A DNA stretch of 64,000 nucleotides, from contig BPGU01000003.1 of NCBI GenBank assembly GCA_026003195.1, positions 1-64,000 of the forward strand. Reading direction: 5' to 3'. Each line of letters begins with the position of its first letter. The first letter of the stretch is position 1. The stretch comes from Armatimonadota bacterium. Its GTDB lineage: Bacteria > Armatimonadota > HRBIN16. Of this stretch, positions 1 through 64,000 are shown piece by piece. The notes beneath the pieces were generated by a model, which saw only the letters and a program-made list of their open reading frames with translations, had not been told where the DNA came from and made no database searches. A program made the position numbers and the translations under genes.

Positions 1-24
1 CATACTCCGGAAGGAGGTAGCAGG

Positions 25-315
25 ATGAGAGCACATATCAAGTACCCGGTGTGGATGAAGCAGGAAGAGTTCCAGCCATTAGCCGCCTTCGGCGGTGAGG
101 TGGCTGGACGAATCGGTCATATCAGCGATTCCGACCTGAACCATATCGGAATCCTGATTGAGACCGATAGCGGAAAGACCGTCTTCATCCACAAGAAGGA
201 AGAAGGCTGGACCGCTATGGTCACAGCCGACGACTGGAAAACCGTAACCCATGAGAATGCCACCGTCAAGATAGAGAACGGCATCCTCCGGGTGGACGTG
301 AAACTGTGGCTGTAG
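25..315 (+). CDS. Island hypothetical protein, 96 aa
   Basis: I do not recognise this protein. The start is set by AAGGAGG at 11-17, seven bases before the ATG. It is a soluble, mixed-charge protein of 96 residues with no signal peptide or membrane segment. Alternating hydrophobic residues between about 37 and 96 (for example ILIETDSGKTVFIHKK) suggest a small beta-rich domain. A GGGGC/GCCCC hairpin follows directly after the stop, so the gene is probably transcribed as its own unit. It is the leftmost complete gene of the island, and the island continues beyond the window edge. Confidence 0.7.
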   Translation: MRAHIKYPVWMKQEEFQPLAAFGGEVAGRIGHISDSDLNHIGILIETDSGKTVFIHKKEEGWTAMVTADDWKTVTHENATVKIENGILRVDVKLWL

Positions 316-320
316 GAGGA

Positions 321-337
321 AGGGGCGAATAGCCCCT
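321..337 (+). terminator. GGGGC/GCCCC hairpin after the 25-315 gene
   Basis: AGGGGC and GCCCCT pair around a five-base loop six bases after the stop codon, followed by CCCTTTCG. The T-tract is weak, so it could be an intrinsic terminator or an RNA-stabilising hairpin. The same kind of hairpin follows several other genes of the island. Confidence 0.55.
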
Positions 338-351
338 CCCTTTCGAAGGAA

Positions 352-370
352 CCTTGACAGAACCCTCACC
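352..370 (+). promoter_or_regulatory. Recurring TTGACA-like island motif
   Basis: CCTTGACAGAACCCTCACC follows the hairpin. Related copies occur at 1771-1789, 1814-1829, 5438-5453 and 6769-6807. TTGACA resembles a -35 box, but no TATAAT-like box lies 16-18 bases downstream. It may be a promoter for another polymerase. The rest of 371-448 is C-rich, with no other clear signal. Confidence 0.35.
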
Positions 371-448
371 TTGTCCCCGCCCACCCGCCCCCAGCCACCG
401 CCTTGAAAAGGAAACAAGGAAAGTAGAAAGTCAGATTTCGGAACCGGG

Positions 449-490
449 ACTTAGATAACCCTGTTCTGGAACAGTGGCTTAGATAGCCAC
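449..490 (+). promoter_or_regulatory. Paired TTAGATA motif with two short hairpins
   Basis: TTAGATA occurs at 451-457 and 479-485. Between them CTGTTC-TG-GAACAG (461-474) is an inverted repeat, and GTGGCT-TAGAT-AGCCAC (474-490) is a second hairpin whose loop carries the second motif copy. A similar pair lies before the RNA-polymerase-like gene (1926-1965). This looks like an operator or promoter for the 521-909 gene pair; the function is inferred. Confidence 0.4.
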
Positions 491-520
491 ACTCTGGAAT
501 TCTCTTAAGGAGGAGAAACG

Positions 521-724
521 ATGGAAGACTACGATTTCATCCCAACTTTCAACAACGCCTCCCTCAACATTGAGGGAGTGCAGCTGGACGTTGACGGGAA
601 CAAGTTCACCCTGCGCATCGAGAAGTTCTCCATCAGCTCCAGCATCGACAGCGACACCATCAAGCGGACCCAAGAGAACCTCATGCAACTCATCAGGGAA
701 ATGGAGGAGAAGATTCAGTCATGA
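521..724 (+). CDS. Island hypothetical protein, 67 aa
   Basis: Small acidic protein of unknown function. AAGGAGGAG sits just upstream of the ATG at 521. The first half (to about residue 36) alternates hydrophobic and polar residues and looks beta-stranded. The last 30 residues (DTIKRTQENLMQLIREMEEK) look like an amphipathic helix that could form a coiled coil. Its stop overlaps the next start (ATGA), so the two proteins are probably translated together and may act together. No homologous family comes to mind. Confidence 0.7.
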   Translation: MEDYDFIPTFNNASLNIEGVQLDVDGNKFTLRIEKFSISSSIDSDTIKRTQENLMQLIREMEEKIQS

Positions 725-909
725 AACACCATGTCACGTTGAAACAGATTGAACGTGAACTCCGAGCGATGGGACTTCTGGAAGACTGGCGTACAGAGCA
801 ATGGATTGCGAAGGCTGAATACAAGGACGAACGCCAGGCACTGAAGGAGTTCCTCCATAACTACGGGCTCTACATGGGAAAGGACGGAAGACTGCACCAG
901 AGCCTGTAG
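721..909 (+). CDS. Island hypothetical protein, 62 aa
   Basis: Unknown 62-residue protein, rich in charged residues and predicted mostly helical (LKQIERELRAMGLLEDWRTE). It is translationally coupled to the upstream gene through a 4-base ATGA overlap. It has no membrane segment and no cysteines. A hairpin follows four bases after the stop, ending a two-gene unit. The size and charge would fit a small regulator or an accessory subunit, but nothing in the sequence shows a function. Confidence 0.7.
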   Translation: MKHHVTLKQIERELRAMGLLEDWRTEQWIAKAEYKDERQALKEFLHNYGLYMGKDGRLHQSL

Positions 910-912
910 TGC

Positions 913-943
913 AAAGAAGGGGCTGATAAGAAAGCCCCTCTTT
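913..943 (+). terminator. AGGGGCT/AGCCCCT hairpin terminator
   Basis: AAAGAAGGGGCT pairs with AGCCCCTCTTT (one mismatch) around an eight-base loop and ends in TTT. It lies directly after the 721-909 stop and matches the hairpin at 1187-1215. Confidence 0.6.
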
Positions 944-961
944 GGAATCAACCTTTACATG
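933..961 (+). repeat. 29-bp exact repeat, copy 1 (terminator arm plus leader)
   Basis: The 29 bases from AGCCCC through TTTGGAATCAACCTTTACATG are identical at 1205-1233. Each copy joins the 3' arm of one gene's hairpin to the ribosome site of the next gene. This gives the island a repeated terminator-leader junction. Confidence 0.8.
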
Positions 962-971
962 GAGGAGAATG

Positions 972-1178
972 ATGAAGGAAGCAAAGGAGGACTTCGTGGG
1001 ACTGTTGAAAGACCTGTGGACATTCCTGCGGCGAGCAGGGAGGGAAGCATCGCAACTAACACGAACCCTCATCGCCATCATGTTCACCGTGTCCCTCGTG
1101 ATCGCATTCCCCGCACTGTACCCGCTGATGCACATTGCAGACCAGGTGCGGTGGGAGGAACTCACGAAGGAAAACTAA
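972..1178 (+). CDS. Island small membrane protein, 68 aa
   Basis: Unknown protein with one predicted transmembrane helix. The start is chosen at the second of two adjacent ATGs (969 and 972), because GGAGGAGA at 961-968 is properly spaced only for the second. The N-terminal half is amphipathic and basic (KEAKEDFVGLLKDLWTFLRR). A hydrophobic helix follows (TLIAIMFTVSLVIAFPALYP), then a short charged tail. The basic N-terminus implies cytoplasmic N-in topology. It lies alone between two copies of the repeated junction, so it is probably monocistronic. Confidence 0.6.
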   Translation: MKEAKEDFVGLLKDLWTFLRRAGREASQLTRTLIAIMFTVSLVIAFPALYPLMHIADQVRWEELTKEN

Positions 1179-1186
1179 CGCACCGG

Positions 1187-1215
1187 AAAGGGGCTGGAAT
1201 AGACAGCCCCTCTTT
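1187..1215 (+). terminator. AGGGGCTG/CAGCCCCT hairpin terminator
   Basis: AAAGGGGCTG pairs with CAGCCCCT around an eight-base loop and is followed by CTTT. It lies eight bases after the 972-1178 stop. Confidence 0.6.
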
Positions 1216-1233
1216 GGAATCAACCTTTACATG
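1205..1233 (+). repeat. 29-bp exact repeat, copy 2
   Basis: Identical to 933-961. Here it is followed by ATAAGGAGGAGAAAC and the ATG at 1249. Two identical noncoding junctions so close together suggest recent duplication of a gene cassette, or selection on the leader sequence. Confidence 0.8.
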
Positions 1234-1248
1234 ATAAGGAGGAGAAAC

Positions 1249-1692
1249 ATGAACGCAAAGGAAGTATTCATCGCCAAGACGGAAAAGAGGGGCAGGGCAA
1301 AGGTACTGCGCATCGCAAAGGCATTCCCACTCTCCAAACTGCTGAACCTGGTAGGATACGAAGTGGAAGCACTGACCTTGAGAGGCGTGGAAGACGGACA
1401 AACCCAGCAAGTGACCGCGAAACCGGAAGAGACGACCGTCATCATCGCCGAAATCGTGTCGACGATGGGACGAAGGAAATCCGTGGCACTGGTGCATGGA
1501 AATGTCGTCTCATACCTCACTCCCACACTCAACGGCTGGAGACCGGCATTGCTGAACGACGGAAGCCGAGTTGTCGAACCCAGCTGGATTGTGGGGGCTT
1601 TCAACGAACCGAACGCGCAAGAACTGATTAGCACCGATGCAACCACGAAACAGGAACCGAAAGCGATCCCTGTGGACGAATTCGCCGACTAA
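1249..1692 (+). CDS. Island hypothetical protein, 147 aa
   Basis: Unknown soluble protein. The frame is open further upstream, but TAAGGAGGAGAAAC immediately before the ATG at 1249 marks the start. The N-terminus is very basic (KTEKRGRAKVLRIAK, residues 9-23), which could contact nucleic acid. Residues 60-100 are rich in valine and isoleucine and look beta-stranded, and the tail is acidic. No catalytic motif is visible. A hairpin follows the stop, so the gene is probably monocistronic. Confidence 0.65.
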   Translation: MNAKEVFIAKTEKRGRAKVLRIAKAFPLSKLLNLVGYEVEALTLRGVEDGQTQQVTAKPEETTVIIAEIVSTMGRRKSVALVHGNVVSYLTPTLNGWRPALLNDGSRVVEPSWIVGAFNEPNAQELISTDATTKQEPKAIPVDEFAD

Positions 1693-1693
1693 C

Positions 1694-1725
1694 AAGGGAA
1701 AGGGGGCGGAACAGCCCCCACCCTT
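1694..1725 (+). terminator. GGGGGC/GCCCCC hairpin
   Basis: GGGGGC (1702-1707) and GCCCCC (1714-1719) form the inner stem, and AAGGG with CCCTT extends it. It follows the 1249-1692 stop directly. The 308 bases up to the next gene hold this hairpin, a repeated block and a paired TTAGATA motif, but no gene. Confidence 0.55.
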
Positions 1726-1757
1726 GCACCGTAGCCACCGACGGGCAGACAGCCCAC

Positions 1758-1830
1758 CCTTTTAGCAACACCCTTCACATAGCACTCCGATAACCTATCC
1801 TTTTAGCAACACACCTCACATAACACACCC
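1758..1830 (+). repeat. Two direct repeats of a TTTTAGCAACAC...TCACATA block
   Basis: CCTTTTAGCAACAC followed by C-T-TCACATA-GCACTCC occurs twice, 41 bases apart (from 1759 and 1800). The second copy is slightly diverged (CCTCACATAACACACC). Both contain the island's recurring motif. They lie 170-240 bases upstream of the RNA-polymerase-like genes and could be promoter or regulator sites. From 1840 to 1915 the strand is T- and C-rich with no further signal. Confidence 0.45.
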
Positions 1831-1925
1831 GAGTACACCGAACATCTTCTCCTCGCTTCGCTTCTTCTCGCTTTGATCTTCTCCTCTCTGATGATATGTC
1901 TCCTCTCCTCTTCAAGGAATGGTCG

Positions 1926-1965
1926 CTTTAGATAATCCTCTTTCGGCTATCTGGCGCTTAGATAG
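1926..1965 (+). promoter_or_regulatory. Paired TTAGATA motif before the polymerase-like operon
   Basis: TTAGATA occurs at 1928-1934 and 1958-1964, 30 bases apart (28 apart in the pair at 449-490). CTATCT and AGATAG form an inverted repeat around GGCGCTT, so the second copy lies in a hairpin arm, as at the other site. The shared layout before two operons suggests a common regulator or polymerase; this is inference. Confidence 0.4.
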
Positions 1966-2000
1966 TCTCGCTCTGCAAAACCTCGTTCAGGAGGTGGAAC

Positions 2001-3272
2001 ATGATCGTTCAGAAGGTGCTTCACACGGTGGCACCAAACCTCGCCGTACCGGATCGCGGAACCATCCTCCACGAAATGGTCACCGGCGAACCAGCACAGC
2101 TGGAAGTCTATGGCGACCTCATCCCCATCCCAAAGCCGAACCTGCCCGTAGACTATATCCAGCTGAACCGGTCCAAACTGCCCGTCGTGCAGCTGCGACC
2201 GCCCTTCACCACGCTCCACCAGATTACCATCGCCAAAGCGAAAGGGGAACCCTATCGGGGACTCCTTCAAGAACTGGCAAGACAGGTAATCGGAGTGGGG
2301 CGCAATCAGGGCGAATACGGTCGAGCACTGCTCCGCACAGCGCAGTATGAACTGCCGTGCGCTTGGGCGAAACTGGTAGGTCATCCGGAAGTGCCGGAAG
2401 GCGAAATCTGGATTACCTTCGGGAAGCCCACCCGCTTGACCGTGTTCCAGCGGTTTCCGCAAGCCAGCAGTTCCTCATGCAGGATCCGCCCGACCCGGAG
2501 AGTGACTAACTATCCGCACAGGGCAATCCTCGTCCATCCGAACACCTTAGTGGAAGACCTGCAAGGCGATTCGGATGGCGATGAGGGATTCGCCGGCTAT
2601 ATCTCAGGCGAGAAACCCGCACCGCGCGTCACCATCGCCCGCAAGATACATTTCGCAGAGTGGGACGTGACGCCGGAAATCCAGCCGAACGCCGAATTCG
2701 ATGACCTGTATTGGGGATTCACCGCAACCCGATACATCGGTCAGGTGATTCAGGCGATATGGGTACTCCAGTATGCCCATGCTGCAAGGACTGGAGACCC
2801 GCAAAAGGCTGCCTGCGAGGTGTGGGATTTCGCCACGGCATTGATTGAACACGTCATGGACGCCCGTAAACTCAAAGCGGAATCCACCTTCGACGTGCGT
2901 CATGCCATCGAATGCATCCGCGGAACCGCCACGCCCGACGAATCTATCCTCAACCTGCCGTATGGGAAGGAGGTGATGAAGAGCGCGGAAGCAATGGCAT
3001 GGATGATGCCCGAAGGCGGCGTGTTCACCGTACTCATGCGCCGAGCACGACCGCGCAGCATCATCCGCCACATCGAAACTCCGCCCGAAGAGCTGCTCAA
3101 ACAGCTCTGGTCGGGCAAACTGGAGGAGGAGTACGATGATCCTGACTTCGCTGGTGATTTCCACGGAGACGTTTCCGAGTATCTCCGACAAACTACCGGC
3201 TGCGGGCTGGCTGATTACAACCCGAACGGGCACGAAACGCTGGTGCCCCGTGAAACTGCTGCCGGAGTATGA
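2001..3272 (+). CDS. Minimal RNA polymerase beta'-like protein (DxDGD double-psi barrel)
   Basis: AGGAGGTGG six bases before the ATG fixes the start; 423 aa. Residues 148-194 match the beta' catalytic barrel in order: VFQRFPQ (148-154) fits the known VLNRxPT, where the Arg contacts the NTP; AILVHP (175-180) fits the IxLHP strand; GDSDGD (189-194) gives D190, D192 and D194, the Mg2+-binding triad of NADFDGD. HP-to-DxDGD spacing is within one residue of bacterial beta'. Upstream, NQGEYGRALL (102-111) resembles KQGRFRQNLL. About 47 residues separate QG from R-x-P, against about 90 in E. coli. No zinc ribbon or clamp is evident. Helices at 240-290 might replace the bridge helix (inference). The gene overlaps the beta-like gene by 137 bases. 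Remote homology is judged by eye. Confidence 0.72.
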   Translation: MIVQKVLHTVAPNLAVPDRGTILHEMVTGEPAQLEVYGDLIPIPKPNLPVDYIQLNRSKLPVVQLRPPFTTLHQITIAKAKGEPYRGLLQELARQVIGVGRNQGEYGRALLRTAQYELPCAWAKLVGHPEVPEGEIWITFGKPTRLTVFQRFPQASSSSCRIRPTRRVTNYPHRAILVHPNTLVEDLQGDSDGDEGFAGYISGEKPAPRVTIARKIHFAEWDVTPEIQPNAEFDDLYWGFTATRYIGQVIQAIWVLQYAHAARTGDPQKAACEVWDFATALIEHVMDARKLKAESTFDVRHAIECIRGTATPDESILNLPYGKEVMKSAEAMAWMMPEGGVFTVLMRRARPRSIIRHIETPPEELLKQLWSGKLEEEYDDPDFAGDFHGDVSEYLRQTTGCGLADYNPNGHETLVPRETAAGV

Positions 3273-4389
3273 TGAGTTCGGATACGTGAAACGTTTCCAT
3301 GTGCTCACCCTGCAAGACCAGTTCGCACGCGCGGACGACAAAAGCGAGTTCATCAACGGGCTGGAAATCGTCATGACACAGAACCAGCTCGAGCAACTCC
3401 GCCGCGAAGTGGAACTGGACCTACCTCGCGACCAGGCACAGCAAGACGACTTCTACTATGTGCGCAAACGCAACGCCGTGCTTGCTGCTATGGACGTGCT
3501 GGGAGCGAACCCGTACATCACCGGTAACTCCCATCCGTTCCGTAAACTGTGCATCAGCGATGACCATTTCCGCACCGTCAATCCCAACTGGGATGCGTTC
3601 GCTGCCCACCGAACCGGACGCAAACTCCGGTCCGCATGGAAGAACGCTATCCCATGGCAGGATGAACGGAAGGAGGAACCGGCATGGGGCATCTGGAAAC
3701 CACTGCGCACCCTCATCGCAGAAACCAATCTGCATGAGGGACCGGTGCATGACGCCATGCTGGTCACTCCAACCGGTATGAGCAAGATGCGTGCGGAAAT
3801 GCCGTTCTCCACCAACATCAAGAAAGTGCGCGACCGCGAACGCAACGAAACGGTCGCCACCACCAACCGCTGGACGGCATACGGACAACTACCGCAACAG
3901 AAAGCGATTGGCGAGTATAAGGTGGAGAACATGACGCTGAAACTGATGGCAGCAAGCGGCATACAAGGCATGACCTTCCTGCTCGAACACGACGTCATCG
4001 TGAACGATGAACCCGTAGACATCATCGTCAGTCCACGTATGATACAGAAGAAATCCGCGTGGACGGTGCTGCTGAACAACAACATCCCACTGGATAAGGT
4101 TCAGGAGCACCTCGTCGAGTTCGAGCTGGAACGACGCACCGCACCAGCAGGATGGAAAGTGGATGAACGACTGCTGGTGCAGAAAGGCGTCGGATTGGTC
4201 GTCACCGAATACTGGGCAACCACCTCACATAATGAGGTGTATTTCGCACGGGACGACCAGACGCTCACGATAAGACCGGAACAACACTTCTGCGCAGGTC
4301 TGCCGTTCGACCCGCTGGAGATGATTGACCTGCGCGAAGTGAACGATTACTGGAATATGGCGAAAGTGCTCATCCAATACTACGAGTAA
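3136..4389 (+). CDS. Minimal RNA polymerase beta-like protein (second double-psi barrel)
   Basis: GGAGGAGGA lies six bases before the ATG, inside the upstream gene; 417 aa. Beta-type motifs occur in order. VHDAMLVTPTG (204-214) fits the known FEDSILVSE, keeping the Asp (D206) but with His for the Glu. KLMAASGIQGM (269-279) fits KMAGRHGNKGV without gaps: K269 corresponds to E. coli K1065, while Q277 replaces K1073. EPVDIIVSPRMIQKKSAW (292-309) fits TPVDIVLNPLGVPSRMNI. TEYWATTSHNEVYFA (357-371) may fit the MEVWALEAYGAAYTL region. Only 63 residues separate D206 and K269, against about 250 in E. coli, so the flap that docks sigma region 4 is missing. Together with the upstream protein it could form a two-barrel catalytic core. 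Activity is inferred. Confidence 0.7.
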   Translation: MILTSLVISTETFPSISDKLPAAGWLITTRTGTKRWCPVKLLPEYDEFGYVKRFHVLTLQDQFARADDKSEFINGLEIVMTQNQLEQLRREVELDLPRDQAQQDDFYYVRKRNAVLAAMDVLGANPYITGNSHPFRKLCISDDHFRTVNPNWDAFAAHRTGRKLRSAWKNAIPWQDERKEEPAWGIWKPLRTLIAETNLHEGPVHDAMLVTPTGMSKMRAEMPFSTNIKKVRDRERNETVATTNRWTAYGQLPQQKAIGEYKVENMTLKLMAASGIQGMTFLLEHDVIVNDEPVDIIVSPRMIQKKSAWTVLLNNNIPLDKVQEHLVEFELERRTAPAGWKVDERLLVQKGVGLVVTEYWATTSHNEVYFARDDQTLTIRPEQHFCAGLPFDPLEMIDLREVNDYWNMAKVLIQYYE

Positions 4390-4399
4390 GGAGGTAAGT

Positions 4400-5014
4400 A
4401 TGAACCCGATCGATATCGCCAAGAACCGCATCTTCCAGCACATCATCCGCTCACAGGCAATCCCGGCTACCAGCCACTGGAAGTTCATGGCGCTGAGCGA
4501 TTGCCTGCCACCGACCGAGAACGGCAAATGCCAGATCGTCGATGAGATGACCGGCATTCCGTTCGAGTTGAGCGTGCCCGAAAAGGTGGAAGCGAACTGG
4601 TTCTATCCCACTCCCGACGGCGTGAACGACAACATGCAGCCCATCCGCCGCCGCGAAGCAGTGCCCGTCAAACAGGTGCTGCTGGGATACGGGCCTGTCC
4701 GAACCCGACAGGGCGATGTGCGCATGCGCGTTGCACTGGCAAAGGTCACCGGAGTGCCGCAGACCACCGGTGTCGTCACCATCAGCGTCGGCGCATACGG
4801 TGCATTCGTCACACCCAATCCGCAAACCGGTCTGTATGACGTCGACCCTGACCTGGTTGCCGCACTGAACCTCAAGATGCATGAGCAGTTCACCAACCTG
4901 CAGCCGATAACGATTGAGGTCAACCAGGGCGAGCAGGCACAGGAGATCGACGTCAAGACACTGCTGAACACCGAGCAGCCCGCAGAACAGACCGGCGAAA
5001 CCAACAACGCGTAA
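4400..5014 (+). CDS. Unknown third protein of the polymerase-like operon, 204 aa
   Basis: Starts ten bases after the beta-like gene behind TAAGGAGG, so it is co-transcribed with it. I do not recognise a family. Residues 1-60 are mixed, with two cysteines (C35, C44). Residues 85-150 are rich in Val, Gly and Thr (GVVTISVGAYGAFVTPNP) and look like a beta domain. The C-terminal 40 residues are acidic and Gln-rich (QGEQAQEIDVK) and probably disordered. Position makes it a candidate accessory subunit, promoter-binding factor or single-strand-binding protein, but no motif proves this. A nine-base-pair hairpin follows its stop and closes the operon. Confidence 0.75.
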   Translation: MNPIDIAKNRIFQHIIRSQAIPATSHWKFMALSDCLPPTENGKCQIVDEMTGIPFELSVPEKVEANWFYPTPDGVNDNMQPIRRREAVPVKQVLLGYGPVRTRQGDVRMRVALAKVTGVPQTTGVVTISVGAYGAFVTPNPQTGLYDVDPDLVAALNLKMHEQFTNLQPITIEVNQGEQAQEIDVKTLLNTEQPAEQTGETNNA

Positions 5015-5031
5015 GATTAGTCCAAATCAAA

Positions 5032-5056
5032 GGGGAGTGGGAGCCAACCACTCCCC
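5032..5056 (+). terminator. Hairpin closing the polymerase-like operon
   Basis: GGGGAGTGG (5032-5040) pairs perfectly with CCACTCCCC (5048-5056) over a seven-base loop, 18 bases after the stop. No T-tract follows, so an ordinary Rho-independent terminator is not certain. Confidence 0.55.
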
Positions 5057-5074
5057 AAGCATAAGGAGGAGAAA

Positions 5075-5398
5075 ATGGTCATGGAACACCGAGAGATCTG
5101 CCAGACGGCGGAGAAGATTCTGCATAAGCCCGTACTCAACGATTCCGACCGCGCATTCCTGGAGATGGCGGCGGATCACCTGCGCAAGGCAATCAACGAC
5201 GACAAGCTGAAGTCCACCGGTCTCGGTGCACTCGCAGGAGGCGCCATCGCCACCATCGCACTCGGACCGTTCGCCATCCTGCCAGCAGCATTAGCAGCTA
5301 TCGCAGGTGGCTCGTTCGGCAAATGGACACACGAGGAAGGAAGCAAATACGAACGCGAACTGCTGGCCAAGATCATCGCCAAACTGAGCAAGCCGTAG
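5075..5398 (+). CDS. Island glycine-zipper membrane protein, 107 aa
   Basis: Unknown protein with AAGGAGGAGAAA directly before the ATG. The N-terminal 48 residues are soluble and helical. Residues 49-88 form a glycine- and alanine-rich hydrophobic stretch (GLGALAGGAIATIALGPF and LPAALAAIAGGSFG) typical of glycine-zipper helices, probably a membrane hairpin. The tail is charged. Such proteins occur among small toxins, holin-like proteins and membrane organisers; nothing here decides which. It is followed by its own hairpin and is probably monocistronic. Confidence 0.65.
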   Translation: MVMEHREICQTAEKILHKPVLNDSDRAFLEMAADHLRKAINDDKLKSTGLGALAGGAIATIALGPFAILPAALAAIAGGSFGKWTHEEGSKYERELLAKIIAKLSKP

Positions 5399-5404
5399 CG
5401 ATAT

Positions 5405-5427
5405 GGGGAGGGGCGAAAGCCCCACCC
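5405..5427 (+). terminator. GGGGC-GAAA-GCCCC hairpin
   Basis: GGGGC (5410-5414) and GCCCC (5419-5423) close a GAAA tetraloop, and flanking GGG and CCC extend the stem. It lies seven bases after the 5075-5398 stop and is followed by TTTCCTT. Confidence 0.6.
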
Positions 5428-5437
5428 TTTCCTTCAT

Positions 5438-5453
5438 CCTTGACATAGCACTC
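5438..5453 (+). promoter_or_regulatory. Recurring motif CCTTGACATAGCACTC
   Basis: Closest copy to the apparent consensus of the island motif (see 352-370, 1771-1829, 6769-6807). It sits just after a terminator hairpin, where a promoter would be expected, but no -10 box follows at normal spacing. Confidence 0.35.
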
Positions 5454-5483
5454 ATCTCAGGTCATCGCTTCTCCTCCAATGCA

Positions 5484-5518
5484 AAAGGGGGCGCGTCATT
5501 TGTGACGATAGCCCCTCT
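5484..5518 (+). terminator. Bulged hairpin AGGGGGC...AGCCCCT
   Basis: An outer GGGG(G)C/GCCCC stem encloses a GTCA-TTTG-TGAC stem-loop. No gene lies between it and the previous hairpin, so it may end a short untranslated RNA or a lost cassette. It is followed by CTCTTTG. Confidence 0.45.
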
Positions 5519-5544
5519 CTTTGAAAGACCATAAGGTGATTGTC

Positions 5545-5603
5545 GGGCGGGGACGGAAAAGCCCCCCATCCTCTCACGCCAGCCATTACGTCCGTCCCCG
5601 CCC
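5545..5603. repeat. 12-bp perfect inverted repeat with 35-base spacer
   Basis: GGGCGGGGACGG at 5545-5556 is the exact reverse complement of CCGTCCCCGCCC at 5592-5603. It lies in the 292-base gap between the 5075-5398 gene and the triplicated membrane proteins. The rest of the gap (5604-5680) is C- and T-rich, with no clear signal until the ribosome site of the next gene. Confidence 0.6.
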
Positions 5604-5690
5604 ATCTTCTTTCTTCTTCTCTCTTCTTCGTTGTCTCTTCCTCTGAATCATCTGTAATACCGTATATGAACACTCTCTCTGGAGGTCGTT

Positions 5691-5999
5691 ATGGATAAGG
5701 AGACACGCAACCGCCTGCACAAGCATCACATAGCCAGCACCGCCATCGCTACGGTGCTGTTCATGATTACGTTCGTCTATGACAGGCCGGTGCTCACATG
5801 GCCGCTCGCACTTCTCATCCTCATCTCCGCATTGGGATTGGGATACATCACCGGCACTTTCTACCATTACGCAGTATACTTTGAGTACTATGATGAGGAG
5901 GAATACCATGCACAGACAGACGAGAGACCGCATGAACCACCACCGCGCGGACAGTATCCTCGTATCCGCCGCACTGGTAGCCATCGTTCTCCTGATTGA
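5691..5999 (+). CDS. Mini membrane protein, paralog 1 of 3, 102 aa
   Basis: Unknown membrane protein with a basic His-rich N-terminus (KETRNRLHKHHIASTAIA), two predicted transmembrane helices (about 17-31 and 37-58) and the signature GYITGTFYHYAVYFEYY (about 50-66). The next two genes share this signature. A Pro- and Arg-rich tail of some 36 residues follows, and its coding DNA overlaps the next gene by 92 bases, so the tail may be only a by-product of the overlap. TCTGGAGG before the ATG is the ribosome site. The conserved Tyr/His cluster probably sits at the membrane surface. Confidence 0.65.
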   Translation: MDKETRNRLHKHHIASTAIATVLFMITFVYDRPVLTWPLALLILISALGLGYITGTFYHYAVYFEYYDEEEYHAQTDERPHEPPPRGQYPRIRRTGSHRSPD

Positions 6000-6135
6000 C
6001 AGGTCTGGCACCGTCTGGAAATTGCTCGAGCTGGTCGTCATCTCACTGGTGCTGGGCTACGTCATCGGTACCGCCTACCACTACATAGTGCACTTTGAGT
6101 ACTATGCACGAGATGAGAATGGACAACAGAAGTAA
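5908..6135 (+). CDS. Mini membrane protein, paralog 2 of 3, 75 aa
   Basis: The start is the ATG at 5908 behind GAGGAGGAATACC; the frame is open further upstream, but that part only shadows paralog 1. The architecture matches paralog 1: basic N-terminus (RQTRDRMNHHRADSI), two hydrophobic segments, and GYVIGTAYHYIVHFEYY at about residues 50-66, then a short charged end. It overlaps paralog 1 by 92 bases in another frame. This shows that the shared core ends soon after the Y-Y motif. Function unknown. Confidence 0.7.
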   Translation: MHRQTRDRMNHHRADSILVSAALVAIVLLIDRSGTVWKLLELVVISLVLGYVIGTAYHYIVHFEYYARDENGQQK

Positions 6136-6156
6136 CACGCTACAGAAGGGAGTACT

Positions 6157-6441
6157 ATGATGAAGAGCGATACTCGAGATGACCTGAGCGAACACCGCAC
6201 CAAAAGCATCACCGTAGCTTCTATACTGGCAGCAATCGCGTTCTCGCTCTACAACCTCAACTTCATCTGGTCAATCATCAAACTTACCCTTTACTGGATA
6301 CTTATCGACATTGTCATCAGTCTGGAACTCAGCTGGAAACTCATTCAGCTTGCCATCGTCTCCATAGGATCGGGGTACATTACCGGCACAATCTATCACC
6401 ACATAGTACGCTTCGTCTACTACAAGAACAAGGAGGTGTAA
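6157..6441 (+). CDS. Mini membrane protein, paralog 3 of 3, 94 aa
   Basis: Third tandem member, preceded by GAAGGGAG. It shares the basic N-terminus (SEHRTKSITVASI), hydrophobic helices and the signature GYITGTIYHHIVRFVYY (about 73-89), ending in KNKEV. It has an extra hydrophobic stretch in the middle (LTLYWILIDIVISLELSW), so it may cross the membrane three times. Three diverged adjacent copies point to duplication followed by specialisation, perhaps as a hetero-oligomeric membrane complex. Function unknown. Confidence 0.7.
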   Translation: MMKSDTRDDLSEHRTKSITVASILAAIAFSLYNLNFIWSIIKLTLYWILIDIVISLELSWKLIQLAIVSIGSGYITGTIYHHIVRFVYYKNKEV

Positions 6442-6444
6442 ACC

Positions 6445-6705
6445 ATGCTGGTCGGACAAGCCCTCAAAGGCGCCATTACCTTCGCACCCAAGATGCTGGT
6501 CAGAGCCGGCGCAAGCATCGCTAAACTCGCCACCAAATCACCACAACTATTGCAAGCCCTCAACCAGGTGGAAGTCAACGTAGAGAAAGAACTCACCCAA
6601 CTCACACTCGTCAAAGAAGGCGATACCTACACACTCGTGGATAACGACTCCGGCCAAGTCGTACTCACCCTCAAGATCGAAGAGAACACCACACCGAACC
6701 CATAA
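6445..6705 (+). CDS. Island hypothetical protein, 86 aa
   Basis: Starts three bases after paralog 3 behind AAGGAGG, so it belongs to the same operon. The first 40 residues are an amphipathic, Ala- and Lys-rich helix (LKGAITFAPKMLVRAGASIA) that could lie on a membrane. The second half looks beta-stranded (DTYTLVDNDSGQVVLTLKI) and ends in Pro and Asn. The family is unknown. Its place suggests that it works with the mini membrane proteins. Confidence 0.65.
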   Translation: MLVGQALKGAITFAPKMLVRAGASIAKLATKSPQLLQALNQVEVNVEKELTQLTLVKEGDTYTLVDNDSGQVVLTLKIEENTTPNP

Positions 6706-6931
6706 CACATAACACCTAACAAACACAAACCGAACACGACGTACATAACGCTCGACAAACCCGTATACCACTCACATAACGCTCGACATAGCACTCGACA
6801 GACCACCCGCCAAATGCACACAACTCACCCGTAATCAACAGATCACCAGTAAGGAGAAGAGACCAAACGCGACGAAGGCTGCGAAAACAAGGTGGGGCGG
6901 GGCTTGCATCGTTCATCCACCCTCCTCTTCA
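6706..6931 (+). promoter_or_regulatory. Gene-free leader with clustered ACATA-CNCTC motifs
   Basis: No credible gene. The upper strand is A- and C-rich. CACTCACATAACGCTC (6769-6784) and CTCGACATAGCACTCGACAG (from 6782) are overlapping copies of the island's recurring motif, and a weaker copy lies near 6741 (TACATAACGCTCGAC). The region leads into the tandem repeat at 6932. It could be a promoter cluster or part of an origin or partition site. Confidence 0.35.
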
Positions 6932-7412
6932 CTGTACCCGGCCCACGCCAACCCTTTCTCAAAGCCGCCCTCCCTCGCACTGTACCCGGCCCACGCCAAC
7001 CTTTCCTAGAGCCTGCCTCCTCTTCACTGTACCCGGCCCACGCCAACCCTTTCTCAAAGCCGCCCTCCCTCGCACTGTACCCGGCCCACGCCAACCTTTC
7101 CTAGAGCCTGCCTTCTCTTCGCTGTACCCAACCCACGCCAACCTTTCCTAGAGCCTACCTCCTCTTCGCTGTACCTTTCTCACGCCAACCTTTTCTCAGA
7201 GCCTGCCTTCTCTTCGCTGTACCCAACCCACGCCAACCTTTCCTAGAACCTGCCTTCCCTGTGCTGTACAAAACCCACGCCAACTCTCTCTCAAAGCCAA
7301 CCTCTTCTACACTATACCTAACTCACGTCAACCTTTTCCTAAAGCCGCCCTACTTTTCGCTGTACATCACTCTCGTCAACCCTTTTCTGGAGTCGGCTTT
7401 CATCACACTGTA
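6932..7412. repeat. Tandem array, about 11 units of 47-48 bp
   Basis: CTGTAC or a close variant starts each unit at 6932, 6980, 7027, 7075, 7122, 7169, 7217, 7264, 7312, 7360 and 7408. The first units share CCCGGCCCACGCCAACC after CTGTAC. Two subtypes alternate at first: one continues CTTTCTCAAAGCCGCC, the other TTTCCTAGAGCCTGCC, so the oldest visible period is about 95 bp. Copies decay towards the right. The period is not a multiple of three and there are no spacers, so it is neither a protein repeat nor CRISPR. An iteron, partition or recombination site is possible. Confidence 0.85.
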
Positions 7413-7642
7413 ACTCACTATCGTTCCAGAGTTTGCTATGCTGTATCCGTTCCTCATCCTTTCCTTCCTGGCTTATCGTATACTGTGTTGTACCTATCTC
7501 ATGTTAGTTCTACTTCTTTCTGCATTCGTTAACTCTTCCCTTCTTCGTTATCTCATTGGTATCATACTTCTCTCATTTGGCTGTATTCGAGGATAGGTGC
7601 AAGCTTATCCTCTCTCATACCAACATAAGGAGGTGATTTCCA
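7413..7642 (+). promoter_or_regulatory. T-rich gene-free region with hairpin before the 7643 gene
   Basis: About 230 bases without a gene, T-rich on this strand, beginning with the last decayed repeat relics (CTGTAT at 7441). GAGGATA (7589-7595) and TATCCTC (7606-7612) form a perfect hairpin 30 bases before the start codon at 7643. It could be an operator or a leader structure. AAGGAGGTGA at 7627-7636 is the ribosome site. Confidence 0.4.
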
Positions 7643-8047
7643 TTGGTAGAACATCTGGCAAAGCTGTATGGTTTCCTGCTGCGGCGTATTGCTCAGGCAT
7701 GGAAGGATCTGCTGGCTCAGTGGGGAGTTCAGTGGTCTGTAGTTGCGGAGGTTCAGTCTTCCGCTTCTACGGTATTCATTGAACTCTGCCGTCATGTGCC
7801 TTCGAGCTTTGTGAGGACTGGCAAGGTTCCTCCGGGCTTGAAGGAGATGGCTGTAGATCTGGTTCAGCTGTACGTTCAGGCGCTGGAAGCCAGTTATGCA
7901 GAGTGGAAGAAGACAGGGCTGGACTTTACTGCTTCTCAGGTTAAGGCTGGTGCCGACAACCTTTTCATTCAGCTCTGTCGGAACTATCTGGATGTAGTGG
8001 AAGACTTACCGTATCAGGTAAGGAAGGAGGTGGAAGTGGAGGTTTAG
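7643..8047 (+). CDS. Helical hypothetical protein with internal repeat, 134 aa
   Basis: Starts at TTG behind a full AAGGAGGTGA site. The protein looks all-helical and soluble, with many Val, Leu, Trp and Lys. It contains an internal duplication: SASTVFIELCRHVPSSF (about 40-56) and GADNLFIQLCRNYLDVV (about 103-119) share FI-x-LCR. The helix-only look and length recall phasin-like or apolipoprotein-like coat proteins, but this is a weak guess. Base composition is less C-rich than the genes to its left. A strong hairpin follows the stop. It is the last gene before the tRNA-like sequence. Confidence 0.6.
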   Translation: MVEHLAKLYGFLLRRIAQAWKDLLAQWGVQWSVVAEVQSSASTVFIELCRHVPSSFVRTGKVPPGLKEMAVDLVQLYVQALEASYAEWKKTGLDFTASQVKAGADNLFIQLCRNYLDVVEDLPYQVRKEVEVEV

Positions 8048-8055
8048 GATGAGAA

Positions 8056-8091
8056 GGGGAAGGCGGGACTGGGTAGCGGTCTGCCTTCCCC
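8056..8091 (+). terminator. GGGGAAGGC/GCCTTCCCC hairpin
   Basis: Nine-base perfect stem (8056-8064 with 8083-8091) shortly after the 7643-8047 stop. It lacks a T-tract but is the strongest hairpin in the area. Confidence 0.6.
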
Positions 8092-8259
8092 ACAAACCCT
8101 CTTGCACCCTCCCTTCATCCTGTGAGATTTCTCTTGCAAGTTGCGCGGGATTTGCAGGAGTCTTGCAGGCGCTTGTAGAAAGGTGGAAACTAAGGCAGAG
8201 CGACATACCTACAGGTTGTGGTGGGGCGCAAGCGATAACACCACATATAGTAGTCATTT
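8092..8259. other. Gene-free strip with clustered TTGCA words before the tRNA-like sequence
   Basis: No gene. CTTGCA or TTTGCA recurs near 8100, 8131, 8151 and 8162, with TTGCGC and CTTGTA variants among them, at roughly 10-20 base spacing in 8131-8176. TTGTGGTG (8216-8223) and CACCACA (8239-8245) form a hairpin just before the tRNA-like sequence. Arm-type recombinase sites next to an attachment site would look like this, but no integrase is in view. Confidence 0.3.
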
Positions 8260-8334
8260 GGTCGGATGGTGCAACGGTAAGATGCATCGTTGACAACGAG
8301 GAGGTCAGTGGTTCGAATCCACTACCGCCCACCA
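8260..8334 (+). tRNA. Degenerate tRNA-Val(GAC)-like sequence
   Basis: The 3' half is canonical: loop TTGACAA gives anticodon GAC, the variable loop is AGGTC, the T-arm AGTGG-TTCGAAT-CCACT is perfect, and ACCGCCC plus A and an encoded CCA complete the end. U8, A14, G18, G19, A21 and U33 positions are also present. The 5' half pairs badly: acceptor GGTCGGA matches only five of seven, the D-stem GTGC/AGAT only two of four (one a wobble), and the anticodon stem has one mismatch. It may be an unusual tRNA or an attachment-site relic carrying a true tRNA 3' end. Confidence 0.5.
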
Positions 8335-8378
8335 TTTAGTTTGGTCTCCTCATTGTCGACGAGGTGGTGGATCCTTTC

Positions 8379-9503
8379 TCACTGCGTGTAGTTGTGGAAG
8401 AGCGCCAGACACTCCTTCAACTGCTCCCGAATGGGAATGTGCTGCGGGCAGTGCTGTTCGCACTCGCCACACTCCAGACAGGCATCCGCCTTTTTACCCT
8501 TTACCCACCGTGAGCCGATAGCGTTGTAGTGCTCTCGCGCGTAATCCTTCAAGCCGTACACCCGGTAGTAGTTCATCGCCTGGAAGATGTGCGAGATGTT
8601 CACCTCCTGCGGACAATGCGGCAAGCAGTAGTTACAACCGGTGCAGTAGAGGTCTGCCAATCGCTTGTTCTCGTCCATCGCGGCGTTGATAGCGGCGACC
8701 TCTTCCGGGCTAAGAGGTGACATGTTGGAGGCTATCGCCGCGTTCTCCTCTACCTGCTCGATAGCGCTCATGCCCGACAGTGCACAGTCCACATTGCGGT
8801 TGGCAAACACAAAGCGCAGAGCCAGCTCCGCACTGCTGTGTACACGGATGCCCAACCGCTCAGCGGTCTCCCGAGGCAACCCAGCCAGTCTGCCGCCGCC
8901 GACAGGACCCATCACCACCGTGCCCAGACCCTTCGCTTTGGCGTATGCCAGCGCCTCCTCATTGGCGCGGTCGAGCAGGTTGTACTGGCAGAGGACGGAC
9001 GAGAAGATGCCCAGGTCTATCAGTTGCATCATCACCTCGGGCTTGTCGTGGAAGGAGAAGGAGATGTGTCGTATCAGCCCTTCCTCCTTCGCGCGCAGCG
9101 CCTCTCGGATGAATTCATCACGCCGTTCGTGTTTCAGAAACCATTCGCCGATGCCGTGGAAATGATAGAAATCGATATGGTCTGTGTCCAGCTTGCGCAG
9201 CTGTATCTCCAGCAGTTCGCGATAGCCCTTTTCATTACCGATGGGGTACTTGGTGGAAACGTATACCTTATCGCGCCAGCCCTTCAAAGCTTTCCCAACC
9301 ACGATTTCGCTTTGCCCGTCGCAGTAGAACCAGGCGGTGTCTACATAGTTCACCCCCAGTTCGAAAGCGCGATGAAGCATGGCTATGGACTTCTCTTCGT
9401 CGACCACCCTCTGACCGTTTTTCTCGGTCATAGGCAGTCGCATCGCGCCAAAACCCAGCCTCGAGATGCGGATTCCCGTGTTGCCAAAGTCTCTGTACTC
9501 CAT
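8379..9503 (-). CDS. Aldo/keto reductase with C-terminal 4Fe-4S domain
   Basis: 374 aa. The ATG at 9503 is preferred over the GTG nine bases upstream, because AGGTGG is then well spaced. The AKR barrel carries the catalytic Asp55, Tyr60, Lys85 and His (YVDTAWFY, STKYPIG, FYHFHGIG). The last 95 residues carry two ferredoxin-like clusters, CTGCNYCLPHCP and CLECGECEQHCP. This fusion defines a known AKR subfamily, probably reducing sugar or quinone-like substrates with electrons passed through the clusters. It is cytoplasmic. An operator-like palindrome shared with the LacI gene lies in its promoter, so sugar-responsive repression is likely. Confidence 0.9.
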   Translation of the reverse strand: MEYRDFGNTGIRISRLGFGAMRLPMTEKNGQRVVDEEKSIAMLHRAFELGVNYVDTAWFYCDGQSEIVVGKALKGWRDKVYVSTKYPIGNEKGYRELLEIQLRKLDTDHIDFYHFHGIGEWFLKHERRDEFIREALRAKEEGLIRHISFSFHDKPEVMMQLIDLGIFSSVLCQYNLLDRANEEALAYAKAKGLGTVVMGPVGGGRLAGLPRETAERLGIRVHSSAELALRFVFANRNVDCALSGMSAIEQVEENAAIASNMSPLSPEEVAAINAAMDENKRLADLYCTGCNYCLPHCPQEVNISHIFQAMNYYRVYGLKDYAREHYNAIGSRWVKGKKADACLECGECEQHCPQHIPIREQLKECLALFHNYTQ

Positions 9504-9514
9504 CCTCACCACCT

Positions 9515-9550
9515 CTTAAACGGTTTAGTAACGTTATCCATTTTATTATA
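9515..9550 (-). promoter_or_regulatory. -10 box and LacI-type operator of the reductase gene
   Basis: On the minus strand TATAAT lies at 9550-9545, and the palindromic CTTAAACGGTTTAG at 9515-9528 follows it towards the gene, where a repressor would block initiation. CTTAAACG is shared with the operator of the LacI-family gene (23027-23040). No convincing -35 box is seen. Confidence 0.5.
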
Positions 9551-9701
9551 CAGGCTTAACGTGTTCATCAGGTATGTTTTCGCGAGGTTAGAGATGAAAA
9601 TGAATCGAACGCTGCACATACCGATTCGTAGCCCAGACAGGAAGGAAGGCATCCACGGCGAAGCAAAAAGGGGAAAAAGAGATGAAGGAGGTAAAGGAAC
9701 A

Positions 9702-10727
9702 ATGCCCGTACCCACCGCCGTCACCCGCGCCCTCGCCAGGGGCGTGAATCTGAGCCACTGGCTCTCGCAACACTCTCTGGATGAGCCACATCTGCAATCT
9801 TACATCGGAGAACGCGATTTCGCCCTGATTGCCCGGCTGGGTTTCACGCACGTGCGCCTGCCGATAGACACCGCTCTGCTGCAATCGCCGGATGGACAAC
9901 TGCGCGAGCAGGGCTTCGCGTACGTAGACCGCGCACTGGACTGGGCACAGGCGAACCGCCTCGGCGTGGTGATTGACCTGCATCCCGTGCCCGCCCCCAA
10001 AGTAGCTCGCGATAGCACTGCATACGCGCACTTCGAGAGGCTGTGGACGGGCATTGCACAGCGCTATCACCGCCGCCCGCTCAGCATGGTGTACGAGCTG
10101 CTGAACGAACCGGTAGAAACCGACCCGCAGCTGTGGCGTGAGACAAGCATCAAACTGGTCAAAGCCATCCGCTCGGTAGATAAGCGTCACACCATCATTG
10201 TTTGTGGACACAACTGGAGCGGACCCGACGACCTGCCCGCCATCCGCCCGATAGAGGATGATAACATCGTGTACACCTTCCACTTCTACCTGCCGCACGA
10301 GTTTACCCACCAGGGCGCTACATGGGGTAGCGCACACTGGCGTCCATTGCGTAACGTGCCGTACCCGCTGAACAGGGAGAACGTGCAGCCTCTATTGGCG
10401 GGTTTACCCGAAGGCTCTGCCTCTGCCCTGCGTCGTCTCGCCGAGGAGGGAGTGGACATCGGCTGGATAGAGAAGTGCATGTCGCCGGTGGTGGAATACC
10501 AGAAGCAGTACCGCGTGCCCCTGTATTGTGGGGAGTTTGGCGTGTACCGCGCCTTTTCGCCAGCCGATTCGCGCGCCCGCTGGCTAGCGGACGTAGTGAA
10601 GACGTTGCAGAAATACCGCATCGGCTGGGCAATGTGGGACTATAAAGGGGGATTTGCCCTGCTTCGAACGGATAAGCCAGAGCCGGTAGCGGACGAGGCG
10701 GTGGTGAAGGCGTTAGGGCTCGGTTGA
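9702..10727 (+). CDS. GH5-family glycoside hydrolase (endoglucanase-like)
   Basis: 341 aa from the ATG at 9702, chosen for GAAGGAGG upstream, although the frame stays open far upstream, antisense to the reductase. The TIM barrel shows RGVNLSHW (13-20), HVRLPID (50-56), acid/base Glu136 in YELLNEP, YTFHFYLPHEF and nucleophile Glu278 in YCGEFGVYR. Family members cleave beta-1,4-glucans, mannans or glycosides with retention. There is no signal peptide, so it probably acts on imported oligosaccharides. It is divergent from the reductase gene. Confidence 0.9.
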   Translation: MPVPTAVTRALARGVNLSHWLSQHSLDEPHLQSYIGERDFALIARLGFTHVRLPIDTALLQSPDGQLREQGFAYVDRALDWAQANRLGVVIDLHPVPAPKVARDSTAYAHFERLWTGIAQRYHRRPLSMVYELLNEPVETDPQLWRETSIKLVKAIRSVDKRHTIIVCGHNWSGPDDLPAIRPIEDDNIVYTFHFYLPHEFTHQGATWGSAHWRPLRNVPYPLNRENVQPLLAGLPEGSASALRRLAEEGVDIGWIEKCMSPVVEYQKQYRVPLYCGEFGVYRAFSPADSRARWLADVVKTLQKYRIGWAMWDYKGGFALLRTDKPEPVADEAVVKALGLG

Positions 10728-10739
10728 CAGACCTCTCAG

Positions 10740-10769
10740 TTGACGGATAACCCCTGTAACCGATATAAT
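10740..10769 (+). promoter_or_regulatory. Sigma70-type promoter of hisG
   Basis: TTGACG (10740-10745), 18-base spacer, TATAAT (10764-10769). The GTG start of hisG lies 39 bases after the -10 box. Confidence 0.7.
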
Positions 10770-10808
10770 CTTCTACGCGAAACTCTGTGAGAGGTTGGGA
10801 GTATTAGC

Positions 10809-11678
10809 GTGAAGCTCAAAATCGGTTTGCCGAAGGGCAGTCTACAGGAAGCCACCTTCGAACTGTTCAAAAAGGCAGGGTTCGATTTCCACGTCTCGTC
10901 GCGCTCGTATGAGCCGATAGTCGACGACCCCGAACTGGAACCCTGGCTCATCCGTCCGCAGGAAATCCCACGTTATGTGCAGGACGGCGTGCTGGACGTG
11001 GGCATCAGCGGGAAGGACTGGATCGAAGACAACGGCGTGGACGTGATAGAAGTCGCCGACCTGACATATTCCAAAGTGACCCGCAACCCGGTGCGTGTGG
11101 TGCTGGCGGTGCAGGAGAGCAGCCCCATCCAGAGTGTCAAAGACCTGCAGGGCAAGCGCATTGCTACCGAATATGTGCGCCTCACCGAGCGTTATCTACA
11201 GCAGCATGGCGTGCAGGCAACGGTAGAGTTTTCCTGGGGTGCGTGCGAGGTGAAAGTGCCTACCCTCGCCGATGCCATCGTGGTCAATACGGAAACGGGC
11301 AGCAGCCTGCGGGCGCACAACCTGCGTATCGTAGATACGTTGCTGGTCTCTACCCCTCGCCTCATCGCCAACAAGCAAGCGTGGCAGGATGCGTGGAAGC
11401 GCGAGAAGACCGAGAACATCGCCATGTTGCTGACCGCCGCACTCAACGCGGGCGTGCTGGTGGGCTTGAAGATGAACGTGGAACGGGCGAACCTGCCTGC
11501 CGTGCTGGGCGTATTGCCTGCGCTCAAGAACCCCACCATCTCCCCGCTGTCGGACGAGGGATGGGTGGCGGTAGAGACCATTTTGGAAGAGAAGCAGGTG
11601 CGCGAACTGATACCGCAGCTCAAACGCGCCGGAGCACAGGGCATCGTGGAATATCCGCTCAACAAGGTGATTTACTGA
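10809..11678 (+). CDS. hisG: ATP phosphoribosyltransferase, long form
   Basis: Catalyses the first step of histidine synthesis, joining ATP and PRPP. 289 aa, starting at GTG behind GGGAG. The N-terminal [21 protein letters not shown] and the GISGKDWI motif are typical HisG, as is the PRPP-loop region near [12 protein letters not shown]. The C-terminal 80 residues form the ACT-like regulatory domain of the long form, which allows histidine feedback inhibition without HisZ. No other his genes lie nearby; it heads a unit with ruvA and ruvB. Confidence 0.95.
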
Positions 11679-11680
11679 CC

Positions 11681-12298
11681 ATGATTGCGCATGTGCGCGG
11701 CACGCTGGTAGAAAAGGACACGTCTGCAGTAGTCGTAGATGTGAACGGCGTTGGCTACCGCGTGCTGGTACCCGAAACGGTTTCGGCGGTGCTTCCCGCG
11801 GTGGGTGAGCAGGTACATCTGCTCACCACCTTTTATGTACGCGAGGAGGAGATGAGCCTGTACGGCTTCCTCACCAATGAACAGCGCAGGCTCTTCGAAA
11901 TGCTCCTCAGTGTGAGCGGGGTGGGACCGAAGGCTGCACTGAGCCTGCTCAGCGTGATGGATGCCGAGCAGCTGGCGATGGCAATTGCCGCCGAGGACAT
12001 CAAACGCCTCACCGGCGCGCCCGGCGTAGGCACCAAAATCGCACAGCGCATCGCGGTAGAACTGAAAGACAAGGCGGCGGAAATCGCGTGGGAGCGCAAA
12101 GTAGACCGCCTCGCGGCGAAAGGTAAGCCCTTGCCTTCCGACAGATTGGAAGATGCGGTAGAGGCGTTGATGGCGTTAGGATACAACCGAACCGACGCCC
12201 GCCGCGCGGTGGAAACCGCCGCCAAATCGCTTCCACCCGATGCCGACACCGCTGCGGTGGTGCGCAGTGCCTTGCAGGTGCTGACTGCAGGACGGTAA
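11681..12298 (+). CDS. ruvA: Holliday junction DNA helicase subunit RuvA
   Basis: 205 aa, starting two bases after hisG. It binds four-way junctions and loads RuvB for branch migration in recombination and repair. The OB fold (MIAHVRGTLVEKD..GVGYRV), the two helix-hairpin-helix motifs (LLSVSGVGPKAALSLLS and LTGAPGVGTKIAQRIAVEL) and the C-terminal RuvB-binding domain (ALMALGYNRTDARRAV) are all present in the usual order and length. Confidence 0.96.
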   Translation: MIAHVRGTLVEKDTSAVVVDVNGVGYRVLVPETVSAVLPAVGEQVHLLTTFYVREEEMSLYGFLTNEQRRLFEMLLSVSGVGPKAALSLLSVMDAEQLAMAIAAEDIKRLTGAPGVGTKIAQRIAVELKDKAAEIAWERKVDRLAAKGKPLPSDRLEDAVEALMALGYNRTDARRAVETAAKSLPPDADTAAVVRSALQVLTAGR

Positions 12299-12347
12299 CG
12301 GAACACCTTTTTCTGCCGTCTAAAATGTAGACAGATGTATGGAATAT

Positions 12348-12367
12348 CCTCTCCCGGCACGGAGAGG
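12348..12367 (+). repeat. CCTCTCC/GGAGAGG palindrome before ruvB
   Basis: A seven-base stem over a six-base loop whose 3' arm runs into the GGAGAGGGGTGAGG ribosome site of ruvB. It resembles the CCCCTCTCC-type palindromes at 14757, 16446 and 58997. Folding could partly hide the ribosome site; this is inferred. Confidence 0.5.
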
Positions 12368-12375
12368 GGTGAGGA

Positions 12376-13437
12376 ATGAGGGAAAAGCGCACCATGCGCC
12401 GAACGGATGACGCCGAAGAACAGCGAATAGTGACCCCGCGTCGCAGGGTGGAGGAGGCAGAGGAAGAACTGAGCCTGCGCCCGCGCTGGCTGCGTGAGTT
12501 CATCGGGCAGGCGAGGCTGAAGGAGAACCTGGGCATCTTCATCGAGGCGGCGCGACAGCGCGGGGAAGCGCTGGACCATGTTTTACTGTTCGGTCCGCCC
12601 GGGCTGGGCAAGACCACCATCGCGCATATCATCGCCAACGAGATGGGTGCGCCCATTCGCTCCACTTCCGGTCCCGCCATCGAGCGACCGGGCGATCTGG
12701 CGGCGATACTGACCAATCTCGAACCGAACAGCGTGCTGTTCATTGACGAGGTGCATCGCCTGAGCCGACCAGTGGAGGAGATACTCTACCCGGCGATGGA
12801 AGACTATCAGCTGGACCTGGTCATCGGCAAGGGACCGGCGGCGCGCACGATTAAGCTCGACCTGCCCCCCTTTACACTGGTAGGGGCAACGACACGGGCA
12901 GGGCTGCTGACCTCGCCGTTGCGGGCACGGTTCGGCATCGTGCTGTACTTCCAGTTCTACACGCCGGAGGAACTGCAGACGATTGTGCTGCGCTCGGCGG
13001 AGATACTGGGCGTGCCGATAGAGCGCGAAGGAGCGGCGGAGATTGCCCGGCGTTCACGCGGTACCCCGCGTATCGCCAACCGCCTGCTGCGGCGCGTGCG
13101 CGACTATGCACAGGTGCGCGGCGACGGGGTGATCACCCAGCAGATTGCCGATGAGGCGCTGCAACTGCTGGAAGTGGACACGCTCGGGCTGGACGAGTTC
13201 GACAGGCGGTTCCTGCGTCTGATTATCGAGAAGTTCGATGGCGGTCCGGTAGGCATCGATACCCTTTCCGCTGCAACCAACGAGGAACGGGATACCATCG
13301 AGGACGTGTACGAGCCGTTCCTGATACAGATTGGCTTGCTGAACCGCACATCGCGGGGGCGTGTGGCTACTCGTTTTGCCTATGAACATCTGGGGTTGTT
13401 ACCGCGTAGCGAGAGCCACCAGCAGCGCCTCTTATAG
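12376..13437 (+). CDS. ruvB: Holliday junction DNA helicase subunit RuvB
   Basis: 353 aa AAA+ motor that drives branch migration with RuvA. Walker A is GPPGLGKTT, Walker [10 protein letters not shown], sensor 1 [11 protein letters not shown], and the arginine finger region follows in SPLRARFG. The C-terminal winged helix ([29 protein letters not shown]) binds DNA. An alternative start at 12394 would shorten it by six residues. Gene order ruvA-ruvB is usual; ruvC is absent here. Confidence 0.95.
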
Positions 13438-13450
13438 GAGGTGAGAAAAG

Positions 13451-14719
13451 ATGTTCTGCACGCAATGCGGCGCATACAATACCGATGACAGCCGATTCTG
13501 CCACCAGTGCGGGCATCGGTTACAGCCGGAGCGCAAGATACCCACGCTGGACGAGAGCGCGTTCCAGCTCGATTCGCCAGAACAACAGGAGAAGATTCAG
13601 CAGCTGCTGGACGAAGCGCTCACGCACGAGTCGGAAGGCAGACTGCACGAAGCAGCTCTGGCGTGCGAGGGTGTGCTGGTGCTGGACCCGGCGAACACCT
13701 CCGCGCATTCACTGCTGGGGCTGATTTATGAGAAGCAAGGCGATCTGGAGAAGGCGGTCGCAGAATACGAAAAGGTGGTTGCGCTGAATCCCAACAGCGT
13801 GGCAGATCGCGCTAAGCTGGACGAGCTGCGTCGCCGTCTGCGAATGCCTGCCCCCAAGCCACCCCAGGAAGAGCCAAATCAGCTGCCTTTGCTCATCGGC
13901 ATCTTTGTGACCGTCGGTCTCTTTGTACTGGGACTGGCAGCGATGAACTATCAGGCGCGCCCCAAGCCTGCGCCGTCCACCTCTCAGACGCCGGCAGTCA
14001 CACAGCCCGCACCATCTACGGCGTACGCCCCTTACAACTGGTATACGCCTGCTACACCGGGCTATACCCATCCTTCGATGCCGCAGATGCCTTCGGTGAC
14101 GCCGGACACCCCATCCGTCACACCGCCACAGGAGCGTTCTGCCGAGCGGACAGAAGCGGGCACGCGCACAGGACGAACACCCCTGCCGCCGCTCCCCCCC
14201 ATCACGGTAGTGCCTTCCCAGCCTGCCAACACGCCCGCGTCGAACAATCGGTCACAGGGCGGAGCGAGTAGCACCGAACCCTCTGCCGGAGGTTCGGTAG
14301 TGATGCCGGATGTGCCACTACAGCCGGGCGCGAGCGGGCAAGCACCGGAGCGCCAGCCGGTGATGGAAATTACCGTGCGTCCGGGCACAGGAGGCAGCGG
14401 CGGAGTGGTCGCACCGCCACCCCCGTCGATGGAATCGGAAGACCTGATGCGGGTGGCACAGCAACATCAGCTGGCGGGCAGGTATCGCGAGGCGATCCCG
14501 CTCTACCAGAAGGCGCTGCAAGGTGCAACCGATAAAGGCTTCATCTACCAGCAGATCGGTCTGTGTTACCAGAGGCTGGGCGAGCTGGATTCCGCCCGCA
14601 ACGCCTATCAACAGGCTATCGCCGAGTACGAACGGCAGATTGCGGCGGGGCAGAACGTAGAGCGCGCCCGCAGAGGACTGGAAGCAGCCAAGCAGGGACT
14701 GGCAGCATGCGGAGGGTAG
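13451..14719 (+). CDS. Zinc-ribbon and TPR membrane protein
   Basis: 422 aa behind GGAGGTGAG. Cys3, Cys6, Cys17 and Cys20 (CTQC and CHQC) form a zinc ribbon. TPR motifs follow at about 47-125 (HEAALACEGVLVLDPANTSA). One membrane helix lies at about 144-166 (LLIGIFVTVGLFVLGLAAMN). A long Pro-, Ser- and Thr-rich linker (170-325) precedes a second TPR unit (330-420). The ribbon and first TPRs should be cytoplasmic and the linker and last TPRs outside, suggesting a scaffold linking the two sides of the membrane. Exact role unknown. Confidence 0.75.
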   Translation: MFCTQCGAYNTDDSRFCHQCGHRLQPERKIPTLDESAFQLDSPEQQEKIQQLLDEALTHESEGRLHEAALACEGVLVLDPANTSAHSLLGLIYEKQGDLEKAVAEYEKVVALNPNSVADRAKLDELRRRLRMPAPKPPQEEPNQLPLLIGIFVTVGLFVLGLAAMNYQARPKPAPSTSQTPAVTQPAPSTAYAPYNWYTPATPGYTHPSMPQMPSVTPDTPSVTPPQERSAERTEAGTRTGRTPLPPLPPITVVPSQPANTPASNNRSQGGASSTEPSAGGSVVMPDVPLQPGASGQAPERQPVMEITVRPGTGGSGGVVAPPPPSMESEDLMRVAQQHQLAGRYREAIPLYQKALQGATDKGFIYQQIGLCYQRLGELDSARNAYQQAIAEYERQIAAGQNVERARRGLEAAKQGLAACGG

Positions 14720-14725
14720 AACAGG

Positions 14726-16438
14726 ATGATGTGGAGTAGAAGATGTGCAGAAATTACCTCACCCCCATCCCCTCTCCTCAGAGGAGAGGGGAGCCGTTCC
14801 CCCTTCCCACGCAGGGAAGGGGGTCAGGGGGTTAGGTGGAACACAACCGCTCTGTACCTTGTCCTAATACTCGTGCTCTTCAGCTTTGCCTCCTTTGCCC
14901 AGCTGCCGGCACGTCGTCCGCTGGTGGTCATCTTCCCCGAAAAGGTGGAGGCAAAGAAGGACCAGCCCGACCCGAACGTAGGCATCGCCACTCCGCTGGC
15001 GCAACTGCTGGAGGAAACCCGGCGGGTGGATGTTCTGATCTACGACCCCTCCGCTTCGTACATCCGTCGCCTCGTGCAGGAAGGCGCTTTGAAGACATCG
15101 GATATCGCCTCCCAGCTTTCCGATGAACAGAAACGGCGCATTGTGCAGGCTCTTGGGGGGGAGTTCGCGCTGACAGTGCGCGCTGCGTGGTCGAATAAAC
15201 CACCCGTCCTGCCTAAAGGCAAAAAGATAGACCCCAGCCTGTTGCAGAATCTGCCGACCAGTTCGGTGATCCTGGTCTCTGCGGTATGGATGCCGGTGGC
15301 AGGTGGACGAGCATGGCAGGTGCAGCTGGAAAGTCAGCCGGTGCAGCGTGCTCTGGCTGGTGGCGGGATGACTGTAGACCCGGTGAGCACCGCCCGCACC
15401 GCTGCCAGTAATCTGGTGGCTCGGCTGATCGCCGAACCGATGGCAACGCTGGCGCGTGTAGACATCACCCAGAAGGAGGCGCAAACTGCTCTACAGGGCA
15501 CCACCACCGCTACGGATGCTCAGAGCCTCATGAAGCAGTTTTTAGAGGAGGGGCAGAAATACGCCAGAGCGGGCGACCTCGCCAATGCGATCGAGTCTTA
15601 CCGGAAAGCGGCGGACGCGAAGCCCACCGACCCCGAGCCTCGCCGCCGCCTGATAGAAGCATACCTGCAGCGACGGATGGAAGATGCAGCGGTTGCGGAA
15701 GGGATGCGCGCGGTGCAGATAGTGTCGGACAGTACACCGCTGTTGCTCGCGCTGGCGGATGCCTACATGAGTGCGAACCGTCTGGATGAAGCGGAGACCA
15801 TGTACCGCCGAATGCTGGAGCGTGACCCGCAGAACGTTGCGGCATGGCTGCATCTGGGCGATTTGCTCTGGAACCGCGCCCGTATCACCGAGGCGGAAGA
15901 GTGTTACACGCAAGCCGCGCAGAAATCGCCTGCAGATACCCAACCGCTGATGCGTCTGGCGAAGCTGCACCTCGCTCGTGCCCAATTTGCACGAGCACAG
16001 GAGGCGGTGGATAAATTATATGCCTTGCTGCCTGAAGAGGACGAAAGCCGACGAGGCGAGGTATACAGCACACTGGCAGATGGCGTGGAGGCAGGCATCA
16101 CCCAGCTGGCGCAACGGGTCCAGGAGGCGATAGCCTCCTACAGCAACGGCGACCTGACGCTGGAAACCCTTTTCAAGACGCTCAAAGGGCTGGAAACGCA
16201 GTGCAACGACCTGCAGCGGTTCACCCAGGCGCTCAAGCCTATCCCGCGCGTGCTGGACGCTCACCAGCGGTTCCTGCTGGCAGGTAGTCTGTTACAGCAA
16301 TCATTAGGCAGCCTGCTTTCGTTTGCCGAGACGAAAGAGACGCGCTATCAGGAAGAGGGAATGCTGTTGCGCAGTGAGGCGTTGCGCGAGATGGCGAACG
16401 CTTCCCGTGCGCTGCGAACGGCACTGGCAGGACAGTAG
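14726..16438 (+). CDS. Exported TPR protein with repeat-derived N-terminus
   Basis: About 570 aa if it starts at 14726 or 14729; the ribosome site is weak. The first 36 codons run through a palindromic dispersed repeat and give a low-complexity peptide. The real protein begins at a signal-like helix (ALYLVLILVLFSFASFA, ending near residue 59). Then comes an alpha/beta domain (to about 240) that may bind a small ligand or peptide, then several TPR units (from about 265 to 440), and a helical end. It probably acts in the periplasm or at the cell surface. The start is uncertain because of the repeat. Confidence 0.7.
   Translation: MMWSRRCAEITSPPSPLLRGEGSRSPFPRREGGQGVRWNTTALYLVLILVLFSFASFAQLPARRPLVVIFPEKVEAKKDQPDPNVGIATPLAQLLEETRRVDVLIYDPSASYIRRLVQEGALKTSDIASQLSDEQKRRIVQALGGEFALTVRAAWSNKPPVLPKGKKIDPSLLQNLPTSSVILVSAVWMPVAGGRAWQVQLESQPVQRALAGGGMTVDPVSTARTAASNLVARLIAEPMATLARVDITQKEAQTALQGTTTATDAQSLMKQFLEEGQKYARAGDLANAIESYRKAADAKPTDPEPRRRLIEAYLQRRMEDAAVAEGMRAVQIVSDSTPLLLALADAYMSANRLDEAETMYRRMLERDPQNVAAWLHLGDLLWNRARITEAEECYTQAAQKSPADTQPLMRLAKLHLARAQFARAQEAVDKLYALLPEEDESRRGEVYSTLADGVEAGITQLAQRVQEAIASYSNGDLTLETLFKTLKGLETQCNDLQRFTQALKPIPRVLDAHQRFLLAGSLLQQSLGSLLSFAETKETRYQEEGMLLRSEALREMANASRALRTALAGQ
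14757..14836. repeat. Compound palindromic dispersed repeat
   Basis: Nested inverted repeats: CCCCTCTCCTC with AGGAGAGGGG, CCCCCTTCCC with GGGAAGGGGG, and outer CCTCACCCCC with GGGGGTTAGG. It resembles REP-like sequence and lies within the 5' end of the TPR gene frame. Confidence 0.75.
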
Positions 16439-16445
16439 TAACCAT

Positions 16446-16482
16446 CTTCCCCTCTCCCGGTAAGTCTTGAGGAGAGGGGAAG
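16446..16482. terminator. 12-bp palindrome between convergent genes
   Basis: CTTCCCCTCTCC (16446-16457) is the exact reverse complement of GGAGAGGGGAAG (16471-16482). It lies between the converging TPR and lipoprotein genes and could end transcription from both sides. It belongs to the same repeat group as 14757-14836. Confidence 0.55.
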
Positions 16483-16498
16483 AAGATTGTGCACAAAG

Positions 16499-16681
16499 CT
16501 ATTCACCCTGCGGCTGGGTAGCCGTAGGGGTGCTGCCTGTCGGTGCAGAAGCTCCGGGTGCTGTGGACGCCGCGCCGGGCGGAGCCTTCTCCGCTACCTC
16601 CGCTTTCTGCTTCTGGCAGCCTGCTATGACCGTCGCTGCAGCAACGACGACCAGCAGCACGATTCGAAACCTCTTGCCCAT
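16499..16681 (-). CDS. Small lipoprotein, 60 aa
   Basis: Unknown lipoprotein. GAGGTGAAG precedes the ATG on the minus strand. The signal peptide (RFRIVLLVVVAAATVIAGC) ends in lipobox VIAGC with Cys22, to be lipidated and anchored. The mature part is only about 39 residues, rich in Pro, Ala and Thr and probably disordered. It lies 11 bases after the prepilin gene and is probably co-transcribed with it, so it may take part in pseudopilus assembly or be a cell-surface lipopeptide. Confidence 0.75.
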   Translation of the reverse strand: MGKRFRIVLLVVVAAATVIAGCQKQKAEVAEKAPPGAASTAPGASAPTGSTPTATQPQGE

Positions 16682-16692
16682 TCTTCACCTCG

Positions 16693-17526
16693 CTATTCGA
16701 TGGTTGGCCGATGCCACCATGCAGGACAACACCCAGTGGCGGAGCAGAAATCCGGCACCCACAGACTGGTGGGGATACCGTTCTCGTCCAACGCTGCCCA
16801 CGGCGAGTTCTCGCTGGGGTTGCGTACCCACTTCACGTGTCCATCGGCATAGGCGTAGTTGCTGCCCTCGGCGTGCACACGGTGAGTGGCTTCGAACACC
16901 GTCGACCACCACATCTGAGAGGTGCACTCATCGCCTGTCTCGCTATACCGGTACAGCGCACCGCTAGGGGGTGGGAAGCCCGCTTTAGTGTGCGGCAGGG
17001 GGCTGACGGTAGCGAAACCGGGAATGGTCTGCTTACCCAGTCCCTCCCAGAAGGTGATGAGCTTGGCGGGTGAGGGTGTTCCGGCTATGGGCCATGCCTG
17101 CAGGTAGCCGTTCAGGGTGAAAGCTGCCGTAAAACGCATCGGGTTGGTTGACGGATCGATGTTAAAGATGTTGCGCTCTTGGGCAGACGGACAGGTGTAA
17201 ACCTGCCAGTTTTTGATGTAGGGCGCGATAGAGTTGGACCAGAACCCCTGCCGTCGGGCATAGCCCAATGGTGAAGACGCCGTGCGATCCCAGGGCGTAG
17301 TGAAAAACGCACGCACGTTGTCCGGCGCGGTAAGCGGGAACGTCTCATCGTAGTCTTGCGTGTACATCAGCAGCGCCGTGTTCATGTTCTTGACATTGGA
17401 CAGGCAGTTGCTTTGCCGTGCTTTCTCCCGCGCGTGAGCAAAGACCGGGAACAGGATGGCTGCCAGTATCGCAATAATCGCGATAACAACCAGCAGCTCA
17501 ATCAGCGTAAAGGCGCGTCGGTTCAT
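16693..17526 (-). CDS. DUF1559-type prepilin (H-X9-DG family)
   Basis: 277 aa. The N-terminus [20 protein letters not shown] is a type IV prepilin signal, to be cut and methylated by a PilD-like peptidase, with Glu at position +5 of the mature protein. The C-terminal [16 protein letters not shown] contains the H-x9-DG motif that marks this family of pseudopilins, abundant in Planctomycetes and Armatimonadota. The protein should form or cap a surface pseudopilus or secretion fibre. It has its own promoter (17608-17636) and the small lipoprotein gene follows. Confidence 0.92.
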
Positions 17527-17607
17527 GTTGGTGCCTCCTTCACCTCATGAAATAGTTTGAGTTTGTTGCCGTGCTTGCATTTTATTCCAAAGAAAAGATT
17601 TGCTTAT

Positions 17608-17636
17608 AGTCTACACGAGTACATCTTTTCTGTCAA
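17608..17636 (-). promoter_or_regulatory. Sigma70-type promoter of the prepilin gene
   Basis: Minus strand TTGACA (17636-17631), 17-base spacer, TAGACT (17613-17608). It lies about 80 bases upstream of the prepilin ATG. Confidence 0.65.
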
Positions 17637-17672
17637 GTTTTTTTGCCCGTGCAACTACGGTTTTTTCGGCAG

Positions 17673-17701
17673 TTGCTTTTTGTGCTCGTCTCCGGTATAA
17701 T
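17673..17701 (+). promoter_or_regulatory. Sigma70-type promoter of rpsU
   Basis: TTGCTT (17673-17678), 17-base spacer, TATAAT (17696-17701), diverging from the prepilin promoter. Confidence 0.65.
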
Positions 17702-17754
17702 CTTGTGAGGAAAAACGTCCGATACCCTAACATGGAGTGAAGGAGGCATCTGCT

Positions 17755-17934
17755 TTGGCGCAGATTCAGGTTCTACCGAACGAGTCTTTGGACAGTGCCT
17801 TAAAGCGGTTCAAAAAGGAGCTGCAGAACGCGGGCATCCTGAAAGAGTATAAAGAGCACGAGCACTATACCAAGCCGAGCGACAAGCGCCGCAAACAGGA
17901 GGCGGCACGCAGACGTAAACAGCGTTCGAAATAG
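17755..17934 (+). CDS. rpsU: Small ribosomal subunit protein bS21
   Basis: 59 aa. I take the TTG at 17755 as start because AAGGAGG lies eight bases before it; a GTG at 17737 would place that site inside the gene. [20 protein letters not shown] is the family signature, and the C-terminus is the expected Lys- and Arg-rich tail ([16 protein letters not shown]). It sits on the 30S platform near the 3' end of 16S rRNA and aids initiation. It has its own promoter. Confidence 0.9.
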
Positions 17935-18047
17935 AGAACGGTTTTTGCCGCACCAGCACCGCGATGGTTTCTTTGCCGTCCAGCGAAACCCATGCAGCGG
18001 CATCCTGCTCGCCTGAGAGGGCATGAGGAGCTGAGCCAACCAGACCG

Positions 18048-20261
18048 ATGAACAGACGAAGTGAACGTCAACGGCTACGCGCAGTATCTCACTGGCTGCG
18101 CTACCGCTTGCTTCCGCGCTGGGATTGGCAGCGACTGGGTATCGCCACGGTCACCATCGCGGTGTTGTGCCTTGTCTTCTCGGGGCGGTTTATCCCGGAT
18201 AAAGTGACCCTTCAGGTGGGAGATATCTGCCCTCGTGAAATCCGCGCCCATCGTACCGTCCGCTATGTGGACGTGGAGGAAACCCGCCGCTTGCAGGAGA
18301 TGGCAGCGAAGCAGGTAGAGACTATCTACGAACAACTGCCCTTCGCCCGTGTGGATGCTCAACGGAGCGTAAAGGACGCCTTTGAATCGATTGCCCGCGC
18401 CCGCACCATGCGCCCCCCCGAAGCGTCCCGCTGGCTGGCTCAGCAGCTGCCCTTCCTGTCCACCGAGCTGGTGCGCGCTGCTCTGGAAATGCCCGCATCC
18501 GACCTGCAAAGGGCGCAAGGTGTCGCCCAAACGTTGGTTGACGAGGCGATGCAGCGCGAGATCCGCGCCGACACTGCCGACCTGATGGAACGCAAGCGGG
18601 CAATACAGGCAGCCTGTATGCAGAATCTGGGACAGAACGCGCTGGGCAGGCTCGCCGCTGCGATATGCACCAACGCTCTGCGCCCCAACCGCGTGCCCGA
18701 TGTTGCCCGCACAGAGGCGCTGCGAGAGCGCGAACGACGGGGAGTGCCCCCTGTGTATCGCACGCTGGTCGCTGGCGATGTGGTGATTCGGCGAGGCGAG
18801 CGAGTGACCGAACAGCATATCGAGATGCTTACCGCTCTGGGGATGCGCAACCCGCGCTTGCACTGGGCAAGCGTATTGGCTATTCTGATACTGGTGACGA
18901 TGCTGGTGGTGCTGGCAGCTTTGCACATCGCCCACTATCACCCCCGAGTGTATCAGCAACCACGCCAGCTGTGGCTGATTTCGGTAGTGGTGACGCTCAG
19001 CGCGCTGGGGGTGAAGCTGGGTAGCAGTCTATTAGGGCTTCCGTTATCGGGCGTGCAGCTGGGCTACCTGACAGTGATGAGCACGACCATGGCGGGCATG
19101 CTGTTGGCGGTGCTGGTATCGCCGCACCTGGCGACGTTGCTGGTGGGAATGCTGGCGATACAGTCCGCTCTGCTCATGAACGGCGAGATGCGCTTTGCCG
19201 CCATCAGCCTGATGAGCAGCCTGGTGGGTATCTACTCGGTGTGGCGGCTGCATGACCGCTACGACTTACTACGGGCAGGTCTGTGGATTGGCGGAACCTC
19301 GCTGGTGCTCACGTGGGTGCTGGGCTGGATGAACCAGGAAACGATTACCGAAATGAGCGTGGGGTCGGCGTGGGCGATATTGATGAGCGTGCTGGCAGTA
19401 GGCGGTTTTGCCCTCTTTGTAGCGGTGTTGGAGCGTCCGTTCGGAGCGGTAACGCATCTGCGCCTGCTGGAGCTCAGCTCGCCGGAACATCCGTTGCTGA
19501 AAGAGCTGATGTTGCGTGCGCCCGGAACCTACGCACACAGCATCATGGTGAGCCATCTGGCTGACGCTGCCGCCAAAGCGATCGGCGCGGACAGCCTGCT
19601 GGCGCGAGTGGGGTGCTATTATCACGACGTGGGCAAAATGCGCCGTCCCGAGTTCTTTATCGAAAACCAGCGCATGGAGAACGTACACGACCGCCTGACC
19701 CCTTCCCTGTCTGCACTCATCATTGCGGCGCATGTCAAGGATGGCGTGGAGCTGGCAGACCAGTATCGCCTCCCCCGCCCCGTTCGCGACATCATCGCCC
19801 AGCATCACGGCACCAGCCTCATCTCCTTCTTCTATCAGCAGGCGCTGTCCGGCTGCGAAATGCAAACCCCTGTGCTGGAACAGCAGTTCCGCTACAGCGG
19901 TCCCAAACCTCAAAGCAAAGAGGCGGGCATCGTGATGCTGGCAGACGCCGTGGAGGCAGCGTCGCGCTCGCTCTCGCGCCCGACGCCCGCGCGCATCGAA
20001 AGCCTGGTGGAGCATATCATTCAGGAAAAAATCGCTGATGGACAGCTGGACGAGTGCAGTTTAACGTTCCGTGAGGTACATAAGATTCAGGAGGCGTTTT
20101 GCCGATTACTGGTAGCGATGCTCCATTCTCGGGTGGAGTATCCTTCATCGGCAGCGGTGACCCATGCAGATTACAGTGACGAATCGGCAGCCACACCCTC
20201 TGAATCGCTCGTGGATGCGCCGAGCGATACGCCTCTTACTGCGCCAGGAAGGCTGCAGTAA
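18048..20261 (+). CDS. pgpH: 7TM-HD membrane phosphohydrolase, PgpH family
   Basis: 737 aa. One N-terminal helix (about 28-46) is followed by an extracytoplasmic 7TMR-HDED region to about 280, then about seven membrane helices (280-470) and a cytoplasmic HD domain (about 490-690). HD residues include His in TYAHSIMVSHL, HD in CYYHDVGKMRR and later His in IIAAHVKDGV and IIAQHHGT. The family degrades cyclic di-AMP, linking it to osmotic and wall control. It heads a run with ybeY, a DgkA-PAP2 fusion and a CorC protein, as in many Gram-positives. It overlaps ybeY by 98 bases. Confidence 0.85.
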   Translation: MNRRSERQRLRAVSHWLRYRLLPRWDWQRLGIATVTIAVLCLVFSGRFIPDKVTLQVGDICPREIRAHRTVRYVDVEETRRLQEMAAKQVETIYEQLPFARVDAQRSVKDAFESIARARTMRPPEASRWLAQQLPFLSTELVRAALEMPASDLQRAQGVAQTLVDEAMQREIRADTADLMERKRAIQAACMQNLGQNALGRLAAAICTNALRPNRVPDVARTEALRERERRGVPPVYRTLVAGDVVIRRGERVTEQHIEMLTALGMRNPRLHWASVLAILILVTMLVVLAALHIAHYHPRVYQQPRQLWLISVVVTLSALGVKLGSSLLGLPLSGVQLGYLTVMSTTMAGMLLAVLVSPHLATLLVGMLAIQSALLMNGEMRFAAISLMSSLVGIYSVWRLHDRYDLLRAGLWIGGTSLVLTWVLGWMNQETITEMSVGSAWAILMSVLAVGGFALFVAVLERPFGAVTHLRLLELSSPEHPLLKELMLRAPGTYAHSIMVSHLADAAAKAIGADSLLARVGCYYHDVGKMRRPEFFIENQRMENVHDRLTPSLSALIIAAHVKDGVELADQYRLPRPVRDIIAQHHGTSLISFFYQQALSGCEMQTPVLEQQFRYSGPKPQSKEAGIVMLADAVEAASRSLSRPTPARIESLVEHIIQEKIADGQLDECSLTFREVHKIQEAFCRLLVAMLHSRVEYPSSAAVTHADYSDESAATPSESLVDAPSDTPLTAPGRLQ

Positions 20262-20634
20262 GGGGGACGTCAGCATTGTGTGGACGGACGACGAAGAGAT
20301 ACGTGCGCTCAACCGCATCTATCGCGGGAAGGACGAGCCAACGGACGTGCTCTCTTTCTCGCTGCGCGAGGCATCGGCAGAGGAGACGGTGGTAGACCTT
20401 TCCTCGCTGGAAGAAGAGCCGCCGCTGGGCGAGGTGTATATCTCCATCCCGACCGCCTTGCGCCAGGCGCAGGCAGGAGGACGCACGCTGGAAGAGGAAG
20501 TGGCTTTTCTGGCGGTACATGGGGTAATGCACCTGCTGGGCTACGAAGACGAAACCCAGCAGGGCTACGAGCAGATGTACCGCCGAGGCTGGGAGGTGGT
20601 ACAAGCCACCCGACCGGGAAGTGATACCGTATGA
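20164..20634 (+). CDS. ybeY: YbeY-family rRNA maturation endoribonuclease (third zinc ligand changed)
   Basis: 156 aa, needed in other bacteria for 16S rRNA 3'-end processing and ribosome quality control. DEPTDVLSFSL (58-68) and GEVYIS are conserved. The zinc motif normally reads HGxLHLxGYDH, but here it is HGVMHLLGYED (119-129). His119 and His123 remain, and the third ligand His is Asp129, with the usual Asp changed to Glu. Asp can bind zinc, so activity may persist. The start at 20164 lies 98 bases inside the upstream gene but gives the normal N-terminus. Confidence 0.88.
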   Translation: MQITVTNRQPHPLNRSWMRRAIRLLLRQEGCSKGDVSIVWTDDEEIRALNRIYRGKDEPTDVLSFSLREASAEETVVDLSSLEEEPPLGEVYISIPTALRQAQAGGRTLEEEVAFLAVHGVMHLLGYEDETQQGYEQMYRRGWEVVQATRPGSDTV

Positions 20635-21332
20635 GGATTGCCAAGAACCCACTGGATAGCTTCCGTTACGCCGTCGAGGGCATCATCTACACCTTCCGCA
20701 CGCAGAAGCACATGCGCTTTCACTTTTTCAGTGTGGCGCTGGTGCTTCTGGCAGGACTGCTGTTTCGGCTCGATAAGGCAGAGATGGTGATCCTGCTGTT
20801 CACCGTGTCGATGGTGCTGGTGGCAGAGATGTTCAACACGGCTGTGGAAGCCATCGTCGACCTGATTACGGATACTTATCATCCGCTGGCGAAGCTGGCG
20901 AAGGACATTGCAGCGGGTGCAGTGCTGGTCACCGCTGTGAACGCTATCGTGGTGGGGTTCCTGCTGTTCCTCACCGAGCAGCATCTGGACGAAATTCGCC
21001 TGAACCTGCAGGAGCACAAACCCGAACCCATCGTCACGCTGGTGGTGGGAACGGTCTTGTTGCTGCTGATTATCATCCTGGGCAAAATCTTCGGGCGTAA
21101 AGGCTCGCTGCTGCACGGAGGAGTCATCAGCGGGCATAGTGCGCTGGGCTTCTTCATGGCGATGACCATTATCTTCCTCTCCAATAACCTGTTGATGGCG
21201 ATACTCGCGCTCAGCATGGCAGCGCTCATCGCCCAGAGCCGGGTGGAAGGACGCATCCATAGCCTGCAGGAGGTGCTGCTGGGCGCGCTGGTGGCTGTGC
21301 TGCTGGCGGGAGCCATCTACTGGCTGGCATGA
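20631..21332 (+). CDS. Diacylglycerol/undecaprenol kinase fused to PAP2 phosphatase
   Basis: 233 aa. Residues 1-115 match DgkA: three membrane helices with Glu66 and Asn69 in EMFNTAVEAIVD and Lys91-Asp92 in AKLAKDIAAGAVLV, the lipid kinase site. Residues 135-233 carry PAP2 motifs SGHS (167-170) and SRVEGRIH (203-210), the phosphatase site, with further helices. A kinase and a phosphatase on one chain could set the ratio of undecaprenol, its phosphate and diphosphate for wall synthesis. It overlaps ybeY and the next gene by 4 bases each. Confidence 0.82.
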   Translation: MRIAKNPLDSFRYAVEGIIYTFRTQKHMRFHFFSVALVLLAGLLFRLDKAEMVILLFTVSMVLVAEMFNTAVEAIVDLITDTYHPLAKLAKDIAAGAVLVTAVNAIVVGFLLFLTEQHLDEIRLNLQEHKPEPIVTLVVGTVLLLLIIILGKIFGRKGSLLHGGVISGHSALGFFMAMTIIFLSNNLLMAILALSMAALIAQSRVEGRIHSLQEVLLGALVAVLLAGAIYWLA

Positions 21333-22831
21333 ACGAGGAAGGAGGCGCAAGAACAACCTTGACAACGCAAAAGGATGAGTCCGACAGTCCCAGTCCCAGA
21401 CCTTACCGCTGGATATGGCTGCTATTGCTGGTGGCTGGCGCGCTGTATGCGCAGGGAACCTCTCCGGCGGAACAGACCACCGAACAAACGCATGACCTTC
21501 GCGATCTGCTGTGGGTGGTGGTGCTGATACTGGCGACCGCCTTCTTTGCGATGGTGGACAGCGCGCTGCGCGCGATGCACGGAGCTCGGGTGCGTGACCT
21601 GGTAGAGGAAGGCGTGCCCAACGCGCGGCTGGTGGAGAAACTGCTTGCTGACCCCGACCGGTTCATCGCCACCGCGCAAATCGGCATGGTGCTGAGCAGT
21701 TTTCTGGCAGCGGCAGTAGCGGCAACGGGTCTGTCTCGAGGAGCTGCCCTGCTCCTCCAACTCCTCTCAGAAGCCGACTGGTGGCAACGGCACTCCGAGC
21801 CGGTAGCGGTGTTTCTCGTCACCGTGCTGACGGGCTTACTGGCGTTGATAGTGGGCACCCTCGTGCCTCGCACCATCGCCGAGAAATATGCAGAAAAAGT
21901 GGCGTTGCGGCTGGCGCGTCCGCTATGGGTCTGTGCGTGGCTTCTATCGCCTCTGGTGGTGGTAGTGATTGCACTCAGCAACGCGATAGTGAAGCCTTTG
22001 AAGGTGCGGGTAGACTTCTCGCCGCGCGTGCTCACCCCCGAAGAGATTATCAGTCTGGTGGACGCCGGTGAGGAACAGGGGGTCATCGAGGAGGAAGAGC
22101 GCGAGATGATTCAGTCCGTGCTCGAGTTCCCCGACACTATCGTGCGCAAGGTGATGACGCCACGCATCGACATGCACTGCGTGCCGGTAGAAGCCTCCCT
22201 GCAGGAGGTGCTGGACATTATCCGCAACACGGGGCATTCGCGTATCCCCGTTTACGAGGGCACAGTGGACAACATTATCGGCATCGTTTACGCCAAAGAC
22301 CTGCTCAGGCTCTATCCGCATCTGGAGCCTTTCGACCTGCGCAAAGTGATGCGTCCACCGTACTTCATCCCCGAAACCAAGAAGGTGGACGAACTGATGC
22401 GCGAGTTCCGGGCGAAAAAGACACAGATTGCCATCGTGCGCGACGAGTATGGCGGCACCTCGGGGCTGGTGACGCTGGAAGACATCCTGGAAGAGCTGGT
22501 GGGCGAAATCCACGACGAATACGATACGGAAGAGACGCCTTTCGAGCAGCTGGATAGCCATACCTACCGTGCTGACGGACGCACACCGGTGGACGACGTG
22601 AATGATAAAACCGGCTTGCACCTGCCTACCGACGAATACGATACCATTGGCGGTTTCGTGTTCGGGTTGTTTGGTAGACCTGCGCAGGCGGGTGAGCAGA
22701 TTGCCTACGGTCGCGCCAATTTTGTGGTGGAGGAAGCGGACGGCAGACGCATTCGCAAGCTGCGCATCGAGGTCACTCCAACGGAGGTAGAGGCAGAGGA
22801 GGCAGAAGAGCCGCAGGAGAGCACTCTGTAA
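21329..22831 (+). CDS. CorC/HlyC-type membrane protein with CBS pair
   Basis: 500 aa. A hydrophobic segment near residues 28-42 precedes a CNNM (DUF21) domain with three to four helices (about 60-220). A CBS pair follows (about 235-365; VMTPRIDMHCVPVEAS and IGIVYAKDLLRLYP), then a CorC_HlyC domain (about 390-475). Family members are linked to Mg2+ or Co2+ efflux; CBS domains usually sense adenylate nucleotides. The acidic end (EVEAEEAEEPQE) is odd but not unusual. The start overlaps the upstream stop (ATGA), so it belongs to the same operon. Confidence 0.88.
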   Translation: MNEEGGARTTLTTQKDESDSPSPRPYRWIWLLLLVAGALYAQGTSPAEQTTEQTHDLRDLLWVVVLILATAFFAMVDSALRAMHGARVRDLVEEGVPNARLVEKLLADPDRFIATAQIGMVLSSFLAAAVAATGLSRGAALLLQLLSEADWWQRHSEPVAVFLVTVLTGLLALIVGTLVPRTIAEKYAEKVALRLARPLWVCAWLLSPLVVVVIALSNAIVKPLKVRVDFSPRVLTPEEIISLVDAGEEQGVIEEEEREMIQSVLEFPDTIVRKVMTPRIDMHCVPVEASLQEVLDIIRNTGHSRIPVYEGTVDNIIGIVYAKDLLRLYPHLEPFDLRKVMRPPYFIPETKKVDELMREFRAKKTQIAIVRDEYGGTSGLVTLEDILEELVGEIHDEYDTEETPFEQLDSHTYRADGRTPVDDVNDKTGLHLPTDEYDTIGGFVFGLFGRPAQAGEQIAYGRANFVVEEADGRRIRKLRIEVTPTEVEAEEAEEPQESTL

Positions 22832-22988
22832 TCTCGGCGCAAAGGGTTCGATGGAGATGTACTGTGTGGCAAATCCGCGGCGACAGAAAACAACCCGTCT
22901 GGGAGGGACACAATGTGGTCAGGGGTGACGACGGAACGGGACCTTCCTGTGGTGTATACGAGGATTTTGGGAACAACGTCTAAAATGC

Positions 22989-23017
22989 TTGACATCCCCA
23001 AACAGGTTTGCTACAAT
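22989..23017 (+). promoter_or_regulatory. Sigma70-type promoter of the LacI-family gene
   Basis: TTGACA (22989-22994), 17-base spacer, TACAAT (23012-23017); an almost ideal promoter. The 223-base gap from 22832 holds nothing else I can identify apart from this promoter and the operator. Confidence 0.8.
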
Positions 23018-23026
23018 AAAAGTGCT

Positions 23027-23040
23027 CTTAAACGATTAAG
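23027..23040 (+). promoter_or_regulatory. LacI-type operator (autoregulatory)
   Basis: CTTAAACGATTAAG, a near-perfect palindrome centred on CG as in LacI-family operators, begins ten bases after the -10 box of the regulator's own promoter. A related site (CTTAAACGGTTTAG) lies at 9515-9528. Confidence 0.65.
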
Positions 23041-23054
23041 GAAAGAGAACAAGC

Positions 23055-24089
23055 ATGTCCGTCCAGCGCAAGCGATGCACCATTAAAGAGGTTGCCGCGC
23101 GAAGCGGGGTGTCTGTAGCCACAGTATCCAACGTGCTACAGAATAAGAGCCATCTCTACTCCCCGGAAACCGCTGAGCGTGTGTGGAGAGCGGTGCGCGA
23201 GCTGGGCTATCGTCCCAGCTCGGTGGCACGTAGCCTGATTCGCCAGCGTACGGACACCATCGGGATCATCCTGGAGGAGCGGCAGGAGCTGGTGCTGGAC
23301 CCTTACGTGATGTCGGTGCTGGAGGGCATTCTGGAATACACCGCGCCCCGCAATTACCCCGTTAAGATTATCAGCATGTTGTATCAACAGAGCCCCGATA
23401 GCTTCCTGGCGCACGTGGACGATGGTTCAGTAGACGGGGTAGTGCTCATAGCCCCCCGTACCTATAGCGCCGCATTGCAATGGGCGCAACGGTCAGATAT
23501 TCCGGCGGTGGTTATCGGTAGTACGCCTCCCGACACTCCCCTTCCCTGCGTGGACGTGGACGACACCGCAGCCATTTACCAGGCGGTGCGCTGGCTGATT
23601 GAGCTGGGACATCGGCGTATCGGGCACATCGCCGGCCCGCAGACTCAGTGGAGTGCGAAAAGGCGACTGCAGGCGTATTATCAGGCGATGCGGGACGCAA
23701 GCATCGAGGTGCAACCCGACTGGGTTGCTGAAGGAAGGTACACTCCCCCTTCTGGCAAAGAAGCGATGGAGCGACTGCTGCACGTGTCGCCCCCGCTGAC
23801 CGCAGTCGTGTGTGGCAACGACTGGATGGCGATGGGTGCGATGGAGGCGATTTACCAGAGTGGCTTGCGCATCCCTGAAGACATCTCGCTGATAGGCTTT
23901 GACGACATCGGCACGGCACAGTGGGTCACTCCGCCACTCACTACCCTGCGCCAGCCGGCACAGCAGATTGGCGCGAAAGCAGCGGAGTTATTGGTCAACC
24001 AGATAGAAACCGGCAAGCGCGGACGTGAAATCGCGTTGTTCTCTGCCGAGATGGTGGTGCGCCAAAGCGTCGCCCCGCCGAAGGGATAA
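23055..24089 (+). CDS. LacI-family transcriptional regulator
   Basis: 344 aa. The N-terminal helix-turn-helix and hinge (TIKEVAARSGVSVATVSNVL, YRPSSVARSLIRQRTDTIGI) bind a CG-centred palindrome. The periplasmic-binding-like effector domain (about 65-340; FDDIGTAQWVTPPLTTL) should bind a sugar. It probably represses itself through the operator at 23027 and the reductase gene at 9503. The L-fucose isomerase gene lies just downstream, so a fucose- or arabinose-type inducer is possible. Confidence 0.93.
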   Translation: MSVQRKRCTIKEVAARSGVSVATVSNVLQNKSHLYSPETAERVWRAVRELGYRPSSVARSLIRQRTDTIGIILEERQELVLDPYVMSVLEGILEYTAPRNYPVKIISMLYQQSPDSFLAHVDDGSVDGVVLIAPRTYSAALQWAQRSDIPAVVIGSTPPDTPLPCVDVDDTAAIYQAVRWLIELGHRRIGHIAGPQTQWSAKRRLQAYYQAMRDASIEVQPDWVAEGRYTPPSGKEAMERLLHVSPPLTAVVCGNDWMAMGAMEAIYQSGLRIPEDISLIGFDDIGTAQWVTPPLTTLRQPAQQIGAKAAELLVNQIETGKRGREIALFSAEMVVRQSVAPPKG

Positions 24090-24174
24090 CATCCTCTAAA
24101 AGGACTTCCCCGTCCTCGTTCCGAATCGCTAATCAGAAAGTGACGAAAACTCACCCCATCGAGGAGGGATCACT

Positions 24175-25977
24175 ATGGCACATCCGAAGAACCCACCTGT
24201 CCATCGGCTCAGGGGCGAACTGCCCAAAATCGGTATTCGTCCCACCATCGACGGCAGGCGGCAGGGCGTTCGTGAAAGTCTGGAAGGGCAGACGATGGCG
24301 ATGGCTCAATCGGTCGCTAAACTGCTCACCGAGAACCTGCGGCACGCCTGCGGTCTGCCCGTAGAGTGTGTGATTGCCGACACCTGCATCGGCGGGCTGG
24401 CGGAAAACGCCGCCTGCGAGCAAAAGTTCCAGCGGGAGGGCGTTGGCGTGAGCATTACCGTCACCCCCTGCTGGTGCTATGGCTATGAAACAATGGACTT
24501 CGATCCCTATCGCCCCAAGGCGGTATGGGGCTTTAACGGCACGGAACGCCCGGGCGCGGTGTATCTGGCAGCGGTGATGGCGGCGCACGCACAAAAGGGC
24601 TTGCCTGCGTTCAGCATCTACGGGCGCGACGTGCAGGATGCCACCGATACCTCCATTCCCGACGACGTGAAGGAGAAACTGCTGCGCTTTGCCAAAGCGG
24701 GTCTGGCGGTTGCCACCATGCGCGGCAAAACCTATGTGTCCATGGGCAACGTGTCGATGGGCATCGCTGGCTCGCTGGTGGACCAGGACTTTCTGCAGCG
24801 CTATCTGGGAATGAGCGTGATGACCGTCGACATGGTGGAGTTCGTACGGCGCATGGAGCGAGGCATCTACGACGAAGAGGAGTTCCGCCGCGCGATGGCG
24901 TGGGTCAAAGAGTACTGCAAGGAGGGTGAGGACTACAACCCTCCCGACAAGCAGATGAGCCGCGCCGAAAAGGACCGTGCGTGGGAAATCAGCGTGAAGA
25001 TGGCGCTCATCGCCCGGGACCTGATGGTGGGCAACCCCAGGCTGGCACAAATCGGTTACGAGGAAGAGGCACTGGGCTTCAACGGTATCGCCGGCGGATT
25101 CCAGGGACAGCGCCAGTGGACAGACCACCTGCCCAACGGCGACTTCATGGAGGCGATACTCAACTCGTCCTTTGACTGGAACGGTATCCGTCAGCCTTAC
25201 ATCCTCGCTACGGAGAACGACCACCTCAACGGTATCTGCATGTTGTGGGGACACTTGCTGACGGGCACGGCGCAAATCTTCGCCGACGTGCGCACCTACT
25301 GGAGCCCGGAGGCTGTCCAGCGCGTGACCGGCTGGACCCCCACCGGTTTGGCAGAGGGCGGTTTTATCCATCTCATCAACTCGGGACCCGCTGCCCTGGA
25401 CGGCACGGGACAGCAAGAAATAGACGGTAAGCCCGCCATCAAGCCCTGGTGGGAGGTAACTTCCGACGAAGTAGACCGCTGCTTGCAAGCGACTACATGG
25501 CACTGCGCCATGCTGGAGTACTTCCGGGGTGGTGGATGGTCTACCCGATTCCGCACGCGAGGCGGAATGCCTGCCACCATGTTCCGCCTGGGACTGGTGC
25601 ACGGTCTGGGTCCGGTACTGCAGATTGCGGAAGGGTATGTGGTGGAGATACCTGAAGAGGTGCACCGCAAGCTGGACGAGCGCACCAACCCCACCTGGCC
25701 CACCACCTGGTTTGTGCCCAAAGTGACGGGGCAAGGGGCGTTCCGCGACGTGTACACGGTGATGGCGCACTGGGCGGCGAACCACGGTACGCTCAGCTAC
25801 GGGCACATCGGTGCGGAGTTGATCACGCTGGCATCCGCGTTGCGTATTCCCGTGGCGATGCACAATGTGCCTGCGGAGCGCGTCTTCCGTCCCCATGCAT
25901 GGGGGCTGTTCGGCACTTCCGACCCTGAGGCGGCGGACTATCGCGCCTGCCAGACGTTTGGGCCCCTTTACGGATAG
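24175..25977 (+). CDS. fucI: L-fucose isomerase-like protein
   Basis: 600 aa, the usual family length. It converts L-fucose to L-fuculose (or D-arabinose to D-ribulose) with Mn2+. The N-terminal domain ([20 protein letters not shown]) and the active-site region ([11 protein letters not shown], then IFADVRTYW) carry the metal-binding Glu and Asp, and a late His (about SYGHIG) completes the site. GAGGAGG precedes the ATG. It is the only fucose gene here; kinase and aldolase are not in view. It ends at a strong hairpin. Confidence 0.93.
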
Positions 25978-25983
25978 CCATCA

Positions 25984-26010
25984 TGGGGGCACGGAGTAGC
26001 CGTGCCCCCA
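25984..26010. terminator. 11-bp perfect hairpin between convergent genes
   Basis: TGGGGGCACGG and CCGTGCCCCCA around AGTAG, just after fucI and before the end of the convergent hydrolase gene. Probably bidirectional. Confidence 0.7.
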
Positions 26011-26045
26011 GTGTTGAGCACCCTTTCTGGAGGCTCTTCAGGGAA

Positions 26046-28001
26046 TCACCACACCAGCACGCATCCCAGTGCAGGTAGTTCTGCAACCACTTTACCTGCA
26101 CCAGCATTTCGAACCTCACCTGTCTCCGGTAGCCACAAACTGGCATCGCGTACCGCGTCAGGAAGCCTCAGGGTGCATTTCTTGGCTTGCTGGGACAGGT
26201 TAAGCAGGCAATACAGCGGTCTCCCGTCAAGGCGATAGCGAGCCACCCAGATTTCGGGTGAAGTGGGCTCTATCGGCACGCCACATCCTGCCTGCCGAAG
26301 GGCTGTAGCCATCTCCTCATGGACAGAGGGGAAGAGCCGGGCGTCACGTCTCAGGGACTGCACCAGCTGGTGTAGCCGCTCATCGCTTTCGTTGCGGCTG
26401 GCTGCATAGCGGGGCGGTTCCCCGACCAGCACCACGGTCACACCGTTCTGCGCCATCTTCAACACCTGCTGCAGGGTAGCGATGTGAATGGCGTCGGTGG
26501 ATGGAATGACCAGCGCTTGGTAGCGCTCTTTTGCCACGCGGAACTGTTTCCTGCCCATTTGCGCTTTCTGCACCGCCGCCTCATCTACAATGTCGAAGTC
26601 TATTTGATGCTGCAGTAACCAGCGACACAGGTTCACAAAGCCATCGTCTATCTCGTTGAGTCGGCGACTGGGATGAGGCTGATACATCGAGAGCGTGGTG
26701 GGATAGAAATTCGCCTGCACCCCGGCGATGGGATAGAGCACCGCCACGTCGCATTCGTGTTGTGCCTCACGCAGCAGCAGGCTCAGCCGCCCCACATGCG
26801 CGTTGTATTCAGCGTAGTCGGCGCGACGTTGCTCGGTGTTGTTCGGGTGTGTCGCGCCGTAGAGGTCAGGGTAGTACGAGGTGATGGTATTGATGCCCAG
26901 CAGGTACTGCAGGCTGGCAGTGGCTTTCATTTGCTGCAAGGTGGCGCGTCTGCCGCCCATCTGCTCGGCGAAATCGGAAGTTTCACTCATGGTCTCGGTA
27001 CGTCCCATGAGGTGCGCTGCCGAGGAGATCAGTTTGGGCACCAGAAAACCGTTGCCCGCTGCCAGTGCGAGCGGGTCGGAGGAGAGGATGTCGATGCCCG
27101 CGATGTCCATCCGCCTCAGACAGGTGAAGAGGTCGCCATAGTACATCACATGCCAGAGCAGTTTCTCTTCCGCCAGCAGGTGTCCGCTAGAGGCGATACC
27201 GTGCCTGCGGCACCACTGCTGAATCTGCCCCAAGTAGCGCTCCGCCACCAGCTGCGCCACTACCTCGTAGAAGTCACACCGTATGCCCCTGTAGTTGCCC
27301 GTGTCGGTGTACAGGCTCTCCAGATGGGGCATCAGGTCATAGCCCTTGCGCCGTTTGAACTGCTCAGGCAAATCCTCCACCCACGGCAGGGCAGGCAGCG
27401 CGTCGGCAGGTGGGCGGATGTAAGTGGTCATCAGGGAGGGTTCGTCGGTGAAGATGGCATGTACCCTTTTGCCCAGATGGGGCACGCGACGGGCGTACGC
27501 CTCATGGGTAACCTCGATGAAGATGCGCGTCGCCAGAGGATTCAGCAGATTGACGTAACGACGCTTCTTGTATACGTTCTCGGTGCAGTGCGTGCCCTCG
27601 TACATGCGCTGTACTTCGTATCGTGGCTTGCCGTCCGTGCCCACTTTGCGCACCAGACCAACCGCCTCCAGGTCAGGGTTGCGCTCCAGCACCAATCCGC
27701 CTGCTGCGCCGCTGGGATAACCCTCTTCATCGTACAGCCACAGATGCAGCCCGAGTTCCTCCGCTACCTTCAGCCCCGTGAGGAAGATGCGCCACTGCTC
27801 CTCGCTGCGCATGTAGTCCTTGAAGCTGACGTTACACACCAGCCCGCCAATACCCGTCGCCCGGAGCCATTCCAGTCGCTGGCGAAGGGTGGCTTCATCG
27901 CTCCCGAAGCTGTCGAAGTTGTGAATAATCTGCAGAGTGCGATACCGATTCGGCGGATGACGAAACTGCTCTTTCAGCGTGTCTCTTCCCTGTTCGCTCA
28001 T
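26046..28001 (-). CDS. Putative glycoside hydrolase, rhamnosidase-like (GH106-related)
   Basis: 651 aa from the ATG at 28001, supported by AGGTGGAG upstream; an extension to 28058 has no ribosome site. The N-terminal TIM-barrel half has LWLYDEEGYPSGAAGG and IFTDEPSL, typical of GH106-like and related rhamnosidase enzymes. A Rossmann-like middle (VLYPIAGVQAN) and a C-terminal beta domain (RYLDGRPLYCLLNLSQQ) follow. No signal peptide is visible, so it may work on imported oligosaccharides. It diverges from the glycosyltransferase gene. The exact family and substrate are uncertain. Confidence 0.7.
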   Translation of the reverse strand: MSEQGRDTLKEQFRHPPNRYRTLQIIHNFDSFGSDEATLRQRLEWLRATGIGGLVCNVSFKDYMRSEEQWRIFLTGLKVAEELGLHLWLYDEEGYPSGAAGGLVLERNPDLEAVGLVRKVGTDGKPRYEVQRMYEGTHCTENVYKKRRYVNLLNPLATRIFIEVTHEAYARRVPHLGKRVHAIFTDEPSLMTTYIRPPADALPALPWVEDLPEQFKRRKGYDLMPHLESLYTDTGNYRGIRCDFYEVVAQLVAERYLGQIQQWCRRHGIASSGHLLAEEKLLWHVMYYGDLFTCLRRMDIAGIDILSSDPLALAAGNGFLVPKLISSAAHLMGRTETMSETSDFAEQMGGRRATLQQMKATASLQYLLGINTITSYYPDLYGATHPNNTEQRRADYAEYNAHVGRLSLLLREAQHECDVAVLYPIAGVQANFYPTTLSMYQPHPSRRLNEIDDGFVNLCRWLLQHQIDFDIVDEAAVQKAQMGRKQFRVAKERYQALVIPSTDAIHIATLQQVLKMAQNGVTVVLVGEPPRYAASRNESDERLHQLVQSLRRDARLFPSVHEEMATALRQAGCGVPIEPTSPEIWVARYRLDGRPLYCLLNLSQQAKKCTLRLPDAVRDASLWLPETGEVRNAGAGKVVAELPALGCVLVW

Positions 28002-28087
28002 TGCTTGCTCCACCTGCTCTGTGCATGAGGTTTTTCTCGTACTTCGTGACGGATGCACCAGCCACCTTCTGCTCCCCTCACACCGAG

Positions 28088-29797
28088 ATGGAAACAGGAG
28101 AACACCCCTGGATCGACGAAATCTTTGGGTGCATGGAAAGAGACGTTCAGAGTTTGGACAATGCGATAGCTGCCGAACGACGTGCCGACCGCAAGGCGCG
28201 GGCTTTGATCTTTGCGGTGGTGCTGTTCACGCTGTTCCCTTATCTCTTCGGGGCATGGCTATCACTGGGACGCAAGTACTTCTGGATCAACCACAATATC
28301 GACGACAACTGTGTGTACCTCGCTTGGATACGGCAGGCACAGGAAGGACACTTTTTCTTTGAAAACCGCTTCACCACCGACCCTCAACCGCGCCTTTCCA
28401 CGAACCTCTTCTTCTGGGCAATCGGCACCATAGCCCGCTGGACAGGGTTGCCTGTGCTGTTCTTGTTCCACGCGGCACGGATGGGGCTGGGCATCGTGTG
28501 GTTGTGGACGCTGTGGCTGTTATACAAACGGCTCCTGCCGGATGGTGCACGCATACCTGCGCTCTGGCTCGCCTGCGTCTCTGCAGGGCTGGGATGGCTG
28601 TTCTGGCGGGATGTGGGGATAAACGCTCCCATTGACACCTGGCAGGTAGAGGCGTTCACCTTCCTGTCGTTGTATCTGAACCCGCTGTTTGTGGTGGGTA
28701 CGCTGTTGATGACCGCTTGCATCTACGACCTCTGGCGAGGGGTGCAGGAGAGGAGATGGGTATATGCAGTGCGGGCGGGGATCTGGGCATTGCTGCTGGG
28801 CAACATCCACTCCTACGACGTGATCCAGGTGGCAGTGGCATGGCTGGCGTTTCTCGTGGTCAGCAGCATCGTTCTCAAGCGCCTGGATCGGCAGCGCTGG
28901 TTCATGGCGGTGACAGCGGGAACGATAGGCTTCCCGACAGTAGCCTATCAGTACTGGCTGTATCGTGTAGACCCCATCTTCCGCCACCGCGCCGACGTTC
29001 CAACCTCTGCACCTCCGCTGTGGCACGTGCTGGCAGGATACGCGCCCCTGCTGATCCTGGCTGTGGTTGCCGTGTTCCTCACCGTGCGCGAACGGCGGCA
29101 CCGCGAGGAACCCTTCTTGCTCCTGCTCTGCTGGGCGATAGTAGGCGTTGGCTTGCAGTATCTACCGAAAATCTTCGCGATAGCAGGTATCCATGTGCCC
29201 ATGAACTTCGAGCGCAAAATGGTGATGGGAGCGCATCTGCCGCTCTGCGCTCTGGCAGGATGGGGGCTGTGGCTGCTGGTGCGCCATCTCCCCACACGAC
29301 GTGCCCTGCTGGTCACTGCACTGGTCATCGCACTCACTACTCCCAGCAACGTTCGCTGGCTGATTCGCGATGCGCACAACCTTATCCGCAACATGGCAAA
29401 TACCGGTATGCACCGCGCCTACATGGAGCCGGAGGAATGGGAAGCGATCCAGTGGCTGGCACAAAACACGAGCCCTGAAGAGGCAGTACTCACGTTCCCC
29501 TCGTTTGGGGTGTTTCTTCCTCCTTTTGCAGGCAACAAGGTGTACGCCGGGCACTGGGGAGAGACTCCACAATTCGCCGAGCGACTGCGCGAGACCCTGC
29601 GCTTTCTGGATGCTCGCCGAAGTGATGAAGAGCGTTATGATCTGCTACGCCGTGCGAAGGTGAAGTACATCGTCGCCTTCTCGCCGGAACTGGAGAGCTG
29701 GTTCGGAGTTCCCCTGCGCGATTTTGTGGCACAGCCACTTCGGGGTACGGAAGTGGTTTTCCAGAACCGATGGGTCGTGATACTGAAAGTGCTCTGA
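28088..29797 (+). CDS. Multi-pass membrane glycosyltransferase-like protein
   Basis: About 569 aa from the ATG at 28088; the frame is open to 28001 but overlaps the divergent hydrolase there, and another ATG at 28133 is possible. No ribosome site is clear. About ten membrane helices are visible (for example ALIFAVVLFTLFPYLFGAWL). The first loop contains NIDDNCVYLAWIRQAQEG, resembling the acidic loop of GT-C (PMT/ArnT-like) enzymes that use polyprenyl-phosphate sugars. A soluble C-terminal part follows. Substrate unknown. Confidence 0.7.
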   Translation: METGEHPWIDEIFGCMERDVQSLDNAIAAERRADRKARALIFAVVLFTLFPYLFGAWLSLGRKYFWINHNIDDNCVYLAWIRQAQEGHFFFENRFTTDPQPRLSTNLFFWAIGTIARWTGLPVLFLFHAARMGLGIVWLWTLWLLYKRLLPDGARIPALWLACVSAGLGWLFWRDVGINAPIDTWQVEAFTFLSLYLNPLFVVGTLLMTACIYDLWRGVQERRWVYAVRAGIWALLLGNIHSYDVIQVAVAWLAFLVVSSIVLKRLDRQRWFMAVTAGTIGFPTVAYQYWLYRVDPIFRHRADVPTSAPPLWHVLAGYAPLLILAVVAVFLTVRERRHREEPFLLLLCWAIVGVGLQYLPKIFAIAGIHVPMNFERKMVMGAHLPLCALAGWGLWLLVRHLPTRRALLVTALVIALTTPSNVRWLIRDAHNLIRNMANTGMHRAYMEPEEWEAIQWLAQNTSPEEAVLTFPSFGVFLPPFAGNKVYAGHWGETPQFAERLRETLRFLDARRSDEERYDLLRRAKVKYIVAFSPELESWFGVPLRDFVAQPLRGTEVVFQNRWVVILKVL

Positions 29798-29818
29798 GGC
29801 GCCAGGGGGTATCTTCCG

Positions 29819-31825
29819 CTACTGCCAGAACTGATAGGTGGGCACGTCGTAGAGAATGCCCACGATGTTGGCAATGCTGCCCACCACGAACTGCCCCAGT
29901 ATCAGCCCGAAGAAGAAGGGCAGAGAGCGTCGGTACAGCCTCAACCCACCGTAGCGCAGCAACAGCACTTTCACCAGCCACGCGAGGAACAGGGGCATCC
30001 AGACCAGATTCATCTCCCAGCTGCCGCTCACCGCAAAGCCCAGCGGGTGGAAGGGCCACCAGGTAAAGCGTGTGCGCATCCACTGCAGGAAAAAGGAGAT
30101 CAGCAACCCCACACCGATAGCGAGTGTGGCGGTGATGTTGGCATCGGTGGGCATCTGCAACCACGTGCTCAGGCGGGTATAGGACTCGCCGCCGAAGGAG
30201 GCACGCGATTTGCTCACTGCGCCGTAGTCGTAGTTCAGGTGCAACATCGCCCAGAACGCCGCCAGCGATCCGATAACGCCAGCAAACATCATTCCCCAGT
30301 ACCAGCCCCGCAGGTTGGAACGGGTCTGCTCTGCCAGCTTGAACGCTTCCAGCTGGTGGGGCATGGGATGGCTGCGGTAGGCACGATTCATCGTGTACAG
30401 GAGCGACAAGGCGGTCAGGTCAGAATGGCTGAACTGCCGCGTGCCGAACACTTCGGGCAGGATGGAATCGGGACCGGTGAAGTGCAAGTCGTGCACCGGC
30501 GTGCCGAACTCCGCCCTCATGCGCGTGATGGCGATGGCGAGCACGAAGTAAATCGCGAAGAAGGCAAGACCCAGCCCCCAGCTCATGCCCAGCAGATGGC
30601 CGAAGTACACCAGAAATGCCATCCCTGCGAGAATACCCATCACTGCCCAGCGGTAACGGATAGGTTCATCCGAGTCGTCTACAATGGAGGGTAAGCCTAT
30701 CGCACGCCGCAGTACCTCGCGCAGGTAGTCGCGGCTCAGCCAGACGCTGAACAGGAAGAACATCAGATACGCGCCAAAGCACTGGTTGTTGTCGTAAGGG
30801 AAACGTGGGTCGCGATCCCACGCCATCGCCACCGACAACACCCTTTCCATCTTCCACACGATGTAAAAGAACCAGCAGGAGAAGAGGAAGTCCACCGGCA
30901 GCAACATGCCAAAGCCTATCATGAACGGATACCACGAGATGGGTGTCCAGCCGATGGCGTTCCAGGGCTTCTGGGTCACCAGCGGACCGAGGTCAAAATA
31001 GCTTAAATCCCCCATACCGGGACTGAGCACACGCGGCACGGAGGGAAACCACAGGTGCAGGATATTCAGCGTGTCCGCCGTCCCCGCCAGCAGGAAAGCG
31101 AACCAGAACAGGCGATTCCGGAACACAGAAGGCACACGCCCCTGTTCCACCCCTTCCGTCATGACCAGAGGCAGAGCGATGACGGGATAGGTCAGGCGTT
31201 CCCGGTGCGTCCATTGCTTACGCAATAACACGTTGATACACAGCATCACGAATAGCGAGACACACAGGAAGAGACTCCACATCAGCACCGGTATCGCCCA
31301 GCCCAGGAGATACTGCACACGGTAGAAGGTGTCGTTGCCCTGGAAATAGCCGGTGTATACCTTTGGATCAGAGACCATTAGCCACTTGGGCAGGTACTGG
31401 AAGAAGAGCTCCTGCCAGCGGTTGGAGGAATCGGCGAAGCGGTAGGGCCAGGCAAGAGTGGGCGTCAGAACCTGCACCATGTCGTGCCCACACAACGCGG
31501 AGCCCAGAGCGAGCATCATATATACCGCCATCAGCTCCGCCTGCGTCAACGCCCAGCGCGGGCGAATGCGTGCCACCAGCAGGTTCAATATCGCCAGCAC
31601 CAGGATAATGAAGATGACATTGAAGAAGAGCGAAATGGTGGTGGGGTGCGCGGAGTAGCGGATAATCTCCATCTGCACCACCCAGTAGGCGTTGAGCGGA
31701 ACCAGCACCGTGCCCAGCAACAGGGAACGCCAGGTCACCGCCCGCCCGGTCCATCGGTGGGCAGCCTGCCGCTCCGCTTCTGCAGACTGGATGGCTTCTA
31801 CGGTTTCTACATTCGGCAATCGCAA
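29819..31825 (-). CDS. DUF6785/DUF6784-like polytopic membrane protein, copy 1
   Basis: 668 aa with about 14 predicted membrane helices. It resembles large uncharacterised membrane proteins common in Armatimonadota and Planctomycetes. RERLTYPVIALPLVMT and the C-terminal YRRSLPFFFGLILG ... DVPTYQF are shared with the paralog at 37003-38952. Its place beside glycosidase genes suggests a role in transport or surface polysaccharide, but no function is established. It converges with the glycosyltransferase gene and diverges from the GH42 gene. Confidence 0.75.
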   Translation of the reverse strand: MRLPNVETVEAIQSAEAERQAAHRWTGRAVTWRSLLLGTVLVPLNAYWVVQMEIIRYSAHPTTISLFFNVIFIILVLAILNLLVARIRPRWALTQAELMAVYMMLALGSALCGHDMVQVLTPTLAWPYRFADSSNRWQELFFQYLPKWLMVSDPKVYTGYFQGNDTFYRVQYLLGWAIPVLMWSLFLCVSLFVMLCINVLLRKQWTHRERLTYPVIALPLVMTEGVEQGRVPSVFRNRLFWFAFLLAGTADTLNILHLWFPSVPRVLSPGMGDLSYFDLGPLVTQKPWNAIGWTPISWYPFMIGFGMLLPVDFLFSCWFFYIVWKMERVLSVAMAWDRDPRFPYDNNQCFGAYLMFFLFSVWLSRDYLREVLRRAIGLPSIVDDSDEPIRYRWAVMGILAGMAFLVYFGHLLGMSWGLGLAFFAIYFVLAIAITRMRAEFGTPVHDLHFTGPDSILPEVFGTRQFSHSDLTALSLLYTMNRAYRSHPMPHQLEAFKLAEQTRSNLRGWYWGMMFAGVIGSLAAFWAMLHLNYDYGAVSKSRASFGGESYTRLSTWLQMPTDANITATLAIGVGLLISFFLQWMRTRFTWWPFHPLGFAVSGSWEMNLVWMPLFLAWLVKVLLLRYGGLRLYRRSLPFFFGLILGQFVVGSIANIVGILYDVPTYQFWQ

Positions 31826-31964
31826 AAGCCCTCTTCAGAACAAGCGCTTGCGCCCCTTCTTGCTGTGATTATTCTTCTCCCCAAGTTCTGTGAAATCCTT
31901 CAGAAGGATGTGCCTCTCCCTCCCGCGAAAACCCTTCTGGATATTTGACCGCAGGAGAGAAATC

Positions 31965-33611
31965 ATGCGCGTTGGTGTGGACTACTACCCCGAACACTGG
32001 GACGAAAGCCGCTGGGCAACCGATGCCCGCCTGATGCGCGAGGCGGGTATCAGCGTGGTGCGGCTGGCGGAGTTCTCGTGGTGCAGGCTCGAACCTGAGG
32101 AGGGTAAGTACGACTTCAGCTGGCTGGATCGCGCGCTGGACGTGCTGCACAAAGAGGGTATTCAGGCAGTACTGGGCACGCCCACAGCCACCCCGCCCGC
32201 GTGGCTGCACCAGCGATACGATATCTATCCGCGTGATGCCCGTCGCTACCCGCTGGGTTTCGGCACGCGGTTGCAACGCTGCCTGAACCACCCTGTCATG
32301 CGCCGTTACTCCCGCCTGATTACCGAGGCGATGGTCAGCCACTACGCCAATCATCCCGCGGTGATCGGCTGGCAGACCGACAACGAGTTCGAAGCCAACC
32401 TCTGTTACTGCGACGTGTGCGCCGACCTGTTCCGCCAGTGGCTGCAGCGCAAATACGGCTCGCTAGAGGCACTGAACCGGGCATGGGGCACCATCTTCTG
32501 GAGCCAGGAATACACTAACTGGAGCCAGATCCCCCTGCCCTGGGTGGCGCGATGTGGACAGTCACACAACCCCTCCCTGTGGCTGGACTACCGTCGTTTC
32601 GCTTCCGAGTCCACCGTCAGCTTCCAGCGCGAGCAGGTGGAGATTATCCGACGCCTTGCTCCCCATCACTTCGTCACCCACAATTTCATGGGCTTGCACG
32701 ATAGCCTGGACTATTTCGCGCTGGCGGAAGACCTGCACTTCGTATCGTGGGACAACTACCCCGGCGGCAACTGGAAGGAGGCAGGGCACGCCGACCTGGC
32801 GCACGATGTGATGCGCGGTATTAAAGGTAAAAACTTCTGGGTGATGGAGGAGCAAAGCGGCATCCCCGGCTGGGAGCGCATCGGACGCAGACCCGCACCC
32901 GGACAGATACGCGCGTGGGCATGGCAGGCGGTGGCGCACGGTGCAGATGCGGTGCTCTTCTTCCGCTGGCGGTCGTGCCTGTACGGAACCGAGCAGTACT
33001 GGCACGGTATTCTCAATCATGACGGCATCCCGCGCCGACGCTATCGCGAGGTAGCTCGCTTCGGTGAGGAGATGAACCGCCTGAGCGCGGAACTGGACGG
33101 CACTACCGTTAACCACGAGGTGGCTATCCTGAACTCCTACGAGCAAAACTGGGCACTGCAGATTCAACCGCAGGTGGAAGGCTTGAGCTGGTGGGATCAG
33201 GTGCGCCGCTTTTATTACTCCTTCCGCCGATTAGGCGCAGGAGTAGACCTCGTACCGATAACCGCCGACCTGAGCCGATACCGCGTGATAGCGGTTCCCA
33301 GCTGGTATATCCTGACCGAGCGGGATGCGCAGCGTCTGTCGGAATATGTGCGCGAAGGAGGAGTGCTGATTCTCAACCCGCGCACCGGCGTGAAGGACGA
33401 GCGCAACGTCTGCCGCACGGAACCCTTGCCCTCCCTGCTGAGCGAGGTAGCAGGCGTAGAAGTAGACGACTACGACCCGTTGGGCAACGACGAGAACCAG
33501 ATTCGCCTGCACACAGGCGAGCAGTTCTCTGTGTCGGTCTGGGCGGATGCCTTGCTGCTCAAAGGAGCGGAGGGGGGTAGCGGTTTACACCCATTCCATC
33601 TTCGCGGGTGA
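31965..33611 (+). CDS. GH42 beta-galactosidase, N-terminal part (frameshifted gene)
   Basis: Starts at ATG 31965 behind AGGAGAG. The GH42 barrel is complete: MRVGVDYYPEHWDESRW, acid/base Glu141 in QTDNEFEANLCYC, zinc-type cysteines (CYCDVC), nucleophile Glu295 or Glu296 in FWVMEEQSG, and the trimerisation domain. The frame breaks in a run of six G at 33572-33577; removing one G restores one 654-aa protein through to 33930. So this is either a pseudogene, a sequencing error or a slippery site. The family hydrolyses beta-D-galactosides, usually imported oligosaccharides. Confidence 0.88.
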   Translation: MRVGVDYYPEHWDESRWATDARLMREAGISVVRLAEFSWCRLEPEEGKYDFSWLDRALDVLHKEGIQAVLGTPTATPPAWLHQRYDIYPRDARRYPLGFGTRLQRCLNHPVMRRYSRLITEAMVSHYANHPAVIGWQTDNEFEANLCYCDVCADLFRQWLQRKYGSLEALNRAWGTIFWSQEYTNWSQIPLPWVARCGQSHNPSLWLDYRRFASESTVSFQREQVEIIRRLAPHHFVTHNFMGLHDSLDYFALAEDLHFVSWDNYPGGNWKEAGHADLAHDVMRGIKGKNFWVMEEQSGIPGWERIGRRPAPGQIRAWAWQAVAHGADAVLFFRWRSCLYGTEQYWHGILNHDGIPRRRYREVARFGEEMNRLSAELDGTTVNHEVAILNSYEQNWALQIQPQVEGLSWWDQVRRFYYSFRRLGAGVDLVPITADLSRYRVIAVPSWYILTERDAQRLSEYVREGGVLILNPRTGVKDERNVCRTEPLPSLLSEVAGVEVDDYDPLGNDENQIRLHTGEQFSVSVWADALLLKGAEGGSGLHPFHLRG

Positions 33612-33930
33612 ACCGGCGATTGCGCGTCATCGCTACGGCAAAGGGGTGGTGTACACGTTCGGCACGTATGGCGAACCTGCGTTGTACGATACGCTGCTGG
33701 CACGCATTCTGGAGGAGGCGCAGGTAGAGACGCTGGCAGGTATTCCCGAGGGAGTGGACGCTCTCTGGCGCGTCAAAGACGGTGCACGCTATCTGTTCCT
33801 GATCAACCTGAGCGGCGAGGAGCGAGCTGTACCCGTGCCTGATGGTGCCACGACGCTACTGGGTACTGCCCCCCAGCAGGGGGTGGTAACATTGCCATCC
33901 CGCGAGGTAGGCATCTACAGGGTATCATAG
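33547..33930 (+). pseudogene. GH42 beta-galactosidase, C-terminal part after the frameshift
   Basis: Continues the GH42 gene in the next frame. From about 33578 the product reads VAVYTHSIFAGEPAIARHRY, then YGKGVVYTFGTYGEPALYD, as in the end of the trimerisation domain, and a short C-terminal beta domain (YLFLINLSGEERAVPVPDG). It has no ribosome site of its own, so alone it is probably not made. ATG 33547 is only the first start codon in the frame. Confidence 0.8.
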
Positions 33931-33961
33931 AGGTAGCAGTTGGACGCGGAGGGGACACTGG

Positions 33962-34723
33962 ATGAGGTGTGACATCTTGCAGGGAAAGGTCGCCCTGGTC
34001 ACAGGTGCCTCGCGTGGCATCGGACGGGCATGTGCTCTGGCTCTTGCGGAGTGGGGGGCGACGATTGCGGTGCATTATCGCCAGAACGAGCTGGAAGCGC
34101 AAAAAACGCTCTCCGCTCTGGCGGGGGAGGGACACTTCCTGCTACAGGGTGACGTGACAGACCCGCAGGTATGCCAGAATCTGGTGGAGCAAACCGTACA
34201 GCGAACCGGTCGGCTGGATATTCTGGTGAACAACGCAGGCATCTACGAACCGCTCTCCTTCACTGAACCAAACTACGAACACTGGCAGCACGCATGGCAG
34301 CGCATGTTCGCCGTCAACTTCTTTAGTGCGGTGAACCTGAGCTACCACGCCGTAGCGGTGATGCTCCGGCAGGCAAGCGGCAAGATTATCTTCATTGCCT
34401 CGCGGGCGGGCATACGCGGCGAAGCCAACCATAGCCATTATGCCGCCTCCAAGGGAGCGATGGTGGTACTGGCGCGAAGCATGGCGGTAGAGCTGGCGCG
34501 CGAGAACATTCAGGTCTATGCGGTCGCGCCCGGCTGGGTAGCTACCGACATGGCAGCAGAGCCTCTGAAGCAGCGCGGGGAGAGTATCCTCGCACAGATA
34601 CCGGTAGGGCGGGTGGCGGACCCGATGGACGTGGCGAAGGCGGTACGCTTCCTTGCCTCTCCCGATGCCGACTACCTGACAGGCATTACTCTGGACGTGA
34701 ACGGAGGTTCGTACATTCGCTGA
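33962..34723 (+). CDS. Short-chain dehydrogenase/reductase
   Basis: 253 aa behind GGAGGGG. Classical SDR: TGASRGIG (NAD(P)-binding), NNAGIYEPL, the active-site YAASKGA, and C-terminal DYLTGITLDVNGGSYIR. Similar to FabG-like 3-oxoacyl-ACP or sugar-alcohol reductases; the substrate cannot be read from sequence. Its stop overlaps the MoxR start (TGATG), so the two are translated together. Following GH42, it may oxidise or reduce a released sugar. Confidence 0.9.
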   Translation: MRCDILQGKVALVTGASRGIGRACALALAEWGATIAVHYRQNELEAQKTLSALAGEGHFLLQGDVTDPQVCQNLVEQTVQRTGRLDILVNNAGIYEPLSFTEPNYEHWQHAWQRMFAVNFFSAVNLSYHAVAVMLRQASGKIIFIASRAGIRGEANHSHYAASKGAMVVLARSMAVELARENIQVYAVAPGWVATDMAAEPLKQRGESILAQIPVGRVADPMDVAKAVRFLASPDADYLTGITLDVNGGSYIR

Positions 34724-35748
34724 TGGAATTGCAAGAGCAGGTCAACCGTTTTCGTGACACTATGCAGGCGTTACGTCAGCAGATTGGGCGCGTCATTGTG
34801 GGGCATGAGGAAGTGGTGGAAGACACCTTGTTATGCATCTTTGCAGGTGGGCATGCCCTTCTGGAAGGAGTGCCCGGTTTGGGTAAGACCCTGCTGGTGC
34901 GCACATTAGGTCAGGTGCTTTCGCTACGTTTCTCGCGCATCCAGTTTACGCCCGACCTGATGCCTGCCGACATCACGGGAACAAACCTGCTGGCGGAGGA
35001 CGAGAGCGGTCGACGACGATTCCAGTTCCAGCCCGGTCCGGTGTTCGCCAACATCGTTTTAGCCGACGAGATTAACCGCGCCACTCCCAAGACACAATCC
35101 GCCATGCTGGAGGCGATGCAGGAACACGCGGTGACGGTAGCTGGCGTGCGCTACGAGCTGCCAGAACCCTTCTTTGTGCTCGCCACCCAGAACCCGATTG
35201 AGATGGAAGGAACCTATCCCCTGCCCGAGGCGCAACTGGACCGCTTCCTGTTCAAGCTGCTGGTGCAATCGCCGTCGGTAGAGCAGCTGAACGCTATCAT
35301 CGACCGCACTACGGGCGTGGAGATACCCCAGGCGGAGGTGGTCGCCGACAGCGAGACGGTGCGGTGGATGCAGAAGCTGGCTCGCCAGGTACCCATAGCG
35401 GATGCCGTGCGCGACTTCGCCTCGCAGCTGGTGCACTTCACCCATCCTGACGTAGAAGGCGCGCCCGATACGGTGAAAAGATATGTGCGCTTCGGTTCCA
35501 GTCCGCGCGGGGCGCAGGCTCTGGTGCAAACCGCCAAAGTGCGCGCGCTCAGCAGTGGTCGCTATAATGTGGCGATCGAGGATATCGAGGCGGTCGCATA
35601 TCCTGCACTACGACACCGCATCCTGTTGAACTTCGAAGCCGAAACGCAGGGCATCACGCCAGAGCAGGTCATAGATGCCGTGCTGGAGCATGTCCGCCAG
35701 CGTAGCGAGGTGAGGTTACCCCTGGTTGCGGAGACGACGGAAGGGTAG
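34723..35748 (+). CDS. MoxR-family AAA+ ATPase
   Basis: 341 aa. Walker A EGVPGLGKT, Walker B NIVLADEINRATPKTQ, sensor 1 VLATQNPIEMEGTYPLPEAQLDRF, and C-terminal lid with the AAA_lid_2 region. MoxR ATPases act as chaperones that mature metalloenzymes or membrane complexes, usually with a VWA/DUF58 partner; none lies next to it here. One-base overlap with the SDR gene. Confidence 0.93.
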   Translation: MELQEQVNRFRDTMQALRQQIGRVIVGHEEVVEDTLLCIFAGGHALLEGVPGLGKTLLVRTLGQVLSLRFSRIQFTPDLMPADITGTNLLAEDESGRRRFQFQPGPVFANIVLADEINRATPKTQSAMLEAMQEHAVTVAGVRYELPEPFFVLATQNPIEMEGTYPLPEAQLDRFLFKLLVQSPSVEQLNAIIDRTTGVEIPQAEVVADSETVRWMQKLARQVPIADAVRDFASQLVHFTHPDVEGAPDTVKRYVRFGSSPRGAQALVQTAKVRALSSGRYNVAIEDIEAVAYPALRHRILLNFEAETQGITPEQVIDAVLEHVRQRSEVRLPLVAETTEG

Positions 35749-35780
35749 AAGTTCGTGAAGCCTTCGTCCTGGAGAGCGCT

Positions 35781-35809
35781 TTGCGAGCGCCAGACAAAAC
35801 CGATACAAT
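35781..35809 (+). promoter_or_regulatory. Sigma70-type promoter of the rhomboid gene
   Basis: TTGCGA (35781-35786), 17-base spacer, TACAAT (35804-35809), about 30 bases before the ATG at 35840. Confidence 0.6.
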
Positions 35810-35839
35810 AAGGAGGGCTATCGTGGAAAAGGGTTGCCA

Positions 35840-36997
35840 ATGAAAAGCCTCTGCCTGTATCGCCGAGTTCCCTGGATAACGGTGGGAATGTGTCTGCTGA
35901 TGGTGGCTGGCTATGCCGCACAGCGAGCAGGCGTTCCCGTCCAGTCGCTGACGCTGATACCGCAACAGTTCTCCTGGTGGTCGTTGCTCACTTCCTGCTT
36001 CTTGCATGTGAACGCCGCTCATTTGCTGGGTAACTTGCTCTGGCTACTGTTGTTCGGCAGCATGGTGGAGCTGGCGGTGCGACGCTATGAGTATCTGCTG
36101 GTGCTACTCTGTGGAGGGATAGTGGCTTCGGCGGTGCAGGCGATAGTGGTTCTGGCAGCGCAGCCGGAGCGAGCGGATTCCCCCATCATGGGCACTTCGG
36201 GCATGGTGGCAGCGGTGATAGGCGCGTTTGCGGTGCGCTTCTTCGCGGTGGACGTGAGGCTGGGCAAGGTCTCCATCCCTGCTCTGTGGATTATCCTGCT
36301 GTGGTTGATACCCCAGCTGGCGGGAGCGGTGCGCACACTGGCGCAGGGCAGTCTGGGAACCGTAGGCTATTGGGGGCATTTGGGTGGGTTCGTCACTGGG
36401 CTCGTTCTGGCGCTGGCTTTACGGATGACGCGAGCGGGAGCACGCAGCTATCTGACACAGCAACTGGTGCAGGCACAGGCACGCGGTGATGTGCTGGAGG
36501 CGCTGCGCATCGCGCAGGCATGGTGCCAGATGGAACCCGAATCGGTGCAGGCGCATCTGACAGCAGCACGGGTGGCGCTGATCACGGGCGATGAGCTGCT
36601 GAGCCTGGAACACTATCGACGCTCGCTGGTGCTGTGCGAGATTCGGAACGATGTGCCAACAGGGGTGGCTATCTTTCTGGAGACGCGCCAGCATTTGTCG
36701 GCTCACCCCTTGCCGCGTGAAATGTGGCTGCGCTGGTCACTGCGGACGGCGCAGGCTGGATACCACACAGAAGCCGCCGAATCGCTGCTGCAGCTGGCTG
36801 AATCTGCTGTAGATACCCCTGAGGGCGAAAACGCCCTGTTGCAATCGGCAAAGATGACTCTGCAGCAGCTCCGCCAGCCGGACAGGGCAATATCCCTGCT
36901 GGAGCGATTCCTGCAGCAGTATCCGCACAGTGCCCTCACTGCATACGCCAGGGACCTCCTGAGGCAGGCGCGGGAGGCGCAGAGGGAAAAGAAGTAA
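35840..36997 (+). CDS. Rhomboid intramembrane serine protease with TPR tail
   Basis: 385 aa. The six-helix rhomboid core spans about 8-200: HVNAAHLLGNLLWL (the HxxxHLxGN-like motif), catalytic Ser in PIMGTSGMV, and catalytic His in WGHLGGFVTG. It cleaves membrane proteins within their helices. The C-terminal 180 residues contain TPR-like repeats (EALRIAQAWCQMEPESVQAH), probably cytoplasmic and for partner binding. It has its own promoter and converges with the DUF6785-like gene. Confidence 0.9.
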   Translation: MKSLCLYRRVPWITVGMCLLMVAGYAAQRAGVPVQSLTLIPQQFSWWSLLTSCFLHVNAAHLLGNLLWLLLFGSMVELAVRRYEYLLVLLCGGIVASAVQAIVVLAAQPERADSPIMGTSGMVAAVIGAFAVRFFAVDVRLGKVSIPALWIILLWLIPQLAGAVRTLAQGSLGTVGYWGHLGGFVTGLVLALALRMTRAGARSYLTQQLVQAQARGDVLEALRIAQAWCQMEPESVQAHLTAARVALITGDELLSLEHYRRSLVLCEIRNDVPTGVAIFLETRQHLSAHPLPREMWLRWSLRTAQAGYHTEAAESLLQLAESAVDTPEGENALLQSAKMTLQQLRQPDRAISLLERFLQQYPHSALTAYARDLLRQAREAQREKK

Positions 36998-37002
36998 CCC
37001 TG

Positions 37003-38952
37003 CTACGTTAGGAACTGATAGATCGGCACATCGAATATCTTGCCGACCAGCGCCCAACCCGCTTGCGTCACGATGTCACCCAGCGTTACCCCCACGAAAA
37101 AGGCTAAGCTGCGCCGGTAGCCTTTGCTGCCGCCGAACCGCTCCACCAGCACTTTCGCCGTCCACGCAATCAGGAAGGTGAGGAAGAAAGCGTTCATCGT
37201 AATCGTGTTCGCCATCACGTAGCCCACCGGGTGCAAGGGGAAAAAGTTCAGCTTCATCCGCAGGCTAGCAAGCAACAAGGTGAAAAGCCCTCCCGCGCAC
37301 GCTGCCAGTACACCGCTTTGGTCCCAAGCTACCCGCGTGCTGGCGAGGGAGTGCATCTGCTGCATCCCATACTGCACCTTCCACATGGCGTAGGCATTGC
37401 TTTTGGCGGTGGCTGCACCCAGCGCGTAGAAGTTGCTCAGGCTGCTCCACCACCCCACCGCCAGCGCCGTCGCCGTGCCTACTGCCACCCATGTCAGCAC
37501 CGTACGCCAGCGCAAGCCCACCGAATCGGCGATTTTCAGTCCTTCCATCAGGTAGGGCAGCGACTGTGCGCGAATGTCCACATGCACCAGGTCAAAGTAA
37601 GCACCTGCGACCATCGCGCTTTCAGGGATATTCTGCGTGCCCAGCGCGGCGTTCGCCACGCGATGGGGCGTCCACGTAGCGGGAGCAAACGTCCATTGCC
37701 CGCCTGCCTCCGCACGGATGCGCGCCCCACTCAGTACATAGGCTACATATACACCGATAATCACCAGTGCAAACAGGGGTGGGATACCTGTTACCACCAT
37801 CATCAGCGCGCAGAGCAGGGCACATCCCAGCGCCAGCCAGCCCAACAGGCGCACGGTACGCAATTCGTCGGGCGTCAGGTGGCGAAGGAGGCTCTTCCAG
37901 TGCAGTCGTGCTCCCCAGCCCACCATCAGCGCAAAGGCGATCCACGCGCCTGCCGCCTGCTCCTCTTTGTAGGGAAAGCGCGCCGCGGCGGTATCGCCTA
38001 CCTCTAACCCGAACGCCGCCCCCACCACGTACAACAGCCGCGTGACCAGCCAGAAGAACCAGCAGCTGAAACTGATACTGCTCGGCACGAAGTACGCCAG
38101 CCCTACCGCCATAGGATAAACACCCAGAGGAAAGTCGGGGAAGGCGTTCCACGGCGGGGACTGGAAAAGGGGGATTTTGATATAAGTCGCTTTCAACTGC
38201 ACCGCCGGAATGGCAGGATACCAGTCGTGCAGCACCAGCAAGCTCTGCAGCACCGCGGGAATGGCAAAACCCAGCCAGAACAGCGGTCGGCGCAGCAAGT
38301 CATCCTGTGGGTCCGTGAGCTGCAAGGGCAACACGGTGATGGGAAAGGTCAGCCGTTCCTGACGTATCCAGATGCGATGCAACACTGCCGCCAGCCCTAT
38401 CCAGATGCCTGTGAGCAACATCAGGTACAAACTCCAGAAGGCAATCGGCGCTATCCACGCTTCCCACGGTACACCGCTCTGCCCACGATACAAAGCACGG
38501 ATGGCTTCGGGGTCGTGCAGGATGGGCAGAGGAGAGAGATAGGGCAGGTAACGATTCCACTGAGGTTGTGTCTGCGCGAAGTAAGGGAAGAAGCCCATGC
38601 CTGGCATCAGGAAGCGCAACCCGCCGAAGCCGATGATAGGGATGGTAGCAGTGAGCACGATGTAGCCCATCAGAAGCTCCTCGCGCGTGAACGGCAGCCA
38701 GCGCCGCAGCAGGCGCACGAACAGCAGGTACAGGGCGGTGGGCATCATCAGCGAGTAGCATATCAGGTAGATACTGCGTGCGATCTCGCTGTCCGCCACC
38801 CACCATACCATCACCGCCTGCGTCAGCAGGATGCACAGGGCGAGGCGTGGACGGATCCCTGCGACCGTTACTCCACGCGGCTTCTGGGCAGATCGCTCGG
38901 CGCGCACCGCGCTCTCGGTGACCAGCTGGAAAGGTACCTGTCCTCCAAACAT
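37003..38952 (-). CDS. DUF6785/DUF6784-like polytopic membrane protein, copy 2
   Basis: 649 aa paralog of 29819-31825. It shares RQERLTFPITVLPLQLT and YRRSLAFFVGVTLG ... FDVPIYQF, with about 14 membrane helices. The two copies bracket a five-gene block (GH42, SDR, MoxR, rhomboid) on the opposite strand. Conserved inner loops with Trp and Pro suggest a carrier or enzyme acting within the membrane. Unknown function. Its upstream region contains a MITE-like element only 37 bases away. Confidence 0.75.
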   Translation of the reverse strand: MFGGQVPFQLVTESAVRAERSAQKPRGVTVAGIRPRLALCILLTQAVMVWWVADSEIARSIYLICYSLMMPTALYLLFVRLLRRWLPFTREELLMGYIVLTATIPIIGFGGLRFLMPGMGFFPYFAQTQPQWNRYLPYLSPLPILHDPEAIRALYRGQSGVPWEAWIAPIAFWSLYLMLLTGIWIGLAAVLHRIWIRQERLTFPITVLPLQLTDPQDDLLRRPLFWLGFAIPAVLQSLLVLHDWYPAIPAVQLKATYIKIPLFQSPPWNAFPDFPLGVYPMAVGLAYFVPSSISFSCWFFWLVTRLLYVVGAAFGLEVGDTAAARFPYKEEQAAGAWIAFALMVGWGARLHWKSLLRHLTPDELRTVRLLGWLALGCALLCALMMVVTGIPPLFALVIIGVYVAYVLSGARIRAEAGGQWTFAPATWTPHRVANAALGTQNIPESAMVAGAYFDLVHVDIRAQSLPYLMEGLKIADSVGLRWRTVLTWVAVGTATALAVGWWSSLSNFYALGAATAKSNAYAMWKVQYGMQQMHSLASTRVAWDQSGVLAACAGGLFTLLLASLRMKLNFFPLHPVGYVMANTITMNAFFLTFLIAWTAKVLVERFGGSKGYRRSLAFFVGVTLGDIVTQAGWALVGKIFDVPIYQFLT

Positions 38953-38988
38953 GATGGGAAAAGGTTAGATAGGCAAGAGAGCAGCTCC

Positions 38989-39178
38989 TGCTAGTACTCT
39001 GTCAAGGTGAAATGTTGTTATAGACCACCCGGCGACCGGAAGTCGCGGGCAATGTGGACAAAACCCCCTTCGGTGGTGGATAACCTGCGTGAGCAGGTTT
39101 CGTCCCCTGTTGCCCGCGATTTTCCATCGCTGGGGCAACATCAACATCTTAAAAAACATTTTTTGACAGACTACTAGT
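38989..39178. mobile_element. MITE-like element, about 190 bp
   Basis: Terminal inverted repeats TGCTAGTACTCTGTCAA and (reverse complement of the right end) TACTAGTAGTCTGTCAA match at 15 of 17. AGCTCC flanks both ends (38983-38988 and 39179-39184), a likely 6-bp target duplication. Inside, TCGCGGGCAA pairs with TTGCCCGCGA, and AACCTGC-GTGA-GCAGGTT forms a central hairpin, so the whole element can fold. It has no gene and would need a transposase elsewhere. Confidence 0.75.
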
Positions 39179-39330
39179 AGCTCCGTGCAGTATAATTCAA
39201 TAGCATACCCGGTATGGACGAACCGACCGGACAAGGATGGTGCGGAACAGTAAATCTCTGATCCCTGCCTCTTCTCCCTGCAGGAGATAGGGGAAGGGAA
39301 GCGAGAAGTACCTTTTGGTGAGTGGTATCT

Positions 39331-40293
39331 ATGAGCACACGTGCATCCATTATCACTGTCACAGGTAGTATACCGCCCGAGCGTTTGGGCGTTATCCTGC
39401 CACACGAGCATGTGCTGGTGGATTTCATCGGTGCGGACAGGGTGAGCAGGTCGCGTTACGACCCCGAAGAGGTGTATCGCGTCGTGTTACCCCACCTGCA
39501 GCGGCTGAAGAGGGCAGGATGTCGCACTCTCGTGGAGTGTACACCCGCCTACCTGGGGCGTGACCCGCAACTGCTGCAACGCCTCAGCCGGGCAAGCGGG
39601 CTGTACATTCTTACGAATACCGGGTGGTACGGTGCGGCGAACGACAAGTATCTCCCTGCCCGAGCACACACCCTCACCGCCCAGCAAATCGCCAGCGAGT
39701 GGATTGCGGAGGCGCAAAAAGGCATCGAAGGCACAGGCATCCGCCCCGGTTTCATCAAGATCGGCGTAGACCCCGAGCCGTCGGAAGTGGACATGCGCCT
39801 GCTGGAGGCGGCGGCAATCACCCACCGCGAGACCGGGCTGACCATCGCTTCACACACCGGACCGGGCTCCGCCGCGCGCAAGCAGATAGAGCGTCTGCAG
39901 CAGATGGGCGTGTCCCCCTCGGCGTTCATCTGGGTACATGCGCAGGTGGAAAGCGATCAGGCACTGCATGTGTGGGCAGCGGAGCGTGGTGCGTGGGTGG
40001 AGTTCGACGGCGTCTCCCCTGAAACCGTAGACCAGCATGTGCAGTTCATCCTGCATCTGCGCCAGAAGGGGTTGCTGGGACGAGTGCTGGTGTCGCACGA
40101 TGCGGGCTGGTATCAGGTCGGTGAGCCGGGCGGAGGCAACTTCCGCGAGTACACCACGCTGTTCACGCACCTGATACCCGCACTGCGCAAGGCGGGCTTC
40201 TCCGAGGGAGAGATCGAGCAGGTGATTGCCAAAAACCCACAGAAGGCGTTCGCAGGAGGGGGGAGAAAAGACACCACGGCGAACAGGGTGTAA
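39331..40293 (+). CDS. Phosphotriesterase-family amidohydrolase
   Basis: 320 aa from the ATG at 39331. The metal ligands of the family are in order: HEH in LPHEHVL, Lys (to be carboxylated) in GFIKIGVDP, His in IASHTG, His in WVHAQ, and Asp in VSHDAGW. Bacterial homologues are often lactonases or sugar-phosphate or lactone hydrolases rather than true phosphotriesterases. It heads a tight operon with sialidase-like and lyase-like genes and a tripartite transporter, so it may open a sugar lactone. Confidence 0.9.
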   Translation: MSTRASIITVTGSIPPERLGVILPHEHVLVDFIGADRVSRSRYDPEEVYRVVLPHLQRLKRAGCRTLVECTPAYLGRDPQLLQRLSRASGLYILTNTGWYGAANDKYLPARAHTLTAQQIASEWIAEAQKGIEGTGIRPGFIKIGVDPEPSEVDMRLLEAAAITHRETGLTIASHTGPGSAARKQIERLQQMGVSPSAFIWVHAQVESDQALHVWAAERGAWVEFDGVSPETVDQHVQFILHLRQKGLLGRVLVSHDAGWYQVGEPGGGNFREYTTLFTHLIPALRKAGFSEGEIEQVIAKNPQKAFAGGGRKDTTANRV

Positions 40294-40342
40294 GGATTCG
40301 CCGGTCTCCCCGTTTGGGAAGTGGACAAAGGAGGAAGGAATC

Positions 40343-41542
40343 ATGCGAGCAGGAGGGGTGCTGATGCTGTGGCTGGCACTGGTTTTACCTGCCGGGGCAC
40401 AGAAGCCGTTTTACGAGTCTCAACATCTCTTCCCCCCCGAAAGGTGGCATAACCACGGTTCCTGTATCGTGGAGCTGCCTAACGGCGATTTGCTGGTGTG
40501 CTGGTACAACGGTTCAGGCGAGCGCACCGCCGACGACGTGAAGGTGGAGGGGATGCGCAAGCGCAAGGGTGCGAAGACATGGAGCGGTCGCTTCCTGATG
40601 GCGGATACCATTGGCTTCCCGGACTGCAACCCGTGCATGTTCGTGGACCCTCAGGGCAGATTGTGGCTCCTGTGGGTGGCGATTATCGCCAATCTATGGG
40701 AGACCGCTCTGCTGCGTTACCAGATTTCGGACAACCCGCGTGGCACGGGCGCGCCCCGCTGGACGCACAGCGACATCCTCATCCTCAAGCCGGGCGACGA
40801 GTTCGCGCAGATCGTGGCGAAACAGTGCGACGAGGATGAAAAGCGCATTGACCAGATACTGCCGCCGGAACGCAAAGCAGAGGGGCTGGCTTATCTCGCC
40901 GAGCGACGCAAGAACGCGGCGGACAAGTACTTCCGGCGAATGGGCTGGATGACGCGCGTGCATCCCTTTGTGCTGGACGGTAAGCGGATCATCGTGCCAC
41001 TCTACTCGGACGGGTTCGATTTCTCCATCATGGCCATCAGCGATGACGGCGGCAAGACATGGCAGGCGAGCCGTCCATTAGTGAGCTTCGGAGGGGTTCA
41101 GCCCAGCCTGGTGCAGAAGCGCGACGGTACGCTGGTCGCCTACATGCGTGATAACGGACCACCTCCCCAGCGCGTGATGAAAAGCGAGTCGCGCGACGGA
41201 GGCATGACCTGGTCGCCGGTGGTGGACGATGACATCCCCAACCCCGGCTCCGGGCTGGAGGTGATTCGCCTGCAGAACGGGCACTGGGCGATGGTGTGCA
41301 ACGACACCGAGCAGGGTCGGCACCGTCTTGCCGTGCTCCTCTCGGATGACGAGGGAAAGAGCTGGAAGTGGAAGCGGTATCTGGAAAACGACCCGCCCGG
41401 AGCAGGCTCCTACTCCTATCCCTCCATCATTCAGGCGAAGGATGGCACGTTGCACGTCACCTACAGCTGGAGCCAGCCGGGCAAGGGATCGTGCATCCAA
41501 TACGCTCACTTCAACGAAGAGTGGGTGCTTCAGGGGGAGTAG
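40343..41542 (+). CDS. Secreted sialidase-like BNR-repeat protein
   Basis: 399 aa from the ATG at 40343 behind AGGAGGAAGG. The signal peptide (VLMLWLALVLPAGAQ) implies export. Asp-box (BNR) repeats SDDGGKTW, SRDGGMTW and SDDEGKSW mark a six-bladed sialidase-like propeller. The exact substrate is unclear, because many such proteins from environmental bacteria act on other acidic sugars or only bind them. It ends directly before the next gene, so it is in one operon. Confidence 0.85.
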   Translation: MRAGGVLMLWLALVLPAGAQKPFYESQHLFPPERWHNHGSCIVELPNGDLLVCWYNGSGERTADDVKVEGMRKRKGAKTWSGRFLMADTIGFPDCNPCMFVDPQGRLWLLWVAIIANLWETALLRYQISDNPRGTGAPRWTHSDILILKPGDEFAQIVAKQCDEDEKRIDQILPPERKAEGLAYLAERRKNAADKYFRRMGWMTRVHPFVLDGKRIIVPLYSDGFDFSIMAISDDGGKTWQASRPLVSFGGVQPSLVQKRDGTLVAYMRDNGPPPQRVMKSESRDGGMTWSPVVDDDIPNPGSGLEVIRLQNGHWAMVCNDTEQGRHRLAVLLSDDEGKSWKWKRYLENDPPGAGSYSYPSIIQAKDGTLHVTYSWSQPGKGSCIQYAHFNEEWVLQGE

Positions 41543-42619
41543 ATGGCAAAGGGAACCACATATCCCCACGAGCGCATCGAGTTCGTAGACGCCCGCACGG
41601 GCGTGCGCTTGATGCAGTTGACCAGCTTCCCCACCATGAGCATGGCGTTGCCCTACTTCGGGCGCAACTTCACGAGCGATTCGAAGACCCTGATCTTCGT
41701 TTCCCAGCGGGAGGCGTGTCGTGATGCCCCCTGGGACCTGTTCCGCGTGGATACAGACGGCACGAACCTGACCCAGCTCACCGAGTGCGAAGGGGCGGCA
41801 GGGTTTGTGATGTCGCCGCAGGACGATTGCGCCTATTTCCACCGGCAGGGCGCGTTGTGGAAGGTAGACATCAATACCTTCCGCGAAGAGGAGATACTGG
41901 CGCCGCACGGTGTGGCAAGTATGGGTGCAGGGGCTATCTCCCCGGATGGCATGTACTACTTCGCGCAGGTGGTTACCGCACACGACACCAGCGGCATCGT
42001 GCGCATTCGCACCGACGGCTCGGAAGCGGTGCTCATCGCCGAGGGGGAGCGGGGGAACCTTGCTCTGCACTCCGCCAGCCCGGGTGGCGCAGGGTTGCTG
42101 GTCTGGCGGATGCGTGAGGGCAAGAAGACGTGGCTGCTGCTGGACGACAACGGCACGGAGAGAGGCGTGTATACCAGCAGTTACGACTTCGCGCACTGCA
42201 CCTTCCTGGGTAGGAGTGAGCGCGTGCAGGGATGCGCCCTTCCGCCTGACCGTGCGCTGGTACACATTGGCGTCGGAGAGGAACAGCCGACCACCATCGC
42301 GCAGGGAGTGTACTTCTGGCACTCCGCCTCCACGTTAGACGGAGAGTGGATTATCTCCGACACCAACTGGCCCGACGAGGGCTTGCAGCTGGTACACTTG
42401 CCGACGGGACGCTACCGCCCGTTGTGCTACCCGCGCAGTGCACAGGGGCATCCGCAGTGGACGCATCCCCATCCGCAGTTCAGTCCCGATGGGCGGATGG
42501 TGCTGTTCCATTCGGACAGGACGGGCATCTGCCAGATTTATCTGGCGTTCGTTCCTGACGACCTGCGCGAGCGCGTACGCACCGGTTCACTGAGCGTACA
42601 GGAGAGACGAGTGTGGTAG
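41543..42619 (+). CDS. Oligogalacturonate lyase-like beta-propeller (PL22-related)
   Basis: 358 aa. It begins at the base after the upstream stop. WD40-like/PD40 repeats run throughout (DLFRVDTDGTNLTQLTE, AISPDGMYYFAQ, FSPDGRMVLFHSDRTGI). The overall pattern fits PL22-type oligogalacturonate lyases, which cut pectin-derived uronate dimers in the cytoplasm; no signal peptide agrees. Catalytic His residues cannot be fixed by eye. It overlaps the transporter gene by 7 bases. Confidence 0.75.
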   Translation: MAKGTTYPHERIEFVDARTGVRLMQLTSFPTMSMALPYFGRNFTSDSKTLIFVSQREACRDAPWDLFRVDTDGTNLTQLTECEGAAGFVMSPQDDCAYFHRQGALWKVDINTFREEEILAPHGVASMGAGAISPDGMYYFAQVVTAHDTSGIVRIRTDGSEAVLIAEGERGNLALHSASPGGAGLLVWRMREGKKTWLLLDDNGTERGVYTSSYDFAHCTFLGRSERVQGCALPPDRALVHIGVGEEQPTTIAQGVYFWHSASTLDGEWIISDTNWPDEGLQLVHLPTGRYRPLCYPRSAQGHPQWTHPHPQFSPDGRMVLFHSDRTGICQIYLAFVPDDLRERVRTGSLSVQERRVW

Positions 42620-43929
42620 ATCTGCGCTGGGCAGGCATATGGGCGATGCTGCTGGTGATCGCGGCGAGCATGACAGGGTGTCGTCCCCGTGAGGAGGGGT
42701 CCTTTCCCTCACGCACCATCACCATTATCTGTCCTCCTGCGCCGGGTGGCGTCTCCGATACACTGACGCGCGCGCTGGCAGCTTCCGCTCAGCCGGAGTT
42801 TGGCGTGCCGGTGGTAGTGGAGAACAAACCGGGCGGTGCCAACGCTGTGGGACTGAATTATGGAGCGCACGCCGCGCCCGATGGCTACACGGTGACCTAT
42901 GTGGTTGCGGAGCTGGCTATCCTGCCGCATCTCGGCTTGAGTCCTATCTCCCCCAATGACTTTGACTTGCTGGCTCGGACCAACTATAACCCGGCAGCCG
43001 TGACCGTACGAGCCGATTCGCGGTGGCCCACACTGCAGCAGCTGATGGCAGACGCTCGCGCCCACCCGGAGGCGATACGCGCAGGCAACTCGGGCACCGG
43101 CTCGATATGGCATCTGGCGGCGGTTGCCTTACAGGAGGCAGGTGGAGCCAAGTTCAAGCACGTGCCTTTCAGTGGAGCTGCTCCGGCAGTGCAGGCGTTA
43201 CTGGGTGGGCATGTAGACGTGGTATGCGTCAGTCCTACCGAGGTGCAGGCGCATGTGGAATCGGGAAAATTGCGGATGCTCACCGTGCTCACTATCCGGC
43301 GTGATCCCCTCTTCCCCGATGTGCCGTGTGCCCGGGAACTGGGCTACCCGCTGGATATCGGCGCATGGGGAGGGCTGGCTCTGCCCAAAGGCGTCCCGAT
43401 GGAGAGGCGTCAGAAGCTGCTGGAAGGTTTCCGCAAAGCGTTCGGCAAGCGCGAGTTCCGGCAGCTGATGGAGGAACGGGGTGTGCGTCTGGCGTGGCTG
43501 GAGGGAGAACCGTTCCGTCAATTTGTGGAAGCGCAAAGCACGCTCAACCGTCAGATCATCGCCCGCATGGGCGTGAACCTCACGCGAGGGGATGTTGGGC
43601 ATCTCTACTTTCCGGGACTACTGGCGGTCCTGGCAGTGGGGCTGGCGATGGCCATAGTCGGGGCACGTCTGGCGGGCGGACGCGGTGAGCAAGTGGAAGC
43701 CCACACTCCAGTCGGAAGACGACAGTCGGCGATGATGAGTACACTCGCTCTTGCTTTCATCGCCTTGCTACCTGTGGCAGGCTTTCTGGCTGCTTCTGCG
43801 CTCTTTGTGCTCGCTGCGGTAGCGCTCACTGGACGAGTCAGGTGGTGGCAGGCAGTGGTGTATGCCAGTGTCGTGAGCCTGAGCGTGTGGTGGTTGTTCG
43901 GCAACATACTGGGGGTACCTCTGCCATGA
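42613..43929 (+). CDS. Tripartite tricarboxylate transporter TctC-TctB fusion
   Basis: 438 aa starting at GTG. Lipoprotein signal with lipobox MTGC (Cys about 23), then a TctC/Bug-type solute-binding domain (about 30-320; TITIICPPAPGG, VVVENKPGGANAVG). Instead of stopping, the chain continues into four membrane helices (about 335-438) like TctB, the small membrane subunit. A binding protein tethered to its own transporter is unusual: the family normally has a free binding protein. TctA follows with a 4-base overlap. It probably imports a carboxylate sugar acid. Confidence 0.85.
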   Translation: MVDLRWAGIWAMLLVIAASMTGCRPREEGSFPSRTITIICPPAPGGVSDTLTRALAASAQPEFGVPVVVENKPGGANAVGLNYGAHAAPDGYTVTYVVAELAILPHLGLSPISPNDFDLLARTNYNPAAVTVRADSRWPTLQQLMADARAHPEAIRAGNSGTGSIWHLAAVALQEAGGAKFKHVPFSGAAPAVQALLGGHVDVVCVSPTEVQAHVESGKLRMLTVLTIRRDPLFPDVPCARELGYPLDIGAWGGLALPKGVPMERRQKLLEGFRKAFGKREFRQLMEERGVRLAWLEGEPFRQFVEAQSTLNRQIIARMGVNLTRGDVGHLYFPGLLAVLAVGLAMAIVGARLAGGRGEQVEAHTPVGRRQSAMMSTLALAFIALLPVAGFLAASALFVLAAVALTGRVRWWQAVVYASVVSLSVWWLFGNILGVPLP

Positions 43930-45395
43930 GCGACGCCTTCCAGCAGCTGTGGTCGGGCAACACGATGTGGCTGATGCTGGTGGGGGTGGTGGCAGGCATC
44001 GTGATTGGCGCTCTGCCAGGTTTGACTGCCACGATGGGCGTGGCACTGCTGGTTCCCTTTACCTTCTGGTTGCCCACCCTCCCTGCGCTGATGGTGCTTC
44101 TGGGCGTGTATGTGGGCGCGATGTACGGAGGAGCGATACCGGCGGTACTGATACGCACTCCGGGCACTCCCGCTGCGGCGGCAACCAGCCTGGATGGTTA
44201 TCCGATGGCGCAGGAAGGCAAGGCAGGACTGGCGATAGGTATCTCGTGCATGACGGGCGTGGTCGGTGGGGTGTTCAGCACGCTGGTGCTAATGTTCGCC
44301 GCACCGCAGGTGGCTCGTTTCGCGCTAAAGTTTGGTCCTGCAGAGTACTTCGCGCTGGCGGTGTTCGGGCTGAGTGTGATCGCCAGTCTGTCGGAGCGTT
44401 CCCTGCTGAAGGGTGCGCTGATGGGTGTGTGTGGGTTGTTGCTTGCCACGATAGGCATGGACCCGATTACCGCCGTACCGCGCTTCACTTTGGGGTTGAC
44501 CCCGCTTCTGGAAGGGCTGGCGCTGGTGCCCGTGCTGGTAGGTGTGTTCGCGCTGGGCGAGGTGCTGTACCAGAGTAGCCTGCCGGAACCCGACCGGAGC
44601 CTGTTCCGCAACATCGGCAGGATACTGCCCTCGCTCAACCACTACCGACGCATCGCTCTTCCGACACTGCTTGCCAGCATCACGGGCACTTTCATTGGAG
44701 CACTACCCGGTGTGGGGGGCGATGTGGCGGCGTTCGTCGCCTACGATCAGGCGAAGAAGGTCTCGCGCCGACCGGAGGAGTTCGGCAAAGGCTCCGTAGA
44801 GGGGCTGGCGGCGGCGGAGTGTGCCAACAACTCGGTGACCGGCGGAGCGATGATACCCATGCTCACTCTGGGCATCCCCGGCGACGCGGTGACAGCGGTC
44901 ATCCTGGGCGCGTTGCTGATGCACGGCGTGCGTCCCGGTCCCGACCTGTTTGAGAAGCAGACCCATCTGCTGTCCGCCATCTTTATCGGTTTGCTGGTCG
45001 CAAACCTGCTGGTGTTGCCTGTAGGGCTGGCAGGCGCGAAACTGTTTGCGCAGACCGTGCGTGCACCTCGCCATTACCTGTTTCCGCTGATAGTGGTGTT
45101 GTGCGTCGTGGGCAGTTACGCCATCAACAACAGCCTGTTCGATGTCGGTGTCATGTTCCTGTTCGGCATAGTGGGCTGGGCACTGCGGCAAGCAGGCTTC
45201 CCGATTGCTCCGCTGGTGCTGGGTTTGATTTTAGGGCGCATGACCGAAGAAAACTTCCGCCGTGCACTGATCCTGTCGGGGGGTAGCTGGAGCATTTTTG
45301 TGAGCCGCCCCCTGTCGGCAATTTTATTGTTGCTGGCGGTGGCGTCGGTAGCGTTCTCGGTGTGGCAGAGCAGACGGGGTGGGCACAAGGCGTAG
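43926..45395 (+). CDS. Tripartite tricarboxylate transporter large subunit TctA
   Basis: 489 aa, about 12 membrane helices. GALPGLTATMGVALLVPFTFWL and the second GALPGVGGDVAAFVAYDQAKKV are the duplicated GxxPGxG motifs of the family, and YGGAIPAVLIRTPGTPAAAATSLDGY is conserved. It couples a sodium or proton gradient to uptake of carboxylates bound by the TctC part of the adjacent fusion. The start overlaps the fusion stop (ATGA). Confidence 0.93.
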   Translation: MSDAFQQLWSGNTMWLMLVGVVAGIVIGALPGLTATMGVALLVPFTFWLPTLPALMVLLGVYVGAMYGGAIPAVLIRTPGTPAAAATSLDGYPMAQEGKAGLAIGISCMTGVVGGVFSTLVLMFAAPQVARFALKFGPAEYFALAVFGLSVIASLSERSLLKGALMGVCGLLLATIGMDPITAVPRFTLGLTPLLEGLALVPVLVGVFALGEVLYQSSLPEPDRSLFRNIGRILPSLNHYRRIALPTLLASITGTFIGALPGVGGDVAAFVAYDQAKKVSRRPEEFGKGSVEGLAAAECANNSVTGGAMIPMLTLGIPGDAVTAVILGALLMHGVRPGPDLFEKQTHLLSAIFIGLLVANLLVLPVGLAGAKLFAQTVRAPRHYLFPLIVVLCVVGSYAINNSLFDVGVMFLFGIVGWALRQAGFPIAPLVLGLILGRMTEENFRRALILSGGSWSIFVSRPLSAILLLLAVASVAFSVWQSRRGGHKA

Positions 45396-45663
45396 GCGCA
45401 CCGGTACCACCATCGCCCGCCGCGGTACTTGCGCCACCACACAGGAGAACACAGTCTTCCAGCGAACACAGGATAGGGTCGTTTATCGCCCGGACGCCGT
45501 CCGAGCCGTCTGTGTCCTTTTGAGGATACGCCAACCCTCGCGGCAGCCTCTCTTGGGAGGTAGCTTCGCCGCGACACAACTTGCAAGGACACCTGAGACA
45601 CGACCTCTTGCTGGATGGGACAAAACTTCTATAGAAGAGGCTCAACCTGTCAGGGGGTATACG
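45396..45663 (+). other. 268-base gap without a recognisable gene
   Basis: The frame of the next gene stays open through this stretch, but the product would be Arg- and Thr-rich and low-quality. No strong promoter is seen. CAGGGGG near the end is the ribosome site for the gene at 45664. Confidence 0.5.
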
Positions 45664-48600
45664 ATGATGCAGGGTACCACCTTGAAACCGATTGTGCCCG
45701 ATGCACCGGTGATGAAACTGGATGAACTGGGATTGTACACCATTGGCTATGCCTATCGTGGGCAGGAGGAAAAGCTGTTTCCAACGGGTTACACCTGTTT
45801 CTTTGAGGAGAGCACGGGTGTTGTCTGTCAAATGATAGGGCTGGTCAACGGCAAACAGGCATTTATGCTGCACTGCCCGTGGCGTGGGGGTACGGGCATT
45901 ACTTTCCAAACCTTTACCTTCCAGTTGCCCAGAGCAAAGGGCGCATTCCTTCGCGGGTTTGCTGCCTTGCGTCCCGATGTTGTGGACAAATCGGATGGTG
46001 TCACTTTCCGCATCTTTATCAACGGCAAGAAGGTGATGGATGAGCACCGCACCGACGGGCAATGGAAGCCGTTCCACATTGACCTCTCCCCGTATATGGG
46101 GCAGACGGTTGTCATTCGTTTCGAAACCGACCCCGGTCCTGCCGATGAGGCCTCGTTCGATCTCTCGTTATGGGCGGAGCGAGAGCTGGTGATAGAAGGC
46201 TATCAGCCCAAACCTGTTCAGCGTCCCGCACCGCCACCTTTGAAACTACAATCGCTCACCTCCTTTCCCAACAACATGGTTGCCCCGCGCAGTGCGTTTG
46301 CGAACAGGACGAGCGTACAGGTGCGCGACGACCTCGCTGTGTTTCGATACGAGGGTAGCGACGGTGTTATGGAGTATCGCTGGCGCAAGCCCGGCAAGGA
46401 AGACGCCTCACCGTTCGGAGAGTGGACGTTATGGGCGCAGATGAGGGGCGATTCGCCCGTGCAGGTACCCCTTGCCACCTCCGCTGACATCGTTTGGACG
46501 GCAGAAGCTTCACCGATAGATGTGAGCTGGCAAAAAGCGGGCGATACGGTAGTGTGCACGCGCCGTTATCGGGTGGGTCGTGACACCGCAAGCCTGCGTC
46601 TGACCGCCCGCCTCTTTCACAAGAGCCTTGTGCTACAGGTGGAGAGTGATCGTCCGGTGGTAGGCAGCATGTATGCTGGCGGCTGGGGTCCGGTGCTTCG
46701 ACGCAAACAGGTTACCACGCCCTACTACAGCGGGCAGGTATTCTATCTGCCTGTGGAAAACCTGTTTGTGAACGCCATTCTGGACTGGACAGACAGCCAC
46801 GCGACCAATCACGATGGCTTGCGGGCGTACTATGGCACGCTGACTGATGGCAGGCGCAACCTCCTGCGCGAGCGTGTGGTGTTCACTGCCGCGTGGCACG
46901 CCGCTGAAGTGTTTCCCAACATCCCCAACCCGCCCTCGCCTTTCCTCAAGCAGGTAGGCGACAAAATCGTGCTGGACATCTGGGGCGGGCGATATGTGGA
47001 CATCGCGCGGGATTTCGAGCGGCTGGCGGAGTACGGCATCGATAAGTGCATTGCCATCATCCACGTGTGGCAGCGCAGTGGTTATGACAATGCCCTGCCC
47101 ATGCACATTCCCGCGATGGCGGAGCTGGGCGGCGACGAGGGCATGAAGGTGCTGGTGCAAACAGGCGTAAAGCTCGGTTACTACGTCGCCCTGCACGAGA
47201 ACTATGTAGATTACTACCCCAACTATGACCACTACGACGAGAACGACATCGCACTGGACTCACAGGGCAACAAACAGCTGGCGTGGTACAACCCGGGCAC
47301 CAAAATCCAGTCCTTCGCAGTGAAGCCCAATGCCATCCTGCGCCTCGCCGCCACACAATCACCCGAAATCCACCGACGCTACGGCACCAACGCCTGTTAT
47401 CTGGACGTACATTCGGCGGTGCCACCTTGGTTCCATGTGGACATGCGCTCTACAGAGGAAGGCGCAGGTATGTTCAAGCGCGTGTGGGAGGTGCACCGCG
47501 CGCTGTGGCAGTACGAACGCAAAACGCATGGCGGTCCCGTCTTCGGTGAAGGCAACACCCACTGGTACTGGAGCGGCTGTCTGGACGGTGTGGAGGCGCA
47601 GTTCGGCACTGGATGGACCTGGGGACAGGGGCTGCGGGCGCCGCTGGCGGTGGACTTCGACCTGCTGAAGATACATCCTCTGCAGTGCAATCACGGCATG
47701 GGCTACTATGAACGCTGGTGGAGCGACGCGAAGTGGGGCAGCGTGCCTCCCATGCTCGTCATGGACCAGTACCGGATGCAGGAGGTGGCGTACGGGCACG
47801 CGGGCTTCCTCGGCAGCGCGGTGTGGAATCTGATACCTTATGCCTGGCTGGAACATCACCTGCTGACCCCCGTGATGGCGCGCTACGCTACCGCCAGACC
47901 GCTGAGCATCGAGTACCACGTGGACGGCAAATGGGTGGACAGCACCACCGCCGCTAAAGCGGACAACTGGCAGCGCGTGCGCATCCGCTACGACAGCGGG
48001 TTGACTATAGTCGCGAATACCGCGAAGGAACCGTTACGTGCTGGCTCCATCACCTTGCCTCAGTTCGGCTGGCTGGCAACGGGGGCAGGGGTTACCGCCT
48101 ACACCGCCCTGCGGCAGGGCGTGGTGGTGGACTACGCGGAGACCGCTGATAGCCTGTTCGTGAACGCTCGCCATATGGCGCACTGGAACATCAGCGGAAT
48201 CAAACGCATCCGCCCGGAGGTAGCGCAGTTCGAGCAGACAGGCACGCGCACCTTCCGGGTCACCTACCGCTGGCGGGTCAACGACACACTGGACAGGGAT
48301 TACTTCTGCTTCGTACACTTCAGCCAACTGCCGCCAGAACCCTGGGACGAGGGCATCAAGTTCCAGCAAGACCATCCTCTGCCCAAACCCACCAGCCAGT
48401 GGCGACGTGGCGAAGAGGTGGTGGACGGCGAATACACCGTGACTGTGCCTGAGAACATCCCGGACGGCGACTACCAGTGGACTATCGGCTTGTATGCGCC
48501 GGGCGGGGGTGGGCGTGTCAATCTGGAGGGTGAAGTGGACCGCCACGGACGCAACCTGCTGGGAGTGTTGCAGGTGCGCGACGGAGGCAGAACCATCCGC

Positions 48601-48915
48601 TTCGTGCCCGAAAGCAACACGGGCGAGTATCGGCTGGCACTGTACCGTGGTCACCTCAACGAAGAGGGTAAAGTGGTGGACTTCGGGGCAGTGCGCACCA
48701 ACGGCAGCGTGCTGATACGCCGTCGGGGGCGTGGATGGTCACTGATTGCCTACCCACGCGAGGGCGATTTCGTGATAGAGCTGAACGCCTCCCGCTTCCC
48801 GATGCCGCGACGGGTGCAGTGTGTGGATGGTGATGTGCCTTTTGTGCAGCCGGTGCGGCAGGGTGGATGGTGGCGCTTGCGCCTGAGTGGAGCTCGGATG
48901 TATATCTGGGAGTGA
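45664..48915 (+). CDS. Large putative glycoside hydrolase (GH101/GH129-like)
   Basis: 1083 aa from the ATG at 45664. The N-terminal 180 residues look like an NPCBM or jelly-roll sugar-binding domain (SDGVTFRIFINGKKVMDEH, DLSPYMGQTVVIRFET). A beta-sandwich follows (to about 430), then a barrel (450-750) with YLDVHSAVPPWFH (probable nucleophile Asp) and GEGNTHWYWSG (probable acid/base Glu). C-terminal beta domains end at 1083. Similar architecture occurs in endo-alpha-N-acetylgalactosaminidases and relatives. No signal peptide at the chosen start. It is followed after four bases by another large hydrolase-like gene. Confidence 0.7.
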   Translation: MMQGTTLKPIVPDAPVMKLDELGLYTIGYAYRGQEEKLFPTGYTCFFEESTGVVCQMIGLVNGKQAFMLHCPWRGGTGITFQTFTFQLPRAKGAFLRGFAALRPDVVDKSDGVTFRIFINGKKVMDEHRTDGQWKPFHIDLSPYMGQTVVIRFETDPGPADEASFDLSLWAERELVIEGYQPKPVQRPAPPPLKLQSLTSFPNNMVAPRSAFANRTSVQVRDDLAVFRYEGSDGVMEYRWRKPGKEDASPFGEWTLWAQMRGDSPVQVPLATSADIVWTAEASPIDVSWQKAGDTVVCTRRYRVGRDTASLRLTARLFHKSLVLQVESDRPVVGSMYAGGWGPVLRRKQVTTPYYSGQVFYLPVENLFVNAILDWTDSHATNHDGLRAYYGTLTDGRRNLLRERVVFTAAWHAAEVFPNIPNPPSPFLKQVGDKIVLDIWGGRYVDIARDFERLAEYGIDKCIAIIHVWQRSGYDNALPMHIPAMAELGGDEGMKVLVQTGVKLGYYVALHENYVDYYPNYDHYDENDIALDSQGNKQLAWYNPGTKIQSFAVKPNAILRLAATQSPEIHRRYGTNACYLDVHSAVPPWFHVDMRSTEEGAGMFKRVWEVHRALWQYERKTHGGPVFGEGNTHWYWSGCLDGVEAQFGTGWTWGQGLRAPLAVDFDLLKIHPLQCNHGMGYYERWWSDAKWGSVPPMLVMDQYRMQEVAYGHAGFLGSAVWNLIPYAWLEHHLLTPVMARYATARPLSIEYHVDGKWVDSTTAAKADNWQRVRIRYDSGLTIVANTAKEPLRAGSITLPQFGWLATGAGVTAYTALRQGVVVDYAETADSLFVNARHMAHWNISGIKRIRPEVAQFEQTGTRTFRVTYRWRVNDTLDRDYFCFVHFSQLPPEPWDEGIKFQQDHPLPKPTSQWRRGEEVVDGEYTVTVPENIPDGDYQWTIGLYAPGGGGRVNLEGEVDRHGRNLLGVLQVRDGGRTIRFVPESNTGEYRLALYRGHLNEEGKVVDFGAVRTNGSVLIRRRGRGWSLIAYPREGDFVIELNASRFPMPRRVQCVDGDVPFVQPVRQGGWWRLRLSGARMYIWE

Positions 48916-48919
48916 GAGA

Positions 48920-51900
48920 ATGAAACCGTTCGACATCGCGCCGTTCGCATTGCCGAACTGCGAACCGGGAGAGTATCGCTTTGAGGAGCCTCGCGATATC
49001 CGTCAGGTACGGGTGCGTTTCCGGGGAGGGATACCCTCTTCGCTAAACGTCTACTATCTGCGCAAAACATGGCCCGATGTGCGCATCGAGTACGCGCACG
49101 ACCTGGACAACCCCTGTGGCTTCGGCTGGACGCCCATAGACGACCAGTTCAACACCCGGTGGCAAAAGGCAGCTATAGAGGTGCGTCCGGAAAGCGCCAA
49201 CGCGGTCATCATTACCTTCAAAGGATTGAGCGCAGAGTTTCCCGACCTGAAGGATTATGATGTGACCTTCCGCCGAACACTGGGCATCAAAATAGAGGTG
49301 CCAGAGCCGAAACAGCTGCTGGCTGTGAACATCTTCACCACCTCCACACCTCTACTGAGCCGCTTGCGCGTAGAACTCGATGCTGGGCGCGAAACCCCTG
49401 GCAAACGCATCCGACTGAGCGCATACAACGCCACCATCCGCGCCGTCTTGTCTCCTAAAGGGGTGCGCTCATCCCGTCGCACGGTAGAACTGCTACCGGA
49501 GAAAGAGCGATCGTTCGATCTGTACGTAGTGCACATGCGCCCTGCACATCGCTACTGTGGCGACGAAGGGCATGTCACCTTCTCGCTGGATGACGACGTG
49601 TTCACCATCTCCCTGCAAAGCCTGAGTGAGCAGGGACCCATCTGGTACGCCGAGAAGGGCGTGTATATCACCTTTGCCAGTGACCCCACGCGCTTCGCGG
49701 ACTACCTGAAGCGCATCGAGGGGGCAAAAACCCTCCATCAGCGCGTCAGGGAACATCGCGAGCAAACTTACGCCGGTGCGTTTTATGGACAGCCCCGCCC
49801 CCATGTGGTGAGCTATAATCTGGGTTGCAAGCATAACCGCCAGCGGTTCTGGCTGGAGGCGAATGGCGACCTGGTGCTGCACCGGTGGAACGTGACCAGC
49901 ATCCCGGGTAAGGACACTGCACGCTTCCTGTGTGACGGAGATGCGCGTTTCTTCTTCGGTTTAGAGCACAAAGCCATTCTTGCCCGTTACACCGATACGC
50001 CTCCTGTGCTGGCATACCACATTCATGCACGTGACGGTGACCTCGCTGTCGAGCAGAAGAGCTTCGCGGTGCCGCTGGAGCGTTCCATCCTCGATGAGTC
50101 CCTGGCGAGCGACGATACGGTGGTAGCCATGGTGCGGTTCCGCTTCGAGAACCTGGGCGACGCGCCCGCGGTGGCGGAACTGCCCCTCTCCTACTCCCAC
50201 CGTTCGGGCAGGTCCCGTAACGCCTACTCCAGCAACGGGCGTCAAGATGACTATCTGGTTCCCCGTGGCGAGCGAGAAGCGCTGCTGGTGGAGGGTAATC
50301 ATATCCTCTCGGAGTGGAACGGAAAGAGGGTGTTTCGTGCGCGCTGGGAAGGCAGTATGCGCCCGGAAGTGCAGGAACAGCAGATTGTCTTTCGACAAAC
50401 CCTGCAACCCGGCGAGGTGTGCGAGCTGCTGCTGAAGATACCCTATATCGCCATTGACCAGCCGCAAGAGCTACAGGCTCTGCAGAATCTATCTTTCGAG
50501 CAGTGCTACCGTGAGGTGGTCGCCTTCTGGCGGGCGCAGGCGCAGCAGGGAGCGCAGCTCGTCTGTCCCGAACCGCACCTGACTGCCCTGCACGCTGCGC
50601 ATCTGAACCACGTACTCATCACCGACGCCCTCATGCCCGACGGTAGCGGACTGATCAACACCTCTGTGGGCACCTCTACCTACGGCAACTTCACCAACGA
50701 GGCGTGCATGGTCACGCACGAGCTGGACCAGCGTGGACTGCACGAGGAGGCTCGCAAGCGCATCGAGCTATGGGTCAAGTATCAGGGAACCGCTCCCCAG
50801 CCGGGCAACTTCACCGACTACGAGGGGATGTACTTCGGAGCGGGCGGATTCGAAAGCGGCGCGTATAACCAGCACCACGGATGGGTGTTGTGGTGCATCG
50901 GCATGCACTACTTCCTGACGGGCGACGCCGAGTGGCTGAACCGCGTGGCTCCCTCGTTGATTGCAGGATGCGACTGGGTATTCCGACAGCGACGCAACAC
51001 CATGCACAACCTGCCCCATTCTCGCGGATGGGAGTATGGTTTCCTGCCCGCAGGCAGTCTGGAAGATGTGACCGATTTCCACTACTGGCTTTCGACCAAC
51101 GCACTCACCTGGCGCGGGGTGGACACCGCAGCGAAGGCGCTGGAGGCTATTGGGCATCCCGAGGCGGCGCGCATCCGGCAGGAAGCAGATGCCTATCGTG
51201 CCGACCTGATACGCGGCTTCGAAACCATGCGGCAGCACAGTCCCCTCGTACGCCTGCGCGATGGGCGATGGGTTCCGCATTACCCCAGCCGCCTCTACCA
51301 GCGCAGACGCGACGTGGGCTGGATCCGCGAGGTACTGGAAGGTTCTGTTTACCTGCTGATTAGCGGCTTGTACGACGCTGACAGCGTGCAAGCGCAGTGG
51401 ATTCTGGACGACTTTCAGGACAACCGCTATCCCACTCCGCCTTATGGATACCTGATCCCCGACTTCGAAGCGAACTGGTTTGACCGCGCGGGCTTTTCTA
51501 TCCAGCCCAACCTGCTGGCAGGGCTGATGCCCCATTTAGAGCGTGACGAGCCGGAGATTTTCATCTGGATGTTCTTCAACGCATGGTGTGCCTGTTATCG
51601 CGAAGAGATTAACGCGATGGTGGAGCATCCGATGCCTGTGCTGGGCTACTCGAACGCAGCACACTTTAAGACCAGCGACGAGGCGAACGCGGTGTCATGG
51701 CTCCGAGCGATGTTCGTGTATGTCAGCGAGAAGGTGCTGCATCTGGGGAGGGCGATACCGCGTGAGTGGTTCCGTAGCGGCAAGCCGATAGCCACCTCCG
51801 GGGTGTGTACGCGCTACGGCACGGTAGGCGTGAGTTATCACGTTTCGGAGGAGGGCAAACGCATGAAAGCGGAGGTGGATTTGCAACTGCGAACCCAGCC

Positions 51901-52054
51901 TCCGAAGTTATTCGTGCGCTTCCGCCATCCAGAGAGCCTGCCCATCCGCGCCGTGCGCGTCAACGGCTCACCGCACGACCGCTTTGACCCTCAACGCAAC
52001 GATGTGGACATCACCGGCTACTCGGGTCAGGTAACGGTGGAGGCGGAGTTTTAA
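48920..52054 (+). CDS. Large six-hairpin glycosidase-like protein
   Basis: 1044 aa from the ATG at 48920. The first half is beta-rich. The second half has an (alpha/alpha)6 barrel of the six-hairpin type (about 560-930; NFTNEACMVTHELDQRG, DYEGMYFGAGGFESGAYNQH, WVLWCIGMHYFLTGD), as in GH78, GH127 and related families. A beta domain closes the C-terminus. Acidic residues in this region (NFTDYEGMYF) are candidates for catalysis. Substrate unknown; perhaps alpha-rhamnosides or arabinosides. It is co-transcribed with the previous gene. Confidence 0.7.
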   Translation: MKPFDIAPFALPNCEPGEYRFEEPRDIRQVRVRFRGGIPSSLNVYYLRKTWPDVRIEYAHDLDNPCGFGWTPIDDQFNTRWQKAAIEVRPESANAVIITFKGLSAEFPDLKDYDVTFRRTLGIKIEVPEPKQLLAVNIFTTSTPLLSRLRVELDAGRETPGKRIRLSAYNATIRAVLSPKGVRSSRRTVELLPEKERSFDLYVVHMRPAHRYCGDEGHVTFSLDDDVFTISLQSLSEQGPIWYAEKGVYITFASDPTRFADYLKRIEGAKTLHQRVREHREQTYAGAFYGQPRPHVVSYNLGCKHNRQRFWLEANGDLVLHRWNVTSIPGKDTARFLCDGDARFFFGLEHKAILARYTDTPPVLAYHIHARDGDLAVEQKSFAVPLERSILDESLASDDTVVAMVRFRFENLGDAPAVAELPLSYSHRSGRSRNAYSSNGRQDDYLVPRGEREALLVEGNHILSEWNGKRVFRARWEGSMRPEVQEQQIVFRQTLQPGEVCELLLKIPYIAIDQPQELQALQNLSFEQCYREVVAFWRAQAQQGAQLVCPEPHLTALHAAHLNHVLITDALMPDGSGLINTSVGTSTYGNFTNEACMVTHELDQRGLHEEARKRIELWVKYQGTAPQPGNFTDYEGMYFGAGGFESGAYNQHHGWVLWCIGMHYFLTGDAEWLNRVAPSLIAGCDWVFRQRRNTMHNLPHSRGWEYGFLPAGSLEDVTDFHYWLSTNALTWRGVDTAAKALEAIGHPEAARIRQEADAYRADLIRGFETMRQHSPLVRLRDGRWVPHYPSRLYQRRRDVGWIREVLEGSVYLLISGLYDADSVQAQWILDDFQDNRYPTPPYGYLIPDFEANWFDRAGFSIQPNLLAGLMPHLERDEPEIFIWMFFNAWCACYREEINAMVEHPMPVLGYSNAAHFKTSDEANAVSWLRAMFVYVSEKVLHLGRAIPREWFRSGKPIATSGVCTRYGTVGVSYHVSEEGKRMKAEVDLQLRTQPPKLFVRFRHPESLPIRAVRVNGSPHDRFDPQRNDVDITGYSGQVTVEAEF

Positions 52055-52126
52055 ATCTGGTGGGAGTCCTGGCGAGCTGCGAAGCGCCAAAGCAATCTGC
52101 TGTGCAGACAAGGGGGCAAGCGACCA

Positions 52127-53320
52127 CTATTCCCACTCCGCCTGTGGAAAACACTGGTGCAGGAAGTGGCGCAGCTCTTCTTTTCGGGCGTAATCCACCT
52201 CGAAACTCTGGATGCGTTTCCATATCTCTCGCGTCTCCGGCTGCCATTGCAGGCGCGCAGTGGCAACGCACAGGAAATGCAGGTACGGCAGAAACCATGC
52301 CACGCGCGACCGTTCGAAACGATGGGTGAAGTGCTTTCTCCACGCCTGTCGGCGTAATCCATAGGTCGCTACGGACAAGACACCGGTGAGGAATATCTCG
52401 CTGTCATGGTGCGCAGCCATACATGCTCGCCAGACCAGAGCGATGGGTGGGCGCCGGAACTCCATGAGATATTGCGACCACAGCGCAAGCCATGTCATCA
52501 TGTTCCCCCCGGAACCCTCTTGCGAACGAGGCAAGGGAGAACCGTTGAACCAGCTGGCAAGGCGCACGTCGTTCGGATACAGTTGCTGAAACCTCTCATC
52601 GGATGCTATTTCACCGAATAGACCCAATCCAAGCATGTACCATACGGCTACCCGTGCTGCTGGCTCAGGAACGTTCTCTCGCAACCGCAGTTCACCCCAC
52701 CACTGATGCATTCTCTGGCGAGCCTCACTCAGCTCCCCTCTTTGCCAGAGCCACACACAAAATGGTGGTACTGTCGACAGATTCTTCTCCCTCTCCTCCC
52801 CTTCTGCCCCGAAAGTCAGATAGGGCACGATAGCCGGATGTGCCTGGAGATGGTGGGGAACGTGAGCGACCAGATACTTGTAGCGATGGAAAGACCTCTG
52901 CCACTCTTCATAAGACGCGGAACGCAGCAGATGCTCGAGGCTGATACGAAGAGCGCACTCCCACACAGCGCTGTCGGTTTCGTGCAAGCGGATACCTCTC
53001 CACAGCAGGAGCTGCGCCTCGTCGTACTCACCGTGAAACGCGAGGTTTTCTGCCATCAGAAGGAGATTTCGCTTGTCCTGTACACAGAGGGGTTCTACGT
53101 GACGTACCAGAGACACCATCGCGTGCGCTGGGAGAACCCAGAATGTGCGGCACACCTCGTTACAGGCTTCCTCGGGAGGCAGCTGTTGGGCAAGCTTTGC
53201 GACGTGATCTACCCAGCGGGGCAAAAGCTCCCGCTGGCGGCTTCTTCTCCCCGTCACCAAAGAGAGGACGTGTGCCCACAGGATCTGACGTGTGACTATG
53301 CTGCGTACACGTTGCCACAT
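52127..53320 (-). CDS. Hypothetical helical-repeat protein, 397 aa
   Basis: Unknown protein, Trp- and His-rich and mostly helical, with TPR-like pairs (EYDEAQLLLWRGIRLHETDS; RGELSEARQRMHQWWGELRL). A hydrophobic C-terminal stretch (VAWFLPYLHFLCVATA) might touch the membrane. It is transcribed on the minus strand after ndk, with 22 bases between the genes, so it may share its transcript. No signal peptide. Confidence 0.65.
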   Translation of the reverse strand: MWQRVRSIVTRQILWAHVLSLVTGRRSRQRELLPRWVDHVAKLAQQLPPEEACNEVCRTFWVLPAHAMVSLVRHVEPLCVQDKRNLLLMAENLAFHGEYDEAQLLLWRGIRLHETDSAVWECALRISLEHLLRSASYEEWQRSFHRYKYLVAHVPHHLQAHPAIVPYLTFGAEGEEREKNLSTVPPFCVWLWQRGELSEARQRMHQWWGELRLRENVPEPAARVAVWYMLGLGLFGEIASDERFQQLYPNDVRLASWFNGSPLPRSQEGSGGNMMTWLALWSQYLMEFRRPPIALVWRACMAAHHDSEIFLTGVLSVATYGLRRQAWRKHFTHRFERSRVAWFLPYLHFLCVATARLQWQPETREIWKRIQSFEVDYARKEELRHFLHQCFPQAEWE

Positions 53321-53342
53321 AGCCCGCGACGGAAAAGTGTAT

Positions 53343-53759
53343 CTAAGAGACCAGCTCCTCCGGTGAGAACCACAACGCGATTTCGCTCTCGGCGGTTTCG
53401 GGCGAATCGGAGCCGTGGATGATGTTCATCTGTTTATCGCAGGTGAAGTCCCCGCGGATGGTGCCCGGTTGCGCCTGAAGCGGGTCTAACGCGCCCATCA
53501 TCGTACGCACCAGAGGGATGGCGTTGGGCCCCTCTATCACCATCGCCACCACCGGTCCCGACGTGATAAACTCCACCAGTTCCGCGTAAAACGGCTTCTC
53601 GCGATGCACCGCATAATGCTTCTCCGCCAGCTCGCGCGAAGGCACCAGCATCTTCAATCCTACAATCTTCAGTCCACGCTGCTCAAAGCGGCGGATACAC
53701 TCGCCAACCAGTCCCCGACGTACTCCGTCGGGCTTAATCATCACAAAAGTCCGTTGCAT
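53343..53759 (-). CDS. ndk: Nucleoside diphosphate kinase
   Basis: 138 aa. Transfers phosphate from ATP to other NDPs through a phospho-His intermediate. The ATG at 53759 behind GAAGGAGG gives the normal N-terminus [18 protein letters not shown]. Catalytic His lies in MNIIHGSDS, and [12 protein letters not shown] is the usual end. An upstream in-frame ATG at 53780 would add seven residues before the ribosome site and is rejected. Confidence 0.96.
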
Positions 53760-53827
53760 ATCGCCTCCTTCTTGTATCATCTTGCCGAAGGAAAGTATAC
53801 CTCTGAAGGCAGAAAAGATTCAAAGCC

Positions 53828-55177
53828 ATGAAATACGTCTTCCTCACAACCTTTTGGGTGCTGGTGATGCTCTCGGTGGTGGCATGGCGCATCCAGCCTG
53901 AAAACACCGCGCAGGGCAAAATCCCGCTGGTGTGGGTGAGCGATGACAACCCCGCCCGCCGCGAGCAGATTGCGCTGTTCAACCGTTTGCACCCGGAATA
54001 CGACCTGCGCCTGGACCCCAGCAACACGGGCATGGAAAAGGTGATCGTGCAGTCGCTGGCGGGCGTGGGACCGGATATTTTCGACTGCTACGACGGATTC
54101 CAGCTCTCCGCCTACGTGCGCTCCGGCATCGCGTGGGATGTAACTGAGGAACTGAAAAAGGCGGGCATCGATGTGCAGAACGAGGTGTGGAGGGCGGTGC
54201 ATCCCAACATTATCCACGAAGGGCGCGTGTACGGCTTTCCTACCAACGCGGCGGTGAACGCGATATGGTTCCACAAGGACATTTTCGAGAAGTACGGTGT
54301 GCCTTACCCTAAAGGACCCTGGACGTGGGAACAGTTTTTAGAGGTGGCGAAAAAGCTCACCATCCGCGACAAGAACGGCAGACCGGTACAGTTTGGCTTC
54401 CTGATGGACTGGTGGAACTGGTACCACTTCGTGTTGCAGTGGGGAGGCAGGCTGTATACACCCGACGGCACACGATGCATCATCGATAGCCCCCAAGCCA
54501 TCGCGGCGGTGCAGTTCATGCAAGACCTGGTATACAAGCACAAGGTAATGCCCAGTCCGGTAGAAGAGGCGGCGATGGCGACACAGGGTGGCTGGGGGTC
54601 GGGCACGATTACGTGGTTTGGCGCGAAGAAGGGGGCGATGGCGCTGGGCGGCAGGTGGTGGCTGTGCACCCTGCGCAGCTATCAGGGGTTGAAGCTGGGC
54701 GCGGTGGAGTCGCCGCATGGACCCTACCGTGTGTTTCGGGGTTACGGACGCGCCTCACTGATAAACCGCAACAGTCCCCGCCGCCAGCACGCGCTGAAGT
54801 TCCTGCTGTACCTGGCAAGCAAGGAGTACAACGAACTCATTAACCACCAGGCAGACGCCCTTGCGCCGGTGAAGAGGTATTCCTACACCGAGAAATACCT
54901 GCACGACCCTGCCTTCCCCGAAGAGGATTTCAACGCGGTGTGGCGCGACGCGATGAACTACGCCGTACCGGATGAGATTAGCCCCTTCGTGAACGGGCAG
55001 GCGGTACAGCGCATCCTGAACAAGCAGTTAGACCTGGTGAAATCGGGGCAGAAGTCAGCGGCAGATGCCCTGCGCGCCGCTGCGCGCCTGATTAACGAAG
55101 AGATTCAGAAAACGGTTCAACGCGACCCAGAACTGCGCAGGCGGTACGAGGCGCTGGTGCAGGCGAGGAAAAGTTGA
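53828..55177 (+). CDS. Sugar ABC transporter substrate-binding protein (family 1)
   Basis: 449 aa. The N-terminal hydrophobic helix (FLTTFWVLVMLSVVAW) anchors or exports the protein; there is no lipobox cysteine. The fold is that of maltose-type binding proteins: GVGPDIFDCYDGFQLSAYV, VYGFPTNAAVNAIWFHKDIFEKYG, GGRWWLCTLRSY. It should bind oligosaccharides released by the nearby hydrolases. No permease or ATPase genes lie beside it, so it relies on components elsewhere. It is divergent from ndk. Confidence 0.9.
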   Translation: MKYVFLTTFWVLVMLSVVAWRIQPENTAQGKIPLVWVSDDNPARREQIALFNRLHPEYDLRLDPSNTGMEKVIVQSLAGVGPDIFDCYDGFQLSAYVRSGIAWDVTEELKKAGIDVQNEVWRAVHPNIIHEGRVYGFPTNAAVNAIWFHKDIFEKYGVPYPKGPWTWEQFLEVAKKLTIRDKNGRPVQFGFLMDWWNWYHFVLQWGGRLYTPDGTRCIIDSPQAIAAVQFMQDLVYKHKVMPSPVEEAAMATQGGWGSGTITWFGAKKGAMALGGRWWLCTLRSYQGLKLGAVESPHGPYRVFRGYGRASLINRNSPRRQHALKFLLYLASKEYNELINHQADALAPVKRYSYTEKYLHDPAFPEEDFNAVWRDAMNYAVPDEISPFVNGQAVQRILNKQLDLVKSGQKSAADALRAAARLINEEIQKTVQRDPELRRRYEALVQARKS

Positions 55178-55450
55178 TACAGAGTTTGCCTGATTCCTGG
55201 GGATGGGTGGCCTGCGCGCGGTAATTTCTCGACTCGCTGGTTGCAAAGACGAGCATAAGAGTCTGGCTATGGCTTCGTACACGTCCTGCGCGCGCTCCTC
55301 GGTCCTGGTGACCGGCACAGCGTACCGACCGTACGGACGTATGTCCTCCACCGTGCAACCTCAACTTTCACTCTAAGATTTACCCTCACACCTGCCGACA
55401 ATATTACCGGCTTCACGCCCCGCAAACCACACCGGAAAGGAGGTGAGAGA
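55178..55450 (+). promoter_or_regulatory. Leader of the flagellar operon with sigma28-like promoter
   Basis: TAAG (55374-55377), 16 bases, then GCCGACAA (55394-55401) resembles the flagellar sigma28 consensus TAAA-N15-GCCGATAA. It lies 50 bases before the fliK start. The rest of the 273-base gap shows no gene or other signal. Confidence 0.5.
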
Positions 55451-56821
55451 GTGACCCAAGCGGCACAGGTGGAAACCTGCAGCGTTTCCACGCCCATCGC
55501 CAGAGGAGAGGTAGTGCAGTCCAATGTGCCCAATGCTACGGCAGATTCTTGCCTCTTTGCCCAGCTGCTGGCGATAGCACAGAACCTGACCGTGCCAGCC
55601 GGGCAAGAGCCGCCTGCTGCGCTTCCGGCAGACGGTCCACCCCCGCCACAGCAGGAGGCTCCCTCTGCAGAGGAGATGGCGCAAATAGTCGCCTCACTGG
55701 GATTGCCTGCGCCCTCGCTTCCGATGCCTGTGGCGAATGCTCCGGGTGTCGAAACGCCGCTTCTATCGGCTCGGATAGCGCTTCTCCAGCCGATAGCCAC
55801 CGACGCACCCCTGCCAGCGTATTCGCCGGTGGGAGCAGAACCGGCGCAGGCGGAAGCGTTTGCCCTCCACGATAGGACGTCCCGAACGCCCCTTGCAGGC
55901 GAAAGCGCGGACTTACCCACTCTCGACCAGCAGGTCAGTGCCACCCGAGAGCCGGTGCAACCAGCCATCGAGACGGCGACCGCAGTGCCGCCGCCTTCAG
56001 GCGAGAAGATGCCCGCTTCTCTGCCAGACCTGATGCACGCCCCGGAGCGGGAATCTCCCGCGCTCCCCGCTTCAGAAACACAGAGGTTGCCTCAGAACGC
56101 TACGGAAAAGGTTCAGACACCTTCTGAGGTTTCAGCAACCGCAACGGCAGCACCCGCCTCGGTAGCCTCTGCAGCTCAGACGGGCAGCATGGAGCAGCCG
56201 CAGGGGGAGGGCAAACGCGAGCACCAGAACACCGCGCAAACCGCTCCCGCAAGCGTACGCACACGGGCAAAGCGGTCGGCGATTTTTACAAACGCCGAAA
56301 GGTCATCGCCTACCCAGCCCACAGAAGCACCCCTGCATCCGCTACAGGGCGTGCACACAGCATCGACGGTGCATCGTCCCCAAGAGGCGATGCCCCAGCC
56401 CCGCGAGGTGTCGCCTGCGGAGGTGGTGAGGCAGGTTGCCCAACAGGTAGAGAGCATGGTCAGCAACCACCGCGCCAGCAGCGTGACCCTGCAGCTGGAG
56501 CCGGAGCATCTGGGCAGGCTGCGTGTCACCATCTCTCTGAACGACGGCGCCATCCACACCCACATCGTGGCGGATAACCACGCGGTCCGGCAAATGCTGG
56601 AAAGCAACTCCGCTCTGCTCCAGCAGGCGTTGCAGGAGCGAGGGCTACAGCTGGGCGCGCTGCAGGTATCCGTGCAGGGTGACAGTCGTCAGTTCCTGTG
56701 GCACCAGCCTTATACCCCTCCACCTTCGGCAATGGGCTGGCTGGAAGCGGAAGCGGTCTGGAACACCGCAGAGGCGAGTTTGGGGCGCACGACACCGGGA
56801 GGCATCAACCTGCTGGTGTAG
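55451..56821 (+). CDS. fliK: Flagellar hook-length control protein FliK
   Basis: 456 aa starting at GTG behind AAAGGAGGTGAG. The long Pro-, Ala-, Ser- and Thr-rich N-terminal part (about 20-320) is the unfolded ruler region. The C-terminal Flg_hook domain (about 335-425; VTLQLEPEHLGRLRVTISL, LLQQALQERGLQLGALQVSV) contacts FlhB to switch export from hook to filament. It heads the flagellar operon here. Confidence 0.9.
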   Translation: MTQAAQVETCSVSTPIARGEVVQSNVPNATADSCLFAQLLAIAQNLTVPAGQEPPAALPADGPPPPQQEAPSAEEMAQIVASLGLPAPSLPMPVANAPGVETPLLSARIALLQPIATDAPLPAYSPVGAEPAQAEAFALHDRTSRTPLAGESADLPTLDQQVSATREPVQPAIETATAVPPPSGEKMPASLPDLMHAPERESPALPASETQRLPQNATEKVQTPSEVSATATAAPASVASAAQTGSMEQPQGEGKREHQNTAQTAPASVRTRAKRSAIFTNAERSSPTQPTEAPLHPLQGVHTASTVHRPQEAMPQPREVSPAEVVRQVAQQVESMVSNHRASSVTLQLEPEHLGRLRVTISLNDGAIHTHIVADNHAVRQMLESNSALLQQALQERGLQLGALQVSVQGDSRQFLWHQPYTPPPSAMGWLEAEAVWNTAEASLGRTTPGGINLLV

Positions 56822-56843
56822 CGCAAAGAGGAGGTTGAGGTTG

Positions 56844-57248
56844 ATGACAGTGACAGCAAGCAGCGGCGTCGGTCAGACTGCCGCCACTTCGTCCAGCACG
56901 ACGAAAAGCACCAGCAAGGACCAGTTCTTGAAGCTGTTCCTGACGCAGCTGCAGAACCAGAATCCCCTGGAGCCGATGCAGGACAGGGACTTCCTGATGC
57001 AGCTGGCGCAGTTCACGCAGGTGGAAAACGCCGAAGAGATGGCGCACACCCTGCAGAAGCTGCAAACGCTGGTCACCTCCACACAAGCCACCGCTCTACT
57101 GGGTAAACAGGTTATCGCTTTGCCGGCAGGCGAGGCGGTTCCCGTAGAGGGCAAGGTGAGCGCGGTGCGCTTCACCGCCGATGGCGTGTGGCTGCTGGTG
57201 GACGGCAAAGAGGTCAGCGTCGACAGTGTGGTGCAGGTGAACGGATAG
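56844..57248 (+). CDS. flgD: Flagellar hook cap scaffold FlgD
   Basis: 134 aa, short compared with about 230 in E. coli. The conserved N-terminal domain is complete (QFLKLFLTQLQNQNPLEPMQ, FLMQLAQFTQVENAEEMA), followed by a small beta domain; the usual Ig-like insert is missing. It caps the growing hook while FlgE is added. The ATG at 56844 lies 22 bases after fliK. Confidence 0.93.
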   Translation: MTVTASSGVGQTAATSSSTTKSTSKDQFLKLFLTQLQNQNPLEPMQDRDFLMQLAQFTQVENAEEMAHTLQKLQTLVTSTQATALLGKQVIALPAGEAVPVEGKVSAVRFTADGVWLLVDGKEVSVDSVVQVNG

Positions 57249-57263
57249 TTCGGGAGGTGCAAC

Positions 57264-57629
57264 ATGTCAGAGGTTCGCCAGATAACAAGCGTTTCTGCAC
57301 CCGCCGTTGCAACGCCCGCGCAACGTACAGCACAGGATGACGAGACATTCCGTGCGGCGTTACAGCAGGCGCAGGGAGGCGTGCGGTTCTCCGCACACGC
57401 ACAGGCCAGGCTGCAGTCACGCCACATCGAGCTGGATGCCGAGGCGCTGCGCCGGGTGGAGAACGCGGTCGACAAGGCGGCACAAAAGGGCTCCCGTGAG
57501 TCCCTGCTATTGATGGACGACATCGCGCTGATTGTGAGCGTGCGCAACCGCACGGTCATCACGGCGATCGATAAGGAGAACCTGAAGGAGAACGTGTTTA
57601 CGAACATCGACAGCGCGGTCGTGCTGTAA
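57264..57629 (+). CDS. Flagellar operon protein, TIGR02530 type
   Basis: 121 aa. FSAHAQARLQSRHIEL and LMDDIALIVSVRNRTVITAI, then LKENVFTNIDSAVVL, match the conserved flagellar operon protein always found between flgD and flgE in Firmicutes-like operons. The role is not well known, probably hook assembly regulation. GGGAGG precedes the ATG. Confidence 0.9.
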   Translation: MSEVRQITSVSAPAVATPAQRTAQDDETFRAALQQAQGGVRFSAHAQARLQSRHIELDAEALRRVENAVDKAAQKGSRESLLLMDDIALIVSVRNRTVITAIDKENLKENVFTNIDSAVVL

Positions 57630-57745
57630 CGGGCACCCGCCGGGGCGGGACCCCTCCACGCGATGGGGACGCCCCCCGCTCCCGAACGACTGAGGGAGCC
57701 AACCGTTACGATCACGTCAATAGTCGCAAGGAGGAGGTCATCAAA

Positions 57746-58984
57746 ATGTTTCAGGCGATGTTCTCCAGCATCTCCAGCATCAAAGCGCACCAGGTGCGCA
57801 TGGGTGTGGTCGGAAACAATATCGCCAATATTAATACCACCGGCTTCAAGTCGGGAAGGGTCACCTTCCAGGAGATGCTCTCGCAGACACTGCGAGGAGC
57901 CAGCAGACCCATAGAAGGCGGTCTGGGAGGCACCAACCCGATGCAAGTGGGACTGGGCACGCAGGTGGGGAGCATCGACACCATTCTGGAGCAGGGAAGC
58001 CTGCAAGCCACCAACCGGGTGACCGACCTGGCGATTCAGGGCAATGGGTTCTTCGTGGTCAGCAACGGCAAGCGCGTTGCCTTCACGCGCGACGGTAACT
58101 TCGATATCGATGCCAACGGCACACTGGTACACAAAGCAACCGGCGAGAAGCTGGTCGGATGGATGCCCAACGCCGAAGGCGTCATTGACACCAACGAACC
58201 GCTGGGAGCTCACTCCGTCATCGTCATTCCGGTCGGCAAAACCATCGCCGGACAAGCCTCTACCAGCGCCAGTTTCAAAGGCAATCTGCAGCTGGACGGC
58301 ACCAGCTGGACCACCAGCATCATGCTGTACGACGCTGTGGGGGCGCCTGTAGACCTGCGACTACAGTTCACCCGTTCTACCAGTACTCCCCCCAGCACAC
58401 CATGGGAGCTACGCTACTCTGTGGACGGCGGCAGGTCCTGGACAACGATAGGTAACGTCGAGTTCGACGCGGAGGGACGTATTATCGGTGGCGCCAACCC
58501 CACCATGACTTTTACACCACCCGATAGCGGTGCACCGGACATGACGGTATCCATCGACCTGTCCCGCCTCACCCAGCTGGCTACCAGTTCCACTGTGGAA
58601 CCCATCGCGCAGAACGGCTATCCGCCGGGCACACTAGAGCAGCTGACCGTCTCGCCCGACGGCACCATCAACGGCGTGTTCAGCAACGGTCTGAACCTGC
58701 CTGTCGCCCGCGTCGCGATGGCGGTGTTTAACAACCCCGGAGGTCTGGAACGAGCGGGCAACAACCTGTTCCGCGAGTCGGTGAACTCCGGAGTTGCCAA
58801 CATCGGCACCGCGCAAACGGGTGGACGTGGCTCTATCAGCTCCGGTTATCTGGAGATGTCCAACGCGGACATCGGTAACGAGTTCACCAACCTGATAGTC
58901 ACCCAGCGCGGTTTTCAGGCGAACACGCGCATCGTCAGCACCGTTGATGAGATGATGCAGGACGTACTGCAGATGAAGCGGTAG
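57746..58984 (+). CDS. flgE: Flagellar hook protein FlgE
   Basis: 412 aa. The N-terminal D0 helix (MFQAMFSSISSIKAHQVRMG, NNIANINTTGFKSGRVTFQEM) and the C-terminal helix (YLEMSNADIGNEFTNLIVTQ, NTRIVSTVDEMMQDVLQM) are typical, with the beta-rich hook core between them. It is secreted by the flagellar export apparatus and forms the curved universal joint. AGGAGGAGG precedes the ATG. Length is typical for Gram-positive-style FlgE. Confidence 0.95.
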   Translation: MFQAMFSSISSIKAHQVRMGVVGNNIANINTTGFKSGRVTFQEMLSQTLRGASRPIEGGLGGTNPMQVGLGTQVGSIDTILEQGSLQATNRVTDLAIQGNGFFVVSNGKRVAFTRDGNFDIDANGTLVHKATGEKLVGWMPNAEGVIDTNEPLGAHSVIVIPVGKTIAGQASTSASFKGNLQLDGTSWTTSIMLYDAVGAPVDLRLQFTRSTSTPPSTPWELRYSVDGGRSWTTIGNVEFDAEGRIIGGANPTMTFTPPDSGAPDMTVSIDLSRLTQLATSSTVEPIAQNGYPPGTLEQLTVSPDGTINGVFSNGLNLPVARVAMAVFNNPGGLERAGNNLFRESVNSGVANIGTAQTGGRGSISSGYLEMSNADIGNEFTNLIVTQRGFQANTRIVSTVDEMMQDVLQMKR

Positions 58985-58996
58985 TTTCTCTCCTAG

Positions 58997-59031
58997 CCAC
59001 CCCCTCTTCCACAGGGCGGGAGAGGGGGTGG
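58997..59031. terminator. 11-bp palindrome after flgE
   Basis: CCACCCCCTCT (58997-59007) pairs with AGAGGGGGTGG (59021-59031). It resembles the CCCCTCTCC-type dispersed palindromes at 14757 and 16446 and could reduce read-through into flbD. Confidence 0.5.
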
Positions 59032-59066
59032 AGGCAAAAACCATACAAAAAGGACGCTGAGAAGCC

Positions 59067-59261
59067 ATGATTAAAGTGACCAGGCTCAACCACTCGGAGA
59101 TTGTGCTCAATGCCGAGTTGATCGAAACGGTGGAAGCAACGCCGGACACTGTCATCACACTGACCAACGGCAAAAAGCTGGTGGTCAGCGAGGAGGTAGA
59201 CGAAATCATCCGACGGGTCATGGAGTATCGTCGTCATGCTTACGGGCTATCGCCGAAATAA
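59067..59261 (+). CDS. flbD: FlbD-family flagellar protein
   Basis: 64 aa, the usual size. IKVTRLNHSEIVLNAELIET, then EATPDTVITLTNGKKLVV and VMEYRRHAYG match the FlbD/DUF896-like flagellar proteins between hook and motor genes. Its role is unclear; proposed as an assembly factor. It overlaps motA by 26 bases. Confidence 0.9.
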   Translation: MIKVTRLNHSEIVLNAELIETVEATPDTVITLTNGKKLVVSEEVDEIIRRVMEYRRHAYGLSPK

Positions 59262-60096
59262 CACCCGAGGCTCCAAGACGGATACCATCACTCTTGGTGG
59301 ATTGCTTCTTGGCGTCGGCTGTCTGGTCGCTGCCCTCTGGCTGGAAGGCGGACATCTGCAGCAGCTGGTGAACGTGCCCGCAGCAATGATCGTGCTGGGA
59401 GGCACCTTTGGCGCCACCCTGATCGGTCTCAGCGCCCATCAGCTGCGCGACCTGCCCCATATTCTGCGGCAGGCTCTGGTCAGTCCAGCGTTTGACATCA
59501 CCCAAACCATTCGCTGGCTGGTAGCCCTGTCAGATAAAGCGAGGCGCGAGGGGCTGCTCGCGCTGGAATCCGACGCGAACGCCGCGTCGGACGAGTTCCT
59601 CAAGCGTGCTCTGCAGCTGGCAATAGACGGTACCGACCCCGAGCTGGTTCGCGACATCCTGCAACTGGAGATTACCTTCCTGGAGGAACGACACCGTCAG
59701 GGCGAACAGATTTTCGTCAGCATGGGCGGTTACGCGCCTACCATGGGCGTGCTGGGCACGGTCATGGGGCTGATCCACATGATGTCTCGTATCGAAAACC
59801 CCAGCCAGATGGGTCCTGCTATCGCCACCGCCTTTGTAGCTACACTCTATGGCGTGGGCTTTGCCAATCTGTTCTTCCTGCCTATCGCCACCAAACTGCG
59901 CGCTCGCCATGCGGAGGAAGTGCTCCTGCGTGAGGTCATCGTGGAAGGCGTTCTGGCGATTCAATCGGGAGAAAACCCGCGCATTGTGGAACAACGTTTA
60001 CGGGCGTTTCTCTCGGGACGACAGAAGCGTGCCCTACCCCCGTTGAGGTGGCACACGCACGATGACCAGAGCACGAAGGAGCACGAGGCGGCATGA
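59236..60096 (+). CDS. motA: Flagellar stator protein MotA
   Basis: 286 aa, four membrane helices. LLLGVGCLVAALWLEGG, NVPAAMIVLGGTFGATLIG and SMGGYAPTMGVLGTVMGLIHMM carry the proline- and glycine-rich helices of the proton or sodium channel; the cytoplasmic loop holds the charged residues that meet FliG. The first ATG lies within flbD. It overlaps motB by 35 bases. Confidence 0.95.
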   Translation: MLTGYRRNNTRGSKTDTITLGGLLLGVGCLVAALWLEGGHLQQLVNVPAAMIVLGGTFGATLIGLSAHQLRDLPHILRQALVSPAFDITQTIRWLVALSDKARREGLLALESDANAASDEFLKRALQLAIDGTDPELVRDILQLEITFLEERHRQGEQIFVSMGGYAPTMGVLGTVMGLIHMMSRIENPSQMGPAIATAFVATLYGVGFANLFFLPIATKLRARHAEEVLLREVIVEGVLAIQSGENPRIVEQRLRAFLSGRQKRALPPLRWHTHDDQSTKEHEAA

Positions 60097-60769
60097 AAGC
60101 ATAGACCGCTGGCTCATTACCTACGCCGATATGATTACCCTGCTGGTGGCGTTGTTCATCATGCTCTACTCGATGTCGGCGGTCAATCAGGAGAAGTTCG
60201 GCGCGCTAGCGCAATCTATGCGGCGCGAGTTTCAGGCTCTGCCCGAACACCAGGGGGGCAAGATTATCGGCACAGGGCAGATTGTAGACCCTCTGGAGCA
60301 ACAGGCGTCGCAACTGCAGCAGTTCTTGCAGCAGAGTGGATTGCAGACACAGGTGCGCGTGCGCCATGAAGAGCGAGGGCTGGTGATTTCACTGCTCAGC
60401 GATGGGACGTTGTTTGACCTGGGCAGTGCAGACCTCAAACCCTCCGCCCGGCAGGTGCTGGACCGCGTGGCTCAGGTGCTGCGTGCAGTGCCGAACCCTG
60501 TGCTCATTGAAGGGCATACGGACAACCTGCCCATTCGCACCGCGCAATACCCCTCCAACTGGGAGCTTTCGGCAGCACGTGCCGCGCGGGTACTGCGCTA
60601 TCTGGTGCAAAAAGGCGGTATCCCTGCCTATCGGCTGATCGCCGTGGGCTATGCGGACACGCGCCCCCTGGTGCCCAATGACTCGCCAGCCAACCGTGCC
60701 CAGAACCGTCGGGTGGACATCGCCGTCCTCAAAACCTCGCAGAACGCTCTAAGATTCGGTTCGCGCTAA
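60062..60769 (+). CDS. motB: Flagellar stator protein MotB
   Basis: 235 aa. The single N-terminal helix contains the ion-binding Asp23 (WLITYADMITLLVALFIMLY). The C-terminal OmpA-like domain (VLIEGHTDNLPIRTAQYPSN, VDIAVL) binds peptidoglycan and fixes the stator. It overlaps motA by 35 bases and is translated with it. Confidence 0.95.
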   Translation: MTRARRSTRRHESIDRWLITYADMITLLVALFIMLYSMSAVNQEKFGALAQSMRREFQALPEHQGGKIIGTGQIVDPLEQQASQLQQFLQQSGLQTQVRVRHEERGLVISLLSDGTLFDLGSADLKPSARQVLDRVAQVLRAVPNPVLIEGHTDNLPIRTAQYPSNWELSAARAARVLRYLVQKGGIPAYRLIAVGYADTRPLVPNDSPANRAQNRRVDIAVLKTSQNALRFGSR

Positions 60770-60835
60770 GCCGACAATAGAAGGTGGGGAAATGCTAATG
60801 ACCCCTACTGATTCACTCCTGTCGAGGAGGTTGTG

Positions 60836-61309
60836 ATGGCAGCAAAGAAAGCAGGTACAGAAGGTGCTTCTGGGGGAGGAAAGAGCAAGACCATCATCTT
60901 CCTGGTCGTCGGCGTGGTCGTCGGAGCGGTGATAGCCCTCGGAGCCAGTACGGTGATCCTCGGCAAGAACAAAGGGGAGAAGAAAGAGGAGAAAACCCTT
61001 CCGGAGCACACCATCGAACTGGAGGAGTTCGTGGTGAACCTCGCCGACGGCTCGCACTACGCGAAGGTGTCCATCGCGCTGGGGCTGGAGAAACCGCTGG
61101 GGGCAGGAGAAGAGGGCAAACTGGCTCCCAGCCTGCTCGCACCCATCCGCGACACGGTGATTACTGTGCTCTCCAGCAAAACCATGAGCCAGCTCACCCA
61201 GAGCGAAGGCAAAGAAAAGCTCAAAGAGGAGCTGAAGGAGAAACTCAACAGCCTGCTGGGCAAGGAGGCGGTGAAGGAAGTATACTTTACCTCTCTGACC
61301 CTGCAATAG
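60836..61309 (+). CDS. fliL: Flagellar basal body-associated protein FliL
   Basis: 157 aa from the ATG at 60836 behind GAGGAGG. One membrane helix (about 19-41; IIFLVVGVVVGAVIALGAS) and a C-terminal domain with NLADGSHYAKVSIALGLE, then DTVITVLSSKTMSQLT, the family signature. It sits between the stator and the ring and supports torque. The C-terminal part is unusually Lys- and Glu-rich. Confidence 0.93.
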   Translation: MAAKKAGTEGASGGGKSKTIIFLVVGVVVGAVIALGASTVILGKNKGEKKEEKTLPEHTIELEEFVVNLADGSHYAKVSIALGLEKPLGAGEEGKLAPSLLAPIRDTVITVLSSKTMSQLTQSEGKEKLKEELKEKLNSLLGKEAVKEVYFTSLTLQ

Positions 61310-61334
61310 TCCACTGGCAGGTGGAAGCGGAAAA

Positions 61335-62396
61335 ATGGTGGAAATTCTGTCCCAAGAAGAGATAGAGGCTCTTCTGGCATCGCTGAGCGGTTCCGAAGAG
61401 GTCGCAGCGTCTGCCCCGACAGGCGCTCCTACAGCTGCCACTCCCCCCGTGGGTGGTGGAAAGGCGGACCGACGCGCTCCGATTGCCTATGAGGTGTACG
61501 ACTTCCGCCGCCCCGACAAGTTCTCTAAGGACCAGCTGCGCACGATGCAGATGCTGCATGAGACCTTTGCGCGTCTGTTTTCGTCCACCCTCTCCGCATA
61601 CCTGCGTGCACCGGTGCATATCGACCTGATCTCGGTAGAACAAATCCCTTACGATGAGTACATCCGCGCCATCACCAGCAGCCTCATCAATATCTTCAGC
61701 ATGCAACCTCTGTCGGGGCAGGCGTTGCTGGAGATAGAGTTCGACATCATCATCAGCATGATAGACCGCCTGTTGGGCGGACCCGGCACAGTGGTGAAAC
61801 GCTCTCAGCCTGCACTCACCGATATCGAGCGACCGCTGGTGGAGAACGTGGTGGACCGCGCCCTGGGCTCTCTACGCACCGCTTGGGAAGGTATTGTGAG
61901 TTTCACACCGGTACGCGAGGGGATGGAGACCAGCGCACAGTTCGTGCAGATTGTACCGCCCAACGATATTGTGGTCTCTATTCTGTTTGAAATCCGCGTG
62001 GGTGAGACACATGGAGCAATGAGCCTGTGTATTCCCTATCTGCTGCTCAAGCCCATCCTGTCCAAGCTCAGCGCACAGCGCTGGTTCTCCGGCAGCAAAC
62101 GTGCTCCCTCGCAACACGCCGTGCTCATTGCCCAGCAGATTCAGCAAACGCGCGTACCACTGGTGGCGGTGCTGGGCAGCACCCGTCTGATGTTACGGCA
62201 GATACTGGACCTGAAGGAAGGCGATGTCGTGCTGTTGACGCGGCGTACCCACGAACCGATTGACATCATGGTGGGCAACCGGGTGAAGTTTCGGGCACGC
62301 CCGGGCTTGCGCGGCAAGCAGGTCGTCGTGCAGATAGAGAGCATCGTGACCAACCATGCTGCCGGAAAAACGAAATCATCCGCGTCATCTGCCTGA
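61335..62396 (+). CDS. fliM: Flagellar motor switch protein FliM
   Basis: 353 aa. N-terminal EILSQEEIEALLASL binds phospho-CheY. Then YDFRRPDKFSKDQLRTMQML and SVEQIPYDEYIRAI, the GGPG-containing middle domain, and the C-terminal SpoA-like domain (DILDLKEGDVVLL) that binds FliN. It forms the C-ring. A Pro-, Ala-rich linker at 30-45 separates the CheY-binding helix from the core, as usual. Confidence 0.96.
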   Translation: MVEILSQEEIEALLASLSGSEEVAASAPTGAPTAATPPVGGGKADRRAPIAYEVYDFRRPDKFSKDQLRTMQMLHETFARLFSSTLSAYLRAPVHIDLISVEQIPYDEYIRAITSSLINIFSMQPLSGQALLEIEFDIIISMIDRLLGGPGTVVKRSQPALTDIERPLVENVVDRALGSLRTAWEGIVSFTPVREGMETSAQFVQIVPPNDIVVSILFEIRVGETHGAMSLCIPYLLLKPILSKLSAQRWFSGSKRAPSQHAVLIAQQIQQTRVPLVAVLGSTRLMLRQILDLKEGDVVLLTRRTHEPIDIMVGNRVKFRARPGLRGKQVVVQIESIVTNHAAGKTKSSASSA

Positions 62397-62412
62397 GGAG
62401 GAAGGGTAACCG

Positions 62413-63384
62413 ATGGCATCTTTGAGTCTGGAACATATCAATACGATTACTGCCAAGCAGGAGAGCCTGTGGGGAACCGTCTCGATCTCTCTGTCGGAGG
62501 CGATCAACCGACAGGCGAACCTCTCTTCTCCTCTTGTAACCCTGCTGCCCCTTTCCGAACTGGAGAACACCTTCACCGGCAAGCGCGTTTACGGCATAGC
62601 CGCCCTTCAAACCACGACCGCCTACACTCTGATCATCACGCTTGAAACCGCGTCGGCGTGCATACTGGCGGATATTGCCGCGGGAGGCGACGGTTCCAGC
62701 CCGCCAGCAGAGATCGACGAGAGCGCATTACAGGTGCTGCAGCAGGTGTTGTTCGTTCTTGCCAGCGGGCTGGCGCAGGCGATTACCAACGTCAACGGTG
62801 TGGAGTGCAACGTGCTGCAGGTAGAGGCCCACGACGATGTCCTCCAACCTCCTATCGAATGGCTTACTCAGGACAATCTGGTGCGTATGGACGCCGTGTT
62901 GCAAGTGGACGGTGGTCCTGTAGGTGCGTTGACGGTGATAGGCGACGAACGGTTTGGGCTATGGCTGGCAGGAGAGGAGACCGAAACGCCTTCGGCACCA
63001 GCAGGCATCGGCACCGCGGAATCCAGCCCCTTCCAGATGCTGGAGGAAGCCGCAGCAGCATCTGCCCAGCCTTTCGTGCCGCTGGCTCAAGCGGCTTCGC
63101 AGCCTCTGCCTGCAGGTATCGAGCTGATACTGGACGTGCCCCTCGAGCTCACCGTCGAACTGGGGCGCAAGCGGATGTTCATCAAGGATGTGCTGGAACT
63201 GACCATCGGCTCTATTGTGGAGCTGGACAGAGTGGCTGGCGAGCCGGTGGATGTGCTGGTGAACGGACGCATCATGGCGCGTGGGGAGGTGGTGGTTATC
63301 GAGGACAACTTTGGCATCCGTATCACCGAGATTATCAACCCGCAGGAGCAGCTGATAGAGATTAGCCGGAGAGCGGTGGCATGA
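62413..63384 (+). CDS. fliY: Flagellar motor switch protein FliN/FliY
   Basis: 323 aa. The C-terminal 80 residues are the SpoA/FliN domain (ILDVPLELTVELGRKRMFIK, GEPVDVLVNGRIMARGEVVV, FGIRITEII). The N-terminal part (about 1-190) resembles the CheC-like phosphatase domain of FliY (ESALQVLQQVLFVLASGLAQ, VEC). This is the long, FliY-type version, which also removes phosphate from CheY; CheC catalytic Glu/Asn residues cannot be fixed by eye. AGGAGGAAGG precedes the ATG. Confidence 0.9.
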   Translation: MASLSLEHINTITAKQESLWGTVSISLSEAINRQANLSSPLVTLLPLSELENTFTGKRVYGIAALQTTTAYTLIITLETASACILADIAAGGDGSSPPAEIDESALQVLQQVLFVLASGLAQAITNVNGVECNVLQVEAHDDVLQPPIEWLTQDNLVRMDAVLQVDGGPVGALTVIGDERFGLWLAGEETETPSAPAGIGTAESSPFQMLEEAAAASAQPFVPLAQAASQPLPAGIELILDVPLELTVELGRKRMFIKDVLELTIGSIVELDRVAGEPVDVLVNGRIMARGEVVVIEDNFGIRITEIINPQEQLIEISRRAVA

Positions 63385-64000
63385 GCAGAGTCTGTGTCCT
63401 TTTCCTGCTGATGCTTGCCGTGGCGCCGGGGATGGCTTCACCGCCTGAAGCCGTTTTCTCCCCGCCCCCCGCCTCCGGCGTTTCCAGTCTGCATCTGGCG
63501 TCGGAAGCGACGCCACAGGATGGTTCTATCCCCGCTCCCCCTCGTTCGCAACCCACAGAAACCGCTGGTGAGGGCTGGAATGCCCTGCGACGTGAGCCCC
63601 TGCCCGAACCGGTCGGCTCCCCCACCAGTCAGGCGTGGCGGTGGTTGATCGGGCTGGCGATTGCGCTGGCTATCATCAAGTGGGGACTGCCACGTGCCCT
63701 CAACGGCCGCAGCAAAGGACGGGTTGCCCAATGGTTGACCCGCCTGGCTCCTCCTCAGAGCGAGGGCACTATTACCGTGCTGGATACCCGCTTTTTAGGG
63801 GCGGGGGCTGTGCATCTGGTCACCGTACGCGGGAGGACGCTGCTTATCGGCTCCACAGCGCAGCAGGTGAACCTGCTGATAGACCTGACCGAACAGCCGG
63901 ACTCGGCGTCTACCTTTGACAAAGTGCTTGCGCAGTCTAAGCCTTTTACACCGGAACCCACCCTCGGCGACGAAACCAATGAGACCAGGCAGGTGCTCCA
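63381..64000 (+). CDS. fliO: Flagellar biosynthetic protein FliO (partial, cut by window end)
   Basis: The first 206 codons are seen, with no stop before the window edge. N-terminal signal (VCVLFLLMLAVAPGMAS), a Pro- and Ser-rich stretch, one membrane helix (RWLIGLAIALAIIKWGL) and the FliO domain (ITVLDTRFLGAGAVHLVTVR, LLIGSTAQQVNLLIDL). FliO helps assemble FliP in the export gate. The start overlaps the FliY stop (ATGA). The missing fliP, fliQ and fliR genes probably follow. Confidence 0.88.
   Translation, partial: MSRVCVLFLLMLAVAPGMASPPEAVFSPPPASGVSSLHLASEATPQDGSIPAPPRSQPTETAGEGWNALRREPLPEPVGSPTSQAWRWLIGLAIALAIIKWGLPRALNGRSKGRVAQWLTRLAPPQSEGTITVLDTRFLGAGAVHLVTVRGRTLLIGSTAQQVNLLIDLTEQPDSASTFDKVLAQSKPFTPEPTLGDETNETRQVL

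Follow-up and report, generated by a model that had tools for sequence, protein, structure and literature searches.

A tandem array of 47-48 bp units inside the right end of a tRNA-integrated prophage of an Armatimonadota bacterium

Intergenic minisatellites (VNTR) of bacteria and phages are built from head-to-tail units of about 10-100 bp, and their copy number varies among close relatives. Iteron origins and the parS-type centromere arrays of temperate phages and plasmids likewise consist of tandem non-coding direct repeats carried in a mobile element, as does the array described here. The sequences on which Rho is loaded (rut sites) are C-rich, G-poor stretches (C>G bubbles), and in E. coli strong Rho terminators are found upstream of prophage genes and tRNA genes (PMC9160355). 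In B. subtilis, Rut sequences form no stable structure and are enriched in prophages, and no set of descriptors reliably tells Rut from Rut-less sequence (PMC12350095).

The DNA analysed here (the window, 64,000 nucleotides) is the start of contig C3 in a 29-contig genome, and it carries eleven head-to-tail units of 47-48 bp in a non-coding spacer (Table 1). In our estimate the chances are about even that the array is an ordinary prophage minisatellite with no sequence-specific job. A Rho-loading zone, predicted from the composition of the spacer, would be the best functional rival and is the main one that we keep beside this verdict.

The prophage and its attachment site

Contig C7 (35,164 bp) begins as the reverse complement of the left end of the window at 100% identity and beyond it carries sigma-factor-like and primase-like genes as well as those for a large terminase and a portal protein. 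The "island" of the sequence-only reading is a large tailed prophage integrated in a tRNA gene. The C7 match ends at 8290, inside tRNA-Val(GAC). The 39-bp tRNA 3' half that follows has one further copy in the same genome, at the extreme end of contig C2, and occurs as a single copy in six other genomes of the genus, where it is preceded by the full host tRNA 5' half, while the 5' half in the window is a different, phage-side sequence. Since the host 5' half has been replaced in the window and is intact in the relatives, position 8290 lies at the right attachment junction (attR). The array is located about 0.84-1.36 kb inside the prophage from the crossover region, so that the earlier placement of the repeats close to the edge of the element holds, the edge being an attR in tRNA-Val at a distance of ~1 kb.

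Several further features surround the junction. The host contig on the attL side stops at the tRNA core in both host genomes (end of C2; C4/C6 of genome G005, another species of the genus), whereas the attR side is assembled through (window 8256-8340; C7:1), and from these contig ends integrated and excised forms of the prophage may coexist. On its phage side, attR looks like a degenerate 5' half of a tRNA (GGTCGGATGGTGCAACGGTAAGATGCATCGT). In the host flank just 3' of the tRNA (~8345-8370) there is a second anticodon-arm palindrome (CCTCGTTGTCAACGAGGAGG-like), found likewise in G005, G009 and G003, which is perhaps an old attachment remnant. Arm-type integrase sites were considered for the array and rejected, as no copy of its unit was noticed among the 240 bp beside the core, where TTGCAGG-like repeats were seen by eye instead.

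The spacer separates orf86 from orf134, the two genes that close the rightward run of the prophage, and is the longest intergenic gap in C7 (35 kb of known phage) once a spurious ORF over the repeats, at which the automatic gene calls split it, is set aside. The predicted fold of orf134 is all-helical (pLDDT 82) and had no structural relative at E<=0.001, and neither orf134 nor orf86 gave anything significant against Pfam and PHROGs. Downstream of orf134 a hairpin without a T-run was read by eye at ~8058-8093. Left of orf86 lie three consecutive small ORFs of membrane type (5691-6441); the first and third are related (32% identity, E=3e-11), with a similar G-Y-x-x-G-T-x-Y-H motif in the second. 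Elsewhere on the minus strand of C7, intergenic hairpins of a GGGGC-GAAA-GCCCC type with a conserved tail, often with AACCTTGACA, are repeated ahead of successive genes (C7:7045-9815, including window 300-1250) and are perhaps terminator-promoter units of the phage. A 2049-aa phage protein (C7:10472-16621, minus strand) has parts matching one family annotated as phosphatase, one DprA-like family and an uncharacterised family of phages. Several long hairpins follow one another over ~240 apparently non-coding bases (C7:19441-19680, minus strand, predicted fold -127 kcal/mol), a stretch with no Rfam match.

Table 1. Array, spacer and neighbouring features (window positions)
Feature	Position	Strand	Remarks
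Prophage right end	1-8290	+	identical to C7:1-8290 reversed
orf86, 86 aa, left of spacer	6445-6705	+	no family match
Whole non-coding spacer, 937 bp	6706-7642	+	C-rich, G-poor up to ~7560
Array unit starts, u1-u11	6932, 6980, 7027, 7075, 7122, 7169, 7217, 7264, 7312, 7360, 7408
Array left part, young: u1-u4 = A,B,A,B, two 95-bp dimers	6932-7121	.	u1=u3, u2/u4 96%; differs in G005
Array right part, older, decaying: u5-u11	7122-7452	.	u11 identity 30-46%; profile match to 7452; G005 identical to 7420
orf134, 134 aa, right of spacer	7643-8047	+	predicted four-helix bundle; homolog in phage C5
tRNA-Val(GAC)-like chimera = attR	8264-8334	+	phage 5' half, host 3' half from 8291

Units of the array and their variation

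TRF finds a tandem array at 6920-7365 with periods of 47, 95 and 142, whereas shuffles of 6701-7650 yield any TRF array in 2 of 200 cases. The eleven units span 6932-7452 with a start-to-start spacing of 47 or 48 bp, and identity between subtypes A and B is 75-79%. In the unit alignment u1 and u3 are identical and u2 and u4 nearly so, with the subtypes alternating at the left. Identity to the other units falls to ~60% for u10 and lower still for u11. A profile built from the units detects all eleven, extends u11 to 7452 (E=7e-4) and finds none further right. The number and length of the units, the alternation at the left and the decay toward the right are thus as the sequence-only reading had described them, and of the span that it gave (6932-7412) the left start stands while the right edge is nearer 7452. 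The array is judged non-coding, as that reading also held, because its 47/48 period is not a codon multiple (not divisible by 3) and the ORFs running through the repeats (60-83 aa) have no other support; a coding-repeat reading was rejected on the same grounds.

In G005 the same prophage occupies the same tRNA site. The phage DNA of the two is 98-99% identical and the host flank 85.7%, indicating that the phage moved recently. The array interval as assembled is 530 bp in the window and 440 bp in G005, 90 bp less, so that copy number varies between these close relatives. Units u5-u11 are letter-identical up to 7420 and the differences are confined to the left units, where the second unit of G005 is a distinct 52-bp variant, requiring more than one left-end event. 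This comparison of two copies (window and G005) supports a change at the left end only, by growth or loss, and does not fix the direction; together with the near-identical left dimers, it favours the one-end growth by a dimer that had been proposed.

Outside this prophage the array was not encountered. It is absent from the rest of its own genome and from elsewhere in 291 genomes of the phylum, and the unit profile gave no further site in the window, C7, C5 or C6. Pattern scans, which needed an exact match and miss strongly diverged arrays, did not find it in GTDB genomes, nor was it found among viral contigs, phage records and plasmids (records of the own genome may be absent from some of these collections). 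Six viral-contig matches to the unit pattern were discarded as isolated chance matches with the array absent, and a 47-bp match of the left flank in genome G081 lies inside a coding gene with no array. A general satellite was rejected, since no copies were found at unrelated chromosomal sites; their presence there was what the earlier interpretation had named as fatal to itself.

Variation among the array columns is somewhat more uneven than by chance (p=0.03), but no clustering of conserved columns reaches significance (p=0.19-0.46). For the apparent core CTGTAC-N6-CACGCCAACC, scored in old units and limited to columns invariant in young units, changes are not significantly fewer than in the remaining invariant columns (p=0.37), which gives no indication of a sequence-specific binding site. 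In the right units C>T (32) and G>A (9) substitutions compare with 9 T>C and 4 A>G. Per-site rates are 0.23 for C>T and 0.25 for G>A, and in the absence of a strand bias strand-specific cytosine deamination was rejected as the source of the C-to-T gradient; the decay of the units looks like ordinary GC-to-AT drift. The spacer is G-poor beyond the array too, the bases at 7413-7560 including 20 G in 148 (p=3e-4 vs 26%).

A second large phage in the same genome, on contig C5 (202 kb), is partly syntenic with C7 (terminase 43% identical) and carries an orf134 homolog (E=2e-14), with no such spacer beside it. Contig C8 was considered as a missing part of the prophage and rejected as a different phage. 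C5 has features of its own. A CRISPR array of at least 18 repeats lies at ~188.0-189.3 kb, and 16 of its spacers have no significant match in the window, C7 or C6. Two GCC-rich non-coding arrays with a period of 47-49 bp (C5:196433-196700 and 197474-197831) stand on either side of one gene; in its product a ParB-like motif was seen by eye (VDGAHRREAF), and Pfam gave no match.

Possible roles of the array

As an ordinary minisatellite, the array would have gained or lost units at its left end by replication slippage or by unequal recombination between near-identical left units, a recent duplication of the A-B dimer having produced the matching pairs u1=u3 and u2≈u4. A unit too divergent to recombine would then decay by ordinary GC-to-AT mutation, and the array would be tolerated because the spacer is untranslated. 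We consider it probably neutral, with a modest chance of a function based on composition. Against a plain minisatellite stand the longest gap in a compact phage (35 kb), the G-poor flank and the uneven columns, and the composition may be maintained. The functional reading that makes most of this composition is a Rho-loading (rut) zone, a tentative possibility in which the spacer RNA, nearly 800 nt that would be C-rich, G-poor, unstructured and untranslated, lets host Rho load and end or weaken transcription ahead of orf134 and the attachment site, with repeat gain or loss altering the length of the zone. The array plus strand is 44% C and 12% G. Of 3,454 C>G bubbles on both strands of a 90.9 kb path, that of the spacer has the greatest area (~780 nt, mean %C-%G 25), a property kept in G005, and C/G is at least 3 in 91% of the 78-nt windows of the array vs 1% elsewhere on the same strand. 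The sense RNA is less structured than 100 of 100 shuffles (z=+2.4), no hairpin-plus-T-run terminator was found within 5400-8400, and the host genome carries rho (E=6e-193), so that the composition and lack of structure of a Rho-dependent terminator are predicted for the transcript from sequence properties, in a host that encodes Rho. However, other parts of this phage have like bubbles within coding sequence, and in phage C5 such bubbles lie on the strand opposite G-rich genes, so that composition alone is not specific; phage C5 is without the zone, and the hairpin that follows orf134 implies that the array may be inside an operon, not at its end. It is doubtful that the array is both, that is, a Rho-loading zone in the form of an expandable minisatellite in which unit gain or loss would tune read-through from the rightward genes into the last gene and the attachment site. 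If the composition is functional, repeat copy number would adjust a Rho-dependent terminator.

The sequence-only reading had suggested a partition, replication or recombination site, a proposal that finds no support: core conservation is not significant, there are no dispersed copies, no partition protein was recognised in the known 35 kb, and the relative phage is without the spacer. A replication origin or maintenance site, in which replication would start near iteron-like units, is unlikely, and the compositional switch at the array leaves it a weak possibility. Over the known 35 kb the cumulative (G+T)-(A+C) walk reaches its lowest point at 7382, the third-position skews change sign from one side of the array to the other (orf86, GC3 -0.53 and AT3 +0.75; orf134, +0.52 and -0.43), and A+T climbs to 57% just right of the repeats. 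This signal is weak because attR follows after only ~0.9 kb on the right, and the skews lack a simple two-arm pattern. By the pattern used there are single-mismatch sites but no exact DnaA box, the 47-48 bp units, in which no core is significantly conserved, are unlike classical iterons, and the all-helical bundle of the neighbouring orf134 has no replication-protein match; in the phage as far as C7 covers it, neither orf134 nor orf86 was recognised as an adjacent replication initiator by Pfam, PHROGs or fold. The array is quite improbable as a partition, attachment-arm, packaging or regulatory-protein binding array, even though tandem non-coding repeats ~1 kb from an attachment core would suit such a role: no partition (ParB/ParR-type) gene was recognised in the known 35 kb, a portion of a much larger phage, the terminase lies at a distance of 28 kb, and the unit motif, whose core conservation is not significant, has no other sites in the known phage. 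Very improbable, finally, is a structured non-coding RNA or G-quadruplex array. Two-quartet G-quadruplex-like runs (GGTTGGCGTGGGTTGGG and variants) are present on the minus strand in six units but are missing from u6 and u8-u11, the fold z is only -1.1 for the minus strand and of the opposite sign for the plus strand, and the array has no Rfam match.

Comparison with known systems

Iteron and parS arrays differ from the present array in that here no core is significantly conserved, no Rep or ParB gene is seen alongside, and the units are longer and vary between 47 and 48 bp. The closest named terminase is that of Moorella phage MTATph1 (OR602862), at 35% identity. MTATph1 is, like this phage, large and tailed, and has an integrase beside a tRNA gene, but its genome is without an array of 47-48 bp period; the unit, sought in related elements as had been proposed, was found in the G005 prophage and not in C5. 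With the Rho-dependent terminators and rut sites of E. coli and B. subtilis (PMC9160355, PMC12350095) the spacer shares a long C>G bubble, a predicted unstructured sense RNA, a prophage setting and a nearby tRNA gene, whereas the candidate zone, predicted from sequence, is made of tandem repeats and belongs to an Armatimonadota host. Relative to known VNTR-type repeats the unit is unmatched in the collections searched, and the array lies next to an attachment site, in a large phage without a close named relative. With the intergenic minisatellites of bacteria and phages it nevertheless shares head-to-tail non-coding units, a copy number that changes between close relatives, and homogenised and decayed ends, and as an ordinary minisatellite it would be a fast-changing marker with which to trace one prophage across species of the genus.
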